DNA from: Amnibacterium kyonggiense
GTDB taxonomy: Bacteria > Actinomycetota > Actinomycetes > Actinomycetales > Microbacteriaceae
DNA: 64,000 bases
Reading direction: 5' to 3'
Assembly: GCF_004364555.1 (NCBI RefSeq)
Contig: NZ_SOAM01000002.1
Span: 682,001 to 746,000 of the forward strand
Positions within the stretch are counted from its first letter, which is position 1. Every line of letters begins with the position of its first letter. Shown piece by piece: positions 1 through 64,000 of the stretch. The notes under the pieces were generated by a model. It was given only the letters and a program-made list of their open reading frames with translations, was not told the origin of the DNA and did no database searches. The translations under genes and the position numbers were made by a program.

Positions 1-1308
1 GAACACGCCGGGCTCCGAGGTCTCGAAGCGGCCGTCGCGGGCGACGTTCCCGCGCTCGTCGAAGGGCAGGCCGAGCTGGTCGGCCAGCTCGTCCTGCTCG
101 GGGCCGGAGAAGCCCATCGCGAGGAGCACGAGGTCGGCGGGGATGAGCCGCTCGGTGCCGGCGCGCGGCACCCGCTTGCCGTCGACGTACTCCGTCTCGG
201 CCACGCGCAGCTGCTTCACACGGCCGGCGCCGTCCGAGAGGAACTCGACGGTCGACGCGAGGTACTCGCGGCGGCCGCCCTCCTCGTGGGCGCTCGAGAC
301 CTCGAACACGGTCGGCATCATCGGCCACGGCTGCGAATCGCTGCGGGTCGCGGGCGGCTGCTTCCCGATCGCGAGGTTCGTGACGCTCGCGGCGCCCTGC
401 CGGTGCGCGGTGCCGATGCAGTCGGCGCCGGTGTCGCCGCCGCCGATGACGACGACGTGGCGGTCCTCGGCGGTGATCTGCGCGGGGACGTCGTCACCGG
501 CGACCGCCTTGTTCGACTGGGTGAGGTACTCCATCGCGTAGTGGACGCCCTCGAGGTCGCGGCCCGGCACGGGGAGGTCGCGCGGCACGGGCGCGCCGGT
601 CGCGACGACGACCGCGTCGTACCGGCGGCGCAGCTCGTCCCAGGCGATGTCCCGGCCGATCTCGACGCCCGCGCGGAAGCGCGTGCCCTCCGCGATCATC
701 TGGTTCAGCCGCTGGTCGAGGCGGTGCTTCTCCATCTTGAACTCGGGGATGCCGTAGCGGATCAGGCCGCCGATCCGGTCGTCGCGCTCGTAGACGGCGA
801 CGGTGTGGCCGGCCCGCGTCAGCTGCTGCGCGGCGGCGAGCCCCGCGGGGCCGGAGCCGACGACCGCGACGGTCTTGCCGGTCAGCCGCTGCGGCGGGTG
901 CGGCTGCACCCAGCCGTTCTCGAAGGCCTGATCGATGATCGAGATCTCGACCTGCTTGATCGTCACCGCGGGCTGGTTGATCCCGAGGACGCACGAGGAC
1001 TCGCACGGCGCCGGGCACAGCGTGCCGGTGAACTCCGGGAAGTTGTTCGTGGCGTGGAGGCGCTCGATCGCGAGGCGGCCCTCGCCGCGGTGGATGAGGT
1101 CGTTCCACTCCGGGATGAGGTTCCCGAGCGGGCAGCCCTGGTGGCAGAACGGGATGCCGCACTGCATGCAGCGGCCGGCCTGACGGCGCAGCTCGCCGGA
1201 CTCCTGCTGCTCGTAGACCTCCTTCCAGTCCATGAGCCGGAGGGAGACCGGACGCCGCGGCGGGAGCTCGCGCTCCCGCGTCTTGAGGAACCCCTTGGGG
1301 TCAGCCAT
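1..1308 (-). CDS. gltD: Glutamate synthase small subunit (3' end cut by window)
   Basis: This is the beta subunit of NADPH-dependent glutamate synthase, which passes electrons from NADPH to the large subunit for making two glutamates from glutamine and 2-oxoglutarate. Seen: an N-terminal iron-sulphur region with Cys at 47, 50, 55 and 59 and a second set at 98, 102 and 106. Two dinucleotide-binding folds follow, GSGPAG at 151-156 and GGGDTG at 289-294. Start ATG at 1308 gives the usual MADPKGF-type N-terminus. The frame is open to base 1 (436 codons), so about the last 50 residues lie outside. It is the last of the lgt-gltB-gltD group, 230 bases after gltB. Confidence 0.96.
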   Translation of the reverse strand, partial: MADPKGFLKTRERELPPRRPVSLRLMDWKEVYEQQESGELRRQAGRCMQCGIPFCHQGCPLGNLIPEWNDLIHRGEGRLAIERLHATNNFPEFTGTLCPAPCESSCVLGINQPAVTIKQVEISIIDQAFENGWVQPHPPQRLTGKTVAVVGSGPAGLAAAQQLTRAGHTVAVYERDDRIGGLIRYGIPEFKMEKHRLDQRLNQMIAEGTRFRAGVEIGRDIAWDELRRRYDAVVVATGAPVPRDLPVPGRDLEGVHYAMEYLTQSNKAVAGDDVPAQITAEDRHVVVIGGGDTGADCIGTAHRQGAASVTNLAIGKQPPATRSDSQPWPMMPTVFEVSSAHEEGGRREYLASTVEFLSDGAGRVKQLRVAETEYVDGKRVPRAGTERLIPADLVLLAMGFSGPEQDELADQLGLPFDERGNVARDGRFETSEPGVF

Positions 1309-1538
1309 GGGAGATGCCGTTCTTGCTCAGGATGGTCACTGCGAGAGCCTCAGTACAGCGCTCGAGGCTCGCTGCGCTCGCACCTCGACCAGCGGGAAGT
1401 GAGTGAGTGGACACCGGGCGCGAAGCGCCCCGGCGGCTCATGCCGCCGAAACGCGGAGGCGCGCCAGCGCCGAAGCAGCGCGCCGCGGCGGGGCCGGCGA
1501 AGCCGGTCGCGACGGGGACGCTCCGCGGGCGGAGCCCG
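1309..1538 (-). repeat. Hairpin-rich gltB-gltD spacer
   Basis: This 230-base spacer holds a row of short perfect inverted repeats: gctccg/cggagc at 1520-1535, ccggc/gccgg at 1494-1506, gggcgc/gcgccc at 1416-1430 and tcgagg/cctcga at 1362-1388. The last lies in a sequence that, on the minus strand, starts ctggtcgaggtgcgagcgc. That resembles dispersed GGTCGAG-type palindromic repeats I recall from actinobacterial genomes, which is a memory-based comparison. The hairpins may protect the gltB 3' end or tune gltD relative to gltB. No protein is supported here. Confidence 0.55.
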
Positions 1539-4500
1539 CTATCCATTCGTCACCTCCAGGATGCGCTTCCAGACGACGTCGCCGTCCGGGTCGAGGCCCT
1601 CCCCCTCGGCCTCCGCGCGGGTCGCGAGGACCGCGGCGTAGTTGCGCGGGAGGACCTTCACGAACTCGCCGACCACGGTGTCGAAGTCGGCGAGCATGCG
1701 CGTCGCGAGCGCGGAGTCCGTCGTCTCGACGTGCCGCTGGAGGAGGTCGCGGAGGATCTCCGCGTCCGCGCTGTCCATGGGCACGAGGTCGAGCTCGCCG
1801 GCGAGGGCGTCGATGTTCACCTGCTCCGGGGTCAGCGCGTGCACGTACGCGGTCCCCCCGGACATCCCGGCGCCGAGGTTGCGGCCGGTCGCGCCGAGGA
1901 TCACCGCGAGGCCGCCCGTCATGTACTCGAGCGCGTGGTCGCCCACGCCCTCGACGACGGCGGTGGCGCCGGAGTTGCGGACGAGGAACCGCTCGCCGAC
2001 GGTGCCGGAGAGGAACATCGTCCCCTGCGTCGCGCCGTAGCCGATGACGTTGCCGGCGATCACGTTCTCCTCCGCGGCGAACACGGCGTCCGGATGCGGC
2101 CGCAGCACGATCTCGCCGCCGGAGAGGCCCTTGCCGACGTAGTCGTTGCTGTCGCCGATCAGGCGCAGCGTGATGCCGGCGGGCAGGAACGCGCCGAACG
2201 ACTGGCCCGCGGACCCGGTGAGCGTCACCTCGATGGAGCCGGAGGGCAGGCCGTGCTCGCCGTGCCGCTTCGTCAGCTCGTGGCCGAGCATCGTGCCGAC
2301 CGCGCGCTCGGTGTTCCGGATCGGCAGCTCGATGGTCGTCGTGCCGCCGTTCGCCAGCACCTCCGCGGCCCGCTGGATCAGCAGGTTGTCGAAGTGCTCG
2401 TCGAGCTCGTGGTCCTGGCCGACCCGCCGCGTGCGCGGCTCGTCGTCGGCGAAGGTCGGGCCGACGAGGATCGGCTCGAGGTCGAGGCCGTCGGCCTTCC
2501 AGTGCTCGATCGCGCCGTCGACGTCGAGCAGCTCCTTGCGGCCGATGACCTCCTCGATGCTCCGGTAGCCGAGCTCCGCGAGCAGCTCGCGCACCTCCTG
2601 CGCGATGAACTCGAAGAAGTTGACGACGAACTCCGGCTTGCCGGAGAACCGCGCGCGCAGCTCGGGGTTCTGCGTCGCGACGCCGACCGGGCAGGTGTCG
2701 AGGTGGCAGACGCGCATCATGACGCAGCCCTCGACGATCAGCGGGGCGGTCGCGAAGCCGAACTCCTCGGCGCCGAGCAGCGCGGCCACGACGACGTCGC
2801 GGCCCGTCTTCATCTGCCCGTCCACCTGCACGGTGACGCGGTCGCGCAGCCCGTTCAGCATCAGCGTCTGCTGCGCCTCCGCGAGCCCGAGCTCCCACGG
2901 GGTGCCCGCGTGCTTCAGCGAGTTGAGCGGGGACGCGCCCGTGCCGCCGTCGTGGCCGGAGACGAGGACGACGTCCGCCTTCGCCTTCGTGACGCCCGCC
3001 GCGACCGCGCCGATGCCCGACTGGCTGACGAGCTTGACGTGCACGCGTGCCGACGGGTTCGCGCGCTTGAGGTCGAAGATCAGCTGCTTCAGGTCCTCGA
3101 TCGAGTAGATGTCGTGGTGCGGCGGCGGCGAGATGAGGCCGACGCCGGCCGTCGAGTGCCGCGTCCGCGCGATCCAGGGGTACATCTTCGCCGGGGGCAG
3201 CTGGCCGCCCTCGCCCGGCTTCGCGCCCTGCGCCATCTTGATCTGGATGTCGTCGGCGTGCGTCAGGTACATGCTCGTGACGCCGAAGCGGCCCGAGGCG
3301 ACCTGCTTGATCCGGCTGCGGCGCTCGGGGTCGAGCAGCCGCTCGACGTCCTCGCCGCCCTCGCCCGTGTTCGACCGGCCGCCGAGGCGGTTCATCGCGA
3401 TCGCGAGCGTCTCGTGCGCCTCCCGCGAGATCGACCCGTACGACATCGCGCCGGTGTTGAAGCGCTTGACGATCGACTCGATGGACTCGACCTCGTCGAG
3501 CGGCACCGGCGGGCGGTGCACCGACGAGAAGCGGAACAGTCCGCGCAGCGTCATCAGGTCGGCCGACTGGTCGTCGACGAGCTTCGTGTACTCCTTGAAC
3601 ACGTCGTACCGCCGCGCCCGCGTCGCGTGCTGCAGGCGGAAGACCGTCTCCGGGTTGAACAGGTGCGGGGGGCCGCCGCGGCGCCACTGGTACTCGCCGC
3701 CGGTGGCGAGGCCGACGTGCGTCAGCGCGGCGTCCTCCTCCGGGAACGCCGCCTGGTGGCGGGCCGCGGACTCCGCCGCGATCTCGGGCATGCCGATGCC
3801 GCCGAGCTTCGTCGTCGTGCCGGTGAAGTACTCCGCCACGAACTCGGCGGAGAGGCCGACCGCCTCGAACGCCTGCGCCGCGGCGTAGGAGGACACCGTG
3901 GAGATGCCCATCTTCGACATGATCTTCAGCACGCCCTTGCCGAGCGCCTTGATGAGGTTCCGGACCGCCTTCTCCGGCGTGATCCCGATCAGCGTGCCGG
4001 AGCGGACGAGCTGCTCGACCGTCTCCATCGCGAGGTACGGGTTCACCGCGGACGCGCCGTAGCCGATCAGCAGCGCGACGTGGTGGACCTCGCGGACGTC
4101 GCCGGCCTCGACGATCAGGCCGACCTTCATCCGGTTCTGCTTCCGGATGAGGTGGTGGTGGATCGCCGAGATCATGAGGAGGCTCGGGACGGGCGCGAGC
4201 TCGCGGCTCGAATCCCGGTCGGACAGCACGATGAACTCCGCGCCGCGCTCGATCGCGCGGTCGACCTCGTCGCGCATCGCCGCGATGCGGTCCTCGAGGG
4301 CGCGCTCGCCGTCCTCGACGCGGTAGAGCCCGCGGACGACGGTCGTCATCGCGGAGCCCGGCGTGCTGTCGATGTGCTGCAGCTTCGCGAGCTCGTCGTT
4401 GTCGATCACCGGGAAGTCGAGCACGACCTGGCGGGCGTGCTCCGGCGTCTCCGCCAGCAGGTTCCGCTCCGGTCCGAGGCCGAGCCCCAGGGAGGTGACG

Positions 4501-6113
4501 ACCTCCTCCCGGATCGAGTCGAGCGGCGGGTTCGTCACCTGCGCGAACTGCTGCACGAAGTAGTCGAAGAGCAGCCGCGGCCGCTTCGAGAGGATCGCGA
4601 TCGGGGTGTCGGAGCCCATCGCGCCGAGCGGCTCGGCGCCCTTCTCCCCCATCGGAGCGAGGAGGATCCGCACCTCCTCGTCCGTGTAGCCGAAGGTGCG
4701 CTGCCGGCGCTGCACGGAGGCGGGGGTGTGGACGATGTGCTCGCGCTCGGGGAGGTCCGCGAGGCGGATCCGGCCCTGCTCGATGTACTCGGCCCACGGC
4801 TTCGACGCGGCGAGCTCGCCCTTGATCTCGTCGTCGGAGATGACGCGACCGGCGACGGTGTCGACGAGGAACATCTTCCCGGGACGGAGGCGCCCGCGGC
4901 GGGCGACGCGACCCGGTGCGACGTCGAGGACGCCGGTCTCGGACGCGAGCACGATGAGGCCGTCGGTGGTCTCGAGCCAGCGGCCCGGGCGGAGGCCGTT
5001 GCGGTCGAGCGTCGCGCCGACGAGCGAGCCGTCGCTGAAGACGATCGCCGCGGGGCCGTCCCACGGCTCCATGAGGCCCGAGTGGTACTCGTAGAACGCG
5101 CGGCGGGCGGGGTCGAGGTCGGGCTGGTTCTCCCACGCCTCCGGCACCATCATCATCACCGCGTGCGGCAGGCTGCGGCCGCCGAGGCTCAGCAGCTCCA
5201 CGACCTCGTCGAAGGAGGCGGAGTCGCTGACGCCCGGCGTGCAGATCGGGAGCAGCGGTGCGACGTCGCCGATGAGCTCGCTCGACAGCTGCGACTGGCG
5301 CGCGCGCATCCAGTTGCGGTTGCCCTGCACCGTGTTGATCTCGCCGTTGTGCGCGATCATGCGGAACGGCTGGGCGAGCGGCCACGACGGGAACGTGTTC
5401 GTCGAGTAGCGCGAGTGCACGAGGGCGAGCGTCGACGCGAAGCGCTCGTCGGAGAGGTCCGGGTAGAACGGCTCCAGCTGGAGCGTCGTGACCATGCCCT
5501 TGTAGACGATCGTGCGGCTCGACAGCGACGCGAAGTAGGCCTGCAGCTCGCGCTCCGCGCGCTTCCGGAGGCGCATCGCCAGCCGGTCGAGCTCGATGCC
5601 GCTGCGCCGGGAGGAGCCCGCCGCTGCGACGAAGAGCTGCTCGATGACGGGCATCGCGGCGCGCGCGAGGGTGCCGATCGTCTCGGGCCGCGTCGGGACC
5701 TGGCGCCAGCCGAGGACCTCGAGGCCCTCCTCGGTCGCGATCTCCGCGACGGCGGCCTTCTGGGCGTTCCGCTCCCGTGCGTCCGTCGGCAGGAACCCGA
5801 GGCCGACGGCGTACTCCCCCGCGCCCGGCAGCGCGAACGGCGCGACGGCGGCGAGGAACTCGTGCGGGACCTGCGTGACGATGCCGGCGCCGTCGCCCGT
5901 GCCGGCGTCGGAGCCGACCGCCCCGCGGTGCTCGAGGTGCCGGAGCGCGTCGAGGGCGTGGTCGATGATGTCGTGCCCGGGCGTGCCACGCAGCGTCGCG
6001 ACCATCGCCAGACCGCAGGCGTCCTTCTCGTCGCGCGGGTCGTAGAGACCGGTCGCGGCCGGCACGGCGCTGAACGGCATCGCGGTGCCCGTGCGGGGTG
6101 GGGTGTCGACCAT
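1539..6113 (-). CDS. gltB: Glutamate synthase large subunit
   Basis: This is the alpha subunit of glutamate synthase (1524 aa, normal for the family). It hydrolyses glutamine and transfers the ammonia through a tunnel to an FMN site, where 2-oxoglutarate becomes glutamate. The N-terminal class II amidotransferase nucleophile is Cys33 in the context DACGLAM, so the first 32 residues are a removable propeptide, as in other GltB proteins. The [3Fe-4S] cysteines are C1130, C1136 and C1141 ([12 protein letters not shown]). A C-terminal GXGXG beta-helix domain is present ([20 protein letters not shown] region). ATG at 6113 is preceded by GGAGGACGCC. It lies downstream of lgt and upstream of gltD. 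Confidence 0.97.
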
Positions 6114-6223
6114 GGCGTCCTCCAGGGGGCCCGGGATCGGGATCGGTGTGTTCCGAGCGGGACGCCTTCGGCCCTCGGGATGTCCGGACTGCTGCGGTGA
6201 AACCGATCGGCGCCGCGCTCAGC

Positions 6224-7198
6224 TCACCGCCGGGCCGGGGCTCCGCTTGTGGCGGGCACCTCGGCCTGATCCGCGTCGGGATCGTCCACGAAGTCCGCTG
6301 CGGTGTAGCGCGATACTACCGGCGCGTCGGGCACCCACTCGCGCCCCGGCCGGTACACGCCGACCTCGACGCCCGGGTGGCGCCGTCGCGACCAGACGAT
6401 GACCGCGATGCCGACGAGGATCGCGAGGAACGCGCCCCAGATGTTCACGCGGAGCCCGAAGTAGACGGTGGTCGGGTCGATGCGGATGGCCTCGAACACG
6501 CTGCGGCCGATGCCGTACCAGATCAGGTAGAGCCCGAGCGCGCGGCCCCAGCGGAGCGCGACGCGGCGCTCGATCACGAGGATCAGGATCGCGCCGGCGA
6601 AGTTCCAGATCAACTCGTAGAGGAACGTCGGGTGGAACAGCGTCCCGGGGGCGAGGCCGGCCGGGAACGAGGCGTTGTCGGACGGGACCTGCAGGCCCCA
6701 CGGCAGCGTGGTGGGGAGCCCGTAGAGCTCGGTGTTGAACCAGTTGCCGAGCCGACCGAGCCCCTGCGCGAAGAGCATGCCCGGCGCGACCGCGTCCGCG
6801 AACGAGAGGAACCGCACGCCGGTCCAGCGGCTGGCGATCCAGGCGCCGACGGCGCCGCCGACGATCGCGCCGAAGATCGCGTTGCCGCCGTTCCAGATCG
6901 CGATCGCGTTGCCCCACGTCGTGATGTCGGTCAGCGGGTGGGCGGGCCCGAAGTAGTCGCCGATGTGCGTGAGCACGTGCCACGCCCGCGCGCCGATGAG
7001 GGCGAGCGGCACGGCGACGATCGCGAAGTCGACCACGACGCCCGGCTGGCCGCCGCGCTGCGTGAGCCGGCGGGACGTGAGCACGACGGCGACGATGATG
7101 CCGGCGAGGATGCACAGCGCGTAGCTGTGGATCGTGAAGATGCCGATCGAGAACGACGCCCAGGACGCCGGCGGGCTCGGGATGGACGCCGTGATCAC
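6224..7198 (-). CDS. lgt: Prolipoprotein diacylglyceryl transferase
   Basis: Lgt is an inner-membrane enzyme that moves diacylglycerol from phosphatidylglycerol onto the lipobox cysteine of pre-lipoproteins. The 324-aa product has several hydrophobic segments (for example ILAGIIVAVVLTS near residue 31 and FAIVAVPLALIGARAW near 60). It carries the family signature GRLGNWFNTELYG around residues 148-160 and a hydrophilic charged C-terminal tail, a common actinobacterial variation. Start is GTG at 7198. It lies between trpA (72 bases upstream) and gltB, the arrangement known from many actinobacteria. A plausible client, the lipoprotein at 55713, is also in this window. Confidence 0.95.
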   Translation of the reverse strand: MITASIPSPPASWASFSIGIFTIHSYALCILAGIIVAVVLTSRRLTQRGGQPGVVVDFAIVAVPLALIGARAWHVLTHIGDYFGPAHPLTDITTWGNAIAIWNGGNAIFGAIVGGAVGAWIASRWTGVRFLSFADAVAPGMLFAQGLGRLGNWFNTELYGLPTTLPWGLQVPSDNASFPAGLAPGTLFHPTFLYELIWNFAGAILILVIERRVALRWGRALGLYLIWYGIGRSVFEAIRIDPTTVYFGLRVNIWGAFLAILVGIAVIVWSRRRHPGVEVGVYRPGREWVPDAPVVSRYTAADFVDDPDADQAEVPATSGAPARR

Positions 7199-7270
7199 GG
7201 CGCAGACGATACCGGGCGCCGGGGACGCCGCCGATCGCCGCGGCCGGATCGTGACCGGCGGGAGGCGCCC

Positions 7271-8068
7271 CTATCCGTGGACGACGGGGCGCTTGCCCTC
7301 GGCGAGCTCGTCGGCCGCGTCGGCGAGGGCGGACAGGCCCTGCCCGAGCGCCGTGACGAGGCGGCTGCCGACGATCGCGCCGTCCGCGTACGTGAGGACC
7401 TCCGCCACCTGCGCGCCCGTCGAGATGCCGATGCCGACCGCGAGGGGCCGCTCCGTCACCGCGCGGAGGCGCTCGACGAGCGTCCGCGCGGCGCTGTCGA
7501 CGTCCGCGCGGGCCCCGGTGATGCCCATCGTCGACACGACGTAGGTGAAGCCGCGCGAGACCTCGGTGGCGGCCCGCAGGCGCGCCTCAGGCGACGTCGG
7601 GGCGGCGAGGAACACGCGGTCGAGGCCGTGCGCGTCGCTGGCGGCGACCCACTCCCCCGCCTCCTCGGGCACGAGGTCGGGCGTGATCAGCCCGGCGCCG
7701 CCCGCGGCGGCGAGGTCCGCCGCGAAGCGGTCCACGCCGTACGAGAGCACCGGGTTGTAGTACGTCATGCAGAGCGCGGGCGCCGCGGACGCCCGGGAGA
7801 TCTCCCGCACGGCCTCGAACGCGTGCCGCAGGCGGAACCCGTTCTCGAGCGCGACCGTCGTCGCCGCCTGGATGGTCGGGCCGTCGATCACCGGATCCGA
7901 GTACGGGATGCCGAGCTCGAGCACGTCGACGCCGTGCTGCGTCAGCGTGATCGCGGCCTCGATGCTCGTCGCGAGATCCGGGTAGCCGATCGGGAGGTAG
8001 CCGACGAGCGGGCCGGAGCCGGCGTCGGAGGCCGCGGCGAACGCGGCCTCGACCTTCGAGGGGGTCAC
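7271..8068 (-). CDS. trpA: Tryptophan synthase alpha chain
   Basis: TrpA cleaves indole-3-glycerol phosphate to indole and glyceraldehyde 3-phosphate, and passes indole to TrpB. The 265-aa TIM barrel carries the catalytic Glu in [11 protein letters not shown] (E51) and the catalytic Asp in IDGP (D62). The start is GTG at 8068, overlapping the trpB stop as GTGA. The open frame continues far upstream inside trpB, but only this start gives the family N-terminus ([10 protein letters not shown]). The overlap implies translational coupling to trpB, which suits an equimolar complex. Confidence 0.96.
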
Positions 8069-9294
8069 TCCTGGACCGCGCCGCGGTCGACGAGGTCGAA
8101 CCAGCGCGCCACCGTGGTGGTGTCCTTGTCGCCGCGGCCGGAGAGGTTCACGAGGATGCTCGCGTCGGGGCCGAGCTCGCGGCCGACCTCGAGCACGCCG
8201 GCGAGCGCGTGCGCCGACTCGATCGCGGGGATGATCCCCTCCGTGCGGCTGAGGAGGCGCAGCGCGTCCATCGCGGCCGCATCGGTCACCGCGCGGTAGG
8301 TCGCGCGGCCGATGTCCGCGAGGTACGCGTGCTCGGGGCCGACGCCCGGGTAGTCGAGCCCGGCGGAGATCGAGTGGGACTCGACCGTCTGGCCGTCCTC
8401 GTCCTGCAGCACGTAGCTCCGCGCGCCGTGCAGCACGCCGGGGCGGCCGACGGAGATCGTCGCGGCGGTGCGCGGGGTGTCCGCGCCGTCGCCGCCCGCC
8501 TCGAAGCCCCACAGCGCGACGCCGGGGTCGTCGAGGAACGCGGTGAAGATGCCGATCGCGTTCGACCCGCCGCCCACGCACGCCGCGACCGCATCGGGGA
8601 GCGACCCGGTGCGCTCGAGCAGCTGCGCCCGCGCCTCGTCGCCGATGATCCGCTGGAGGTCGCGCACCATCGCCGGGAAGGGGTGCGGGCCGGCCGCGGT
8701 GCCGAAGATGTACGTCGTCGTGGCGACGTTCGTCACCCAGTCGCGCATCGCCTCGTTGATCGCGTCCTTCAGGGTGCGCGAGCCGGAGGTGACCGGGATC
8801 ACCTCGGCGCCGAGGAGGCGCATGCGGGCGACGTTGAGCGCCTGCCGGTCCGTGTCGACCTCGCCCATGTAGATCGTGCAGTCGAGGCCGAACAGGGCCG
8901 CGGCGGTCGCGGTCGCGACGCCGTGCTGCCCCGCCCCGGTCTCCGCGATGACCCGCTTCTTGCCGATCTTCCGCGTGAGCAGCGCCTGCCCGAGCACGTT
9001 GTTGATCTTGTGCGAGCCCGTGTGGTTCAGGTCCTCGCGCTTCAGGAACACGCGGGCGCCGCCGGCGTGCGCGGCGAACCGCGGCACCTCGGTCAGCGGT
9101 GAGGGCCGACCGGTGTAGTCGCGGTGGAGGGCCGCGAGCTCCTCCTGGAACGACGGGTCGACGCGGAGCGCCTCCCAGGCCGTCGAGAGCTCGTCGAGCG
9201 CCGCGACGAGCGGCTCCGGCACCCAGCGGCCGCCGTACGCGCCGAAGTAGGGGCCGGGCCCGGACGGGCTCGTCGCGACAGCCGTGTCGGTCAT
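8065..9294 (-). CDS. trpB: Tryptophan synthase beta chain
   Basis: This is the PLP enzyme that condenses indole with serine to give tryptophan. The 409-aa protein has the PLP lysine K96 in [12 protein letters not shown], the phosphate-binding [10 protein letters not shown] loop, and the N-terminal [14 protein letters not shown] motif typical of TrpB1. ATG at 9294 overlaps the trpC stop (ATGA at 9291-9294), and its own stop overlaps the trpA start. It is the middle of the trpC-B-A run and forms the alpha2-beta2 complex with TrpA. Confidence 0.97.
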
Positions 9295-10106
9295 GCGTGG
9301 GCCTCCCTGAAGGCTCGGATCAGCTCGGCGGGGTCGCCCGTGACGAGGGCCTCCCCCACCAGCACCACGTCGGCGCCCGCCGCGCGGTACGCGGCCACGT
9401 CGTCCGGGGTGCGGACCGCGGACTCGGCGACCTTGACGACGCCCTCGGGGATCCGGTGGGCGACGCGGCCGAACAGGTCGCGGTCGAGCTCGAAGGTGTC
9501 GAGGTCGCGCGCGTTCACGCCGACGAGGCGGGCGCCCGCCGCGAGCGCGCGCTCGACCTCCTGCTCGTCGTGCGTCTCGACGAGCGCGGTCATCCGGAGA
9601 TCGGTGACGAGGGCGTGCAGCGTGCGGAGCTCCTCGTCGGTCAGCGCCGCGACGATCAGCAGCACGAGGTCGGCGCCCGCGGCGCGCGCCTCGAGCACCT
9701 GGTAGGCGGAGGAGACGAAGTCCTTCCGCAGGACGGGCACGTCGACGGCGGCGCGGACGGCCTCCAGGTCGGCGAGCGAGCCGTGGAAGCGCCGCTCCTC
9801 CGTCAGCACGCTGATCGCGCTCGCGCCGGCGGCCGCGTAGGCGGCCGCGAGCCCGGCCGGGTCGGCGATGGGCGCGATGGCGCCACGGGAGGGGCTGGCG
9901 CGCTTCACCTCGGCGATCACCTTGACGGCGTCCGGTTCCGCGGCGAGCGCCGCGAGGGCGTCGATCGGCGGGGCGGCCGCGAGCGCCGCCCGCTCGACGT
10001 CGAGGAGCGGGCGCGATGCCTCACGGGTCCTGGCGTCCTCCGCCGATCCCGCCGTCAGCTCCCGGAGGAGCCCCCTGAGGGTCGGCGCGCCGTCGGTGCT
10101 GGTCAG
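9291..10106 (-). CDS. trpC: Indole-3-glycerol phosphate synthase, apparent CTG start
   Basis: TrpC closes the indole ring of carboxyphenylamino-deoxyribulose phosphate. The barrel is clear: [61 protein letters not shown] and [11 protein letters not shown] are all family motifs. The start is odd. From the upstream gene's stop to the conserved [14 protein letters not shown] region there is no in-frame ATG, GTG or TTG. The first in-frame GTG falls inside the catalytic core (KVIAEVK). The only near-cognate codon in the right place is CTG at 10106, which overlaps the upstream stop as CTGA. I place the start there (271 aa); upstream extension or a base error is the alternative. Confidence 0.9.
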
Positions 10107-10330
10107 TGCGAGCCCCCGGACCGGTGGCCGCCGACGCCGAGGCCCACGGCCTTCAGCACGCCGCCGACGATGAGCCCGATCGGGACGAGCGCGGCGCCCA
10201 GCCAGACGAGCGGGATGACGTCCAGGAAGAGGAACGCCGTCGCGATGGCGATGCCGATCAGCATGATGACCACGGCGGTCCAGGCCGCCGGCGAGGATCC
10301 GTGGCCGGGCTCGTCGCTGATGTTCGTCAT
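10103..10330 (-). CDS. HGxxPAAW-family small membrane protein
   Basis: This 75-aa protein starts [19 protein letters not shown], with an HGxxPAAW motif. Two hydrophobic segments follow ([17 protein letters not shown] and [19 protein letters not shown]), and the tail is Gly/His-rich. It matches a small actinobacterial family found next to trp genes; its function is unknown. ATG at 10330 was chosen over the open frame reaching 10408 because it gives the family N-terminus. It sits between the Trp-associated membrane protein and trpC, and its stop overlaps the presumed trpC CTG start. Confidence 0.85.
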
Positions 10331-10341
10331 GGTCCCGGATC

Positions 10342-10932
10342 CTACCGGTCCGGGTCGGCCGGGTCGCCCGCGTCCGTGGGGTCGGCGCCCCGCGAGAGCG
10401 CGTCCCACTCGGAGATCGGATCGGTCGAGGCGACCACCGCGGCGTCCGACCGGAACCGGCGGCCGCCGGTGCTCCAGCGGGCGCCGCGGACGAGCACGAC
10501 GAGCCCGAGGAGGACGGCGAGCGCGCCCGCCACGACCCCGAGCACCGGCCAGGCCGTGCCGGCACGCGCCAGGACGAACGGCGCCACGTCGGTCACGCCG
10601 ATCGCCGAGACCACCGCGTCCTTCGTGCCCGCCGCGTCGTCCAGCACGTTCGGGAGCGCGGAGGCGACGACGCCGGCCCCGATCAGCACGAGGACCGCCC
10701 CGAGGACGACCCGGGCGGCCCGGCCGGCGATCGTCAGCGCGATGCCGAGCGCGAGCGCCACGATGCCGAGCGGCGCGAGCGCGGGCGCGGCGGCGCTGCC
10801 CGCCACGACGACCGGCGCGCGGGCGCCGGCCAGGGTGGCGGTCGCGAAGGTCTGCGTGGAGGCGAGGACGGCGAGCGCGCCCGCGAGGAGGATCCCGAGG
10901 ACGACCACGAGCCGCTCGCGCGCGGCCGTCAC
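10342..10932 (-). CDS. Trp biosynthesis-associated membrane protein
   Basis: This 196-aa protein has four hydrophobic stretches ([19 protein letters not shown] near the N-terminus, then around residues 50-70, 72-95 and 130-150) and a charged tail. The layout fits the actinobacterial Trp-operon-associated membrane protein family, whose role is not established. The start is GTG at 10932, overlapping the trpE stop (GTGA), so it is probably co-translated with TrpE. The frame is open further upstream, but that part lies inside trpE and was rejected. Its fixed place between trpE and trpC suggests a link to tryptophan or anthranilate handling. Confidence 0.85.
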
Positions 10933-12488
10933 GACGAGCCGACCTGCCGCATGGCCGCGGCGACGGCGACGGCCTTGAGCGGCGCGGTCGCCTTGTTCCA
11001 GCTCTCCGCCCACTCGAGCTCCGGCACCGAGTCGGCCACGAGGCCGCCGCCCGCCTGGACCCGCGCGACGCCGTCGGCGATCACCGCGGTGCGGATCGCG
11101 ATCGCGAGGTCGAGGTCGCCGGCGAAGTCGAAGTAGCCGACGACCCCGCCGTACACGCCGCGGCGGGCGGGCTCGAGCGCGTCGATGATCTCGAGCGCGC
11201 GCGGCTTCGGCGCGCCCGAGAGCGTCCCGGCCGGGAACGTCGCGCGGAGGACGTCGACGGGGCCGACGCCGGGCCCCGACTCCCCCTCGACGCTGGAGGT
11301 GATGTGCATGATGTGGCTGAACCGCTCGATGCGCATGAACTCGGTGACCTCGACGGTGCCGGGCACGCACACCTTCGCGAGGTCGTTCCGCGCGAGGTCG
11401 ACGAGCATGAGGTGCTCGGCGCGCTCCTTCTCGTCGACGCGGAGCTCCGCCGCGAACGCCTCGTCGGCCTCCGGCGTCGCACCGCGCGGCCGGGAGCCGG
11501 CGATCGGGTGGCTGAAGACGCGGCCGTCCTCGACCTTGACGAGCGCCTCCGGCGAGGAGCCGACCACCGCGACGGGCGACCCGTCCGGGCGCTCGTGCGC
11601 GATGAGGTACATGTACGGCGAGGGGTTGAGCTGCCGCAGGACCCGGTAGACGTCGAGCGGGCTCGCCGACGTCGGCAGGTCGAAGCGCTGCGCGATCACG
11701 ACCTGGAAGACGTCCCCGTCGCGGATGTGCTCCTTCGCCGTCACCACCGACGCGAGGTAGTCCTCGCGCGGCGTGCGCGGCGTCGGCTCGGGCGCGAGGT
11801 CGAAGTCGACCTCGGCGAGGGAGGCCTCCGTGGGCGCGGCCAGCCGGCGCTCGAGCGCGTCGAGCCGCCGCTGGGCGTCGGCCCACGCCGCGTCGACGGG
11901 CTCGGGGGCGGCGTCGTCGTTCAGCACGGTGACGATCAGCGAGACCGTGCCCTTGAGGTGGTCGATCGCGACGACCTCCGAGGCGAACACCATCCCGAGC
12001 TCCGGCACGGCGTAGTCGGACGGCGGCGCGTCGGGCAGGTGCTCGAGGATGCGCACCGCGTCCCAGCCGATGTAGCCGACGAGCCCGCCGGTGAGCGGCG
12101 GCAGGCCGGGCACCCGCGGCGACGCCCAGTGGGAGTGGAGGTCGTCGAGCGCCTCCAGGTAGTCGCCGGTGATGCCGCCGCTGCCGAAGGCGCGCGAGGC
12201 GGGCAGCCCCCAGTCCTGCCAGACCGGGTGGCCCTTCTGCTCCGTGAGGGCGCCGAACGCGGCGACGCCGATGAAGGAGTAGCGGGACCAGATGCCGCCC
12301 TGCTCCGCGGACTCGAGGAGGAAGGCACCGGGGCGCATCCGCCCGCCCGCGCGCACCGCGAGCTTGCGGAAGATCCCGAGGGGCGTCTCGCTGTCCGCGA
12401 AGAGCACCCGCGCGACCGGCACGACCCGGCGGCCGGGCAGCAGGGACTCGAAGGCCTCGCGGGTGGTGGTGCCGGGCATGCCGCTCAT
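10929..12488 (-). CDS. trpE: Anthranilate synthase component I
   Basis: TrpE converts chorismate to anthranilate, using ammonia from a glutamine amidotransferase partner (TrpG) that is not in this window. The 519-aa protein has the N-terminal feedback motif LLES with a nearby WSRYSFIG. The chorismate-binding core includes GSSPEALVKVEDGRV, HPIAGSRPRG, DEKERAEHLMLVDLARND and FPAGTLSGAPKPRA. ATG at 12488 overlaps the hisI stop (ATGA); a second ATG nine bases downstream is also possible. It is followed by the Trp-associated membrane protein, so trp genes are joined directly to his genes here. Confidence 0.96.
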   Translation of the reverse strand: MSGMPGTTTREAFESLLPGRRVVPVARVLFADSETPLGIFRKLAVRAGGRMRPGAFLLESAEQGGIWSRYSFIGVAAFGALTEQKGHPVWQDWGLPASRAFGSGGITGDYLEALDDLHSHWASPRVPGLPPLTGGLVGYIGWDAVRILEHLPDAPPSDYAVPELGMVFASEVVAIDHLKGTVSLIVTVLNDDAAPEPVDAAWADAQRRLDALERRLAAPTEASLAEVDFDLAPEPTPRTPREDYLASVVTAKEHIRDGDVFQVVIAQRFDLPTSASPLDVYRVLRQLNPSPYMYLIAHERPDGSPVAVVGSSPEALVKVEDGRVFSHPIAGSRPRGATPEADEAFAAELRVDEKERAEHLMLVDLARNDLAKVCVPGTVEVTEFMRIERFSHIMHITSSVEGESGPGVGPVDVLRATFPAGTLSGAPKPRALEIIDALEPARRGVYGGVVGYFDFAGDLDLAIAIRTAVIADGVARVQAGGGLVADSVPELEWAESWNKATAPLKAVAVAAAMRQVGSS

Positions 12489-12871
12489 GCGGGCGCTCCC
12501 GTCGTGTCGTCGAGGGTGTGGGCGTGGACGGGGTGCGTGTCGAAGCAGGCGTGGGCGCCGGTGTGGCAGGCCGGGCCGACCTGGTCGACGGTGACGAGCA
12601 GCGCGTCGGCGTCGCAGTCGAGCGCGGCGCCGCGCACGTACTGGACGTGACCGGAGGTGTCGCCCTTGCGCCAGTACTCCCGACGGGAGCGCGACCAGAA
12701 CACGACGCGGCCCTCCGTGAGCGTGCGGCGCAGCGCCTCCCGGTCCATCCACCCGACCATGAGGACCTGCCGGGTGGACTCCTCCTGGATCACCGCGGCG
12801 AGCAGGCCCGTGTCGTCGAACCGGGCGAGGGCGAGCGCCTCGTCCGTGTCGAGCACCGTCCCATCGGTCAT
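12485..12871 (-). CDS. hisI: Phosphoribosyl-AMP cyclohydrolase
   Basis: HisI opens the purine ring of phosphoribosyl-AMP, the third step of histidine synthesis. The 128-aa protein contains [30 protein letters not shown] and the metal-binding [21 protein letters not shown] region (Asp/Cys ligands). It is the single-domain form, and the pyrophosphohydrolase is a separate gene (hisE). ATG at 12871 overlaps the hisF stop, and its own stop overlaps the trpE start, so it sits at the his-trp junction. Confidence 0.96.
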
Positions 12872-13644
12872 CGACCCGCCTCCTGCCGCACGGTGACGCC
12901 CGCGTCGGCGAGCGCCGCCTTCACCTCGCCGATCGTGAGCACGCCGCGGTGGAAGACGCTCGCCGCGAGCACCGCGTCGGCCCCCGCCTCGACGGCCGGG
13001 GCGAAGTGCTCGACGCCGCCGGCGCCGCCCGAGGCGATGACGGGCACGCTGCTCACCGCGCGCACCGCCTCGATGAGGCGGAGGTCGTAGCCCGCCTTCG
13101 TGCCGTCCGCGTCGATCGAGTTGAGCAGCAGCTCACCCGCGCCGAGCGCGATGGCCCGCTCGGTCCACTCGAGCGCGTCGATGCCGGTGTCGGTGCGGCC
13201 GCCGTGGGTCGTGACGACCCAGCCGGACGGCGTGAGCGGATCGTGCTGCACGTCGAGGCTGAGCACGCAGACCTGGGCGCCGAACCGGTCCGCGATCTCC
13301 GCGATGAGCTCGGGGCGGGCGATCGCCGCCGAGTTGACGCCGATCTTGTCCGCGCCGGAGCGCAGCAGCGCGTCGACGTCCGCGACGCTCCGCACGCCGC
13401 CGCCGACGGTGAGCGGCACGAAGACCTGCTCGGCCGTGCGGCGGACGGTGTCGAGGAGCGTGCCCCGCGCCTCCACGGTCGCGGTGACGTCGAGGAAGGT
13501 GATCTCGTCCGCGCCGGCCGCCGCGTACCGGGCGGCGAGCTCGACGGGGTCGCCGGCGTCCTCCAGGCCCTGGAAGCGCACGCCCTTGACGACGCGGCCG
13601 GCGGCGACGTCGAGGCACGGGATGACGCGGGTCGCCAGCGCCAT
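12868..13644 (-). CDS. hisF: Imidazole glycerol phosphate synthase, cyclase subunit
   Basis: HisF uses ammonia from HisH to form imidazole glycerol phosphate and AICAR. The 258-aa barrel starts [21 protein letters not shown], with D12 as the first catalytic Asp. The second catalytic Asp is in [10 protein letters not shown] near residue 131. GGVRSVADV and [11 protein letters not shown] are phosphate-binding loops. ATG at 13644 shares a base with the hisG stop (TGATG), and its stop overlaps hisI. HisH is not in the window. Confidence 0.96.
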
Positions 13645-14483
13645 CAGAGCCTCGCGGCGTGGATCGGCGTGACGAAGATCGCCCGGGCGCCGAGCGCGTA
13701 CAGGCGGTCCATGATCAGGTTCATCTCGGTCCGCTTCACGAGCACGCGCACCGCCGCCCACTGCGGGTCGTGCAGCGGCGTGACCGTCGGCGACTCGTAG
13801 CCGGGCGCGAGCGCCGCGGCCTCGTCGAGCAGGTCGCGCGGGATGTCGTAGTCGACCATCACCCAGCGGCGGGCGACGAGCACGCCGTTGAGGCGGCGCT
13901 CGAGCACGTCCATCCCGTCGGCGCGCGCCGCGCCGGAGATGAGGACGGCCGTCGACTCGAGGATGACGGGGCCGAAGATCTCGAGGCCCTGCGCCTTCAG
14001 CGTCGTGCCCGTCTCCACGACGTCGGCGACGGCGTCAGCGACGCCGAGGCGGACCGCGGTCTCCACGGCGCCGTCGAGGTGGACGAGGGTCGTGTCGACG
14101 CCCTCCCGCTCGAGGAACGCGCCGACGAGCCCGGTGTAGCTCGTCGCGACGCGCAGACCGCGGAGGTCCTCGAGGCTCGAGAAGCGACCGGCCGGGCCCG
14201 CGAACCGGAACGTCGAGGACGCGAAGTCGAGCGCCGCGACCTCGACCGCGGCCGAGCCGGAGTCGAGCAGCAGGTCCCGACCCGTGATCCCGACATCGAG
14301 CGCGCCGGACCCGACGTACGTCGCGATGTCGCGGGGCCGGAGGTAGAAGAACTCCGCGTCGTTGCGCGGGTCGGAGACCGTGAGCTCCTTGGGGTCACGG
14401 CGGAGGCGGTAGCCGGCCTCGCCGAGCATCTGCGCGGCGGTCTCGGCGAGCGCGCCCTTGTTGGGCACGGCGATTCTCAGCAT
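13644..14483 (-). CDS. hisG: ATP phosphoribosyltransferase, long form
   Basis: HisG commits ATP and PRPP to histidine synthesis. The 279-aa product begins [16 protein letters not shown] and has [31 protein letters not shown] and the PRPP-binding [14 protein letters not shown]. Its length and C-terminal segment ([16 protein letters not shown] onward) mark the long form with a regulatory domain, normally the histidine feedback site. ATG at 14483 is 35 bases after the hisE stop, and the hisE and hisG messages are probably shared. Confidence 0.96.
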
Positions 14484-14518
14484 CTGGATTCCTGTCGAGG
14501 GTGTCGGGCGGGGTCTCG

Positions 14519-14782
14519 TCAGAGATGTCGCCAGACGTCCTCGAGCGTCATGCCCTTCGCGAGCAGGAGGACCTGCACGTGGTACAGCAGCTGCGACGCC
14601 TCCTCCGCGAGGCGCTCGTCGCTCTCGAACTCGGCGGCCATCCAGACCTCGGCCGCCTCCTCCACGATCTTCTTGCCGATGCCGTGGACGCCGGAGTCGA
14701 GCTCCGCCACCGTCCGCGACCCGGCCGGGCGCTCGACCGCCTTCGCCGACAGCTCGGCGAACAGCCCCTCGAACGTCTTCAC
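14519..14782 (-). CDS. hisE: Phosphoribosyl-ATP pyrophosphohydrolase
   Basis: HisE removes pyrophosphate from phosphoribosyl-ATP, step two of the pathway. The 87-aa all-alpha MazG-like protein carries [18 protein letters not shown] and [15 protein letters not shown], with the acidic metal ligands. GTG at 14782 gives [14 protein letters not shown], the normal N-terminus. The open frame runs 339 bases further upstream through repeat-rich sequence and was not accepted. It is the first gene of the his-trp run. Confidence 0.94.
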
Positions 14783-14852
14783 GCCAGCCAGGGTATCGGG
14801 CGCCCGCTGGTCCCCGGATCCCGATCGTCCGCCCGGGTCCTGGCCGCGCGAC

Positions 14853-14968
14853 GTCGGTTCCGGCACATCCGGTCGGTTCCGGCACATCCGGTCGGTTCCG
14901 GCAGCAGGATGTGCCCGGATGCGCTGCCGGAGCCGACCGACGCTGTCGGAACCGACCAGCGCGCGGCG
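14853..14968. repeat. 19-base tandem repeat with inverted partner upstream of hisE
   Basis: The unit gtcggttccggcacatccg occurs at 14853-14871 and 14872-14890, followed by a 13-base partial third copy at 14891. About 40 bases on, tgtcggaaccgacc is a near reverse complement of the unit's start, so a long hairpin is possible. The block lies in the 244-base rpe-hisE gap. It may be a simple tandem duplication or part of the hisE promoter region. There are too few copies, and no regular spacers, for CRISPR. Confidence 0.7.
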
Positions 14969-15026
14969 GACCGGCACGGATCCGGAGCGACTTCGCCTGT
15001 CGCCCGAGCGGCGGCCAGGTCGCGGG

Positions 15027-15677
15027 TCAGGCGCGGGAGGCGAGGGCGCGGAGGCGCTGGACGGCCGCGTCCGGGTCGTCCTGGCCGAAGACCGCGCTGC
15101 CCGCCACGAACGTGTCCGCACCCGCCGCGGCGGCGGCGGCGATCGTGTCCGCGCCGATGCCGCCGTCGACCTGCAGCCAGACGTCGCGGTCGCCGATCGC
15201 GGATCGCACCTCGCGGACCTTCGCCGTCAGCTCGGCCATGAAGGACTGCCCGCCGAACCCGGGCTCGACCGTCATCACGAGGACCTGGTCGAACTCGTCG
15301 ATCGCCGCGAGGAACGGCGCCGCGTCGGTCGTCGGCTTCAGCGCGATGCCCGCACGGGCACCGGCCGCGCGGATCGCCCGCGCGGTCGCGATGGGCGAGG
15401 TCGCCGCCTCCGCGTGGAAGGTCACGGTGTGGGCGCCGGCCTCCGCGTAGCCCGGCGCCCAGCGGTCCGGGTCGTCGATCATCAGGTGCACGTCGAGCGG
15501 CAGCGCGCTCACCTGCGCGAGCCGCCGCACCATCGGCAGGCCGAACGTGAGGTTCGGCACGAAGTGCCCGTCCATCACGTCGCAGTGCACGAGGTCCGCG
15601 GAGGGGATCCGCGCGATCTCGCTCGCGAAGGACGCGAAGTCGGCGGACAGGATGCTCGGCTCGATGCGGACGGCCAC
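15027..15677 (-). CDS. rpe: Ribulose-phosphate 3-epimerase
   Basis: Rpe interconverts ribulose 5-phosphate and xylulose 5-phosphate in the pentose phosphate pathway, and so feeds PRPP supply for his, trp and pyr. The 216-aa barrel has [48 protein letters not shown] and QVDGGIG, with the His and Asp metal ligands. GTG or ATG choice is settled by [10 protein letters not shown] at 15677. It is divergent from the GH3 gene with a 70-base spacer and resumes the conserved backbone after accessory block 1. Confidence 0.96.
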
Positions 15678-15747
15678 CGGAGGACCCTACGGGACGCTCG
15701 GAGCACGCCGCTCGGACGCCTCTACGCTGAACCGACCGGAGGCGCGG

Positions 15748-17907
15748 ATGGCGGGCAGCAGCATCGTGCGGGGCGACCCGCGCGCGTGGGCGGACGCCGT
15801 CCGTGCGGTGCAGCAGGGCGCGGACGCCGACGAGACCGCGGACGCGCTGCTCGCCCTCCTGCGCGACCGCGAGCTGCTCGGCCTGCTCGACGGCGACGCG
15901 CCCGGGTGGCTGCTGCCGTTCATCCCCGTCCTGCAGCCGCGCCGGCCCTTCACCGCCGGGGCGATCCCGCGGCTCGGCATGCCCGGCCTCCGCTTCACCG
16001 ACGGCGCGCGCGGCGTCGTGCTCGGTCGCGCCACGGCGTTCCCCGTCGCGATCGCGCGCGCGGCCGCCTGGGACCCCGGGCTCGAGGAGCGCGTCGGCGT
16101 CGCGATCGGGCTGGAGGCGCGGGCGAGCGGCGCGAACTACGCCGCCTCGGTGTGCGTGAACCTGCTGCGGCACCCGGCGTGGGGCCGCGCGCAGGAGTGC
16201 TACGGCGAGGACCCGGTGCTCACGGGCGTGCTCGGGTCCGCGGCGGTCCGGGGCCTCCGTCGCAACGTGATGGCGTGCGTGAAGCACTTCGCCCTGAACT
16301 CGATGGAGGACGCGCGGTTCGAGGTCGACGTCGTCGTCGACGAGCACGCGCTCCACGAGGTGTACCTGCCGCAGTTCCGCGCGACGATCGACGCGGGCGC
16401 GGACTCCCTGATGACCTCCTACAACCGCATCCGCGGCCTGCACGCCGACGTGAACGCGCCGCTGCTCACCGGCGTGCTGCGGGAGGAGTGGGGGTTCCGC
16501 GGCTTCACCACGAGCGACTGGGTGTTCGGCACCCATGCCGCCGTCGGCAGCCTCGCCGCCGGCCTCGACGTGGAGATGCCGCTGCGGCTCGTCCGGGCCC
16601 GGCGCCTGGCGAGCGCGGCGCGGTCGGGCCGGCTGAAGCGCTCACTGGCGGAGGAGGCCGGCCGCCGGATCCTCCGCACCTCGCTGCTGCACGCCGCGCA
16701 GCGCGACCCGGCGGAGCCCGCCGGGGCCGTCGTCGCGTCGCCCGCGCACCGCGCGCTCGCGAAGGAGGCGGCGGTCGCCGCGGCCGTGCTGCTGCGCAAC
16801 GAGCCGGTCGACGGCCGGCCGCTGCTGCCGCTCGACGGAGGTCTCGGATCCGTGGCCGTGATCGGCGCGGCGGCGGCCCGCCCGAACCTCGGGGACCACG
16901 GCTCGTCCCGGGTGCGGCCGCCCACGGCGGACACGCCGCTCGACGCCCTCCGCGCCGCGCTCCCGGCCGCGGAGGTGCGGTGGGAAGCCGGCCGCGACCG
17001 CGCGGCGGCCGCCGCGCTCGCGCGGGACGCGGACGCAGCGGTGGTCGTCGTCGGCTACGACCAGGACGACGAGGGCGAGTCCGTCGTGACCGGCCGCGTC
17101 GACCCCGGCGTGCTCGGGAGCGTGTTCCGGCGCGGGCCGCTCCGCACGGTCGTCACCGGGGTCGCGCACCTGGCCGAGCGCTTCGTGCGCGGCGGGGACC
17201 GGGTCCGGCTCACCCTCCGCCCGCACGACGAGGCGCTCGTGCGCGCCGTGGCGGCGGCGAACCCCCGCACCGTCGTCGTGCTGATCGGCGGCAGCGCGAT
17301 CCTGACCGAGTCGTGGCGGCAGCGCGTGCCCGCGGTCCTCCTCGCCTGGTACGGCGGGATGGCCGGCGGCGCCGCGATCGCGGACGTGCTCACCGGCGCG
17401 GCCGAACCGGGCGGGCGCCTGCCGTTCGCGGTCCCGACCGACGCCGCGCACCTCCCGCCGTTCCAGCGGCTCGCACGCCGGGTCGTCTACGACGACCGGT
17501 GGGGCCAGCGCCGGCTCGACGCGGACGGCCACCGCGCCGCGTACCCGTTCGGCTGGGGGCTCGGCTACACGGACTTCGCCCTGACGTGCGAGGGGCACCG
17601 CTTCGACGACGGGGGCGGCGAGGCGCGGGTCCGCGTGGAGAACACCGGCTCCCGGCCGGGGTCGACGGTCGTGCAGGTCTTCGCGGCGGACGCGTCCCGC
17701 GAGCGGCCCGTCGGGCAGCTGCTCGGCTTCGCGAAGGTGCGGCTCGCACCCGGTGCGTCGGCGACCGTGCCCGTCGCCCTCGACGCCCGGCCGACGCTCG
17801 AGCGCGACCCGGACACGCGCACCTGGGGCCCGCGGCCCGGCGACTGGCGGGTGCTCGCGGCGCAGCACGCGCCGTCGGACTGGGGCGGGGCGGTCCCGCT
17901 CCGCTGA
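15748..17907 (+). CDS. Glycoside hydrolase family 3 (beta-glucosidase-like)
   Basis: This 719-aa GH3 enzyme probably hydrolyses beta-linked glycosides. Seen: an N-terminal barrel (MPGLRFTDGARGV; CVNLLRHPAWGRAQECYGED; ACVKHFALNS), the nucleophile Asp257 in TTSDWVFGT, and a second alpha/beta domain (AVIGAAAARPNLGDHGSS). A C-terminal fibronectin III-like domain (VRVENTGSRPGSTVVQVF) ends the protein. There is no signal peptide, so it probably acts in the cytosol on imported sugars or glycosides. ATG at 15748 follows GGAGGCGCGG; the longer open frame overlaps rpe and was rejected. No sugar transporter is adjacent, so the substrate is unknown. Confidence 0.9.
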   Translation: MAGSSIVRGDPRAWADAVRAVQQGADADETADALLALLRDRELLGLLDGDAPGWLLPFIPVLQPRRPFTAGAIPRLGMPGLRFTDGARGVVLGRATAFPVAIARAAAWDPGLEERVGVAIGLEARASGANYAASVCVNLLRHPAWGRAQECYGEDPVLTGVLGSAAVRGLRRNVMACVKHFALNSMEDARFEVDVVVDEHALHEVYLPQFRATIDAGADSLMTSYNRIRGLHADVNAPLLTGVLREEWGFRGFTTSDWVFGTHAAVGSLAAGLDVEMPLRLVRARRLASAARSGRLKRSLAEEAGRRILRTSLLHAAQRDPAEPAGAVVASPAHRALAKEAAVAAAVLLRNEPVDGRPLLPLDGGLGSVAVIGAAAARPNLGDHGSSRVRPPTADTPLDALRAALPAAEVRWEAGRDRAAAAALARDADAAVVVVGYDQDDEGESVVTGRVDPGVLGSVFRRGPLRTVVTGVAHLAERFVRGGDRVRLTLRPHDEALVRAVAAANPRTVVVLIGGSAILTESWRQRVPAVLLAWYGGMAGGAAIADVLTGAAEPGGRLPFAVPTDAAHLPPFQRLARRVVYDDRWGQRRLDADGHRAAYPFGWGLGYTDFALTCEGHRFDDGGGEARVRVENTGSRPGSTVVQVFAADASRERPVGQLLGFAKVRLAPGASATVPVALDARPTLERDPDTRTWGPRPGDWRVLAAQHAPSDWGGAVPLR

Positions 17908-17916
17908 TCCGGCTGC

Positions 17917-17994
17917 GCGGATCCGCAGAGATCGGCCGACACGCCGCGTTCCGCTCCCCCGCCGCGGCGTGTCGCCGAGGACCTGCGGATCCGC
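17917..17994. terminator. Double palindrome, copy A (convergent-gene junction)
   Basis: Two nested perfect inverted repeats are present. The outer arms gcggatccgcag (17917-17928) and ctgcggatccgc (17983-17994) are 12 bp. The inner arms gacacgccgcg (17938-17948) and cgcggcgtgtc (17963-17973) are 11 bp. It lies between the convergent GH3 and GT28 genes, so it can act as a bidirectional terminator. A second copy with the same design is at 32126-32204; both share tcggccgacacgccg. Confidence 0.75.
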
Positions 17995-18011
17995 GAGACG
18001 GGCGCGACGGG

Positions 18012-19448
18012 TCAGACGCGGAGCGCGCGGTCCTCCGCGGCTAGGCCCTGCACCTCCACGGCGAGCTCCTCGCCCTCGCGCACGACGGCGCGGACGAGCC
18101 GGTGCGCCTCCCATCCGGCGCGGAACGGGTTGCGCTCCCGCCGCAGCCGGAGCCCGCCGCCGGAAACGCCGAAGTGCTCCCGGAGGTCGTCGAGCTGCTC
18201 CGCCCGGATGAGCGCGATCGTGCTCCCGGTCGCCGCCTCGGTGAGCCGGGCGAGCGACGTCCTGCCCGTCAGGTCCGTCGCGACGACGCGGCGCTCGCTC
18301 GCCTGGAGGATCGTGCGCTGCGCCGCCCGCGTGACGACGAGCGGCCGCTCGGGGCCGTCGAGCAGGCCGTCGAGGACGTCCCGCGCCGCCCCCGGCCGAC
18401 CGGTCGCCGCCGCCGCCGCGCGCATCGCCGCAAGCCGGCCCGGCGTGCGCAGCACCTCGTCGATCTTCCAGCCGATCGTCTGCACCGTGTTGCAGCGGAT
18501 CGCCGCGCCCTGCTCCATGAGGTAGTCGCCGTTGCGGACCTCCTGGCCGGGGATCGGGTTCACGAGGACCATCGGCAGCCCCGCCGCCATGCACTCGGAC
18601 GCGGAGAGGCCGCCGGGCTTCCCGACGAACAGGTCCGCCTCGGCGAGCAGTCGCGGCATCGCGTCGGTGAACCCGAGCACCTCGTAGCGGTCGCCCAGCG
18701 GGGCGACGAGCTGCTCGATCCGCCGCCGCAGCTCCTCGTTGCGACCGCAGACGACGGTGATCCGGCACGGGGTGCGGATGTGCATCGTCTGGCGGACCAC
18801 GGCGACGGCGTAGTCGCCGCCCGCCGCGCCGGCCGAGACGAGGATGCGCGGCGGGACCGCCGGGGCGCGGTGCAGCGCGACCTCGGCGCGGCGGATCGGG
18901 ATGCCGGTCGCGACGACGCGGTCCGCCGGCAGGCCGAGCGCGGTGAGCTGCACGAGGCCCTCCTCCCGCGCCACCGAGAAGGCGTGGAACGCGCTCGTCA
19001 GCCAGAGCCCCTGGAAGTCGTAGTCGGTCGTGACGACCGCGGTGCGGGCGTCGATCCGGCCGCCGAGCAGCAGGGCGGCGACGAGCTGCGCCGGGAGGAA
19101 GTGGGTGCACACGATCGCCGTCGGCCGGAACCGGGTGATCGCGCGGATCGTCGGCAGCGCGTTCGCGCGCGTCCACGGGTCGATCGGGCCGCGGCGGCGG
19201 AACGGGCGGTCCGTGACGTCGTACCCGAACTCCACGAGCCAGGGCGCGCTGTCGACGAGGGTGAAGTACCCCTTGCCGAGCAGGTCCCGGTACAGCGCCG
19301 TGCTCGAGTCGAGGAGGTCGAGCAGCTGCACCTCTTCGACGTCGGTGCGCCCGGCCGCCGCCGCGCGGACCGCTTCGCCGGCGCTGTTGTGCCCGGCGCC
19401 GACGCCGGCGGAGAGGATCAGGACGCGATGCTCCGCCGGGGCCGCCAT
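18012..19448 (-). CDS. GT28 glycosyltransferase (MGDG synthase / UgtP-like)
   Basis: This 478-aa protein resembles processive diacylglycerol glycosyltransferases and plant-type MGDG synthases, which add sugars to diacylglycerol in the membrane. Seen: the N-terminal loop LILSAGVGAGHNSAGEAV, THFLPAQLVAALLL, the donor-site segment LFVGKPGGLSASECMAAGLP and the domain-closing PIPGQEVRNGDYLMEQGAA. The last 120 residues are extra relative to the catalytic fold and have no recognised domain. It is monocistronic, convergent with GH3, and 39 bases past the formamidase stop. A role in glycolipid synthesis is inferred; acceptor and donor are not known. Confidence 0.82.
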   Translation of the reverse strand: MAAPAEHRVLILSAGVGAGHNSAGEAVRAAAAGRTDVEEVQLLDLLDSSTALYRDLLGKGYFTLVDSAPWLVEFGYDVTDRPFRRRGPIDPWTRANALPTIRAITRFRPTAIVCTHFLPAQLVAALLLGGRIDARTAVVTTDYDFQGLWLTSAFHAFSVAREEGLVQLTALGLPADRVVATGIPIRRAEVALHRAPAVPPRILVSAGAAGGDYAVAVVRQTMHIRTPCRITVVCGRNEELRRRIEQLVAPLGDRYEVLGFTDAMPRLLAEADLFVGKPGGLSASECMAAGLPMVLVNPIPGQEVRNGDYLMEQGAAIRCNTVQTIGWKIDEVLRTPGRLAAMRAAAAATGRPGAARDVLDGLLDGPERPLVVTRAAQRTILQASERRVVATDLTGRTSLARLTEAATGSTIALIRAEQLDDLREHFGVSGGGLRLRRERNPFRAGWEAHRLVRAVVREGEELAVEVQGLAAEDRALRV

Positions 19449-19487
19449 GCTCGGAACGCTAGGCCATGGCGGCGACCGGCCGGATGA

Positions 19488-20411
19488 TCAGAGCAGCGAC
19501 TTGGCGATCGAGTGGAGGGTGACCGCGCCGATCGCCGTGAACGGGTGCAGCGGGTCCGGGTCGGCGGAGCCGGTCGGCCCGCCCAGCTTCGAGTGGCCGG
19601 CCGCGGAGAGCAGCGCGTACGCGTCGCCCTTCGTGAAGCCGTGCTCGTCCACGAGGAACGCGAAGAGGTCCTCGTAGCCGCGGCGGATCGACTCCTGCAC
19701 CGGGTCGCCGAGGCCGACGAAGACCCACTCGTCCGGCGTCTCGATCCGCGGCGCGCGCAGCCGCAGCCCCGGCACGACGTCGACGGAGACGACCGCGACG
19801 CCCTCCGCCTCGATCGCGACGAAGGAGGACTCCCCCTCCGCCATCACCGCGTGGATGTCGCCGATCGAGAGCAGCGCGCCCTCCACCGCGACGGGGAGGT
19901 ACACGGTCGAGCCGGGTCGGGCCTCCGTCACGTCCATGTTCCCGCCGAGCGCGTGCGCGGGCATGACCGTCGAGTTCGTCCCCGCCTCCGGCGCGACGCC
20001 GATGCAGCCGATCATCGGCTGCGGCGCCAGCACGTGGCGGTCGGTGACGTGCACGCCGTCGGCGTCGATCGGGACGCGGCGGGTGAAGACCTCGTCGCCC
20101 ATCGGGCCGGCGAGCGCACCCGTGCCGGGCAGGCTGACCGACCAGCCGCGGTCGAGCAGGCGGATCTCGTGGATCGTCACCGCGAGGGCGTCGCCCGGGT
20201 GCGCGCCCTCGACGAACACCGGCCCGGTGACGGGGTTGATCGGGGCCGAGAGGCCCGCGAGGTCCTTCGTCTCGTGCAGCTCGGCGTACACGGCCTCGTC
20301 GGTCTCGAAGGCGATCCGGTCGCCCGACCCGGCGACGACGCGGAGCACGGGCGGCACGGCCGCCGAGAAGCCCGGCCGGCCGAGCGCCTTGCCCAGGAAG
20401 TGCTCGCTCAT
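19488..20411 (-). CDS. Acetamidase/formamidase family protein
   Basis: This 307-aa protein belongs to the acetamidase/formamidase (FmdA_AmdA) family, which hydrolyses short amides to ammonia and the acid. Seen: VFVEGAHPGDALAVTIHEI, GCIGVAPEAGTNSTVMPA, GGNMDVTEARPGSTVYLPV and LLSIGDIHAVMAEGESSF, all conserved in the family. ATG at 20411 overlaps the permease stop (ATGA), so both are co-translated. With the permease and the alpha/beta hydrolase it forms an apparent amide or amino-acid-amide utilisation unit under the GntR regulator. Its exact substrate cannot be read from sequence. Confidence 0.9.
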   Translation of the reverse strand: MSEHFLGKALGRPGFSAAVPPVLRVVAGSGDRIAFETDEAVYAELHETKDLAGLSAPINPVTGPVFVEGAHPGDALAVTIHEIRLLDRGWSVSLPGTGALAGPMGDEVFTRRVPIDADGVHVTDRHVLAPQPMIGCIGVAPEAGTNSTVMPAHALGGNMDVTEARPGSTVYLPVAVEGALLSIGDIHAVMAEGESSFVAIEAEGVAVVSVDVVPGLRLRAPRIETPDEWVFVGLGDPVQESIRRGYEDLFAFLVDEHGFTKGDAYALLSAAGHSKLGGPTGSADPDPLHPFTAIGAVTLHSIAKSLL

Positions 20412-21811
20412 CGTGCGCCCTCCCCCTGCACCGGCTCGTCCTCGCGGATCGACAGCTCCGGCTTCCGGCCGCGCAGGACGTTGATCCCGAACACGATCGC
20501 ACCGATCGCGAGCCAGATCAGGCCGCCGATCTTCGCGTTCAGGTCCGCGTTGACGAGCACGTACCCGATGATCAGGAACCCGAGGACCGGGACGACCGCG
20601 TGCAGGAGCCGGTTCTTCGAGCGCTGCTTGACCGTGTAGTGCCAGAAGACGGACACGTGCAGCAGGCAGAAGCCGAACAGCGCACCGAAGTTCACGAGCG
20701 ACGAGATCAGGCCGATCTGCCCGACGAAGAACAGCACGAGCACGATCGTCAGCGCGGTCACCACGAGCACGGCGACGAGCGGGACCTGGCGCGAGCTGAT
20801 GCGCGAGAGCGCCTTCGGCAGCTGCCGGTCGCGGCTCATCGAGTAGAGCAGGCGGCTCGTCGCGGCCTGCGCCGCCATCGCGTTCGCGATGCCGACGGCG
20901 AGCACGTTGACGACGAAGAACGCGTTCTGCCAGCCGGTGCCCGCCGCGGCCTGCACGAGCGTGAAGAAGGCGTTGCCGGCCTCGCTGTCCGAGAAGGAGG
21001 CGCGCCCGCCCGCGAGGAGGCTCGCCAGCCAGGTCTGCGTGATGAAGAGCGCGGCGACGATGAAGAGGGCGATGATCATCGCCCGGCCGGCGGCGTTCTT
21101 CCGCCCCGTCGACTCCTCGGCCAGCGTCGAGATGCCGTCGAAGCCGAGGAACGAGAGCACGGCGATCGAGAGCGCGGACGCGAGCAGTGGCCCGTTCACC
21201 TCGCCCGGCGTCCAGATCGGGTCCGTGCTCCACTCGGCGCCCGGGATCGTGCCGCCGTTGATCGCGGTCACCGCGATGATGACGAAGATCGCGACGAACA
21301 CGACCTCGATCGCCAGGAACACCCGGTTCGCGAGCTTCAGCGAGCTGATGCCGAGCAGGTTCACCGCGGTGTTGATCGCGACGAAGACGAGCGCCCACAT
21401 CCAGCGTGCGGTGCCGGGGAAGATGCCGACCATGCTCTCCGCCGCGAAGACGTACAGCAGCGTCGGGATGAGCAGGTAGTCGAGCAGGATCGCCCAGCCC
21501 GCGAAGAAGCCGGCGGCGGGGTGGATGCCGCGGCCGACGTACGAGAACACGGAGCCGGCGAGCGGGAACGACTTCGCCATCTGCGCGTACGCGAGCGCGG
21601 TGAAGATCATCGCGACGAGGCCGATGAGGTAGACGAGCGGGACCATGCCCGCGGCGCTGTTGTAGACGGTGCCGAAGATCGCCCACGGTGCGATCGGCAC
21701 CATGAAGATCAGGCCGTAGATGAGGAGGTCGACGGTCGAGACGGACCGCTTCAGCTCCTGCTTGTAGCCGAAGGACTCGAGGGTGCGCTGGTTCTCCGCG
21801 GTGGCGGACAC
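20408..21811 (-). CDS. APC-family amino acid/amine permease
   Basis: This 467-aa inner-membrane transporter has about twelve hydrophobic segments, starting with LLIYGLIFMVPIAPWAIFGTVY. It carries the APC pattern of a GxxFSYVGRGIHPAAGFFAGW segment and a central FLGFDGISTLAEES motif, typical of amino acid and polyamine permeases. ATG at 21811 is 70 bases after the alpha/beta hydrolase, and its stop overlaps the formamidase start. It probably imports the substrate processed by the two neighbouring hydrolases. Confidence 0.92.
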   Translation of the reverse strand: MSATAENQRTLESFGYKQELKRSVSTVDLLIYGLIFMVPIAPWAIFGTVYNSAAGMVPLVYLIGLVAMIFTALAYAQMAKSFPLAGSVFSYVGRGIHPAAGFFAGWAILLDYLLIPTLLYVFAAESMVGIFPGTARWMWALVFVAINTAVNLLGISSLKLANRVFLAIEVVFVAIFVIIAVTAINGGTIPGAEWSTDPIWTPGEVNGPLLASALSIAVLSFLGFDGISTLAEESTGRKNAAGRAMIIALFIVAALFITQTWLASLLAGGRASFSDSEAGNAFFTLVQAAAGTGWQNAFFVVNVLAVGIANAMAAQAATSRLLYSMSRDRQLPKALSRISSRQVPLVAVLVVTALTIVLVLFFVGQIGLISSLVNFGALFGFCLLHVSVFWHYTVKQRSKNRLLHAVVPVLGFLIIGYVLVNADLNAKIGGLIWLAIGAIVFGINVLRGRKPELSIREDEPVQGEGAR

Positions 21812-21881
21812 GGATGCTCCTTGCTGGACGGGTGGTGCGCGGCGGCGGACGGGCGGTGCGGGAGGTGCGGGAGGTGCGGGA

Positions 21882-22805
21882 TCAGGAGGGCTCGAACGCC
21901 TCGGCGTCCGCGTCGTGCTCGGCGAGGAACGCCGCGACGACGGCGCGGAACGCCTCCGGCTGCTCGAGGTGGGTGCAGTGGCTGGCGCCCGGGAAGACGT
22001 GGCTGCGCACGTCCGGGATGCGGTCGACGAAGGGCTCCCAGGTCGACGGGGTCGCCTCGTCGAACTCGCCCGCGACCACGAGGGTCGGCGCGGTGATGCC
22101 GGCGACCTCCTCGACGACCGTCCAGTCCTTCAGGGTGCCGGTCACGAAGAACTCGTTGACGCCGTTCATCGTGTGGTAGACGGTCGGCTCGGCGAGCATC
22201 TGCGCCTCGGTGTCGAGGAAGTCCTGCGGCGTCGGCTGCACCCGGCAGACGTGCCGGTCGTAGAAGACCTGCGTCGCGGCGACGTACTCGGGGTCGTCGA
22301 TCGTGCCGTCCGCCTCGTGCGCGTCGAGGGCGGCGCGGACGTCCTCCGGCAGCTCGGCCCGGAGCGCGTTCGCCCCCTCGACCCAGAGCCGCATGGAGGC
22401 GGGCGAGTTGCAGATCGCGAGGGACGCGAGGCCCTCGGGGCGGGTGATCGCGATCTCGGCGCCGAGCATGCCGCCCCAGGACTGGCCGAGCACGTGGTAG
22501 CGCTCGAGGCCGAGCGCCTCGACCACGTTGCGGAACTCGTCGACGAACAGCGCCGGGGTCCAGAAGTCCTCCGGCGCATCCGGCCGGTGACTGCTGCGGC
22601 CGCAGCCGACCTGGTCGTAGTGGACGACCGTGCGGCCGGTCTCGTCGGCGAGGGCGGCGAGGTTCTTCACGTAGTCGTGCGCCATGCCGGGGCCGCCGTG
22701 CAGGACGACGAGCGGGAGCGCGCCGGGCACGGGCGCCTCGGGCTCGGTGACCTGCACCCAGGTCTCGAGGTCGCGGAAGGGGATGCGGCGGGTGGTGACG
22801 GGCAC
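21882..22805 (-). CDS. Proline iminopeptidase / amino-acid amidase-like alpha/beta hydrolase
   Basis: This 307-aa S33-type hydrolase cleaves N-terminal proline or amino acid amides in characterised relatives. Seen: the oxyanion motif VVLHGGPGMAHDYV, YDQVGCGRSS, the nucleophile serine in GQSWGGMLG, an Asp in VVAGEFDEATP and the His in GASHCTHLE. GTG at 22805 gives MPVTTRRIPFRD. A TTG seven codons upstream at 22826 is possible but falls in the candidate operator and was not used. It is the first gene of the minus-strand amide cluster and is divergent from the GntR gene. Confidence 0.88.
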   Translation of the reverse strand: MPVTTRRIPFRDLETWVQVTEPEAPVPGALPLVVLHGGPGMAHDYVKNLAALADETGRTVVHYDQVGCGRSSHRPDAPEDFWTPALFVDEFRNVVEALGLERYHVLGQSWGGMLGAEIAITRPEGLASLAICNSPASMRLWVEGANALRAELPEDVRAALDAHEADGTIDDPEYVAATQVFYDRHVCRVQPTPQDFLDTEAQMLAEPTVYHTMNGVNEFFVTGTLKDWTVVEEVAGITAPTLVVAGEFDEATPSTWEPFVDRIPDVRSHVFPGASHCTHLEQPEAFRAVVAAFLAEHDADAEAFEPS

Positions 22806-22824
22806 GGGCTCAGCCTGACGCAGC

Positions 22825-22847
22825 AAAGGTCCCGTGTGGAGACCTTT
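22825..22847. promoter_or_regulatory. Candidate GntR operator
   Basis: A perfect inverted repeat, aaaggtc (22825-22831) and gaccttt (22841-22847) with a nine-base spacer, lies in the 80-base gap between the divergent hydrolase and GntR genes. A second one, ttcga/tcgaa, spans 22846-22870. Their location fits autoregulation and control of the amide cluster by the GntR protein. This is inferred from symmetry and position only. Confidence 0.6.
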
Positions 22848-22885
22848 CGATGGGATTTAACGTGGTCGAAACGGACGGAGGCGCG

Positions 22886-23647
22886 ATGACCGGATCCCTG
22901 GCCGCAGCGGCCGTCGGACCCGCGACCGGGCGCTCGCGCGTCGACGACGTGACCGACCGGCTCATCACCGCGGTCGCGGTCGGCGAGTACCTGCCCGGGT
23001 CGCGGCTGCCGCCCGAGCGCGACCTCGCCGCCTCGCTCGGCGCCGGGCGGATGACCGTCCGCGCGGCGATCGCCCGCCTCGTGGAGCGCGGGCTCCTCGA
23101 GACGCAGCGCGGGCGCGCGGGGGGCTCGTTCGTCGTCGAGCAGTGGACGCCCGCGTCCGCCGAGGCGGTCCGCCGCACGCTCGACGAGCGGTGGGAGGAC
23201 CTCCGCGACCGGTGCGAGGCGATCGCCCGGCTGCACGGCGCCCTCTGCCGCGCCGCGGCGGAGCGCCGGTCCGAGCACGACGCGGGGGTGATGGCCGCGC
23301 GCCTGGAGGCCTACCGCGCGGCCGCGTCGGGACTCGCGAAGCAGCAGGCGGACAGCCGGCTGCACCTCGCGATCATCGACGCCGCGCACAACCGGACGCT
23401 CGCGCGGGTGCTCCGCGACGAGGAGGCCGCGCTGTCGATCGGCGCACCGGCGCACCTGTGGGGTCCGCCGGAGGGCATGCCGGCGATGGAGGCGCGGGCG
23501 CTCCGCGAGCACGAGGCGCTCGTCGCCGCGATCGTCGGGCGCAGCGCGGACGACGCGGAGGCGATCGCCCGGGCGCACGTCGGCATCGACCTCGAGCTGC
23601 TCGAGGCCGCGCGGCTCCGGGCGGACGGGCTCGGCGCCGGCGCCTGA
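22886..23647 (+). CDS. GntR-family regulator (FadR/FCD type)
   Basis: This 253-aa transcription factor has a winged helix (DRLITAVAVGEYLPGSRLPP, LAASLGAGRMTVRAAIARLV, VERGLLETQRGRAGGSFV) at about residues 17-85. An all-helical FCD effector domain follows, with D/H ligand-like positions (DSRLHLAIIDAAHNRTL and AHVGIDLELL). ATG at 22886 follows CGGAGGCG; an earlier ATG at 22850 lacks a site and would sit in the operator region. It is divergent from the amide/permease cluster, which it probably controls, and ends nine bases from the convergent hutI stop. Confidence 0.92.
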   Translation: MTGSLAAAAVGPATGRSRVDDVTDRLITAVAVGEYLPGSRLPPERDLAASLGAGRMTVRAAIARLVERGLLETQRGRAGGSFVVEQWTPASAEAVRRTLDERWEDLRDRCEAIARLHGALCRAAAERRSEHDAGVMAARLEAYRAAASGLAKQQADSRLHLAIIDAAHNRTLARVLRDEEAALSIGAPAHLWGPPEGMPAMEARALREHEALVAAIVGRSADDAEAIARAHVGIDLELLEAARLRADGLGAGA

Positions 23648-23656
23648 CGCGCCGGA

Positions 23657-24808
23657 TCAGCCGCGCGCGCCCTGCAGCACGCGGTGCGTGAGCGGCACCC
23701 CGGGCCGGTAGGCGAGGTGGGCCGCGGAGGGCGCGTCGAGCACGTGGAGGTCCGCCGGGCCGCCCACCCGGATCGCGCCGCGATCGTCGACACCGAGCAC
23801 CGCCGCACCGCCGCGCGTGGCGGCCCAGAGCGCCTCCGCGACGCTCAGCCGCTGCTGCAGCACGGCCGTCGCGACGCAGAACGCCATCGAGGTGGTGAAG
23901 CTCGACCCCGGGTTGCAGTTCGTCGCGATCGCGAGCGGGACGCCCGCGTCGGCGAGCCGGCGGGCGGGCGCGAGCGGCTCCCGGGTGCTGAGGTCGGCGG
24001 CGGGCAGGAGGACGGCGGTCACGCGGGCGCCCGCGAGGGCGTCGACGTCCGCCGCCGAGACGTGGTTGACGTGGTCGACGCTCGCGGCCCCGAGCTCCGC
24101 GGCGAGCGCGACGCCGCCGGACTCCCCCAGCTGGCCGCCGTGGACGCGGAGGCGGAGGCCCGCGGCGCGGCCGGCGAGGAGGACCTCCCTGGCCTCGTCG
24201 ACCGTGAACGCGCCGGTCTCGCAGAAGACGTCGATCGCGTCGACGAGTGGGCGGACGGCGTCGAGCATCGGCCCGACCACGAGGTCGAGGTAGGCGCGGC
24301 GGTCGACGCCGGGCGGGACGAGGTGGGCGCCGAGGAAGGTGACCGAGTCCGCGACCTCCCGGCCGATGCGGGCGAGGCGGACCTCCGCATGGACGTCGAG
24401 CCCGTAGCCGGTCTTCGTCTCGAGCGTGGTCGTGCCGCCCGCGAGCGCCTCCGCCCGCAAGCGCGCCGCCGCCGCGCGGAGCTCCTCGTCGGATGCCGCG
24501 CGGGTCGCCTCGACGGTCGTCGCGATGCCACCCGCGGCGTAGGGGCGGCCGTCGAGCCGCGCGGCGAACTCCGCCGCGCGATCGCCCGCGAACACGAGGT
24601 GGGTGTGGCAGTCGACCCAGCCGGGCAGCACCGCGCGGCCGCCGAGGTCCGTCCGCACGTCGGCGGCCGGGGCGGTCGATGCGGGCCCGAGCCACGCGAC
24701 GCGGCCGTCCTCGACGACGACGGCCGCGTCGGTGAGCCGCGTCGACTCGGCCGGGGTCGGGCCGTCGTGCGTCGTCAGCTCGGCGATGCCGGTCAGCAGC
24801 TCGCTCAT
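23657..24808 (-). CDS. hutI: Imidazolonepropionase
   Basis: HutI opens imidazolone propionate to N-formimino-glutamate, the third step of histidine breakdown. The 383-aa amidohydrolase has the metal motif VDCHTHLVFAGDRAAEF, KTGYGLDVHAEVRLAR, VHGGQLGESGG, DHVNHVS and IATNCNPGSSFTTSM. ATG at 24808 overlaps the hutF stop (ATGA). It is the last gene of the hut operon, whose order is hutH, hutU, M20 hydrolase, hutF, hutI. Confidence 0.95.
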   Translation of the reverse strand: MSELLTGIAELTTHDGPTPAESTRLTDAAVVVEDGRVAWLGPASTAPAADVRTDLGGRAVLPGWVDCHTHLVFAGDRAAEFAARLDGRPYAAGGIATTVEATRAASDEELRAAAARLRAEALAGGTTTLETKTGYGLDVHAEVRLARIGREVADSVTFLGAHLVPPGVDRRAYLDLVVGPMLDAVRPLVDAIDVFCETGAFTVDEAREVLLAGRAAGLRLRVHGGQLGESGGVALAAELGAASVDHVNHVSAADVDALAGARVTAVLLPAADLSTREPLAPARRLADAGVPLAIATNCNPGSSFTTSMAFCVATAVLQQRLSVAEALWAATRGGAAVLGVDDRGAIRVGGPADLHVLDAPSAAHLAYRPGVPLTHRVLQGARG

Positions 24809-26124
24809 GCGCGGTGCACCTCTCTGCCCGCCACGACCGTGGTGCGGACGTCGGACGCGGTGGCGGTCAGGACGAGCTGGGCCGGCACGGCGCCGCGGGT
24901 GCGGGGCGAGTCGGGGTCGAGCTCGACGAGGTCCGCCGGGTCGCCGACCCGGAACCGCGTCGGTGGGAGACCCAGGCTCGTCGCGCCGTGCTCGGTCGCC
25001 GCGGCGAGGAGCTCCCGCGGGGTAAAGCGGCCCCGGCGGCCGGACGCGAGCCGCTCCCCCGCCTCGAGCCCGCGCATCTCCAGCAGCGGGTCGATCACGG
25101 ACTGTCCGTCGGAGCCGAGCGCGATCCGCGCGCCGGCATCCGCGAGCGCGCGGGCGGGGCCGATGCCGTCGCCGAGGTCCGCCTCGGTCGTGGGGCAGAG
25201 CGCGACCGTCGCGCCGGCGCCGCCGATCCGGGCGACGTCCTCCGGCGACAGGTGCGTGCCGTGCACGAGCGTCGTCCTCGGGCCGAGCACGCCGAGGCGG
25301 TCGAGCGCCGCGACCGGGGTCTCGCCGTGCCGGGCGAGGAAGTCGGCGGTCTCGCGGGGCTGCTCGGCGACGTGGACGTGGAGCGGGACGTCCGGCGGCA
25401 GCGCGGCGGCGATGCGCGCGATCGCGGGCAGCGGCACGGCGCGAACGGAGTGGATCGCCGCACCGATCGTCACGAGCGGGTCGTCCCCGATCGCGCTGCG
25501 GAGCGCCTGCCGGCGCGCGAGCCAGCCGTCCGCGTCGCCGTCGCCGAACCGCCGCTGCCGGGGCTCGAGCGCGCGGCCGTCGACGTCCGCGGTCAGGTAG
25601 CAGGTGTCGAGCAGCACGAGCCGGATGCCGACCTCGCGGGCCGCTGCAGCGAGCGCGAGCTCCATCGCGTGCGGCGGGTCGTAGGGGCGGCCGTCCGGCC
25701 GGTGGTGGACGTAGTGGAACTCCCCCACCGCGGTCCAGCCCGCCTCGACCATCTCGCGGAACACGGCGCTGGCGAGGTCGCCGTACGACTCCGGGGTGAG
25801 CTCGGCCGCGGCCCGGTACATCGCCTCGCGCCAGCGCCAGAAGTCGCCGCCGTCGTCGTGCGTCCGACCGCGCAGCACGCGGTGGAACGCGTGGGAGTGC
25901 GCGTTCACGAACCCGGGCACGACGAGGCGGAGGCGGCGGTCGCCCTCCTGCGGCGCCACGCCCTCCTCGACCGCGGCGATGCGCCCGTCCGCGACGACGA
26001 GCCGGACCCGCTCGCGCACCCCCTCGGGCGCGACCAACGTCTCCGCCCAGATTCCGTTTCGAAGGAGGTTCTGCGCCTCCGACGCAGGATCTCCTTCAGA
26101 ACGGATTCCGTCGGGCTGAGTCAT
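24805..26124 (-). CDS. hutF: Formimidoylglutamate deiminase
   Basis: HutF deaminates N-formimino-glutamate to N-formyl-glutamate and ammonia. The 439-aa amidohydrolase shows the metal ligands in VNAHSHAFHRVLRG, the substrate-site IHSVRAVPLP, HVHVAEQPRE, VHGTHLSPED and LGSDGQSVIDPLLEMR. ATG at 26124 overlaps the M20 stop (ATGA). It is odd at the N-terminus: roughly the first 25 codons, before the family-like start at IWAETLV, coincide with a long imperfect hairpin (26050-26108). No other start codon lies between it and the conserved part. Confidence 0.92.
   Translation of the reverse strand: MTQPDGIRSEGDPASEAQNLLRNGIWAETLVAPEGVRERVRLVVADGRIAAVEEGVAPQEGDRRLRLVVPGFVNAHSHAFHRVLRGRTHDDGGDFWRWREAMYRAAAELTPESYGDLASAVFREMVEAGWTAVGEFHYVHHRPDGRPYDPPHAMELALAAAAREVGIRLVLLDTCYLTADVDGRALEPRQRRFGDGDADGWLARRQALRSAIGDDPLVTIGAAIHSVRAVPLPAIARIAAALPPDVPLHVHVAEQPRETADFLARHGETPVAALDRLGVLGPRTTLVHGTHLSPEDVARIGGAGATVALCPTTEADLGDGIGPARALADAGARIALGSDGQSVIDPLLEMRGLEAGERLASGRRGRFTPRELLAAATEHGATSLGLPPTRFRVGDPADLVELDPDSPRTRGAVPAQLVLTATASDVRTTVVAGREVHRA
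26050..26108. repeat. Long imperfect hairpin inside the 5' end of hutF
   Basis: Two 28-base arms (26050-26077 and 26081-26108) pair at 22 of 28 positions around a three-base loop. The cores are gaaggag and ctccttc. The element encodes most of the HutF N-terminal extension. It could be a palindromic repeat that inserted at the gene start, or an RNA structure that controls HutF translation after the coupled M20 gene. Position and symmetry are seen; function is inferred. Confidence 0.75.
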
Positions 26125-27272
26125 GACGCGAGGTGGCGGAGGACGCGCTCGAGGGCGTCCACGCCCGCGTCGACGTCGGCGTCGTCCGCGTGCTCCTCCG
26201 GCGCGTGCGAGACGCCGGTCGGGTTGCGGACGAAGAGCATCGCCGTCGGCACGTGCGCCGCGAGGACGGCCGCGTCGTGCCCGGCGCCCGTCGGCAGCGC
26301 CGGAACGCCGCCGAGCACGCCGTCCAGCTCCGAGCGGAGGGCGTCGTCGAACACGACCTCGTCGCTCCAGCTCGTGCGCTCGATCGCGAAGTCGCACCCG
26401 TTCCGCGCCGCTTCCAGGGCGCCGGCCTCCTCGATCGCGGCGACGAGCGCGCGCACCGCGCCGCCGTCGCCGGCGCGGACGTCGAGCGGCAGCTCGACCC
26501 GGGAGGCGATGACGTTCGTGCCGCCGGGGACCGCCTCGATCCGGCCGACCGTCGCGCGGGCGCCGTCGACGGCGAGCGCGGCCGACTCCACGGCGAGCAC
26601 CACGCGGGCGGCCGCGACGACGGGGTCCGAGCGGTCCTGCATCCGCGTCGAGCCCGCGTGGTCGCCGCGGCCGGTGATCGTCATCCGCCAGCGGCCGTGG
26701 GCGAGCACCCCCGTCGCGAGGCCGATCGGCGCGTCGAGGTCCGCGAGCCCGCGCCCCTGCTCGACGTGCAGCTCGACGAAGCGCCCGATCCGGGCGAGCG
26801 CCGCGTCGTCGCCACCGGCGTGCGGGAGGCCCGCCTCGGCCGGCAGCGCGGTCGGGTCCATCGCCCCGGTGAGGAGGCGCGAGCCGAGGCAGGCGACGCC
26901 GAACCGCGACCCCTCCTCCTCCGCGAACACGACGACCGCGATCGGCCGCGTCGGCCGGAACCCGGCCTCGCGGAGGCGCCGGACCGCGACGAGCGCGGAC
27001 ACGACGCCGAGCGGCCCGTCGAACCGGCCGCCGCCGGGCACGGAGTCGAGGTGGCTGCCCGTCACCACCGCGTCCGGACCCGGCTCGCCCCACCACGCCC
27101 AGACGTTGCCGTTCGCGTCCGGGTGGACGGCGAGGCCGGCGGCCTCGGCCTGTGCGGCGAACCAGGCCCTCAGCTCGTCGGCGACCGGTCCGAACCCGGG
27201 CCGGGACCAGCCGCCGCGCGGATCGCGGCCGACGTCGTCGATCTCGGCGAGGAGCGCCAGCGCGTCGCTCAT
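26121..27272 (-). CDS. M20 amidohydrolase (allantoate amidohydrolase-like), probable N-formylglutamate hydrolase
   Basis: This 383-aa zinc peptidase-family protein has [19 protein letters not shown] (first metal site and catalytic Asp), [19 protein letters not shown] (catalytic Glu), [12 protein letters not shown] and a final GHDAAVLA with the last His. These place it with allantoate amidohydrolases and N-carbamoyl amidases. It overlaps hutU and hutF by four bases on each side. No HutG is present, so it most likely removes formate from N-formyl-glutamate to finish the pathway. I recall the same gene order in Streptomyces, which supports a fixed role. Allantoate activity is the alternative but lacks context. 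Confidence 0.85.
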
Positions 27273-28951
27273 TCGGCGCGCCGGTCCAGCGCCGGCACCG
27301 ACGGCACCCAGAGGCCGCGCTCGGCGGCGACCTCGTGCGCGCGGTCGTAGCCGGCGTCGACGTGCCGCATGACCCCGGTGCCGGGGTCGTTCGTGAGCAC
27401 GCGGGCGATCTTCTCCGCGGCGAGCTCGGTGCCGTCCGCGACGACGACCTGGCCGGCGTGGATCGAGCGCCCGATGCCGACGCCGCCGCCGTGGTGGATC
27501 GACACCCAGGTCGCGCCGGAGGCCGTGTTCAGCAGCGCGTTGAGCAGCGGCCAGTCGGCGATCGCGTCCGAGCCGTCCGCCATCGCCTCGGTCTCCCGAT
27601 ACGGGGAGGCGACGGAGCCCGAGTCGAGGTGGTCGCGGCCGATCACGATCGGCGCGGAGAGCTCGCCCGAGGCGACCATCTCGTTGAACTTCAGGCCCGC
27701 GACGTGGCGCTCCCGGTAGCCGAGCCAGCAGATGCGCGCCGGGAGGCCCTCGAACTCGACCTTCTCGCCCGCGGCCTCGATCCAGCGGCGCAGCTTCGCG
27801 TCCTCCGGGAACAGCTCGAGGATCGCCCGGTCCGTCGCGGCGATGTCGGCCGGGTCGCCGGAGAGCGCGACCCAGCGGAACGGGCCCTTCCCCTCGGCGA
27901 ACAGCGGGCGGATGTACGCGGGCACGAAGCCGGGGAAGGCGAACGCGTCCTGGTAGCCGCCGAGCCGCGCCTCCGCGCGGATGGAGTTGCCGTAGTCGAA
28001 CACCTTCGCGCCGCGGCGCTGGAACCCGACCATCGCCTCGACGTGCGCGGCCATGGACGCGCGGGCCGCCGCCGTGAAGCCGTCCGGGTCCGCGGTCGCG
28101 CGGTCCGCCCACGCGGCGAACGGGACGCCGGCCGGCAGGTACTTCAGCGGGTCGTGCGCGCTCGTCTGGTCGGTGACCACGTCGACGGCGACGCCGCGGC
28201 GGAGCAGCTCGGGCAGCACCTCGGCCTGGTTCCCCTCGAGGCCGACCGAGAGCGCTCTCCGCTCCGCCTTCGCGGCGAGCACGCGGGCGAGCGCGTCGTC
28301 GAGGTCGTCCGCGACCTCGTCGAGGTAGAGCCGGTCGCGGCGCCGCTCGAGCCGGCTCCGGTCGACGTCGACGACGAGCACCGCGCCGCCGTTCAGCGTC
28401 ACCGCGAGCGGCTGCGCGCCGCCCATGCCCCCGGCGCCCGCGGTGACCGTCAGCGTGCCGGCGAGGGAGCCGTCGCCGCCCTCCGCCCGCAGCTGCTCGC
28501 CGACCGCCGCGAACGTCTCGTACGTGCCCTGCAGGATCCCCTGCGTGCCGATGTAGATCCAGGACCCGGCGGTCATCTGGCCGTACATCGTGAGCCCCAG
28601 CGACTCGAGGCGCCGGAACTCGGGCCAGGTCGCCCAGTCGGGAACGAGGTTCGAGTTCGCGATGAGCACCCGCGGCGCCCACTCGTGCGTGCGGAAGACG
28701 CCGACGGGCTTGCCGGACTGGACGAGCAGCGTCTCGTCCGGCGCGAGCTCGCGCAGGGTGCGGACGATCGCGTCGAACGCGGCCCACGACCTCGCGGCCT
28801 TCCCCGTCCCCCCGTAGACGACGAGGTCCTCCGGGTGCTCCGCGACGTCGGGGTCGAGGTTGTTCATCAGCATGCGGAGGGGCGCCTCCGTCTGCCAGGA
28901 CCGGGCGGTCAGCTCGGTGCCGCGCGCGGCGCGGACCTCGGTCGTCTCCAT
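27269..28951 (-). CDS. hutU: Urocanate hydratase
   Basis: HutU adds water to urocanate using tightly bound NAD, giving imidazolone propionate. The 560-aa protein has [17 protein letters not shown], the NAD-binding [46 protein letters not shown] (catalytic Cys region), [18 protein letters not shown] and the near-C-terminal [20 protein letters not shown] at 28951 is 11 bases after the hutH stop. It overlaps the M20 gene by four bases. Confidence 0.97.
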
Positions 28952-28962
28952 GTCGGTTCCTC

Positions 28963-30501
28963 TCAGTGCAGCGGGCCGGTCGCGGACTCGGCGGCGGCGC
29001 GGACCGCACCGTCGCGGACGAGGGCCGTCGCGACCTCGATCTCGGGGGCCAGGAAGCGGTCGGGGCCGGGCCCGGCGACCTGCTCGCGGAGGCGCGCGAC
29101 GACGGCCGCGGTGGCGGGCGCCGGCGCGAGCGGCGCGCGCAGGTCGAGCGCGCGGGCCGCGGACAGGACCTCGACGCCGAGCACGGCGGCGAGCGCGTCG
29201 ATGCCGCGGCGGAGCTTGCGGGCCGCGTGCCAGCCCATCGACACGTGATCCTCCTGCATCGCCGACGACGGGATCGAGTCGACGGAGGCGGGCACCGCGA
29301 GCCGCTTCAGCTCGCTGACGAGACCGGCCGCCGTGTACTGGGCGATCATCAGGCCGGAGTCGACGCCGGCGTCGTCCGCGAGGAACGCGGGGAGGCCGTG
29401 GCTGCGCTTCGGGTCGAGGAGGCGGTCGGTGCGGCGCTCCGACATGCTCGCCACGTCGGCGACGGCGATCGCGAGGAAGTCGAGCACGTAGCCGACCGGG
29501 GCGCCGTGGAAGTTGCCGTTCGACTCGACGCGGCCGTCCGCGGTCACGACCGGGTTGTCGATCGCCGCGGCGAGCTCGCGCTCGGCGACCTGCGCCGCGT
29601 GCGACCACGTGTCGCGCGCCGCGCCGTGCACCTGCGGGGCGCAGCGGAGGGAGTAGGCGTCCTGGACGACGGTGTGCTCGGGGCCGCGATGGCTCTCGCG
29701 GATCGTCGACCCCGCCATCGTCGCGACGAGGTTCGCCGCGGCAGCCTGCTGCCCGGCCTGCGGGCGGAGGGCGACGAGGTCCGCCGCCCAGGCCGCGTCG
29801 GTGCCGAGCAGCGCCTCGGTGGACATCGCCGCGGCGACGTCCGCCGTCGCGAGCAGCGTCGCGAGGTCGTGCAGGGCGAGCGCGAGCATCCCGAGCATGC
29901 CGTCGGTGCCGTTGACGAGGGCGAGGCCCTCCTTCTCCGCCAGCTCGACGGGCGCGATGCCCGCCGCGGCGAGCGCGTCGGCGGCCTCGCGCGGCTCGCC
30001 GTCGGCGTCGCGGACGCGCCCCTCCCCCATCAGCACGAGCGCGCAGTGCGCGAGCGGTGCGAGGTCGCCGGAGCAGCCGAGCGATCCGTACTCGTGCACG
30101 ACCGGCGTGATCCCCGCGTTCAGCACGGCGAGGTAGGCGTCGAGCGTCGACTCGCGGACGCCGGTGCGACCGGTCGCGAGCGTCTGGATCCGGAGCAGCA
30201 TGAGCGCGCGGACGACCTCCCGCTCGACCTCGGGGCCGGTGCCCGCGGCGTGGCTGCGGATGAGGCTGCGCTGCAGGCGCGTGCGCTCGTCGGGCGCGAT
30301 GAACGTCGTGGCGAGCGCGCCGAACCCGGTCGAGACGCCGTAGTGCGGCTGCGGGTCGACGGCGAGCGCGTCGATCACGGTCCGGGAGGCGACGACCCGG
30401 TCGCGCGCCGCCGCGTCCAGCACCACCCGGGCCCCGCCGCGGGCGACCCGCACCACCTCGTCCACCCCGAGCGGCGCCCGGCCCACCGACACGACCTGCA
30501 T
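28963..30501 (-). CDS. hutH: Histidine ammonia-lyase (Cys-Ser-Gly cofactor triad)
   Basis: HutH removes ammonia from histidine to make urocanate. The 512-aa protein has [15 protein letters not shown], the cofactor loop [31 protein letters not shown] and [18 protein letters not shown]. The MIO cofactor precursor reads Cys143-Ser144-Gly145 instead of the common Ala-Ser-Gly. Streptomyces HutH proteins also have Cys here, so it should be functional. ATG at 30501 is 78 bases from the divergent IclR start. It is the first gene of the five-gene hut operon. Confidence 0.97.
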
Positions 30502-30555
30502 GGCTCCATCGTTCGCCCGCGCCCGATGCGGCGCGAGCGCCTCCTCGCCATCCGC

Positions 30556-30571
30556 GTCTCACCCGTGAGAC
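30556..30571. promoter_or_regulatory. Candidate IclR (HutR) operator
   Basis: gtctca (30556-30561) and tgagac (30566-30571), separated by four bases, form a perfect palindrome in the hutH-iclR divergent spacer. It is 8 bases before the IclR start and 54 bases before the hutH start. IclR-type HutR regulators control hut genes in Corynebacterium, which supports the assignment. The half-site sequence differs from the published Corynebacterium motif as I recall it. Confidence 0.6.
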
Positions 30572-30579
30572 ACTCGCGC

Positions 30580-31338
30580 ATGCCCTCCGCCGCGCCCGCC
30601 GCCCGCGGCGCGCTGCGGATCCTCGCCCAGCTCGGGGCGTCCCGCGGGCCCGTGGCCGCCGGGCAGCTCGCCGCCGCGACGGGACTGCCGCGCGCCTCGG
30701 TGTACCGGCTGCTCGGGGTGCTCGAGGAGGAGGGCTTCGTCCTCCGGTTCCCGGAGGACCACCGCTGGGGCATCGGCATCGCGGCGTTCGAGCTCGCGGG
30801 CGGCTACAACCGGCAGGAGCCGCTCACCCGGCTCGGCCGCCCGATCGTCGCGGCCCTTGTCGACCGGGTCGGCGAGAACGCGCACCTCGCCGCGCTCCAC
30901 GGCCGCGACGTGATCTACCTGATCGAGGAGCGCGCGGCCCGCCGCCCCGCGCTCGTGACGGACGTCGGCGTGCGCCTGCCCGCGCACGTCACCGCGAGCG
31001 GCCTCGCGCAGCTCGCCGCGCTGCCGAAGGCGCAGGTGCGCGCGCTGTACCCGGACCGCGCCGCCTTCGCGCAGCGCGGTGACGTCGGGGTGGGGTCGTA
31101 CGGCGCGCTGCGCCGGGTCCTCGACGCGGCGACCGCCCGCGGGTGGGCCGTCGAGGACGGGGAGGTCACGCCCGGCACCGCCTCGGTCGCCGTGCCCGTG
31201 CGCGACCACGCGGGCTGGCCGGTCGCGGCGCTCGCGGTGACGTTCGTGCGGGGCGAGGTCCGCCCCGAGGACCGGGCCGATCTCGCCGCGGTCGTCGCGG
31301 AGCAGGCCGCCCTGTTCGCCCGGCGCCTCGCCCGGTGA
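30580..31338 (+). CDS. IclR-family regulator, probable hut regulator
   Basis: This 252-aa protein has an N-terminal winged helix ([53 protein letters not shown]). The C-terminal IclR effector domain includes [36 protein letters not shown] and [23 protein letters not shown] at 30580 follows the palindrome directly, with no clear ribosome-binding site, so a leaderless or near-leaderless transcript is possible. Divergent placement to hutH suggests it senses histidine or urocanate. It overlaps the kinase-like gene downstream as GTGA. Confidence 0.92.
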
Positions 31339-32120
31339 GCGCCGACGACCGGCTGCGCTCGTGGGGCGCCGAGCCGACCGGCGAGCGGTGGTCGACGCCG
31401 TCCTCCGACCTCACCGCGGGCGTGCTGGCCGGCGAGCCCGTGATCCTGAAGATCGCCCGGATCGAGGAGGAGCGCCGCGGCGGTCGACTGATGGCCTGGT
31501 GGAGCGCGCACGGCGGCCTGCCCGTCCTCGCCGCGGACGACGACGCGATCCTGATGCGGCGCGCCACGGGCGGTCGCTCGCTCCTCGCGATGTCCGCGGC
31601 GGGGCTCGACGACGAGGCGGAGGAGGTCCTGCTCGACACCGTCCTCGCGCTGCACGCCGCGCCGGTGCCGCCCGCCGCCGTCGGCCTCCTCCCGCTCCGC
31701 ACCTGGTTCCGCGACCTGGTCGACGAGCCGCAGACCGACCCGCTGCTCGACCGCGCGGCCTCGGTGGCCCGCGACCTGCTCGCCGAGGACGGGCCGACGG
31801 TCGCGCTGCACGGCGACGTCCACCACGGCAACGTCCTCGACCTCGGCGACCGCTGGGCCGCGATCGACCCGAAGGGCCTCGTCGGGCACCCGGCGTTCGA
31901 CGTCGCCAACCTCTGCTGCAACCCGACGGAACGGACCGCCGTCGAGCGGCTGGACCGCAGGCTCGACCGCTCCGCCGAGCGGCTGAGGCTCGACCGGGCG
32001 GTGCTGGAGGCCTGGGTCGTCGCGTGGTGCGGCCTGTCGCTGGCCTGGTCGGGCGCCGCCGACTCCTGGCACGCGACCACGGCCCGGCGGATCCTCGAGC
32101 GGCTCGTCGCCCGGCGCTGA
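31335..32120 (+). CDS. APH(6)/hydroxyurea-type phosphotransferase
   Basis: This 261-aa protein matches the aminoglycoside 6-phosphotransferase/hydroxyurea kinase family. Seen: ATP-site lysine in PVILKIARIEEERRGGRLMA, catalytic VALHGDVHHGNVLDLGDRWA, and metal-binding AIDPKGLVGHPAFDVANLCC. GTG at 31335 overlaps the IclR stop (GTGA), so the two are translationally coupled. That linkage suggests a metabolic role or coordinated expression with the regulator rather than a mobile resistance gene. No mobile element is near. Whether it gives streptomycin resistance cannot be told from sequence. Confidence 0.85.
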   Translation: MSADDRLRSWGAEPTGERWSTPSSDLTAGVLAGEPVILKIARIEEERRGGRLMAWWSAHGGLPVLAADDDAILMRRATGGRSLLAMSAAGLDDEAEEVLLDTVLALHAAPVPPAAVGLLPLRTWFRDLVDEPQTDPLLDRAASVARDLLAEDGPTVALHGDVHHGNVLDLGDRWAAIDPKGLVGHPAFDVANLCCNPTERTAVERLDRRLDRSAERLRLDRAVLEAWVVAWCGLSLAWSGAADSWHATTARRILERLVARR

Positions 32121-32125
32121 CGCTC

Positions 32126-32204
32126 GCGGATCCGCACTGCTCGGCCGACACGCCGGAGCGCGGCGCACCCCGGCCGGCGTGTCGCTCGATTTCTGCGGAT
32201 CCGC
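32126..32204. terminator. Double palindrome, copy B (convergent-gene junction)
   Basis: Outer arms gcggatccgca (32126-32136) and tgcggatccgc (32194-32204) are 11 bp and perfect. Inner arms cgacacgccgg (32146-32156) and ccggcgtgtcg (32174-32184) are also 11 bp and perfect. A further copy of the right outer arm starts at 32213. It lies between the convergent kinase and fusion-aminotransferase genes, as copy A (17917-17994) lies between GH3 and GT28. A bidirectional terminator or a dispersed repeat family is likely. Confidence 0.75.
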
Positions 32205-32228
32205 GGAGGATCTGCGGATCCGCGAGGC

Positions 32229-35066
32229 TCACCAGCCGGTGGCGAGGACCTCGTCGAGCTGCGCGACGAAGAAGTCCGCCGCGTCCTCGGGGAGGACGAG
32301 CGGCGGCTTGATCTTCAGCACGTTCTTGTGATCGCCCGTCGGCTGCACGACCACGCCGCGCGTGAGGAGGCGGTCGCAGATCGCCGCGGCCTCGACCGTC
32401 GCCGGCGTGCGCGTCGCGCGGTCCCGCACGAGCTCGACGCCGAGGTAGAGCCCCGCACCGTGGACGGCGCCGATGATCCCGTGCCGCGCGGCGAGCCCCT
32501 CGAGCGCCGTCCTGAGCCGGTCCCCGACGACGCGGGCGCGCTCCTGCAGCCCCTCCTCGCGGAGCACCCGGAGGACCGTCGAGGCGGCGACCGACGAGAC
32601 GGGGCTGCCGCCGGTCGACGAGAAGAACGAGCCCTCGGAGCCGAACCGCCGGGCGACGTCCGCGGTCGTGATCACGGCGCCGACCGGGAAGCCGTTGCCG
32701 AGGGACTTCGCGACCGTCACAACGTCCGGGACGACGCCCTGCTGCTCGAAGCCCCAGAACCACCGCCCGAGGCGGCCGAGGCCGACCTGCACCTCGTCGG
32801 CGATCGCGAGGCCGCCGCGCTCGCGGACCGCCGAGTAGACCTCGCGCAGGTAGCCGTCCGGCAGCGGGACGCCGCCGGCGTTGCCGAAGAACGGCTCGGC
32901 GAGGAACGCCGCGGGCGGGCTGGGCAGCGCGCGGATCGCGGCCGCCGCCTCCGGGCCGTAGCGCCGCGCCTCCGCGTCGCGGTGCCGCCCGCGGTAGGCG
33001 TTCGGGGCGTCGACGACGTGCACCCAGTCGGGCCGGGTGCCGATGGCGTTCGGGTTGTCGGCGATGGAGGTGGACACGGCGTCGCTCGCGAGCGTCCACC
33101 CGTGGTACGCCTCGCCCACCGCGACGATCCCCGTCCTGCCGGTCGCGGCGTGCGCGACACGGATGGCGAGGTCGACCGCCTCGGAGCCCGAGTTCACGAG
33201 GAGGACGCGGTCGAGCGGATCGGGCAGCAGGCCCGCGAGCGTCGTCGCGAGGTCCGTGATCGCCCGGTAGTGGAACCGCGAGTTCGTGTTCAGCAGCCCG
33301 AGCTGCCGCGCGACGGCGGCGGTCACGGCGGGGTGGGCGTGGCCGATCGCGGTGACGTTGTTCACCATGTCGAGCAGGACCCGGCCGCGCGACTCGACGA
33401 GGTGGACGCCCCATCCGCGCTCGATCCGCGGCGGTGCGCTCCAGTAGTGCTCCTGGACGTCCGCGAGCGCCGCGTCGCGTCGCCGGAGGAGCGCGGCGTC
33501 GTCCTCCGGCTCGGTCAGCGGGAGGCCGAGCAGCGGGCCGGGGTCGGCGACGAGGGCCAGCCAGCCCGGTGCGAGCTCGCGGCGGACGAGCAGCGGCACC
33601 GCGGGCGCGTCGTCGGCGACGAGCTGCACGTCGACCCGCCCGCCGGGCGGCAGCACCACGAGCTCGTCGCCCTCCTGCCGCGGCCCGTCCTCCGGCGCCG
33701 CACCCGCCAGGAGCAGTCGGAGACCCGCGCCGTGCAGCGCGCCGTCGCGGACCGCACCGGTCCACGGCGCGGCGAGCACGAGCGGTTCGGGCCCGGCCCA
33801 CAGCGTCGCCGCGGTCGGGACGCTCGGCACGCCCGCCGCGTCGAGCGGCCGGGTCGAACCGATGCGCGCGACCCCGGCGGGCGCCGCGACCGGCTCGTGG
33901 GCGCTCGCCGCGGCCAGGTCCTCGAAGCGCGCCTCGAGCCAGGCGCCGTCGTCGGCGAGGGGCGACGTGACGCCGAGGTCGATCGGCGCCGCGGTCGCGA
34001 GCCGGCCGCGGGGCGTCGGAAGGCGCCGGGGCCGGCCGAGCGCGTCCCGGATCAGTGCGGTCATCACGACGGCGGGGACGCCGACGGCGCCGCTGAACAT
34101 GCGCCACTCGCGGTCGAGCGCGGACGCCGCGTAGTCGTTCGCGGCGTCGAGCGCGACCTGCTGCGCACCGCTGACGACGAGCACCGCGCCGCGCAGCTGC
34201 ACGAGGGGCCAGAGGGCGGCGATCTCCGCGTCGGAGAGCGGTGCGACCGCGTCGAACGCCCGGACGGCGGGCAGCGCGGTCCACGGGTCGCCGCCCGGGT
34301 GGTGGAGGAGGCACGAGAGCGCCACCGCGAGCTCGCCCACCCGCCAGCCCCGGGCGACGTCCCCGAAGTCGATGATGCCGTCCGGGAGGCGCCCGTCCGC
34401 CCCGACCACGAGGTTGTCGTCGGTGAGGTCCCAGTGCCCGGCCTGCACGGGCAGGTCGCCGGCCACGCGCTGGACGGCGCCCCAGGCCTCGTCCGTCGCA
34501 CGCCGGATCGCGTCGTGCCGGTCGGCGTCCGGGTGCCCGAGGAGGTCCACCACCCGCCGCGACTCGCGGAGGTCCCACTGCAGCACCCGGTCGAGGCCGG
34601 GGTGCTCGAAGTCCGCCAGCGCCGCCGACACGCGGCCCGCGATCGACCCCATCCGCGCGACGACGTCCGGACCGAGGTGGCCGCGGCCGACGAGCGTGCC
34701 GCCCGGCAGGAAGCGCAGGACGCGGGCGGTCAGCTCGCCGTCGGCACTCGGGAACCGGCCGGACGCGGGCCGGCCGCCGACCTCGAGCACCGTGGCGATC
34801 CGGAGGTCCGGCGCGGCGGCCTGCACGGCCGCGGCCGCCACCTCCTGCGCCGCGATCTCCCGCTCCGGGAAGGCCGCGTTCGCGAGCTTGAGGACGCCGA
34901 GCGGGCCGTCCGCACCCCGGATCAGGAGGTTCTGGTCCTGCTGGCTGCCGAGCGACTCGAGGTCTCCCGGCACGCCGAGCGCATCGGCGATCGCCGCCGC
35001 CTCCGCGAGCGGCAGGTCGGGAGCGGGCAGCTCCCCCGCGGCGAAGAAGTCGAAGGCGGTCGGCAC
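32229..35066 (-). CDS. Kinase-like / class III aminotransferase fusion
   Basis: This 945-aa protein joins three parts. Residues about 25-330 are an APH/homoserine-kinase-like fold (catalytic GHWDLTDDNLVV and metal-binding GIIDFGDVARGWRVGELAVA). Residues about 350-520 are a middle region in the place where relatives have an M23 peptidase-like domain, but I see no zinc motif. Residues about 525-945 are a class III PLP aminotransferase (LLDMVNNVTAIGHAHPAV; YHGWTLASDAVS; IADEVQVGLGRLG; PLP lysine in VTVAKSLGNGFPVG). GTG at 35066 follows GGGAGG with eight-base spacing and was preferred to ATG at 35084. Related fusions act on phosphorylated amines; the substrate here is unknown. It is four codons from rsmB. 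Confidence 0.85.
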   Translation of the reverse strand: MPTAFDFFAAGELPAPDLPLAEAAAIADALGVPGDLESLGSQQDQNLLIRGADGPLGVLKLANAAFPEREIAAQEVAAAAVQAAAPDLRIATVLEVGGRPASGRFPSADGELTARVLRFLPGGTLVGRGHLGPDVVARMGSIAGRVSAALADFEHPGLDRVLQWDLRESRRVVDLLGHPDADRHDAIRRATDEAWGAVQRVAGDLPVQAGHWDLTDDNLVVGADGRLPDGIIDFGDVARGWRVGELAVALSCLLHHPGGDPWTALPAVRAFDAVAPLSDAEIAALWPLVQLRGAVLVVSGAQQVALDAANDYAASALDREWRMFSGAVGVPAVVMTALIRDALGRPRRLPTPRGRLATAAPIDLGVTSPLADDGAWLEARFEDLAAASAHEPVAAPAGVARIGSTRPLDAAGVPSVPTAATLWAGPEPLVLAAPWTGAVRDGALHGAGLRLLLAGAAPEDGPRQEGDELVVLPPGGRVDVQLVADDAPAVPLLVRRELAPGWLALVADPGPLLGLPLTEPEDDAALLRRRDAALADVQEHYWSAPPRIERGWGVHLVESRGRVLLDMVNNVTAIGHAHPAVTAAVARQLGLLNTNSRFHYRAITDLATTLAGLLPDPLDRVLLVNSGSEAVDLAIRVAHAATGRTGIVAVGEAYHGWTLASDAVSTSIADNPNAIGTRPDWVHVVDAPNAYRGRHRDAEARRYGPEAAAAIRALPSPPAAFLAEPFFGNAGGVPLPDGYLREVYSAVRERGGLAIADEVQVGLGRLGRWFWGFEQQGVVPDVVTVAKSLGNGFPVGAVITTADVARRFGSEGSFFSSTGGSPVSSVAASTVLRVLREEGLQERARVVGDRLRTALEGLAARHGIIGAVHGAGLYLGVELVRDRATRTPATVEAAAICDRLLTRGVVVQPTGDHKNVLKIKPPLVLPEDAADFFVAQLDEVLATGW

Positions 35067-35088
35067 GCCCTCAGCCTCCCGCATCGGG

Positions 35089-36474
35089 TCAGGGCTCGAG
35101 GGCCAGGAGCTGGACGAACATCGCGTCGGTGCCGTGGCGGTGCGGCCAGAGCTGGGCGGCCGTGCCGCGCTCGGCGTCCTGCAGCCGCCGGTCCGCGATC
35201 CGGTCGACCACGGGAGCGGTCGGCACGGCGCGGAGCGCGGGGTGCCGCTCGAGCGCCGCGGCGACGACCTCGGTCGTCTCGGCGACCACCGGCGAGCAGG
35301 TGACGTAGGCGAGCAGGCCGCCGGGCACGAGCGCTGCGACGGCCGCGTCGAGCAGCTCGCCCTGGAGGGCGGCGAGCGCCGGGACGTCCTCCGGCCGCTT
35401 CCGCCAGCGCGCCTCCGGCCGGCGACGCAGCGCGCCGAGGCCCGAGCAGGGCGCGTCGAGCAGGATCCGGTCGAAGCGCCGCTCCCCGTCCGCGAAGCGG
35501 CGCCCGTCGCCCGTCTCGACCGGGTGCTCGCCCGGGACGCCGGCGAGGGCGCGCTCGACGAGCCGCGCGCGGGCGGGCGTGATCTCGTTCGCGACGACGG
35601 TCGCGCCGCCGAGCCGCGCCTCGGCCGCGAGCAGCGCGGCCTTCCCGCCCGGACCCGCGCAGAGGTCGAGCCAGCGCTCGCCGTCCCGGACGGGCCGTGC
35701 GCGGGTCAGGGCGAGGGCCGCCAGCTGCGAGCCGGGATCCTGCACGCGGACGGTGCCGGCGGCGACGGCCGCGATCCGGCCCGGGTCGCCGCCGTCCAGC
35801 TCGACCCCGATCGGCGACAGGCGGTGCGGGCGCAGCGGCAGGCCGCCGCCGTCGAGCAGCTCGCCGCGCTCCGCGAGCCCCGGCAGGGCCGCGAGCCCGA
35901 CGGGCGGCGCCGCGTCGTCGACCTCCAGCAGCGGATCGAGGTCCCCGCCGCCGTCCGCCATCGTGCCGAGCGCGGCGTCGAGCTCCCGGACCACCCACGC
36001 CGGGTGCCCCGTCGCGAGGGCCGCGCGCTCGAAGCGGTCGGTCACGTCGGCGGTGAGCAGCGCGGTCCACTCGTCGGCCGTGCGCTCGCCGACGCGGCGG
36101 AGGACGGCGTTCGCGAACCCCGCCGCGCCCCGGCCGGCCGCGGCGCGCGCCTGCTCGACCGCCTGGTGCACCGCTGCGTGCCGGGCCGTCCGCAGGGCGA
36201 GGAGCTGATGGCTGCCGAGGCGCAGCACGTCGAGCACCGGCGGGTCGATCCGGTCGAGCGGCCTGCCCGCGGCCCGCGCGATGATCGCGTCGTACCGGCC
36301 GGCGAGGCGGAGGGTGCCGTACGCGAGCTCGGTGGCGAACGCGGCGTCCTCCCGCGACGGCTTCTGCCGGGCGAGCAGCGTCGGCAGCAGCAGGTTCGCG
36401 TACGCGTCCCGCTCCCGCACGCCCGTGAGGACCTCGAGCGCGATCCGGCGCGCGGGGCTGACCCGGTCGCTCAC
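35089..36474 (-). CDS. rsmB: 16S rRNA m5C967 methyltransferase
   Basis: RsmB methylates C967 of 16S rRNA using SAM. The 461-aa protein has an N-terminal NusB-like RNA-binding domain (ARRIALEVLTGVRERDAYAN, DPPVLDVLRLGSHQLLAL). The SAM-dependent fold has WLDLCAGPGGKAALLAAEA, the catalytic pair LLDAPCSGLGALRRRPEARW and AYVTCSPVVAETTEVV. GTG at 36474 overlaps the fmt stop (GTGA). The fmt-rsmB pairing is standard, and in Mycobacterium rpe follows directly. Here accessory block 1 separates rsmB from rpe. Confidence 0.95.
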   Translation of the reverse strand: MSDRVSPARRIALEVLTGVRERDAYANLLLPTLLARQKPSREDAAFATELAYGTLRLAGRYDAIIARAAGRPLDRIDPPVLDVLRLGSHQLLALRTARHAAVHQAVEQARAAAGRGAAGFANAVLRRVGERTADEWTALLTADVTDRFERAALATGHPAWVVRELDAALGTMADGGGDLDPLLEVDDAAPPVGLAALPGLAERGELLDGGGLPLRPHRLSPIGVELDGGDPGRIAAVAAGTVRVQDPGSQLAALALTRARPVRDGERWLDLCAGPGGKAALLAAEARLGGATVVANEITPARARLVERALAGVPGEHPVETGDGRRFADGERRFDRILLDAPCSGLGALRRRPEARWRKRPEDVPALAALQGELLDAAVAALVPGGLLAYVTCSPVVAETTEVVAAALERHPALRAVPTAPVVDRIADRRLQDAERGTAAQLWPHRHGTDAMFVQLLALEP

Positions 36475-37385
36475 GTGAGCACCACGGCCGCGCCGGCGCC
36501 GCGCAGCCAGGTGTCGGCGGGCATCGCGGCGCGGCCCTCGGGCTGCACGCGCAGCAGCTCGAGCGCACCGTCTCCGCAGCCGACGAGCACGCGGCGGCCA
36601 TCGGCCGCGACCGCGCCGGGCGCGATGGCGCCTGCGTCGCGGGCGGGCGCGGCCTCGAGCACCTTGAGCCGGCGGTCGCCGACCGTCGTCCACGCGCCGG
36701 GCTCGGGCGTGACGCCGCGCAGCCGGGCGAAGACGCGCTCCGCCGGGCGGGTCCAGTCGAGGCGGCCGTCGTCCAGGACGAGCTTCGGCGCGAGCGTCGG
36801 CTCGCCCTCCTGCGGGACCGCGACGGCCGTGCCGTCCGCGAGCCGATCCACCGCGCCGGCGAGCACGCGCGCACCGATCGGCGCCAGGCGTGCGAGCAGA
36901 TGACCGGCGGTCTCGAGGGCGCCGATCGCGACGGTCTCGCTCGCGAGGACCGGCCCGGTGTCGAGCCCGGCCTCGAGCCGGAACACCTCGACGCCGGTCT
37001 CCCGGTCGCCCGCGATGACCGCGCGCTGCACGGGCGCGGCGCCCCGCCAGCGCGGCAGCAGGGAGAAGTGGAGGTTCACCCAGCCGAGGCGGGGCGCGGA
37101 CAGCAGCGGCTCGCGCACCAGGCCGCCGTACGCGACGACGACGGCGAGATCGGCGTCGAGCGCGACGAGCTCGGCGGTCTCGTCCTCCCGCAGGCGGCTC
37201 GCGCGCAGCACGGGGAGCCCGAGCTCGACGGCGCGCGCCTCGACCGGCGACGGCGTGAGCACGCGCTTCCTGCCGAGCGGGGCGGGCGGACGGGTGACGA
37301 CGCGGACGACCTCGTGCGCGGAGGCGGCGAGCGCCTCGAGCGACGGGACGGCCGCCTCCGGGGTCCCGGCGAAGATGATGCGCAT
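36471..37385 (-). CDS. fmt: Methionyl-tRNA formyltransferase
   Basis: Fmt formylates initiator Met-tRNA using 10-formyl-THF. The 304-aa protein has the N-terminal RIIFAGTPEAAVPSLEALA, the folate-site LVVAYGGLVREPLL, catalytic NLHFSLLPRWRGAAPVQRAV and ETGVEVFRLEAGLDTGPVLA. ATG at 37385 is preceded by a 160-base spacer with strong hairpins. It overlaps rsmB by four bases. Confidence 0.96.
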   Translation of the reverse strand: MRIIFAGTPEAAVPSLEALAASAHEVVRVVTRPPAPLGRKRVLTPSPVEARAVELGLPVLRASRLREDETAELVALDADLAVVVAYGGLVREPLLSAPRLGWVNLHFSLLPRWRGAAPVQRAVIAGDRETGVEVFRLEAGLDTGPVLASETVAIGALETAGHLLARLAPIGARVLAGAVDRLADGTAVAVPQEGEPTLAPKLVLDDGRLDWTRPAERVFARLRGVTPEPGAWTTVGDRRLKVLEAAPARDAGAIAPGAVAADGRRVLVGCGDGALELLRVQPEGRAAMPADTWLRGAGAAVVLT

Positions 37386-37445
37386 CGCCCCAAGCCTCCC
37401 ATGAGGCTCAGAACCCTCGAGCGGGCTCGACCCGTCGCTGCGGGA

Positions 37446-37470
37446 CGCAGCGCCCGTTCAGGGCGCTGCG
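37446..37470. repeat. Strong hairpin between priA-like gene and fmt
   Basis: Arms cgcagcgccc (37446-37455) and gggcgctgcg (37461-37470) are perfect with a five-base loop. It sits in the 160-base spacer between the PriA-like gene and fmt, with a second GC-rich inverted repeat (gccgcgcc/ggcgcggc) nearer the PriA-like stop. It has no T-tract, so a processing or attenuation structure is as likely as a terminator. Confidence 0.65.
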
Positions 37471-37545
37471 CAGCCGCATCCCTCGCCCGGGAACACCGGA
37501 CGTGGGGCCCAGCCGCGCCGCAGCGGCGGCGGCGCGGCGATGAAC

Positions 37546-39348
37546 TCAGAACGGCTCGTGAGGGTCGAAGCGCACCCGCAGCACCGGCGGGGGCGGGGCG
37601 GGCGGCTTCGGCCGGCGCGCACTGCCGTGCCGGATCAGCGCCTCCTTCGCGACCTCGGCCACGCGGCGCCCTGCGCCGGTCGAGAAGCGGACCACGACGC
37701 GCTCGCCGCGCTCCTCGCTCGTCCGACTGAGCACGTCCGCGCCGACGGCCGCCCACGCGTCCACGAGCTCCTCCACCGCCTTCAGCGGGCCCGTCGCGGC
37801 GGCGAGCCGGACGGTCGGCGGGAACCGCAGGACGCGCCGGTCGACGAGCTGCCGCGCTGCGAAGTCGGCGGACCGCCACGTCGCGAGCGCGGTGGCGACG
37901 TCACCGGTCACGCCGACGAGGTGGACGGGCGCGTCCGGGGCCGCGAGCGTCGCGGCGCCCGACCACCATCGCAAGCAGTCCTCGGCGACCCACAGCGACT
38001 CCCGCAGGAGCATGCGCGCGCCGTCGAGGAGCAGGACCGCGCGGTAGCCGCCCGGCGCGCGCGGCTCGGCGCCCCGGGTCGCCACGACGAGCTTCGGGCC
38101 GGGCGGCACCGTGTCGCGGACGTGGTCGCCGTCCGCGACGATCACGGGCACGCCGGCGAACGCGCGGCCGAGCTCGTGCGCGGTCCGGCCCGCGTCGATC
38201 GGCACGGGCGCGTCCCCGGCGCGCAGCGCGCGGAGGGCCGCGTCGCCCGGCCGGGCCACCTGGATCAGCACGGGGCCGGCGGTCAGCGCGCGCTGCACGG
38301 CCTGGTACGCGGCGGAGGGGATGCGCGCTCCGCGTCCGTCGTCCGGCGTGAGCACGACGTCGGGGCGACCGCGCGGCGCGCCCCACTCCTCCATCCAGTT
38401 CAGCTCGACGAGCCGCTGCACGGTCGACGACCGGCTCGAGGACAGCAGGACGAGCCCCGCTCCGGACTGCTCCTGCCGCAGGAGCGCGACGTCGCGGGTG
38501 CCGGCGTAGGGCGCGAGGGGCTCCTGGTGGAACGGGTCCGCCTCCTCCCAGACGACGATCGCGCCGAGCTCCGCCGCCGGCGCGTAGACCGCCGAGCGGT
38601 TGCCGATGATCACGTGCGGCCCGGGCTCCAGCGCCGCGAGGTGCGCGCGGGCGCGCGCCGCGGGCGGCCTCGAGGCGTCGACGCGGAGCACGAGCGCCGC
38701 GGCCGGCCCCGCCTCGAGCGCCGCCTCGAGCTGGTCGAGGTCGCGACGGTCGGGCACCGCGACGATCGTCGAGCGGCCCGCCGCCGCGACCGCGGCTGCC
38801 GTGACGGCGATGTCCGCGGCCCAGCCGCCGACCCACTCGCCCCCGACCTCGACGACGTGCGCGGTGGGCAGCGCGGCGATGCGCCGGCCCGCGACGAGCG
38901 CCTCCGCGATCGGGTCCGGCTCCGCCTCGATCGGCGCCGCGGGTTCCCGCTCGGCCGCGACCCAGCGCTGCTCCACCCGGGCCTGCCGCTTCGGCACCGC
39001 GATGCGGAGGACGTCGCTCGCGACCCCGGCGTTCCGGTCCGCGACGGCGCGCGCGAGGCGCCACACCTCCGGCGCGAGCACGGGCGCGGACGACACGACC
39101 CGGTCGATCCGGGACAGCTCGCCGGGCGCGTCGCTCGTGTCCGCCACGGCGACGATCCAGCCGTCCGCCACGCGCCCGGCGACGCGCAGCGGCACCTTCA
39201 CCCGGACGCCCGGCACCGCCTCGTCGGCGAGCGCGGCCGGGATCCGGTAGTCGAAGAGGTGGTCGAGGCGCGGCAGCGGCGAGTCGAGGACGACCTTCGC
39301 GATCCGCTCGCGGGCCGGCGCGTCGGGCGCCGGCGGCGCGGGGTCCAC
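37546..39348 (-). CDS. PriA-like primosomal protein without helicase motifs
   Basis: This 600-aa protein keeps the PriA N-terminal DNA-binding layout (AKVVLDSPLPRLDHLFDYRI, PGVRVKVPLRVAGRVADGWI) and overall PriA order. Where PriA has Walker A (GxTGSGKT), it reads AAAGRSTIVAVPDRRDLD. The DEAH box is replaced by VVWEEADPFH, and the paired zinc-binding cysteines are absent. This degenerate form is standard in actinobacteria and cannot be an active helicase. It probably keeps fork binding or a structural role in restart. GTG at 39348 is five bases after metK. It is not a pseudogene: it is full length, with normal codon use. Confidence 0.92.
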   Translation of the reverse strand: MDPAPPAPDAPARERIAKVVLDSPLPRLDHLFDYRIPAALADEAVPGVRVKVPLRVAGRVADGWIVAVADTSDAPGELSRIDRVVSSAPVLAPEVWRLARAVADRNAGVASDVLRIAVPKRQARVEQRWVAAEREPAAPIEAEPDPIAEALVAGRRIAALPTAHVVEVGGEWVGGWAADIAVTAAAVAAAGRSTIVAVPDRRDLDQLEAALEAGPAAALVLRVDASRPPAARARAHLAALEPGPHVIIGNRSAVYAPAAELGAIVVWEEADPFHQEPLAPYAGTRDVALLRQEQSGAGLVLLSSSRSSTVQRLVELNWMEEWGAPRGRPDVVLTPDDGRGARIPSAAYQAVQRALTAGPVLIQVARPGDAALRALRAGDAPVPIDAGRTAHELGRAFAGVPVIVADGDHVRDTVPPGPKLVVATRGAEPRAPGGYRAVLLLDGARMLLRESLWVAEDCLRWWSGAATLAAPDAPVHLVGVTGDVATALATWRSADFAARQLVDRRVLRFPPTVRLAAATGPLKAVEELVDAWAAVGADVLSRTSEERGERVVVRFSTGAGRRVAEVAKEALIRHGSARRPKPPAPPPPVLRVRFDPHEPF

Positions 39349-39353
39349 CGGCG

Positions 39354-40541
39354 CTAGAGCCCGGCCGCCGCCGCGAGGTCGGCGGCGCGGTCCGTGCGCT
39401 CCCAGCTGAACGCGGGCAGCTCGCGGCCGAAGTGCCCGAACGCCGCCGTCCGCGCGTAGATCGGACGCCGCAGGTCGAGCGCGTCGATGATCGCGGCCGG
39501 GCGGAGGTCGAACACCTCGCGGATCGCCGCGACGATGCGCTCCTCCGGCACGTGCGCGGTGCCGAAGGTCTCGGCGTAGAGCCCGACCGGCTCGGCGGCG
39601 CCGATCGCGTAGGCGACCTGCAGCTCGAGCCGGTCCGCGAGCCCCGCGGCGACGGCGTTCTTCGCGACCCAGCGCATCGCGTAGGCGCCGGAGCGATCGA
39701 CCTTCGACGGGTCCTTGCCGCTGAACGCGCCACCCCCGTGCCGGGAGGCGCCGCCGTACGTGTCGACGATGATCTTCCGGCCGGTCAGGCCCGCGTCGGC
39801 CTTCGGGCCGCCGACCTCGAACCGCCCGGACGGGTTGATGTAGATCCGCGGCTGCCGGACCTCGAGACCGGATCCCTGCAGGATCGGGTCGACGACCAGC
39901 CGCAGGACGTCCTCACGGATCGTGCCCGAGTCCACCGAGGGCGCGTGCTGCGTCGAGACGACGACCGCCTCGACGCTGACCGGCGTCTGCCCGTCGTAGC
40001 CGATGGTCACCTGCGTCTTGCCGTCCGGCCGCAGGTACGGCAGCGAGCCGTCCTGCCGCACCCGCGTCAGCTGCTCGGCGAGCCGGTGCGCGAGCGCGAT
40101 CGGGATCGGCATCAGCTCCGGCGTCTCCCGGACCGCGTAGCCGAACATGAGCCCCTGGTCGCCGGCGCCCTGCAGGTCGTAGGGGTCGTCGCTGCCGGCC
40201 CGCGCCTCGACGGCCACGCCGACGCCGTCCGCGATCTCCCGCGACTGCTCCCCCACGCTCACGGTGACGCCGCACGTCGAGCCGTCGAAGCCCTGCTCCG
40301 ATGAGTCGTACCCGATGCTGCGGATGCGGTCGCGGACGATGCCGGGGATGTCGACGTACCCGGAGGTGGAGACCTCGCCGGCGACGTGGACGAGCCCGGT
40401 CGTCACGAGCGTCTCGACGGCGACGTGCGCATCCCGGTCCTGCGCGATGAGCGCGTCGAGGATGCTGTCCGAGATCTGGTCGCAGATCTTGTCCGGGTGA
40501 CCGGGGGTCACCGATTCGGACGTGAACAGGCGCAGGGCCAT
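39354..40541 (-). CDS. metK: S-adenosylmethionine synthetase
   Basis: MetK makes SAM from methionine and ATP. The 395-aa protein has [55 protein letters not shown], and [23 protein letters not shown] at 40541 follows GGAGCCCCC. It lies in the rpoZ-coaBC-metK-priA order common to actinobacteria and supplies the methyl donor for RsmB. Confidence 0.97.
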
Positions 40542-40572
40542 GGGGGCTCCTCGGGCGGTCGGGTCAGGCGGG

Positions 40573-41802
40573 TCAGGACGGGGCGACGAGGTCGAGGATG
40601 GCAGCGGCCACCGACGACTTGGCTCCGCGCGCCTCGCCCACGACGGCACCGGAGCGGTCGATGACGGTCACGGCCGTCGCGCCCGGCCCGAAGCCGCGGT
40701 CGAAGCCGACCTCGTTCAGGACGAGGAAGTCCGCGCCCTTCCGCGCGATCTTCTCGCGACCCAGGGCGAGCAGGCGGCCGGCATCGCTCTCGGTCTCCGC
40801 CGCGAACCCGACGACGACCTGGCCCGGCCGCGGCCGGTTCGCCGCGATCGAGGCGAGCACGTCGGGGTTGCGGACGAGCTCGACGGTGAGCACGTCGCCG
40901 ATCTCGTCCTTCTTCAGCTTCGTCTCCGCGGTTGTGGCGGGTCGGTAGTCGGCGACCGCGGCGGCCATGATCACGAGGTCCGCGTCGGCCGCCTCGACGC
41001 TCGCGGCGTCAAGCATCGCCTGCGCCGTCGGCGCGGGGACGACCCGGACGCCGATCGGCGCGGGCACCTCGAGGTTCGCGGCGATCAGGACGACCTCCGC
41101 GCCCCGGTCGCGCGCCGCCTCGGCGAGCGCGACGCCCTGGCTGCCGGTCGAGGCGTTCCCGAGGAAGCGCACCGGGTCGAGCGGCTCGCGCGTGCCGCCG
41201 GCGGAGATCAGCACCTTCCGGCCTGCGAGCTGGTCCGTCACCTCCGGCACGACCGTCCGGTCGAGGTCCGGGTTCGCGGCGAGCGCGGCGTCGAGCGCCG
41301 CCTGCACGATGTCCGCGGGCTCGGACATGCGGCCGGCGCCGGAGTCCGACCCGGTCAGCTGCCCGCTCGCGGGGCCGACGACGAGCACGCCGCGCTCCTC
41401 GAGGGTGCGGACGTTCGCCTGCGTCGCGGCGTGCGCCCACATCTCGGTGTGCATCGCCGGCGCGACGACGACGGGTGCCCCGGACGCGAGCACGGTCGTG
41501 CCGAGCAGGTCGTCGGCGAGGCCGATCGCGAGCTTCGCGAGCGTGTTCGCCGTGGCCGGCGCGATCACGATCAGGTCGGCGGTCTGACCGAGCGCGACGT
41601 GCCGGACCTCCGCGACGCCCTCGTAGAGGTCGGATTCGACGGGGTTGCGGCTGATCGCCTCGAGCGTGGGCCGGCCGACGAAGCGGAGCGCGGCCTGCGT
41701 GGGCACGACGTGGACGTCGTGCCCGGCCAGGACCAGCGCGCGGACGACGCCGACCGCCTTGTAGGCGGCGATGCCGCCGGTGATGCCGACGACGACCTTC
41801 AT
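40573..41802 (-). CDS. coaBC: Bifunctional phosphopantothenoylcysteine synthase/decarboxylase
   Basis: CoaBC couples cysteine to 4'-phosphopantothenate (CoaB) and decarboxylates the product with FMN (CoaC) in coenzyme A synthesis. The 409-aa protein has CoaC first ([17 protein letters not shown]; catalytic His in [19 protein letters not shown]) and CoaB second ([33 protein letters not shown]). CoaB's KKDEIG segment is present. ATG at 41802 is 25 bases after rpoZ. Confidence 0.96.
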
Positions 41803-41827
41803 GGGCGCCCGCGCTCCGGATCCGGGC

Positions 41828-42118
41828 TTAGAGCGACTCGTCCTCGACGTCCGGCGCCGCGGCGAGCGTGGTGTCGGCGGCGATGCTCAGCTTGTCCTCG
41901 TTGATCTCGCGGAGCGCGACCGAGAGGGGCTTGTCGTCGATGGAGGACTCGACGAGCGGGCCGACGTTGTCGAACAGGCTGCCCTCGTGGAGGTCGGCGT
42001 AGTAGTCGTTGATCTGCCGCGCACGCTTCGAGGCGAAGATCACGAGGCCGTACTTCGAGTCGACCTTCGTGAGCAGCTCGTCGATCGGCGGGTCGATGAT
42101 GCCCTTGTTCTCGGCCAT
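41828..42118 (-). CDS. rpoZ: RNA polymerase omega subunit
   Basis: Omega helps assembly of the beta' subunit. The 96-aa protein has [20 protein letters not shown] and [11 protein letters not shown], the conserved MraZ-like helix region, and an acidic C-terminus. ATG at 42118 follows GGAGACCCC. The gmk-rpoZ-coaBC order matches other actinobacteria. Confidence 0.95.
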
Positions 42119-42170
42119 GGGGTCTCCTCGGAAGAGTGAAGATCGGGGCTGACGACGCGGATCGCGTCGC

Positions 42171-43070
42171 TCAGGCGGTCATCAAGTCTACGACCTCGCG
42201 GGCCGCCTCGGGCACGTCCGTGTTCACGACGGTCGCGTCGAACTCCTCCTGCGCCGCCAGCTCGACCTTCGCGGTCTCGAGCCGGCGCGCCTGCTCCTCC
42301 GGCCCCTCGGTGCCGCGGCCGGTGAGCCGGCGCACCAGCTCGTCCCAGGTGGGCGGCAGGAGGAAGACGAGCTTCGCCTCCGGGAACGCCTCCCGGACCT
42401 GCCGGGCGCCCTGGATGTCGATCTCGAGGAGCACGCTGCGCCCCTCGGCGAGCGCCGCCTCGATGGGCGCCCTCGGGGTGCCGTACCGGTACGCGTTGTG
42501 GACGGTCGCCCACTCGAGGAACTGGCCGGCCTCGATCATCGCGTCGAACTGCTCGTCGCTGAGGAAGAAGTAGGTGGTGCCGTCGATCTCGCCGGGGCGG
42601 GGCGCGCGCGTCGTCGCGCTGACGGACAGGAGCACCTCGGGGTAGTGCTCGCGGATGTAGCCGGCGACGGTGCCCTTGCCGACGGCCGTGGGTCCGGCCA
42701 GGACGACGAGGCGGCTGCCGCCGGTCTCGGTCTCGTTCGGGCGCCGCGGCGCCTGGCGCCGCACGAGGAACTCGTGGAGGCGCTGGTACTGGTGGACGCC
42801 GAGGCCGCCGAGGCGCTTCGACGGCGAGATCCGCAGCTCCTGCATGATCTTCGCGGTGCGGGTCGGGCCGAGCCACGGGATCGACCCGATCAGCTCGCTG
42901 ACGCGCAGGGTCGACTCCGGCTGCGCGCCGTCCCGAGCGGCGGAGGAGAGCACCTCGGAGGCGCTCCGCTCCCCGTTCGACACGGCGCGCTTGACCTCGG
43001 CTCGCGCCCGGCGCGCCGCGACCGCCGCGCGCGAGCCCGCGAGCCGGTCGACCTCCGGCGGGTTCACCAT
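42171..43070 (-). CDS. gmk: Guanylate kinase with N-terminal IHF-like domain
   Basis: Guanylate kinase converts GMP to GDP. This 299-aa protein has two parts. Residues 1-108 match the mycobacterial integration host factor fold: a basic helix ([13 protein letters not shown]), then a helix-turn-helix-like segment ([39 protein letters not shown]). Residues 118-299 are the kinase, with P-loop GPTAVGKGT at 126-134, [19 protein letters not shown] and [12 protein letters not shown]. In mycobacteria mihF and gmk are separate neighbours; here they are one reading frame with no internal stop. ATG at 43070 is seven bases after pyrF. An internal start making a separate kinase cannot be excluded. Confidence 0.95.
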
Positions 43071-43077
43071 CTGGACC

Positions 43078-43943
43078 TCACGCGATCGCCTCCCCGAGCA
43101 GGGCGGACTGCCGCGCGATCGCGTCCCCGAGGCCGGCGGGACCGGTCGCGAGGATGCTCCGCGAGGCCGTGACGACGGTCGTGCCGGCGGCGACGCCGAA
43201 CAACCGCTTCACGTCCGCGAACTGAGCGCCCTGGTAGCCGAAGCCCGGGGCGAGGATCGGTGCGGCGGGCCCCTCCGCCAGCGCGGCGAGGTCGATGCCG
43301 TAGTCGAGGAAGTCGACCGTGGCGCCGAGCACGACGCCGATCGAGCCGAGCGGCTGGCCCTCGGAGTGCGTCCGGTTCCAGTTCACGACCCGGCTCGCGA
43401 GTGCGCCGGCGAGCGTCTTGCCGCTCTGCGCCTCCCGCTTGATCTCGGCCGTCTGCACGGCGAGCGCCTCCGGGTTCGACGTCGCCGAGAGCACGAACAG
43501 GCCCTTGCCGTAGCGCGCGGCGAGGTCGAGCGGGCTGCGGAGGGCGCCGAAGCCCTGGTAGGCGCTGATCGTCATCGCGTCGACCTCGAGCGGTGAGCCC
43601 GGCGTCAGCCAGGCCTGCCCGTACGCCTCGAGCGTCGAGCCGAGGTCGCCGCGCTTCACGTCGCCGACGACGACGAGGCCCGCGTCGCGCGCCTCCTTCA
43701 GCACGTCCTCGAGCACCTTGTACCCGATGGACCCGAAGCGCTCGTAGAACGCGACCTGCGGCTTCACGATCCCGACCCGGCCGGCGCACGCCTCGACGAC
43801 GCGCAGACCGAACTCGTGGGCGCCGACGGCCGAGACCGGCAGACCCCACTCGGCGAGCAGGTACTCGTGCGGGTCGATGCCGACGCAGAGGTGCCCGTGG
43901 TCCGCGAACGCCTTGCCCAGCCGTTCGCCGAAGGACTCGACCA

Positions 43944-43944
<1 letters not shown>
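43078..43944 (-). CDS. pyrF: Orotidine 5'-phosphate decarboxylase, type 2
   Basis: PyrF makes UMP, the last step of de novo pyrimidine synthesis. The 288-aa protein is the mycobacterial-type long form: [35 protein letters not shown], and the catalytic lysine in [21 protein letters not shown] at 43944 shares its A with the last base of the carB stop (TGATG), so it is translationally coupled to carB. Confidence 0.96.
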
Positions 43945-47246
<3,302 letters not shown>

Positions 47247-47271
47247 CAGGCGCCTTCCTGCTGGTTCGCAT

Positions 47272-47316
47272 CGCGATTCGTGCCGCGTCCACCGTGCGCG
47301 CGCGGCACGGATCGCG
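47272..47316. repeat. Hairpin between carA and carB
   Basis: Arms cgcgattcgtgccgcg (47272-47287) and cgcggcacggatcgcg (47301-47316) pair at 15 of 16 positions with a 13-base loop. It fills most of the 88-base carA-carB gap, in an operon where the other spacers are overlaps or a few bases. It may set the CarA:CarB ratio, mark an RNA-processing site, or be a dispersed repeat. Confidence 0.7.
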
Positions 47317-47334
47317 ACGCGGACTGGACGGCGG

Positions 47335-48522
47335 TCACGCCGCGCCGTCCGTGGGGCTGGTCTCGACCGCGATCGCGGCGGCCTCGCCGCGCTGCTGCTC
47401 GGCGAGCACCATGTCGCGGAAGCGGTCGAAGAGGGCGTCGGCGTCGTGCGGGCCGGCGGCGGCCTCCGGGTGGTACTGCACCGAGAAGGCGGGGAGGTCG
47501 AGGCAGGCGATGCCCTCGACGACGTCGTCGTTCAGGTCGACGTGGGTGACCTCGGCGCGGCCGTAGCCGTTCGGCGTCTCCACGGGACCGCCGCGGGGCG
47601 CGTCGACCGCGAACCCGTGGTTGTGCGCGGTGATGCCGATCCGCCCGGAGCGGAGGTCGACGACCGGCTGGTTGATGCCGCGGTGCCCGAACGGCAGCTT
47701 GTAGGTGCCGAACCCGAGCGCGCGGCCGAGCAGCTGGTTGCCGAAGCAGATGCCGAAGAACGGCGTGCGGCGGTCGAGCACCTCGCGGAGCAGCGCGATG
47801 TGGTGCTCGCTCGCCTCCGGGTCGCCCGGGCCGTTCGAGTAGAAGACGGCCGACGGCTCGAGCGCGTAGAGCTCGTCGATCGTCACGGACTCCGGCACGA
47901 CGTGCACGTCGAAGCCGCGCTCGGCGAGGTTCCGGATCGTCGCGGCCTTGATGCCGAGGTCGACGATGACGACGGAGCCGATCCGCTCGCCCTCGGCCGG
48001 GACCGTGTACGTCTCGGCGGTGGAGACGTCCGCGGACAGGTTGCGGCCGCTCATCCGCGGGCTCTCGCGGACGAGCGCGAGCTGCTCCTCCGCGTCCAGC
48101 GCCGCGTCGTCGCCCGAGAAGATGCCCGAGCGCATCGCGCCCTTGTCCCGCAGGTGACGGGTGACCGCGCGGGTGTCGATGCCGCTGATCGAGACGATGC
48201 CGTCGCGCTCGAGGTCGTCGTCGAGCGTCCTGGTCGAGCGCTGGTTCGACGCGACCCGCGACGGGCTGTGCGCGGCGTAGCCGGCGACCCAGATGCGGTT
48301 CGACTCCGGGTCCTCGTCGTTCATGCCGGTGTTGCCGATGTGCGGCGCGGTCATGACGACGATCTGCCCGGCGTACGACGGATCGGTGAGCGTCTCCTGG
48401 TACCCGGTCATCCCGGTCGTGAAGACGGCCTCACCGAAGGCGCGGCCGCGGGCGCCCCAGGCACGTCCGGGGAAGCGGCGACCGTCCTCCAGGACGAGCA
48501 CGGCACGGTCATTGGTCGGCAC
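47335..48522 (-). CDS. carA: Carbamoyl phosphate synthase small subunit
   Basis: CarA is the glutaminase subunit of carbamoyl phosphate synthase. The 395-aa protein has the N-terminal [20 protein letters not shown], the amidotransferase nucleophile in [27 protein letters not shown], and the catalytic pair [15 protein letters not shown] at 48522 overlaps the stop of the membrane protein gene by 14 bases. No in-frame ATG is available nearby. Confidence 0.96.
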
Positions 48523-49015
48523 GGGGGGCCTCCTGATCGGCGGGACGGACGGCCGCGAGCAGCGCGGCCTGGGACTCGGGCGGGAGCCGGAACGCGGACT
48601 CCACGGGGACGGGGGCGCCGTCGGGGCCGGTGAGGGACCAGCCGAGCACGGTCAGCCCGTCGCGCTCGACGCCCTTGTCGAGCGCCCAGCTGGCGGTGCC
48701 GGCGCGGCCGGTCGCGGGCACGAGGAACGGGTCGCCGCCGGCGCGCTCGACGAGCACGCCGCGGTCCGTGACGGTGAGCGTCGCCCGCGCGCGGAAACCG
48801 AGGCCGCCCGCGACGACCCGCTCGAGCGGGCGGCCCGCGAAGGTCGTGGCGACGAGCAGTCCCTCGGCGACGGGGCCGGTCGTGCGGAGGTCCGCCGGCA
48901 CGGCGGGCAGCACGAGGTCCCGCTGCGCGCGGCCGCGGCGGCGCCAGCCCCACGCCATGCCGAGCAGGGCGAGCACGAGGATCGCGAGGACGATCGCGAC
49001 GGACACCGGGTTCAC
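48509..49015 (-). CDS. Membrane-anchored protein of the pyrimidine operon
   Basis: This 168-aa protein starts [21 protein letters not shown], one transmembrane helix, followed by an arginine-rich stop and a soluble beta-rich domain ([34 protein letters not shown]). An uncharacterised membrane gene sits at the same place between pyrC and carA in Mycobacterium tuberculosis, so this is a conserved actinobacterial part of the operon. GTG at 49015 overlaps the pyrC stop (GTGA). Function is unknown; a PH-like fold is possible. Confidence 0.85.
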
Positions 49016-50319
49016 CAGGCGGCCCCGATCTCCTCCGGCGCGCGGACGCGCCCGTCGAGGACGGTCGGGACGCCGCGGAAGAACGTCGCGACCACCCGGC
49101 CGGGCAGCTCCTGACCGAGGTAGGGCGAGTTCGTGCTGCGGCCGGCGAGGTCGCCGACGTCGAAGCGGCGGCGGGCGGACGGGTCGAGCAGCACGAGGTC
49201 GGCGCCGCGTCCGACGGCGATCGGCCGCGCGGCGTCCGCGAGGCCCGCGATCTCCGCAGGGCGCCTCGACATCGCGCGCTCCACCTCCGGCCAGCCGAGC
49301 AGCCCCGTCTCGACCACGGCCGCCTGCACCACGAGCACCGCGGACTCGAGCCCGACCATGCCCATCGCGGCGGCGGACCACTCGCTGCGCTTCGCCTCCG
49401 CCGGGTGCGGGGCGTGGTCGGTGGCGACCGCGTCGATCGTACCGTCGGCCAGCGCGGCCCGGAGGACGTCGACGTCCTCCGCCGTCCGCAGCGGCGGGTT
49501 CACCTTGAAGCGGGCGTCGTAGCCGCGCGCGGCCTCGTCGGTGAGCCAGAGGTGGTGCGGCGTGACCTCCGCGGTGATGCGGATGCCGCGGGCCTTCGCC
49601 CAGCGCACGACCTCGACGCTGCCCGCCGTGGAGACGTGGCAGACGTGCAGCCGGGAGTCGGTCGACTCGGCCAGCAGGGCGTCGCGGGCGATGATCGCCT
49701 CCTCCGCCACCGCGGGCCAGCCCTTCAGCCCGAGGTCCGCCGCCACCGCGCCGTCGTGGAGCTGCGCGCCGGCGGTCAGCCGCGGCTCCTCCGCGTGCTG
49801 GGCGACCACCCCGTCGACGATGCGGGCGTACTCGAGCGCGCGGCGCATGAGCAGCGGGTCGGCGACGCAGGAGCCGTCGTCGCTGAAGATCCGGACGCGG
49901 GCGCGGGACCTGGCCATCGCGACGAGCTCGGCGAGCTCGACGCCCTCCCGGCCCTTCGAGACGGCGCCGATGGGGCGGACGTCGACGTAGCCGGCCTCCT
50001 CGCCGAGCGCCGCGACCTGCTCGACGACGCCCGGGGTGTCCGCGGTCGGGGTCGTGTTCGGCATCGCGTGCACGGTCGTGTACCCGCCGGCCGCGGCCGC
50101 GCGCGAGCCGGTGAGGACGGTCTCGGAGCCCTCCCCGCCCGGCTGCCGGAGGTGGGTGTGGAGGTCGATGAAGCCCGGCAGCAGCAGCAGGCCGTCCGCG
50201 TGGACCGTCCGGTCCGCGGTACCGATCGTCCCGAGCTCGACGATCACGCCGCCGTCGACGCGGACGTCCGTGCGGGTGCCGTCGGCGAGCTGCGCGCCCC
50301 TGATGACGAAGGCGCTCAT
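49012..50319 (-). CDS. pyrC: Dihydroorotase
   Basis: PyrC cyclises carbamoyl aspartate to dihydroorotate. The 435-aa amidohydrolase has the zinc motif [71 protein letters not shown] and the catalytic [13 protein letters not shown] at 50319 overlaps the pyrB stop (ATGA). It normally pairs with aspartate carbamoyltransferase, encoded next to it here. Confidence 0.96.
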
Positions 50320-51266
50320 GCCGCCCGCTCCCCCGCCAGCACGTCGTACAGCACGGCCATGCGCACCCCGATCCCGTTCTGCACCTGCTCGAGCACGGTC
50401 GATCGCGGCGAGTCCGCGACCGCGCCGGCGATCTCCAGCCCGCGGTTCATCGGCCCGGGGTGCATCACCAGGCTCGACGCCGGCAGCCGGTCCGCCCGCG
50501 CGACCGAGAGGCCGTAGAGCGTCGCGTACTCCTTCGCCGTCGGGAAGAACGCCTCCGTCATCCGCTCGCGCTGGACGCGGAGCATCATCACGACGTCCGG
50601 GCCGCCGTCGACCGCCTCGTCGAGGTCGATGCCCGTCGTGACCGGCCAGCCCTCCGTGTGCGTCGGCAGCAGGGTCGGCGGCGCGACGAGGTGCACGGAG
50701 GCGCCGAGGGCCGTCAGCAGCCAGATGTTCGAGCGGGCGACCCGGCTGTGCAGGATGTCGCCGACGATCACGACGCAGACCCCCTCGAGGTCGCGGCCGC
50801 GGGAGTCGTCGCCGTGGCGGCGCTTGCGGATCGTGAACGCGTCGAGCAGGGCCTGCGTGGGGTGCTCGTGGGTGCCGTCGCCCGCGTTCACGATGCCGGC
50901 GCGGGTCCAGCCGCTCGTGGCCAGCACGTGCGCGGCGCCCGAGGAGGAGTGCCGGATCACGATGCCGTCCGCGCCCATCGCCTGGAGCGTCTGCGCGGTG
51001 TCCTGGAGGCTCTCCCCCTTCGACACCGACGACCCCTTCGCGCTGAAGGTGATGACGTCGGCGGAGAGGCGCTTCGCCGCGGCCTCGAAGGAGATCCGCG
51101 TGCGGGTCGAGTCCTCGAAGAACAGGTTGACGATCGTGGTCCCGCGCAGCGTCGGGAGCTTCTTCACCTGACGGTTCTGGGTGTCCGCCATGTCCTCCGC
51201 GACGTCGAGCAGGGCGACGCCGCGGTCGCGGGTGAAGCCCTTCGTCGACAGCAGGTGGTCGCTCAC
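50316..51266 (-). CDS. pyrB: Aspartate carbamoyltransferase catalytic subunit
   Basis: PyrB joins carbamoyl phosphate and aspartate. The 316-aa protein has the carbamoyl-phosphate site [43 protein letters not shown] and the aspartate-side [13 protein letters not shown]. No regulatory pyrI chain is present in the window. ATG at 51266 overlaps the pyrR stop (ATGA), so it is coupled to the regulator. Confidence 0.97.
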
Positions 51267-51799
51267 TGCTCGGCTCCTTCGATCGTGACGGCGTCGGCGC
51301 CGTCGACCTCGGTCAGCGTGACGCGGACCCGCTCCGTCTTGGCCGAGGGCAGGTTGCGGCCGACCGCGTCGGGTCGGATGGGCAGCTCGCGGTGGCCGCG
51401 GTCGACGAGCACCGCGAGGCGCACGACCGCCGGCCGGCCGAAGGCGGTGAGCGCGTCGAGCGCGGCGCGGACCGTACGGCCGGAGTAGAGGACGTCGTCG
51501 ACGAGCACGACGGTCGCGCCGTCGAGGTCGACCGGGACGTCGGTCCGCCGGGTCGGGCGAGTGGGCTGCCCGGCGAGGTCGTCGCGGTAGAGCGTGACGT
51601 CGAGCACGCCGACGGGGATCTCGCGGCCGGCGATGCGGGTCATCTGCTCGCCGAGCCGCTTGGCCAGCACGGCACCGCGGGTCGGGATGCCGAGGAGGAC
51701 GAGCCGTTCCGCGTCCGGGTCGTGCTCGACGAGCTCGTGCGCCATGCGCGTGATCGCGCGACGGACGTCGTCGGCCTCCAGCAGGGTGCGCAGCGTCAT
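51263..51799 (-). CDS. pyrR: Pyrimidine operon regulatory protein PyrR / uracil phosphoribosyltransferase
   Basis: PyrR is an RNA-binding repressor of the pyr operon that also has uracil phosphoribosyltransferase activity. The 178-aa protein has the PRTase PRPP-binding loop [20 protein letters not shown], and [20 protein letters not shown] near the start. ATG at 51799 has a strong AAGGAGG site at 51804-51810, directly next to a PyrR-binding loop. It is the first gene of the pyr operon. Confidence 0.96.
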
Positions 51800-51810
51800 C
51801 CGACCTCCTT

Positions 51811-51837
51811 CCCCGTCTCTCTGGACGGTCCGTTAAA
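51811..51837 (-). promoter_or_regulatory. PyrR-binding loop in the pyr leader
   Basis: On the minus strand the leader reads tttaacggaccgtcc then agagagacgggg. It folds as CCGT(CCAGAGAG)ACGG at 51813-51828. The CCAGAGAG loop on a four-pair stem is the hallmark of PyrR-binding loops known from Bacillus. The element ends one base from AAGGAGG of pyrR, with no room for a terminator. PyrR bound to UMP would block ribosome entry. This is translational control by inference from the placement. A TAGTGT -10-like hexamer is at 51852-51857; no good -35 was found. Confidence 0.85.
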
Positions 51838-51942
51838 GGTGATCGCGGACGACACTAGCGCGACCCGAGGACACGGTCTGACGGGCCCCTGAACGGCGCG
51901 GACGCGCGCGCCGGCGCCGCGGGGCGGGGCCTCGACGCGATC

Positions 51943-52002
51943 GCGGGCGTGATGCGACGAACCGGGCGTCCAGGAGCGCCCGTCTCGTCGGATCACGCCC
52001 GC
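51943..52002. repeat. Long hairpin between divergent pyrR and EthD-like gene
   Basis: Two 26-base arms (51943-51968 and 51977-52002) pair at 23 of 26 positions around an eight-base loop, with outer arms gcgggcgtgat and atcacgcccgc perfect. It sits in the 295-base gap between the divergent pyr operon and the EthD-like gene, at the left edge of accessory block 2. Nothing else with coding potential is in this gap. It may be a palindromic repeat, a two-way transcription barrier or an integration scar. Confidence 0.75.
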
Positions 52003-52094
52003 ATCCGCCGGATGCACCGGGGCAGCGGCCGGTTCGGCCCGTCATCCTTCGATGCATCGAGCGGACTGCCGGGCGGAGGTGGTGGGCTGCATCC

Positions 52095-52403
52095 ATGCCT
52101 ACGAAGATCGAGCTCATCGTCGACAACCAGGACGACAACGACGCCCTCGACGCGCAGTGGCCGGGCCTCCTGCAGCTGGCCCGCGCGCTGCCCGGCCTCG
52201 AGCGCCTCGAGTCCGGCAAGGTCTGGCCGAAGGAGGACGGGTCGCCGACGCCGGCGCACCGCTCGCTGCTGCTGTACTTCCCGGGCTACGACGCGGCCTC
52301 CGCCGCGGTCGCCGGACCGGAGGGCGGCGCGTTCTTCCAGGCCTTCTTCCCCGCCGTGCACGGCAAGGTCACCGCGCTCTTCACGGACATCGAGGAGGGC
52401 TGA
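52095..52403 (+). CDS. EthD-like small protein
   Basis: This 102-aa protein fits the EthD/dimeric ferredoxin-like barrel family. It contains MPTKIELIVDNQDDNDALDA, LLQLARALPGLERLESGKVW, a central strand LLLYFPGYDAASAAVAGPE and a final EGGAFFQAFFPAVHGKV helix. The members I know are small oxygenase-like or degradation-associated proteins; no catalytic residue can be assigned here. ATG at 52095 follows GGCGGAGGTGG. It opens accessory block 2 and is convergent with the kinase-like gene. Confidence 0.75.
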   Translation: MPTKIELIVDNQDDNDALDAQWPGLLQLARALPGLERLESGKVWPKEDGSPTPAHRSLLLYFPGYDAASAAVAGPEGGAFFQAFFPAVHGKVTALFTDIEEG

Positions 52404-52409
52404 CCCGCC

Positions 52410-53069
52410 TCAGGCGCGGATGAGCAGCGGTGCCGCGGGGTCCGTGTCGTCGACGACGATCGACGCCCGGTCCCGCGGCGCCTCCTCCTCGACGTACATG
52501 CGGCGCGCCGCCGCGTACCGGGAGGCGTACGCCGCCTCCGCCGCCGACTCGCCCCCGAGCGCCGCCGCGTCCCGGGCGACACCGCGAGCCGTCGCGACCC
52601 CCTCGGGGACCTCGAGCCAGACCACCTCGTCCCAGTCCTCCCGGAGCGTCCCGCGCTGGAGGAACGTGCAGCCGAGGACGACGACCGCGTCGGGCGCGGC
52701 CACGGCGAACCGCGGTGCGACCTCGTCCGTCTCCAGGTCGTGGAGGTGCTCCGCGTACCGCCGGTCGCCGCCCGGGCCGAGCGGCCGCAGCACCAGATCG
52801 CGGAGGCCGTCCAGGTCGTACGCGTCCTCGTAGTAGCCCCGCGCCGAGTCCCGGCCCTGCCGGTACCGCCGCGCGCGGACGTGGTGGAAGCCGTCGGAGT
52901 CGACCTCGATCGCCGTCCCGCCGGCGTCGCGGACCGCCTCCGCGAGCGCGTGCGCGAACGTCGTCTTCCCCGCCCCGCACACGCCGTCGACGCCGACGCG
53001 GAGCGGATGGTCGAGCCGACGCCCGAGGAGCCGCTCGGCGATCCGCTCCAGCACCGCGTCGCGCTCCAT
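52410..53069 (-). CDS. Uridine kinase-like P-loop protein
   Basis: This 219-aa protein resembles the uridine/cytidine kinase-like family. Seen: Walker A VGVDGVCGAGKTTFAHALAE, the EVDSDGFHHVRARRYRQGRD segment typical of uridine kinases, and VVVLGCTFLQRGTLREDWDE. It probably phosphorylates a nucleoside or a related small molecule; the substrate is not defined. It faces the EthD-like gene convergently, with only six bases between stops, and is divergent from the GNAT gene. Confidence 0.85.
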   Translation of the reverse strand: MERDAVLERIAERLLGRRLDHPLRVGVDGVCGAGKTTFAHALAEAVRDAGGTAIEVDSDGFHHVRARRYRQGRDSARGYYEDAYDLDGLRDLVLRPLGPGGDRRYAEHLHDLETDEVAPRFAVAAPDAVVVLGCTFLQRGTLREDWDEVVWLEVPEGVATARGVARDAAALGGESAAEAAYASRYAAARRMYVEEEAPRDRASIVVDDTDPAAPLLIRA

Positions 53070-53107
53070 CCCGTCATCCTCGCGCGCCGGTGCCCCAGAG
53101 TGGAGTC

Positions 53108-53620
53108 GTGCTCACCGACCTCCCGCTCCCCGCTCCGCTCGACACGAGGGACGGCGCGCTGACGCTGCGCCGGGCGTCCGCCGCGGACCTCGACGCGCTC
53201 GTCGCGCTGCTGTCGGACGACGCCGTCAGCGCGACGCGCGGCGACGTCGCCGACCCCGCGGACCTCCCCGCCTACGCCGCCGCGCTCGATGCGGTCCTCG
53301 CGGCGGAGGGCAACGACCTCCTGGTCGCGGTCGACGGCGACGAGGTGCTCGGCACCATGCAGCTCACCCGGATCCCGGGCATGGCGCGACGCGGCACCAC
53401 CCGCCTGCTGGTCGAGGCCGTCCGCGTGCGCAGCGACCGACGCTCCGCGGGCATCGGCGGTGCCATGCTGCGCTGGGTCCAGGAGGACGCGGCGCGCGCG
53501 CTCGACGCGGGGCTCGTGCAGCTCACGTCGGACGCGGCCCGGGAGGACGCGCACCGCTTCTACGAGCGCCTCGGCTTCGTCGGGTCGCACGTCGGCTTCA
53601 AGTACCGGCCCGCACCCTGA
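53108..53620 (+). CDS. GNAT-family acetyltransferase
   Basis: This 170-aa protein is a GCN5-related N-acetyltransferase. It has LTLRRASAADLDALVALLSD at the N-terminus, strand beta4 VLGTMQLTRIP and the acetyl-CoA motif VRSDRRSAGIGGAMLRW. RFYERLGFVGSHVGFKY is near the end. GTG at 53108 gives VLTDLPLPAP. It is divergent from the uridine-kinase-like gene (38-base gap) and ends at a perfect hairpin. The substrate is unknown. Confidence 0.88.
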   Translation: MLTDLPLPAPLDTRDGALTLRRASAADLDALVALLSDDAVSATRGDVADPADLPAYAAALDAVLAAEGNDLLVAVDGDEVLGTMQLTRIPGMARRGTTRLLVEAVRVRSDRRSAGIGGAMLRWVQEDAARALDAGLVQLTSDAAREDAHRFYERLGFVGSHVGFKYRPAP

Positions 53621-53630
53621 CACGGCGATC

Positions 53631-53670
53631 CCGGACTCGTGCGGCGGGGATCCGACCCGCACGAGTCCGG
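53631..53670. terminator. Bidirectional terminator-like hairpin
   Basis: Arms ccggactcgtgcgg (53631-53644) and ccgcacgagtccgg (53657-53670) are perfect over 14 bases with a 12-base loop. It lies in the 70-base junction of the convergent GNAT and HAD genes. There is no T-tract, as is common for high-GC actinobacterial terminators. Confidence 0.75.
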
Positions 53671-53690
53671 TGATCACTGCACGCGGGCGG

Positions 53691-54368
53691 TCAGCGCTCG
53701 GTGGACAGAAGCTCCGGGACGTCGACCACGCTCGGGAGGAGGTGCGTGTGCCGCGCCTCGCCCAGCTCGGCGACGGTGTGGGCGCCGGTCAGCACCCCGA
53801 CCACGAAGCGGGCGCCCGCGCGCGTCCCGGCGGTCACGTCGTTGACCGTGTCGCCGGCGACGAGCACGTCGCGCACGTCGACCACGCCCGTCGCCTCCAT
53901 CGTCCGGAACACGAGGAACGGTGCGGGCCGGGAGGCGGTCACGTCCTCCGCGGTCGCGAGCGCGTCGACGTCGCGGCCGACGCGCCAGCCGACGACGTCG
54001 AGCAGCCCCTCGGCGACCTCCCGCCGGTAGCCGGTCTGCAGCGCGACCTTCACGCCCTGCGCGCGCAGCTGCTGCACCGTCTCTGCCACGCCCGGCAGCA
54101 GCACGGGCGGGTCCGCCTCGTACGCGGCGACCAGGTCGTCGGAGAACGCCGCGAAGATCCGGTCCGTCTGCGCGAGGTCCTCGTCGAGCGCGGTGAGGAT
54201 CCCGACGATCGCCTCGCGCTTGTCCGTGCCGCTCCACCGCGAGAGCAGGTCGTCCGGCACGTCGCGCCGCGTCGCGCGCTCGACCGCGGTGCGCAGGACC
54301 GCGTACACGGCGCCGCCCTCGTCGATGGTCGTGCCGGCCATGTCGAAGGAGGCGAGTCGGATCGTCAT
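53691..54368 (-). CDS. Phosphonatase-like HAD hydrolase
   Basis: This 225-aa HAD protein resembles phosphonoacetaldehyde hydrolase. It has the motif I nucleophile in FDMAGTTIDEGG (Asp9), a cap domain, VALQTGYRREVAEGLLDVVG, and the acidic motif VLVAGDTVNDVTAGTRAGAR. Lys50 in RWSGTDKREAI lies where phosphonatase has its Schiff-base lysine, but I cannot confirm equivalence. It is divergent from the FAD oxidase and transporter genes, a layout I recall from phosphonate-utilisation loci. It probably cleaves the C-P bond of phosphonoacetaldehyde or a related intermediate. ATG at 54368. Confidence 0.82.
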   Translation of the reverse strand: MTIRLASFDMAGTTIDEGGAVYAVLRTAVERATRRDVPDDLLSRWSGTDKREAIVGILTALDEDLAQTDRIFAAFSDDLVAAYEADPPVLLPGVAETVQQLRAQGVKVALQTGYRREVAEGLLDVVGWRVGRDVDALATAEDVTASRPAPFLVFRTMEATGVVDVRDVLVAGDTVNDVTAGTRAGARFVVGVLTGAHTVAELGEARHTHLLPSVVDVPELLSTER

Positions 54369-54531
54369 GAGCGCCGATCCTCTCGGGCGGCCCGAGCCGG
54401 GACGGCCTCGATCACCTGCTGTTCACCGGGAGTTCCCGCACCGCGCGCTCGGTGACGCGGAGGAGAACGCTCGATGAGCACTGCTTGGAATCGCCTCCGA
54501 AAGCCCCTCCGGCGCAGCATGCTCACGGCTC
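54369..54531. promoter_or_regulatory. Divergent promoter region of the phosphonate-type cluster
   Basis: This 163-base spacer has perfect short inverted repeats: ctcggg/cccgag at 54382-54396, tcaccg/cggtga at 54423-54455 and ggga/tccc at 54428-54437. A ctcac/gtgag pair overlaps the FAD-oxidase start. No regulator gene is adjacent, so control by a distant regulator such as a phosphate response system is possible. No clear -10/-35 pair was identified. Confidence 0.4.
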
Positions 54532-55647
54532 GTGGTGAGAAGCGGAGCCGACCTCGTGGTGGTCGGAGCGGGCATCGTCGGGCTGTCGCACGCCCTGCAC
54601 GCCGCCCGCGCAGGGCTCCGCGTCGTCGTGGTCGAGCGGGATGAGCGCGCCGTGGGTGCGAGCGTGCGCAACTTCGGCCACGTCTGCACCACCGCGCAGG
54701 CCGGCGAGGTCCTCGCCCTCGCCGAGACCGCGCGGGAGGAGTGGCTCCGCCTCGGTGCGGAGGCGGAGCTGCCCGTCCTGCAGCACGGCACGGTCGTCGT
54801 CGCCCGCACCGCCGCGCAGGCCCGGGTGCTCGACGAGTTCGCGGCCGAGCGCGGCGCCGCGGTCCGGCCGCTGACGCCCGCCGCGGCGGAGGGCCTGCTC
54901 GGCTTCGCGCCCGACGGGATCGTCGGCGCCGCGCACCTGCCCGCCGACCTGCGGGTCGACCCGCTCACGGCGAGCGCCCGGATCGCCGCGCACCTCGAGC
55001 GCCTCGGCGTCGAGGTCCGCTGGCGCACGAACGTCCTCTCGGTCGAGCCGGACCTCGTCCGCACCACGCGCGGCGACCTCGAGGCCGCCCGCGTCGTGCT
55101 CGCGGTCGGGCACGACGTCGACCGCTTCTTCCCCGACGTCGCGGACGAGCACCGGCTCGTGCGCTGCCGTCTGCGGATGCTGGAGGTCGACCCGCCGGCG
55201 GGCGCGCTGCTGCCCGCCGTGCTCACCGGCAGCTCGATGCTCCGCTACGACGGGCTCGCCCAGCAGCCCTCCGCGGCCGACGTGCGCGCCGAGCTGCTCG
55301 CCGAGTCGCCGGCGCTGCTCGAGCAGGGCGTCAACCTCATGCTCACCCAGCGGCCGGACGGCCGGCTCGTCATCGGCGACACGCACCACGCCGGCGTCAC
55401 GGAGGACCCCTTCGAGGACGAGTCGTCCGACGCCCTCGTGCTCGCCGAGATGGAGCGCCTCCTCGGTGCTCCGCTCACGGTCCGGCGTCGCTGGCGCGGC
55501 GTCTACGCCTCGAGCGCGAAGGCGCCCTTCCTCGTCACCGAGCCGCTGCCGGGCGTGACCGTCGCCTCGGTCACCACGGGCATCGGGATGACCACCGCGC
55601 TCGGTCTCGCCAAGCGGACCGTCGGCCAGCTCCTCGTCACGACCTGA
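54532..55647 (+). CDS. FAD-dependent oxidoreductase, aminophosphonate type
   Basis: This 371-aa DAO-family oxidase has the FAD motif LVVVGAGIVGLSHALHAARA (GAGIVG 12-17). It also has ASVRNFGHVCTTAQAGEV and the C-terminal cofactor segment SSAKAPFLVTEPLPGVTVAS. This subtype is found next to phosphonatase-like hydrolases and transporters. I recall relatives that oxidise N-methyl-aminoethylphosphonate or related amines to phosphonoacetaldehyde. The start is GTG at 54532; GTG at 54535 is equally possible, and both have a weak ribosome site. It is followed by the binding-protein gene after 65 bases. Confidence 0.88.
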   Translation: MVRSGADLVVVGAGIVGLSHALHAARAGLRVVVVERDERAVGASVRNFGHVCTTAQAGEVLALAETAREEWLRLGAEAELPVLQHGTVVVARTAAQARVLDEFAAERGAAVRPLTPAAAEGLLGFAPDGIVGAAHLPADLRVDPLTASARIAAHLERLGVEVRWRTNVLSVEPDLVRTTRGDLEAARVVLAVGHDVDRFFPDVADEHRLVRCRLRMLEVDPPAGALLPAVLTGSSMLRYDGLAQQPSAADVRAELLAESPALLEQGVNLMLTQRPDGRLVIGDTHHAGVTEDPFEDESSDALVLAEMERLLGAPLTVRRRWRGVYASSAKAPFLVTEPLPGVTVASVTTGIGMTTALGLAKRTVGQLLVTT

Positions 55648-55712
55648 CGGGTCCGAAGCCCCGGAGCCGGCGTCCGCCGGGTCCGGTCCCCCCACCAGGA
55701 GGAACCCCACAC

Positions 55713-56879
55713 ATGCACCGCTCCATCACCCGCCGCACGGTCGTGCGGGCCGCCTCGGCCCTCGCGCTCGCCGGCCTCACCGCCGCGTCGCTCGCGGCCT
55801 GCTCCGGCACCGCGTCCGCCGGCACCGCGAGCTCCGTCCCGAAGGCCTCCGCCGCCGTCGCCACGTCCGCGAAGGACTTCGGCGGCATGAAGGGGCTCGT
55901 CGCCGCCGCCGAGGCGGAGGGCAAGCTCAACGTCATCACCCTGCCGCCGTCGTGGGCGAACTACGGGAAGATCATCGCCGGCTTCGAGAAGAAGTACCCG
56001 AAGATCACGATCACCTCGCAGAACCCGAACGGCTCCTCGGCCGACGAGGTCGCCGCGATCAAGTCGCAGGGCACCGGCTCGAACGCGCCCGACGTCGTCG
56101 ACATCGGTACCGCGGTCCTCGACGCGAACAAGGACCTCTTCACGCCCTACAAGGTGCAGACCTGGGGCGACATCCCCACGGACTACAAGGACGCCGAGGG
56201 CCTCTGGTACTACGACTACACGGGCCTGATGTCGATCGGCTACGACTCCTCGAAGGTCAAGGCCCCGACGTCCCTCGCCGACCTGCTCGGCTCCGAGTAC
56301 AAGGGCAAGGTCGCGATCAAGGGCGACCCGACGCAGGCGAACGAGGCCGCGAGCGCGGTCTACCTCGCCGCGGTCCAGTCGGGCGGCAGCGCGGACGACG
56401 TCCAGCCGGGCGTCGACTTCTTCGGCAAGCTGAAGAAGGCCGGGAACATGATCTCGGTCCTCCCGACGCAGGCCACGGTGAACTCGGGCCAGACCCCGGT
56501 CGTCATCCAGTGGTCCTTCAACAACGTCGCGTGGGGCGCCGCGGGCGGCTCGACGGGCAACCCGAACTGGAAGACCGTCGTCCTCCCGGGCACCGCGATC
56601 GGCAGCTACTACAACCAGTCGATCAACAAGAACGCGCCGCACCCGGCCGCCGCCCGCCTGTGGGAGGAGTACATCTACTCCCCCGAGGTGCAGAACCTGT
56701 ACCTCGCGGCGGGGGCCTACCCGGCGCAGCTCGCGGCGATGCAGAAGGCCGGCACCGTCGACGAGTCCACGCTGAAGTCGGTCGGCGAGCCGCCGTCGAA
56801 CCTGGTCCAGCTCACCGCCGACCAGGCGACGAAGGCCGCCGACGTCCTCAAGTCCGGCTGGTCGAAGGCCATCGGCTGA
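55713..56879 (+). CDS. ABC transporter substrate-binding lipoprotein
   Basis: This 388-aa extracytoplasmic binding protein has a signal peptide with RRTVVRAASALALAGLTAAS and a lipobox ending at Cys30 (SLAAC). The RR context allows Tat export. The mature fold resembles the spermidine/ferric/aminoethylphosphonate-binding class: KLNVITLPPSWANYGKIIAG, NAPDVVDIGTAVLDANKDLF, GLMSIGYDSSKVKAPTSLAD. ATG at 55713 follows AGGAGGAA. With the genes on either side it probably captures an aminophosphonate or a glycerophosphodiester. Confidence 0.92.
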   Translation: MHRSITRRTVVRAASALALAGLTAASLAACSGTASAGTASSVPKASAAVATSAKDFGGMKGLVAAAEAEGKLNVITLPPSWANYGKIIAGFEKKYPKITITSQNPNGSSADEVAAIKSQGTGSNAPDVVDIGTAVLDANKDLFTPYKVQTWGDIPTDYKDAEGLWYYDYTGLMSIGYDSSKVKAPTSLADLLGSEYKGKVAIKGDPTQANEAASAVYLAAVQSGGSADDVQPGVDFFGKLKKAGNMISVLPTQATVNSGQTPVVIQWSFNNVAWGAAGGSTGNPNWKTVVLPGTAIGSYYNQSINKNAPHPAAARLWEEYIYSPEVQNLYLAAGAYPAQLAAMQKAGTVDESTLKSVGEPPSNLVQLTADQATKAADVLKSGWSKAIG

Positions 56880-56883
56880 CCCG

Positions 56884-57825
56884 ATGACGACCACCGCGCA
56901 GAAGACCCCGGCGGACACGGCCTCCGTGCCCGCCGGGGCCGAGCGGCCGGTGACGCGCGGCGCCGGAGGGACCCCCCTCCGGCGCCGCCGCGTCGGCTGG
57001 CTCGGGTTCGCCCCGTTCGGCGTGTACGTCCTGCTGTTCCTCGCCGTGCCGGGCCTCGTCGCGATCGCGAGCGGGTTCTTCGACGCGGACGGCCGGTTCA
57101 CGTTCGCCAACTTCGCGACGCTCGCGGACCCGACGATCCTGTCGAACTTCGCGGGCTCGATCTGGCTCTCCGCGGTCTCCGCGCTGATCAGCGCCGTCCT
57201 CGGCGTCCTCGTCTGCTGGGCGCTCACCGCCGCCCGACCGGACGGCCTCGTCCGCGCGATCGTCGACTCGGCGAGCAGCGTCTTCGCGCAGTTCGGCGGC
57301 GTCATGCTCGCCTTCGCCTGGATCGCGACGCTCGGCCAGAACGCGCTCGTCCCGGTGATCCTGAAGGCGGTCACCGGCGTCGACATCAACGCGAACGGGC
57401 CGATCCTCTACTCGGTGACCGGCCTGCTCTTCCCGTACGTCTACTTCGGCCTGCCGCTCTTCGTGCTGTCGTTCATGCCCGCGATGGACGGCCTCCGCCC
57501 GCAGTGGGGCGAGGCGGTTGCGACGCTCGGCGGGACGCGCCTCCACTACTGGCTCCGAGTCGGCCTCCCGGTGCTCGCGCCCGCCTTCTTCGGCAGCCTG
57601 ATCCTGCTGTTCGCGAACGCCTTCTCGTCCTACGCGACGGCGGCGGCGCTCATCTCGCAGGGCGGCATCATCCCGCTCGCCATCAAGCAGCAGCTCACCA
57701 GCGAGACGATCGTCGGCGTCGCGAACACCGCGGGCGTGCTCGCCCTCGGGATGGTCGTGATCATGGCGGTCCTCATGTCGCTCTACTCGGCACTCGACCG
57801 CCGCACGAGGAGGTGGCAGCGATGA
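56884..57825 (+). CDS. ABC transporter permease 1
   Basis: This 313-aa inner-membrane permease is of the binding-protein-dependent type. It has about six hydrophobic segments, beginning with FAPFGVYVLLFLAVPGLVAI. The EAA-like loop is EAVATLGGTRLHYWLRVGLP, the contact with the ATPase. A 35-residue basic, disordered-looking N-terminus precedes the first helix. ATG at 56884 is four bases after the binding protein. Its stop overlaps the second permease (ATGA). Confidence 0.93.
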   Translation: MTTTAQKTPADTASVPAGAERPVTRGAGGTPLRRRRVGWLGFAPFGVYVLLFLAVPGLVAIASGFFDADGRFTFANFATLADPTILSNFAGSIWLSAVSALISAVLGVLVCWALTAARPDGLVRAIVDSASSVFAQFGGVMLAFAWIATLGQNALVPVILKAVTGVDINANGPILYSVTGLLFPYVYFGLPLFVLSFMPAMDGLRPQWGEAVATLGGTRLHYWLRVGLPVLAPAFFGSLILLFANAFSSYATAAALISQGGIIPLAIKQQLTSETIVGVANTAGVLALGMVVIMAVLMSLYSALDRRTRRWQR

Positions 57826-58760
57826 CGACCGCTGCTGGGGCCCCCGCGGCCGGTTCCGACGCGTCGCGAAGCGACGTGACGGCCGTGCCCGTGGGGACCG
57901 CGCGCGTCGCCGACACCGTCGAGCCCCGGCCCCGCGGACGGCGTCCCCGCCGCGGGCGCTACGGGGCCGTGCCCTCGAAGACGACCGGCGCGATCGTCCT
58001 CATCGTCATCGGCGCGCTCTTCGCGGTGCCGATCGCAGCGCTGGCCTGGTTCAGCTTCACCACGGCGAGCACGGGCGCGTTCACGCTCAGCCACTACGCC
58101 GCACTCGTCGATCCGGCTCAGGCCTCGAACTACAGCGAACTCTTCGCCGGCATCGGCAACTCGCTGATCCTCGCGGTCATCGTCGTGGCGATCATCCTCG
58201 TGCTCCTGCTCCCGGCGATGCTGCTCGCGGAGCTGCGGTTCCCGAAGGTGCACCGGGTGCTCGAGTTCGTCTGCCTCCTGCCGATCACGGTCCCGACGAT
58301 CGTGCTCGTCGTCGGCTTCGTGCCGGTCTACCAGGTCGTGCAGAGCGTGCTCGGCAGCGACCCGTGGACGCTCTCCTTCGCGATCGGCGTCATCGTGCTG
58401 CCGTACGCGTACCGGCCGATCCAGGCGAACATCGGGGTGATGAACCTCACGATCCTGACGGAGGCCGCGCGCTCGCTCGGGGCCTCCTGGCCGGTCGCCG
58501 TGTGGCGGGTCGTGCTCCCGAACCTCCGCCGAGGGCTGCTGTCGGCGTGCCTGCTCACGATCTCCGTCGTGCTCGGCGAGTTCACCATCGCGAACTTCCT
58601 CGGGCAGAACACGTTCCAGACCGCGCTGCTGCTCCTGCAGCAGACCGACCCGTACGTCTCGGCGTTCCTCGCGGTCGTCTCGCTGCTCTTCGTCTTCGTG
58701 CTGCTCGTGGTCATCTCCACGGCGGGCTCGATCGGCCGTCCTCGAAAGAAGAAGTCATGA
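57822..58760 (+). CDS. ABC transporter permease 2
   Basis: This 312-aa permease is the partner of permease 1. It has about six hydrophobic segments from IVLIVIGALFAVPIAALAWF on and an EAA loop at EAARSLGASWPVAVWRVVLP. It also has a long charged N-terminus. ATG at 57822 overlaps permease 1, and its stop overlaps the ATPase start (ATGA), so the three are translationally linked. Confidence 0.93.
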   Translation: MTTAAGAPAAGSDASRSDVTAVPVGTARVADTVEPRPRGRRPRRGRYGAVPSKTTGAIVLIVIGALFAVPIAALAWFSFTTASTGAFTLSHYAALVDPAQASNYSELFAGIGNSLILAVIVVAIILVLLLPAMLLAELRFPKVHRVLEFVCLLPITVPTIVLVVGFVPVYQVVQSVLGSDPWTLSFAIGVIVLPYAYRPIQANIGVMNLTILTEAARSLGASWPVAVWRVVLPNLRRGLLSACLLTISVVLGEFTIANFLGQNTFQTALLLLQQTDPYVSAFLAVVSLLFVFVLLVVISTAGSIGRPRKKKS

Positions 58761-59830
58761 CCTCCACCGCCCCGACCCCCGCCGAGTCCCTCGTCGTCCG
58801 CGGCACGCCCGTCCAGCTCGTCGACGTCGTCAAGGACTACGGCACCGGCAGCCGCGCACTCGACGCGATCAGCCTCGAGATCCAGCCGGGCGAGTTCGTC
58901 GCCCTGCTCGGCCCGTCCGGCTGCGGCAAGACGACCGCGCTCCGGGCGATCAGCGGCCTCGAGACGATCGACGCCGGGCACGTCCGGATCGGCGGCGAGG
59001 ACGTCGAGGCCGTCCCGGTCCACAAGCGCGACATCGGGATGGTCTTCCAGTCGTACTCGCTGTTCCCGCACATGACGGTCGCGCAGAACGTCGCGTTCGG
59101 GCTGCAGATGCGGAAGGTGTCGAAGACGGAGAGCGTCAGGCGGGTGCAGGAGGCGCTCGAGCTCGTCGGGCTCGGCCACCTCGGCGAGCGCTACGCCCAC
59201 CAGCTGTCCGGCGGCCAGCAGCAGCGCGTCGCCCTGGCGCGGGCGCTCGTCACCCGGCCCCGCGTCCTGCTGCTCGACGAGCCGCTGTCGGCGCTCGACG
59301 CGAAGGTGCGCGTGCAGCTCCGCGACGAGATCCGGAAGATCCAGCAGGAGACGGGCATCACCGCCGTGTTCGTCACCCACGACCAGGAGGAGGCGCTCGC
59401 CGTCGCCGACCGCGTCGCCGTGATGAACGCGGGATCGATCGAGCAGATCGGGACGCCGGAGGACCTCTACCTGCGCCCGGCCACGGAGTTCGTCGCCGCG
59501 TTCGTCGGCCTGTCGAACCGCCTCGAGGGCGTGCTCGAGCACGGCCGCGTGGTCGTGGCGGGGCAGGACCTGGTGGCCCTCCCGAGCGAGCAGCAGGATG
59601 GGCCCGTGACCGCGTTCGTGCGTCCGGAGGACGTGCTCCTCGGCACGACCGGCCTGCCCGCGATCGTGATCTCGACGAGCTTCCTCGGCGCGCAGCGCCG
59701 CACGGTCGTGCAGCTCGAGGCCGGTCCCGCGCTGACGGTGCAGCACGCGACGAGCGAGCACCCGCAGCCGGGCGACCTCGTGCACGTCGCCTTCACCGGC
59801 CAGCCGGTCGCCGTCGCGCCGAGGGCATGA
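58757..59830 (+). CDS. ABC transporter ATP-binding protein
   Basis: This 357-aa ATPase drives the transporter. It has Walker A GPSGCGKTT (52-60), Q-loop VFQSYSLFPHMTVAQN, signature LSGGQQQRVALARAL and Walker B VLLLDEPLSALDAKV. A C-terminal TOBE domain (VTAFVRPEDVLLGTTGLPAI) follows, as in spermidine-, ferric- and phosphonate-type systems. ATG at 58757 overlaps permease 2, and its stop overlaps the GDPD start (ATGA). Confidence 0.95.
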   Translation: MTSTAPTPAESLVVRGTPVQLVDVVKDYGTGSRALDAISLEIQPGEFVALLGPSGCGKTTALRAISGLETIDAGHVRIGGEDVEAVPVHKRDIGMVFQSYSLFPHMTVAQNVAFGLQMRKVSKTESVRRVQEALELVGLGHLGERYAHQLSGGQQQRVALARALVTRPRVLLLDEPLSALDAKVRVQLRDEIRKIQQETGITAVFVTHDQEEALAVADRVAVMNAGSIEQIGTPEDLYLRPATEFVAAFVGLSNRLEGVLEHGRVVVAGQDLVALPSEQQDGPVTAFVRPEDVLLGTTGLPAIVISTSFLGAQRRTVVQLEAGPALTVQHATSEHPQPGDLVHVAFTGQPVAVAPRA

Positions 59831-60690
59831 CGCGGCCGCTCGTCCTCGGGCACCGGGGCGCCTGCGGGTACCTCCCCGAGCTCACCGACGGCGCCCTGCG
59901 GCTCGCGGCCGAGCTGGGCGCCGACGGCGTGGAGATCGACGTCGTCCCGACGCGCGACGGGCGGCTCGTCGTGCGGCACGACCGGGTGCTCACGCCCACG
60001 ACCGACGCCGACGCGGTGCTCGGCGCCGAGGTGCGGGTCGACGACGTCACCTGGGCCGACGTCCGGCGGCTCCGCGCCCGCGAGCGGTACCCCGACCTCC
60101 GGCCGTCGAGCGCCGAGCACGACGGCGAGGAGCCGCTGCTGGTGCTGCCCGACGTCGTCCGGCTCGCGGAGCAGCTCGACCTGCTGCTCGTCGTCGAGAT
60201 CAAGGACGCCGCCGCGTTCGCCGCCGTCGGGCTCGACCCCGCGCCGCTCGTCGCGCGCGACCTCGACGGCGCCGGCTGCGGGATCGTGCTCGAGAGCTTC
60301 GAGAAGACGCCGCTCGACGCGCTCGCCCCGCTCGCGCACCCGGCGATGTACCTCGTCGACGACGAGGGCGGGGCGCCCGACGAGACCCGCACGTACGCGG
60401 AGGAGCTCGCGGACCCGGCCGGCCTGCGCCGCTTCGCCGGCGTGAGCCTCGCGACCTCCCTGGTGACGCCGGAGCGCGTCGCCGTCCTGCACGCCGCAGG
60501 GCTCGACGTGTGGACGTGGACGCTGCGGCCCGAGAACCGGTTCCTGCCCCCGGAGCACCGCCGCGGCGCCGACCCGGCCGCGCCAGGCGACTGGCGAGCG
60601 CACTGGGGCGCGATCGTCGACGCCGGCGTCGACGGGGTCTTCGCCGACCACCCCGACCTCGCGGTCGCCCTGCTGGACCTTCCCCGCTGA
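59827..60690 (+). CDS. Glycerophosphodiester phosphodiesterase
   Basis: This 287-aa GDPD-fold enzyme hydrolyses glycerophosphodiesters to glycerol 3-phosphate and an alcohol. It has GHRGACGYLPELTDGAL (general acid His region; the usual PENT reads PELT), DGVEIDVVPTRDGRLVVRHD and LLVVEIKDAAAF. There is no signal peptide, so the substrate is imported. ATG at 59827 overlaps the ATPase stop. Its inclusion suggests the transporter carries a phosphodiester or that one unit handles several organophosphorus compounds. Confidence 0.92.
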   Translation: MTRPLVLGHRGACGYLPELTDGALRLAAELGADGVEIDVVPTRDGRLVVRHDRVLTPTTDADAVLGAEVRVDDVTWADVRRLRARERYPDLRPSSAEHDGEEPLLVLPDVVRLAEQLDLLLVVEIKDAAAFAAVGLDPAPLVARDLDGAGCGIVLESFEKTPLDALAPLAHPAMYLVDDEGGAPDETRTYAEELADPAGLRRFAGVSLATSLVTPERVAVLHAAGLDVWTWTLRPENRFLPPEHRRGADPAAPGDWRAHWGAIVDAGVDGVFADHPDLAVALLDLPR

Positions 60691-60714
60691 CCGCGAGGGG
60701 ACGATCATGGGCGG

Positions 60715-61311
60715 GTGCCCGCGCACGCCCCGACGGAGGAGCTGCGGCTCCGGCTGTACCGGCCGGATCCGCCCGACGGCGCGCTCGAGGCCTACCTGCT
60801 GGCGATGGCCGAGACGCCCGCGCCGGCCGCCGCGCCGCGGCGCGAACGCGCGTCCGCGCGGCCCGGGGTCACGGCGCTCGCCGCAGCCCTCGCGCTCGGC
60901 GGCGCCGCCGCGCTCGTCGCGGCCGCCCTCGCGGTCGGATCGGTCGCCGGCGACCAGACCGGGGAGACCGCGTCGACCGGACCGACGACGGTCGCGCTCG
61001 GCCCGTCGGGACGGGTCCCCCTGCCGCCGTCCACCGGGGTGCCGCTCGGCACGCTGTTCGACGACGCGGGGAGCACGGCGCGGTTCGACGCCGCCGGCCG
61101 CACGGCGGTGATCAGCGTCAACTGCGTCGGCGACGGCACGCTGTCGGTGCGCGTGGCCGACGAGCCGCCGACGGTCCTGACGTGCCAGATCGGCGGTCCG
61201 GCGCTCGCGATGCTGCCGAGTACGACGCCGCTCCACCGGTTCGCGGTCGCGGTGACGCGCGACGGCCGCGTGCGGTGGTCGCTCGCAGCCGGCACCCTGC
61301 CCGGCGCCTGA
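60715..61311 (+). CDS. Tandem paralogue 1, single-pass membrane protein of unknown function
   Basis: This 198-aa protein starts with a conserved-looking RLRLYRPDPPDGALEAYLLA. One transmembrane segment follows (ALAAALALGGAAALVAAALA), then an outside domain of about 120 residues with two cysteines (VNCVGDG, LTCQIGG). The next gene has the same three-part layout and similar N-terminal helix, so they are tandem duplicates. GTG at 60715. I do not recognise a family; a secreted sensor, inhibitor or envelope anchor are all possible. Confidence 0.75.
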   Translation: MPAHAPTEELRLRLYRPDPPDGALEAYLLAMAETPAPAAAPRRERASARPGVTALAAALALGGAAALVAAALAVGSVAGDQTGETASTGPTTVALGPSGRVPLPPSTGVPLGTLFDDAGSTARFDAAGRTAVISVNCVGDGTLSVRVADEPPTVLTCQIGGPALAMLPSTTPLHRFAVAVTRDGRVRWSLAAGTLPGA

Positions 61312-61355
61312 GGTCCGGGGTGCGGGATCGGCCCGGCTGCGGCACGATCGCATCC

Positions 61356-61958
61356 GTGGCCATCGACGACGAGCCGGACGAGCGCGAGCTCGCCGCCAAG
61401 CGCGCGGCGCTCTACCGCCCCGGTGCCGCGCCGGAGGCCCTCCAGGACTACCTCGCCGCGCAGGACCGGGCCGCGGCCGAGCGGGCGCCGGCCCTCGCCG
61501 AGCAGCCGACCTCCTCGGAGCCTCCCGTGCCCGCGCGCCGCCGGCGGATCGCCGGGCCCCTGCTCGTCGTCGGCGCCGTCGCGGTCTTCGCCGTCGCGGC
61601 GGTCGCGGTCGGCGTGGTCGCCCGCGGGCAGGCCGTACCGCCGGCGCCCGCCGAGACCGACGCGCCCTTCCCGCCGGTGCCGGGCACGCCGATCGGCGAA
61701 CTCGTCGGCGGCGCGGCCCGCACCGCCGTGTTCGACGCCGGTGGCAGCGGCGCCGTGGTCGCCCTGCACTGCAGCGGCACCGGGACGATCACGGTGCAGA
61801 TCGCGGACGACCCGGTCGGCCGCTACGCGTGCGCCGAGGGCCGGAACGGCGGCATCCGGCGCTCGAGCCTCGAGCTCCAGGGCCGGTTCGCCGTGCGCGT
61901 CACCGCGAGCGGGTCCGCGGACTGGGCGCTCACCGTCGGGGCGCTGCCCCGCGGCTGA
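61356..61958 (+). CDS. Tandem paralogue 2, single-pass membrane protein of unknown function
   Basis: This 200-aa protein repeats the layout of its neighbour. It has KRAALYRPGAAPEALQDYLA at the N-terminus, one transmembrane segment (PLLVVGAVAVFAVAAVAVGV), and an outside domain with paired cysteines (LHCSGTG, YACAEGR). GTG at 61356. The linked pair ends block 2 and is convergent with nusB, with only three bases between the stops. Function is unknown. Confidence 0.75.
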   Translation: MAIDDEPDERELAAKRAALYRPGAAPEALQDYLAAQDRAAAERAPALAEQPTSSEPPVPARRRRIAGPLLVVGAVAVFAVAAVAVGVVARGQAVPPAPAETDAPFPPVPGTPIGELVGGAARTAVFDAGGSGAVVALHCSGTGTITVQIADDPVGRYACAEGRNGGIRRSSLELQGRFAVRVTASGSADWALTVGALPRG

Positions 61959-61961
61959 CCG

Positions 61962-62381
61962 TCAGGCCGTCGCGACGTCCTTCGAGATCGCGGTGAGCAG
62001 CCCGTTCACGAACTTCGGGCTGTCGTCCGTCGAGAGCTCCTTGGCGAGCTCGACGGCCTCGTCGATCGCGACGCCGACGGGCACCTCCGGGTTGTACCGG
62101 GCCTCCCAGACGGCGATCCGCAGGATCCCGCGGTCCACCGCCGGCATGCGGTCGAGCGGCCAGCCGGTGGAGTTCGCGGCGATCAGGCGGTCGATCTCCT
62201 CCGCGTGATCGATGAACCCCTGCACGATCTCGCGGGCGTACGGCCAGCTGGAGGCGCGCTCGGGCCGGGCGGCCGCGCGCAGCGACTCCGCCTCGAGCGA
62301 CTGCTCCGGCGTCTCGCCGCGGACGTCCGCCGCGAACAGCACGTCGAGCGCGCGCTTGCGCGCCTTCGAACGGGCGGACAC
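61962..62381 (-). CDS. nusB: Transcription antitermination factor NusB
   Basis: NusB binds boxA RNA with S10 and supports rRNA transcription. The 139-aa all-helical protein has RSKARKRALDVLFAADVRGE and ILRIAVWEARYNPEVPVGVA. It ends with ELSTDDSPKFVNGLLTAISK. ATG at 62381 is two bases after the efp stop. In related genomes pyrR comes next; block 2 separates them here. Confidence 0.96.
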   Translation of the reverse strand: MSARSKARKRALDVLFAADVRGETPEQSLEAESLRAAARPERASSWPYAREIVQGFIDHAEEIDRLIAANSTGWPLDRMPAVDRGILRIAVWEARYNPEVPVGVAIDEAVELAKELSTDDSPKFVNGLLTAISKDVATA

Positions 62382-62383
62382 GA

Positions 62384-62944
62384 CTAGGAGACGCGGCCGA
62401 GGTAGTCGCCCGTGCGGGTGTCCACCTTGACCTTCGTGCCGGTCTCGAGGAACAGCGGCACCTGGATCTCCGCACCGGTCTCGAGCGTCGCGGGCTTCGT
62501 GCCGGCGCTCGAGCGGTCGCCCTGCAGACCGGGCTCGGTGTAGGTCACCTCGAGCACGACGGAAGCGGGCAGCTCGACGTAGAGCGGGTTGCCGTTGTTG
62601 ATCGCGATCGTCGCGGACTGGTTCTCGAGCAGGTAGTCGGCGGCGCCGCCGACCGTCGCCGCCGGGATGGGCAGCTGCTCGTAGGTCTCGCCGTCCATGA
62701 AGACGAAGTCGTCGCCGTCCTTGTACAGGAACTGGTAGTCGCGGCGGTCGACGTTCTCGATGTCGACCTTCGCGCCGGCGTTGTAGGTGCGGTCGACGAC
62801 CTTGCCGGTGACGACGTTCTTCAGCTTCGTGCGCACGAAGGCGCCGCCCTTGCCGGGCTTCACGTGCTGGAACTCGACGACGTTCCAGAGCTGGCCGTCG
62901 ATCGAGAGGACGACGCCGTTGCGGATGTCCGCGGTGCTCGCCAT
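62384..62944 (-). CDS. efp: Elongation factor P
   Basis: EF-P helps ribosomes through consecutive prolines. The 186-aa protein has an N-terminal KOW-like domain with the tip loop [17 protein letters not shown] (Lys in the modifiable position) and two OB domains. The end is [20 protein letters not shown], a strong family marker. ATG at 62944 follows GGAGGTACCCC. It lies in the standard aroQ-efp-nusB order. Confidence 0.97.
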
Positions 62945-63020
62945 GGGGTACCTCCAGGTCCTGCGGCCCGCCGCCCCGGCGCCGGACGGCGCGGGCGGCC
63001 CGAACGGCCGACCCGGCATC

Positions 63021-63464
63021 CTACCCGGGCAGCCGCCCGGCCACCCAGTCGAGGGCGAGGCGGTATCCGTCGGTGCCGAACCCGGCGATCACGCCGGTCG
63101 CCGCCGGCGACACCACCGACTCGCGCCGGAACGCCTCCCGGGCGGCCGGATTCGTGACGTGGACCTCCACCACCGGGAGGCCCGCGCCCGTGGCGATCCG
63201 GACCGCGTCGTGCAGCGCGTACGAGTAGTGCGTGAAGGCGGCGGGGTTGAGGATGACCGGCTCCCCCGCGTCGGCCGCCTGGTGCAGCCAGCCCACGAGC
63301 ACCGCCTCGTCGTCCGTCTGCCGGAGGTCGACCTCGACGCCCTCCGGCGCCGCGGCCTGCAGCTCGGCCGCGACCTCGGCCAGCGACACGACGCCGTACA
63401 CGTCCGGCTCCCGGGTGCCGAGGCGCTGGAGGTTCGGTCCGTTCAGCACGAGCACGCGGGGCAC
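63021..63464 (-). CDS. aroQ: 3-dehydroquinate dehydratase, type II
   Basis: AroQ dehydrates 3-dehydroquinate in the shikimate pathway, which supplies chorismate to TrpE. The 147-aa protein has [20 protein letters not shown] (catalytic Arg/Tyr region), [17 protein letters not shown] with the catalytic His/Tyr, and [23 protein letters not shown] at 63464. It is upstream of efp by 76 bases. Confidence 0.96.
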
Positions 63465-63473
63465 GCGTCGACG

Positions 63474-64000
63474 CTACCGGGGCAGCTCCGCGGACACGGG
63501 CTCGTCGCGCACCTGGAGCACCGGCGCGCCCGGCTGGCTCAGCGTCAGCACGGCCTCGACGACGTGCTCGTCCTGCTCGACCGCGCGGCCCAGCGCCGCG
63601 AGCCGCTCCGCGATCTCGTGCTCGGGGGCGTCGCCGACGAGGTCGACCGCGGCGACGAGGAAGACACGGGCGGGACCGACGTACTCGAGGTGGAGGTAGG
63701 ACACGGACGCGACGTCCCGCTGCTCGGCCAGCAGCCGGAGCACCGCGCGCATGACGCGCGGCGACGGCGACTGCCCGATCAGGAAGCGCCGGTTGAGCTG
63801 GATGAGGATCACGGCGACGACCCCGAGGAGCACGCCGATCGCGATGGACCCGATCGCGTCCCAGACCGCGGAGCCGGTGACCTCGTGCAGCACGATGCCC
63901 GCCGCCGCGAGGACGAGGCCGATGAGCGCGGCGGCGTCCTCGAAGAACACCGCCCGGACCGTCGGGTCGGACGTCGCGAGCACGTGCTCGAGCACGTCCT
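63474..64000 (-). CDS. Cation diffusion facilitator, C-terminal part (cut by window)
   Basis: This is the 3' part (about 175 residues) of a CDF-type cation-efflux transporter. It has the membrane segments ALIGLVLAAAGIVLHEV and IGSIAIGVLLGVVAVILIQL, then a cytosolic metal-binding-like domain (LRLLAEQRDVASVSYLHLEY). The frame is open to the end of the window; the true start lies beyond base 64000. It ends nine bases before aroQ. Confidence 0.85.
   Translation of the reverse strand, partial: DVLEHVLATSDPTVRAVFFEDAAALIGLVLAAAGIVLHEVTGSAVWDAIGSIAIGVLLGVVAVILIQLNRRFLIGQSPSPRVMRAVLRLLAEQRDVASVSYLHLEYVGPARVFLVAAVDLVGDAPEHEIAERLAALGRAVEQDEHVVEAVLTLSQPGAPVLQVRDEPVSAELPR

Follow-up and report, generated by a model that had tools for sequence, protein, structure and literature searches.

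Genes and predicted regulatory sites at the locus

The window analysed here, a stretch of 64,000 nucleotides from Amnibacterium kyonggiense (contig NZ_SOAM01000002.1, positions 682,001 to 746,000), holds a gene for a phosphonatase-like HAD hydrolase that faces away from a run of six genes, which encode a FAD-dependent oxidase, a binding-protein ABC transporter and a glycerophosphodiester phosphodiesterase (GDPD) (Table 1). All seven open reading frames named in an earlier note lie where it placed them, and the phosphonatase-like HAD, FAD oxidase and binding-protein ABC transporter that it described were confirmed by the reading frames and, for the HAD and the oxidase, by curated family cut-offs. 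Four-base overlaps occur at three junctions (permease 1/permease 2, permease 2/ATPase and ATPase/GDPD). The note had taken the GDPD to be translationally coupled to the ATPase; the overlap is present, but because two other operon junctions overlap likewise, such overlaps are usual in this operon and the one before the GDPD is weak evidence. Beyond the HAD gene lies a GNAT acetyltransferase gene (53090-53620, plus strand) with a weak match (36 against 142 bits) to the aminoalkylphosphonate N-acetyltransferase PhnO. In genome G159 its close homolog stands at the opposite end of the cluster, past the GDPD and one further ORF, and no further match was found in the neighbourhoods searched.

Table 1 Genes and predicted PHO-box-like sites of the cluster (window coordinates)
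Feature	Position	Strand	Description
Phosphonatase-like HAD hydrolase	53691..54368	-	225 aa; TIGR03351; K50 as counterpart of the Schiff-base lysine
PHO-box-like site, three 11-nt units	54410..54438	+	3/21 mismatches; 93 nt 5' of oxidase start; predicted
Opposed PHO-box-like site	54451..54479	-	5/21 mismatches; upstream of HAD gene; weaker than + site; predicted
FAD-dependent oxidase, PbfD type	54532..55647	+	371 aa, GTG start; TIGR03364
Lipoprotein substrate-binding protein (SBP)	55713..56879	+	388 aa; LAAC lipobox; PF13343
ABC permease 1	56884..57825	+	below every curated cut-off listed
ABC permease 2	57822..58760	+	best model PhnV, under cut-off
ABC ATPase	58757..59830	+	best model PhnT2, 393.5 vs 457.7 bits (below cut-off)
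Glycerophosphodiester phosphodiesterase (GDPD)	59827..60690	+	PF03009; catalytic motifs present; no signal peptide seen

The HAD hydrolase scored 268.8 bits in a profile search with TIGR03351, above the curated cut-off of 218.9, and 93.2 bits with the PhnX model TIGR01422, under the curated cut-off of 220. It aligns with phosphonoacetaldehyde hydrolase structures. Among 119 HADs, drawn from the 119 of 130 oxidase neighbourhoods that gave a HAD match, the equivalents of the nucleophile Asp, the Schiff-base Lys, Thr126 and Arg160 were kept in every case, and two later Asp residues in 118, with one gap. The Schiff-base lysine and HAD Asp residues expected of phosphonatase chemistry are thus in place, but the equivalent of PhnX His56 is not kept, being Ala (45) or Val (74) in all 119 HADs, a consistent departure from PhnX. 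Because this residue is replaced throughout, the substrate or kinetics of the hydrolase may differ from those of PhnX. A search of the open-licence literature found no experimental paper on a TIGR03351 hydrolase.

The oxidase matched TIGR03364 with 382.9 bits over positions 7-362, above the curated cut-off of 285.1, and by tblastn it is 29-30% identical to three Acinetobacter baumannii records. In PMC10590968 two PbfD enzymes were shown to yield phosphonoacetaldehyde by oxidation of N-methyl-aminoethylphosphonate (N-methyl-AEP) and of AEP, O2 being the acceptor; PbfD1 is annotated there as TIGR03364, and some enzymes of this type stand in for PhnW where PhnW is missing. The earlier note had reported no AEP transaminase; in the window's genome no match to the PhnW model passed its cut-off (best 74.5 bits against 400.8), and PhnJ of C-P lyase was not found there. 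Because of the PbfD biochemistry, the lack of PhnW over cut-off and the lack of PhnJ, the note's view of the FAD oxidase as the source of the aldehyde stands on grounds of homology. Together with the TIGR03351 and TIGR03364 cut-offs and the HAD residues, these results leave the proposed oxidative aminophosphonate catabolism well supported, and membership in TIGR03364 and the PbfD biochemistry likewise favour the suggested N-substituted route, as possible use of N-methyl-AEP. For the PbfD family such a route is already in print (PMC10590968), and the oxidative (N-methyl-)AEP pathway predicted here is well supported as a known route in a little-studied actinobacterial form, not as a new one.

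The SBP matched PF13343 (80.2 bits, cut-off 24.6), a domain common to iron-binding and other binding proteins besides AepX/AepS. It had no match to SBP_bac_1 and so does not resemble the UgpB-type binding protein of a Ugp system. The best models were those of AEP transport for the ATPase (PhnT2) and permease 2 (PhnV) and sulfate models for permease 1, all below cut-off, and none of the curated cut-offs of PhnT, PhnT2, PhnU and PhnV was reached by the transporter genes of the window.

Distribution of the core and its PHO-box-like sites

The oxidase was found at E<=1e-60 in 88 of 299 genomes of the window's family and in 70 of 394 genomes of a class sample that overlaps part of the family sample. 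The 130 neighbourhoods comprise all 91 family places except one on a duplicate contig, hence 90, and 40 of 63 further class places. Within the family, HAD and oxidase lie on opposite strands in 33 neighbourhoods, 27 of these with a window-type binding protein; the HAD lies on the oxidase strand, without such a binding protein, in 46; and no HAD match was found in 11. The 40 other class neighbourhoods divide into 13 with opposite strands (5 with a window-type binding protein) and 27 with the same strand (6 with one). On a Comamonas plasmid, a TIGR03364 gene adjoins canonical phnX. The core of HAD, oxidase and binding-protein ABC transporter is a known kind of module; should its assignment here prove correct, many actinobacteria would share the PbfD type of aminophosphonate use, with the TIGR03351 hydrolase.

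Of all three-unit PHO-box-like sites in the window, the two with the fewest mismatches both lie in the 163-nt HAD/oxidase intergenic region, on opposite strands. Scoring used a 7-base PHO-box consensus word. None of 15 simulated 64-kb sequences had a site with <=5 mismatches, and the expectation at 6 was 0.8. In a set of 28 short divergent regions between HAD and oxidase, that of the window among them, the best site had 5.46 mismatches on average at period 11, whereas the averages for the remaining periods between 8 and 15 were 8.43-9.25. At period 11, 12 of the 28 regions had <=5 mismatches, compared with 0 or 1 at other periods and an average of 0.03 in 100 shuffles; these regions are related to each other and not independent, and 16 of them fall short of this threshold. 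In a wider set of HAD/oxidase regions, 16 of the 43 scanned (a 44th was too long) had <=5 mismatches, against about 1% of random windows of the same length. The period agrees with the 11-nt direct-repeat design of the PHO box given in PMC7866108.

A genome-wide search with a two-unit pattern, the first unit of which was allowed to vary so as to fit the operon site, returned 8 sites at <=1 mismatch (4 of them without mismatch) and none for the reversed pattern. They include the site of the HAD/oxidase operon, a second upstream of a PstS homolog (201.9 bits, slightly short of the cut-off of 205; PF12849, 153.8 bits) and a third upstream of a PF04185 phosphoesterase. At the remaining sites of the window's genome, G000 (C1:25193, C3:407034, C1:741653, C1:743968 and C1:1140050), the neighbouring genes have no clear phosphate link. 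The two opposed PHO-box-like sites in the HAD/oxidase region are new here, and among the open-licence titles listed none concerned PHO boxes at actinobacterial TIGR03351/TIGR03364 clusters. Upstream 11-nt direct repeats, as in the actinobacterial Pho regulon, are present and PhoP binding is predicted; the computational evidence for phosphate control is good, and the operon is probably switched on by phosphate starvation. If this is right, actinobacterial TIGR03351/TIGR03364 clusters carry in these sites a concrete sign, open to test, of belonging to the phosphate-starvation regulon.

The glycerophosphodiester phosphodiesterase

The GDPD scored 106.3 bits against PF03009 (cut-off 23.6), and the window copy has the catalytic motifs H-R-G, E-x-D, H and E-x-K. 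A profile built from 71 GDPDs found a GDPD in 3 of the 130 oxidase neighbourhoods, all from the window's genus; the 127 without one include L096, cut by a contig end, whose other part carries a GDPD. A fourth genome, G292, has its cluster divided between two contig ends, and the piece that carries transporter and GDPD was found separately. The cluster of G016 (L041, same genus) is without a GDPD, the nearest copy being unlinked, and two of the seven genomes of the genus had no oxidase at E<=1e-60. A conserved partnership of the GDPD with the core was rejected by this census. The nearest named matches, eleven Curtobacterium GDPDs, sit away from all six other cluster genes. The linked copies cluster together in the tree (support 93/97, under the tool's own star threshold), separate from a paralog in a second conserved gene block of the same genomes. 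The cluster sits between pyrimidine genes and nusB-efp-aroQ in three genomes; in G292 neither set of neighbours is present within the 24 kb examined and the GDPD is still attached, and attachment at two chromosomal sites favours a function. A PHROGs search of the GDPD gave two weak, uninformative matches only, and none of the open-licence titles listed told of a GDPD attached to a TIGR03351/TIGR03364 cluster. The GDPD is a genus-level addition to the operon.

Other genes were seen at or near the corresponding position. Tandem genes of the window (60715-61311 and 61356-61958, plus strand) encode related proteins of about 200 aa that share an LYRP motif, the first of which had no Pfam match at E<=0.001; homologs come after the GDPD in G159 and G097, and the pair may have been added within the genus along with it. 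In G141 a PF01663 phosphodiesterase-superfamily gene (L040:14038-14862) follows the ATPase at the place of the window's GDPD, a single case. The genes after the ATPase in at least 8 other relatives resemble an AI-2E-type transporter and a threonine dehydratase, judged by length and in two cases by eye. G254, another genome of the genus, has a Ugp-like pairing in which an SBP_bac_1 binding-protein gene stands immediately before a related GDPD (L226:7440-9783).

In each of five genome pairs the GDPD exceeded the other six cluster genes in dN, and in four of the pairs also in dN/dS, permease 2 being marginally above it in G159-G097; its dN/dS, at 0.38-0.61, stayed below 1. In the G000-G159 pair, GDPD identity was 76% with a ratio of 0.38; in the six other genes identity ranged over 83-93% and the ratio over 0.11-0.22. 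The linked GDPD of G159 (L230:3311-4114) lacks 22 residues in frame, including the E-x-D metal ligands, which may reflect a real deletion or an assembly fault; the catalytic motifs are intact in the other three of four linked copies. Five columns passed the test for changes specific to linked copies, none within the catalytic motifs. The upstream regions of five of the eight unlinked GDPD genes of the genus were scanned, and none held a PHO box (best 7-9/21 mismatches). Since these copies are without a PHO box, joining the operon would newly place a GDPD under phosphate control.

The earlier note had also suggested a transporter serving both phosphonates and phosphodiesters. The SBPs of the three GDPD-bearing clusters (that of G292, split over two contigs, was left out) keep 153 of 156 columns that are invariant across ten GDPD-less family members, the changed columns including A115I and F128V. 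Ten columns depart in the GDPD-bearing members, two of them within the signal peptide, a stretch with gaps in most relatives. Among the eight in the mature part, positions 119, 120, 121, 123 and 181 are common to the GDPD-less L041, and 115, 128 and 137 are not found there. The alignment thus gives no clear sign of a changed ligand, and the retained columns, the 127 neighbourhoods without a GDPD and L041 do not support a dual-substrate transporter, which was set aside.

Interpretation and known systems

We favour, with a probability of about 0.68, a Pho-controlled operon that harvests phosphorus from aminophosphonates and at the end of which a GDPD paralog was captured in the window's genus. 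Under low phosphate, PhoP would bind the two PHO boxes and both promoters would fire. The lipoprotein and ABC transporter would import AEP and/or N-methyl-AEP, the PbfD-type oxidase would convert these to phosphonoacetaldehyde with release of ammonia or methylamine, and the lysine-dependent HAD would cleave phosphonoacetaldehyde to acetaldehyde and phosphate. The captured GDPD would thereby come under Pho control and most likely hydrolyse intracellular glycerophosphodiesters to glycerol-3-phosphate, a parallel phosphorus-saving step. This account draws on the TIGR cut-offs, the HAD residues, the lack of PhnW over cut-off and of PhnJ, an SBP in the Pfam family of AepX/AepS, the AEP-annotated core of Tsukamurella described below, the period-11 PHO boxes, the pstS site, the GDPD at two chromosomal sites and the lack of a PHO box at five of eight unlinked GDPD genes. 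Against it count the sub-cut-off transporter models, the replacement of His56 in 119/119 HADs, the absence of the GDPD from one cluster of the genus and loss of its metal-ligand segment in another, the genes without evident phosphorus role that also follow the ATPase in relatives, and the PHO-box sites that adjoin genes without clear phosphate link.

Some rival readings concern the GDPD. It could be a passenger: having come to lie after the ATPase gene, the paralog would be in decay or merely tolerated there and play no part in the operon, as its high dN in 5/5 pairs, the missing residues in G159, the lack of a linked copy in G016 and the unrelated genes after the ATPase in other genera would suggest; a dN/dS below 1, intact motifs in 3/4 linked copies and attachment at two different chromosomal sites speak against this, and we consider it a real but minority possibility. 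That the transporter also imports glycerophosphodiesters for cleavage inside, like UgpBAEC with UgpQ, is unlikely: the GDPD does follow the ATPase gene directly, as in E. coli ugpBAECQ, and glpQ of C. glutamicum is linked to a phosphate-responsive ugp operon (both in PMC7866108), but the SBP belongs to PF13343, not SBP_bac_1, and keeps nearly all family-invariant columns. We take the GDPD to have been recruited, as an enzyme, to a Pho-controlled operon and do not see in it evidence that the transporter has two kinds of substrate. It shows how another phosphorus enzyme can enter such an operon within one genus, and is a caution against inferring a common substrate from operon adjacency. A GDPD acting on glycerol esters of AEP (deacylated phosphonolipid) that the transporter had brought in intact, and so feeding AEP to the oxidase, would make a phosphonolipid-to-phosphate route within one operon. 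In ordinary GDPD chemistry, the glycerol hydroxyl attacks and the head-group alcohol is expelled; because a C-P-linked head group cannot leave in this way, we hold this idea to be highly improbable.

Two further readings concern the substrates of the core. The transporter might carry iron or polyamines, the cluster being only partly a phosphonate unit, since the models matched by the ATPase and the permeases include PotA, ferric and sulfate ones and several SBP profile matches are iron-binding proteins. Of the two tyrosines that serve as iron ligands, no more than one has an aromatic counterpart (F/Y) in the SBP family, the other aligning with N or a gap. An iron transporter was set aside on these residues, a weak ground, as two iron-protein alignments disagree there; PHO boxes and phosphonate enzymes also frame the cluster, and this reading appears very unlikely. 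The oxidase and HAD might act mainly on 1-hydroxy-AEP, giving hydroxyphosphonoacetaldehyde, according to the TIGR03364 description quoted in PMC10590968, and the HAD is consistently unlike PhnX at His56. Purified PbfD enzymes, however, convert N-methyl-AEP and AEP to phosphonoacetaldehyde (PMC10590968), and TIGR03364 also adjoins canonical phnX, so that we regard this substrate as doubtful.

Among known systems, E. coli ugpBAECQ and C. glutamicum glpQ-ugp (PMC7866108) resemble the favoured Pho-controlled operon in having a GDPD beside an ABC transporter in a phosphate-responsive unit; they differ in that the window's SBP is of another Pfam family, phosphonate enzymes are present and the GDPD is confined to one genus. 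The AEP transporters AepXVW and AepSTU share a PF13343 binding protein, but are described in PMC8316502 as phosphate-insensitive, whereas the window's cluster has PHO-box-like sites. On the Tsukamurella plasmid NZ_LR134449, a phosphonatase-like HAD hydrolase gene is likewise divergent from a TIGR03364 oxidase gene that is followed by an AEP-annotated ABC transporter; there, unlike in the window, a GntR gene adjoins the HAD, the ATPase precedes the permeases and the GDPD is absent. The PbfD-phnX clusters (PMC10590968) combine, as here, a TIGR03364 oxidase with a HAD-superfamily phosphonatase and no PhnW, with oxidative supply of phosphonoacetaldehyde; the window's cluster departs from them in its TIGR03351 hydrolase in place of PhnX, its actinobacterial setting, its PHO boxes and its added GDPD.
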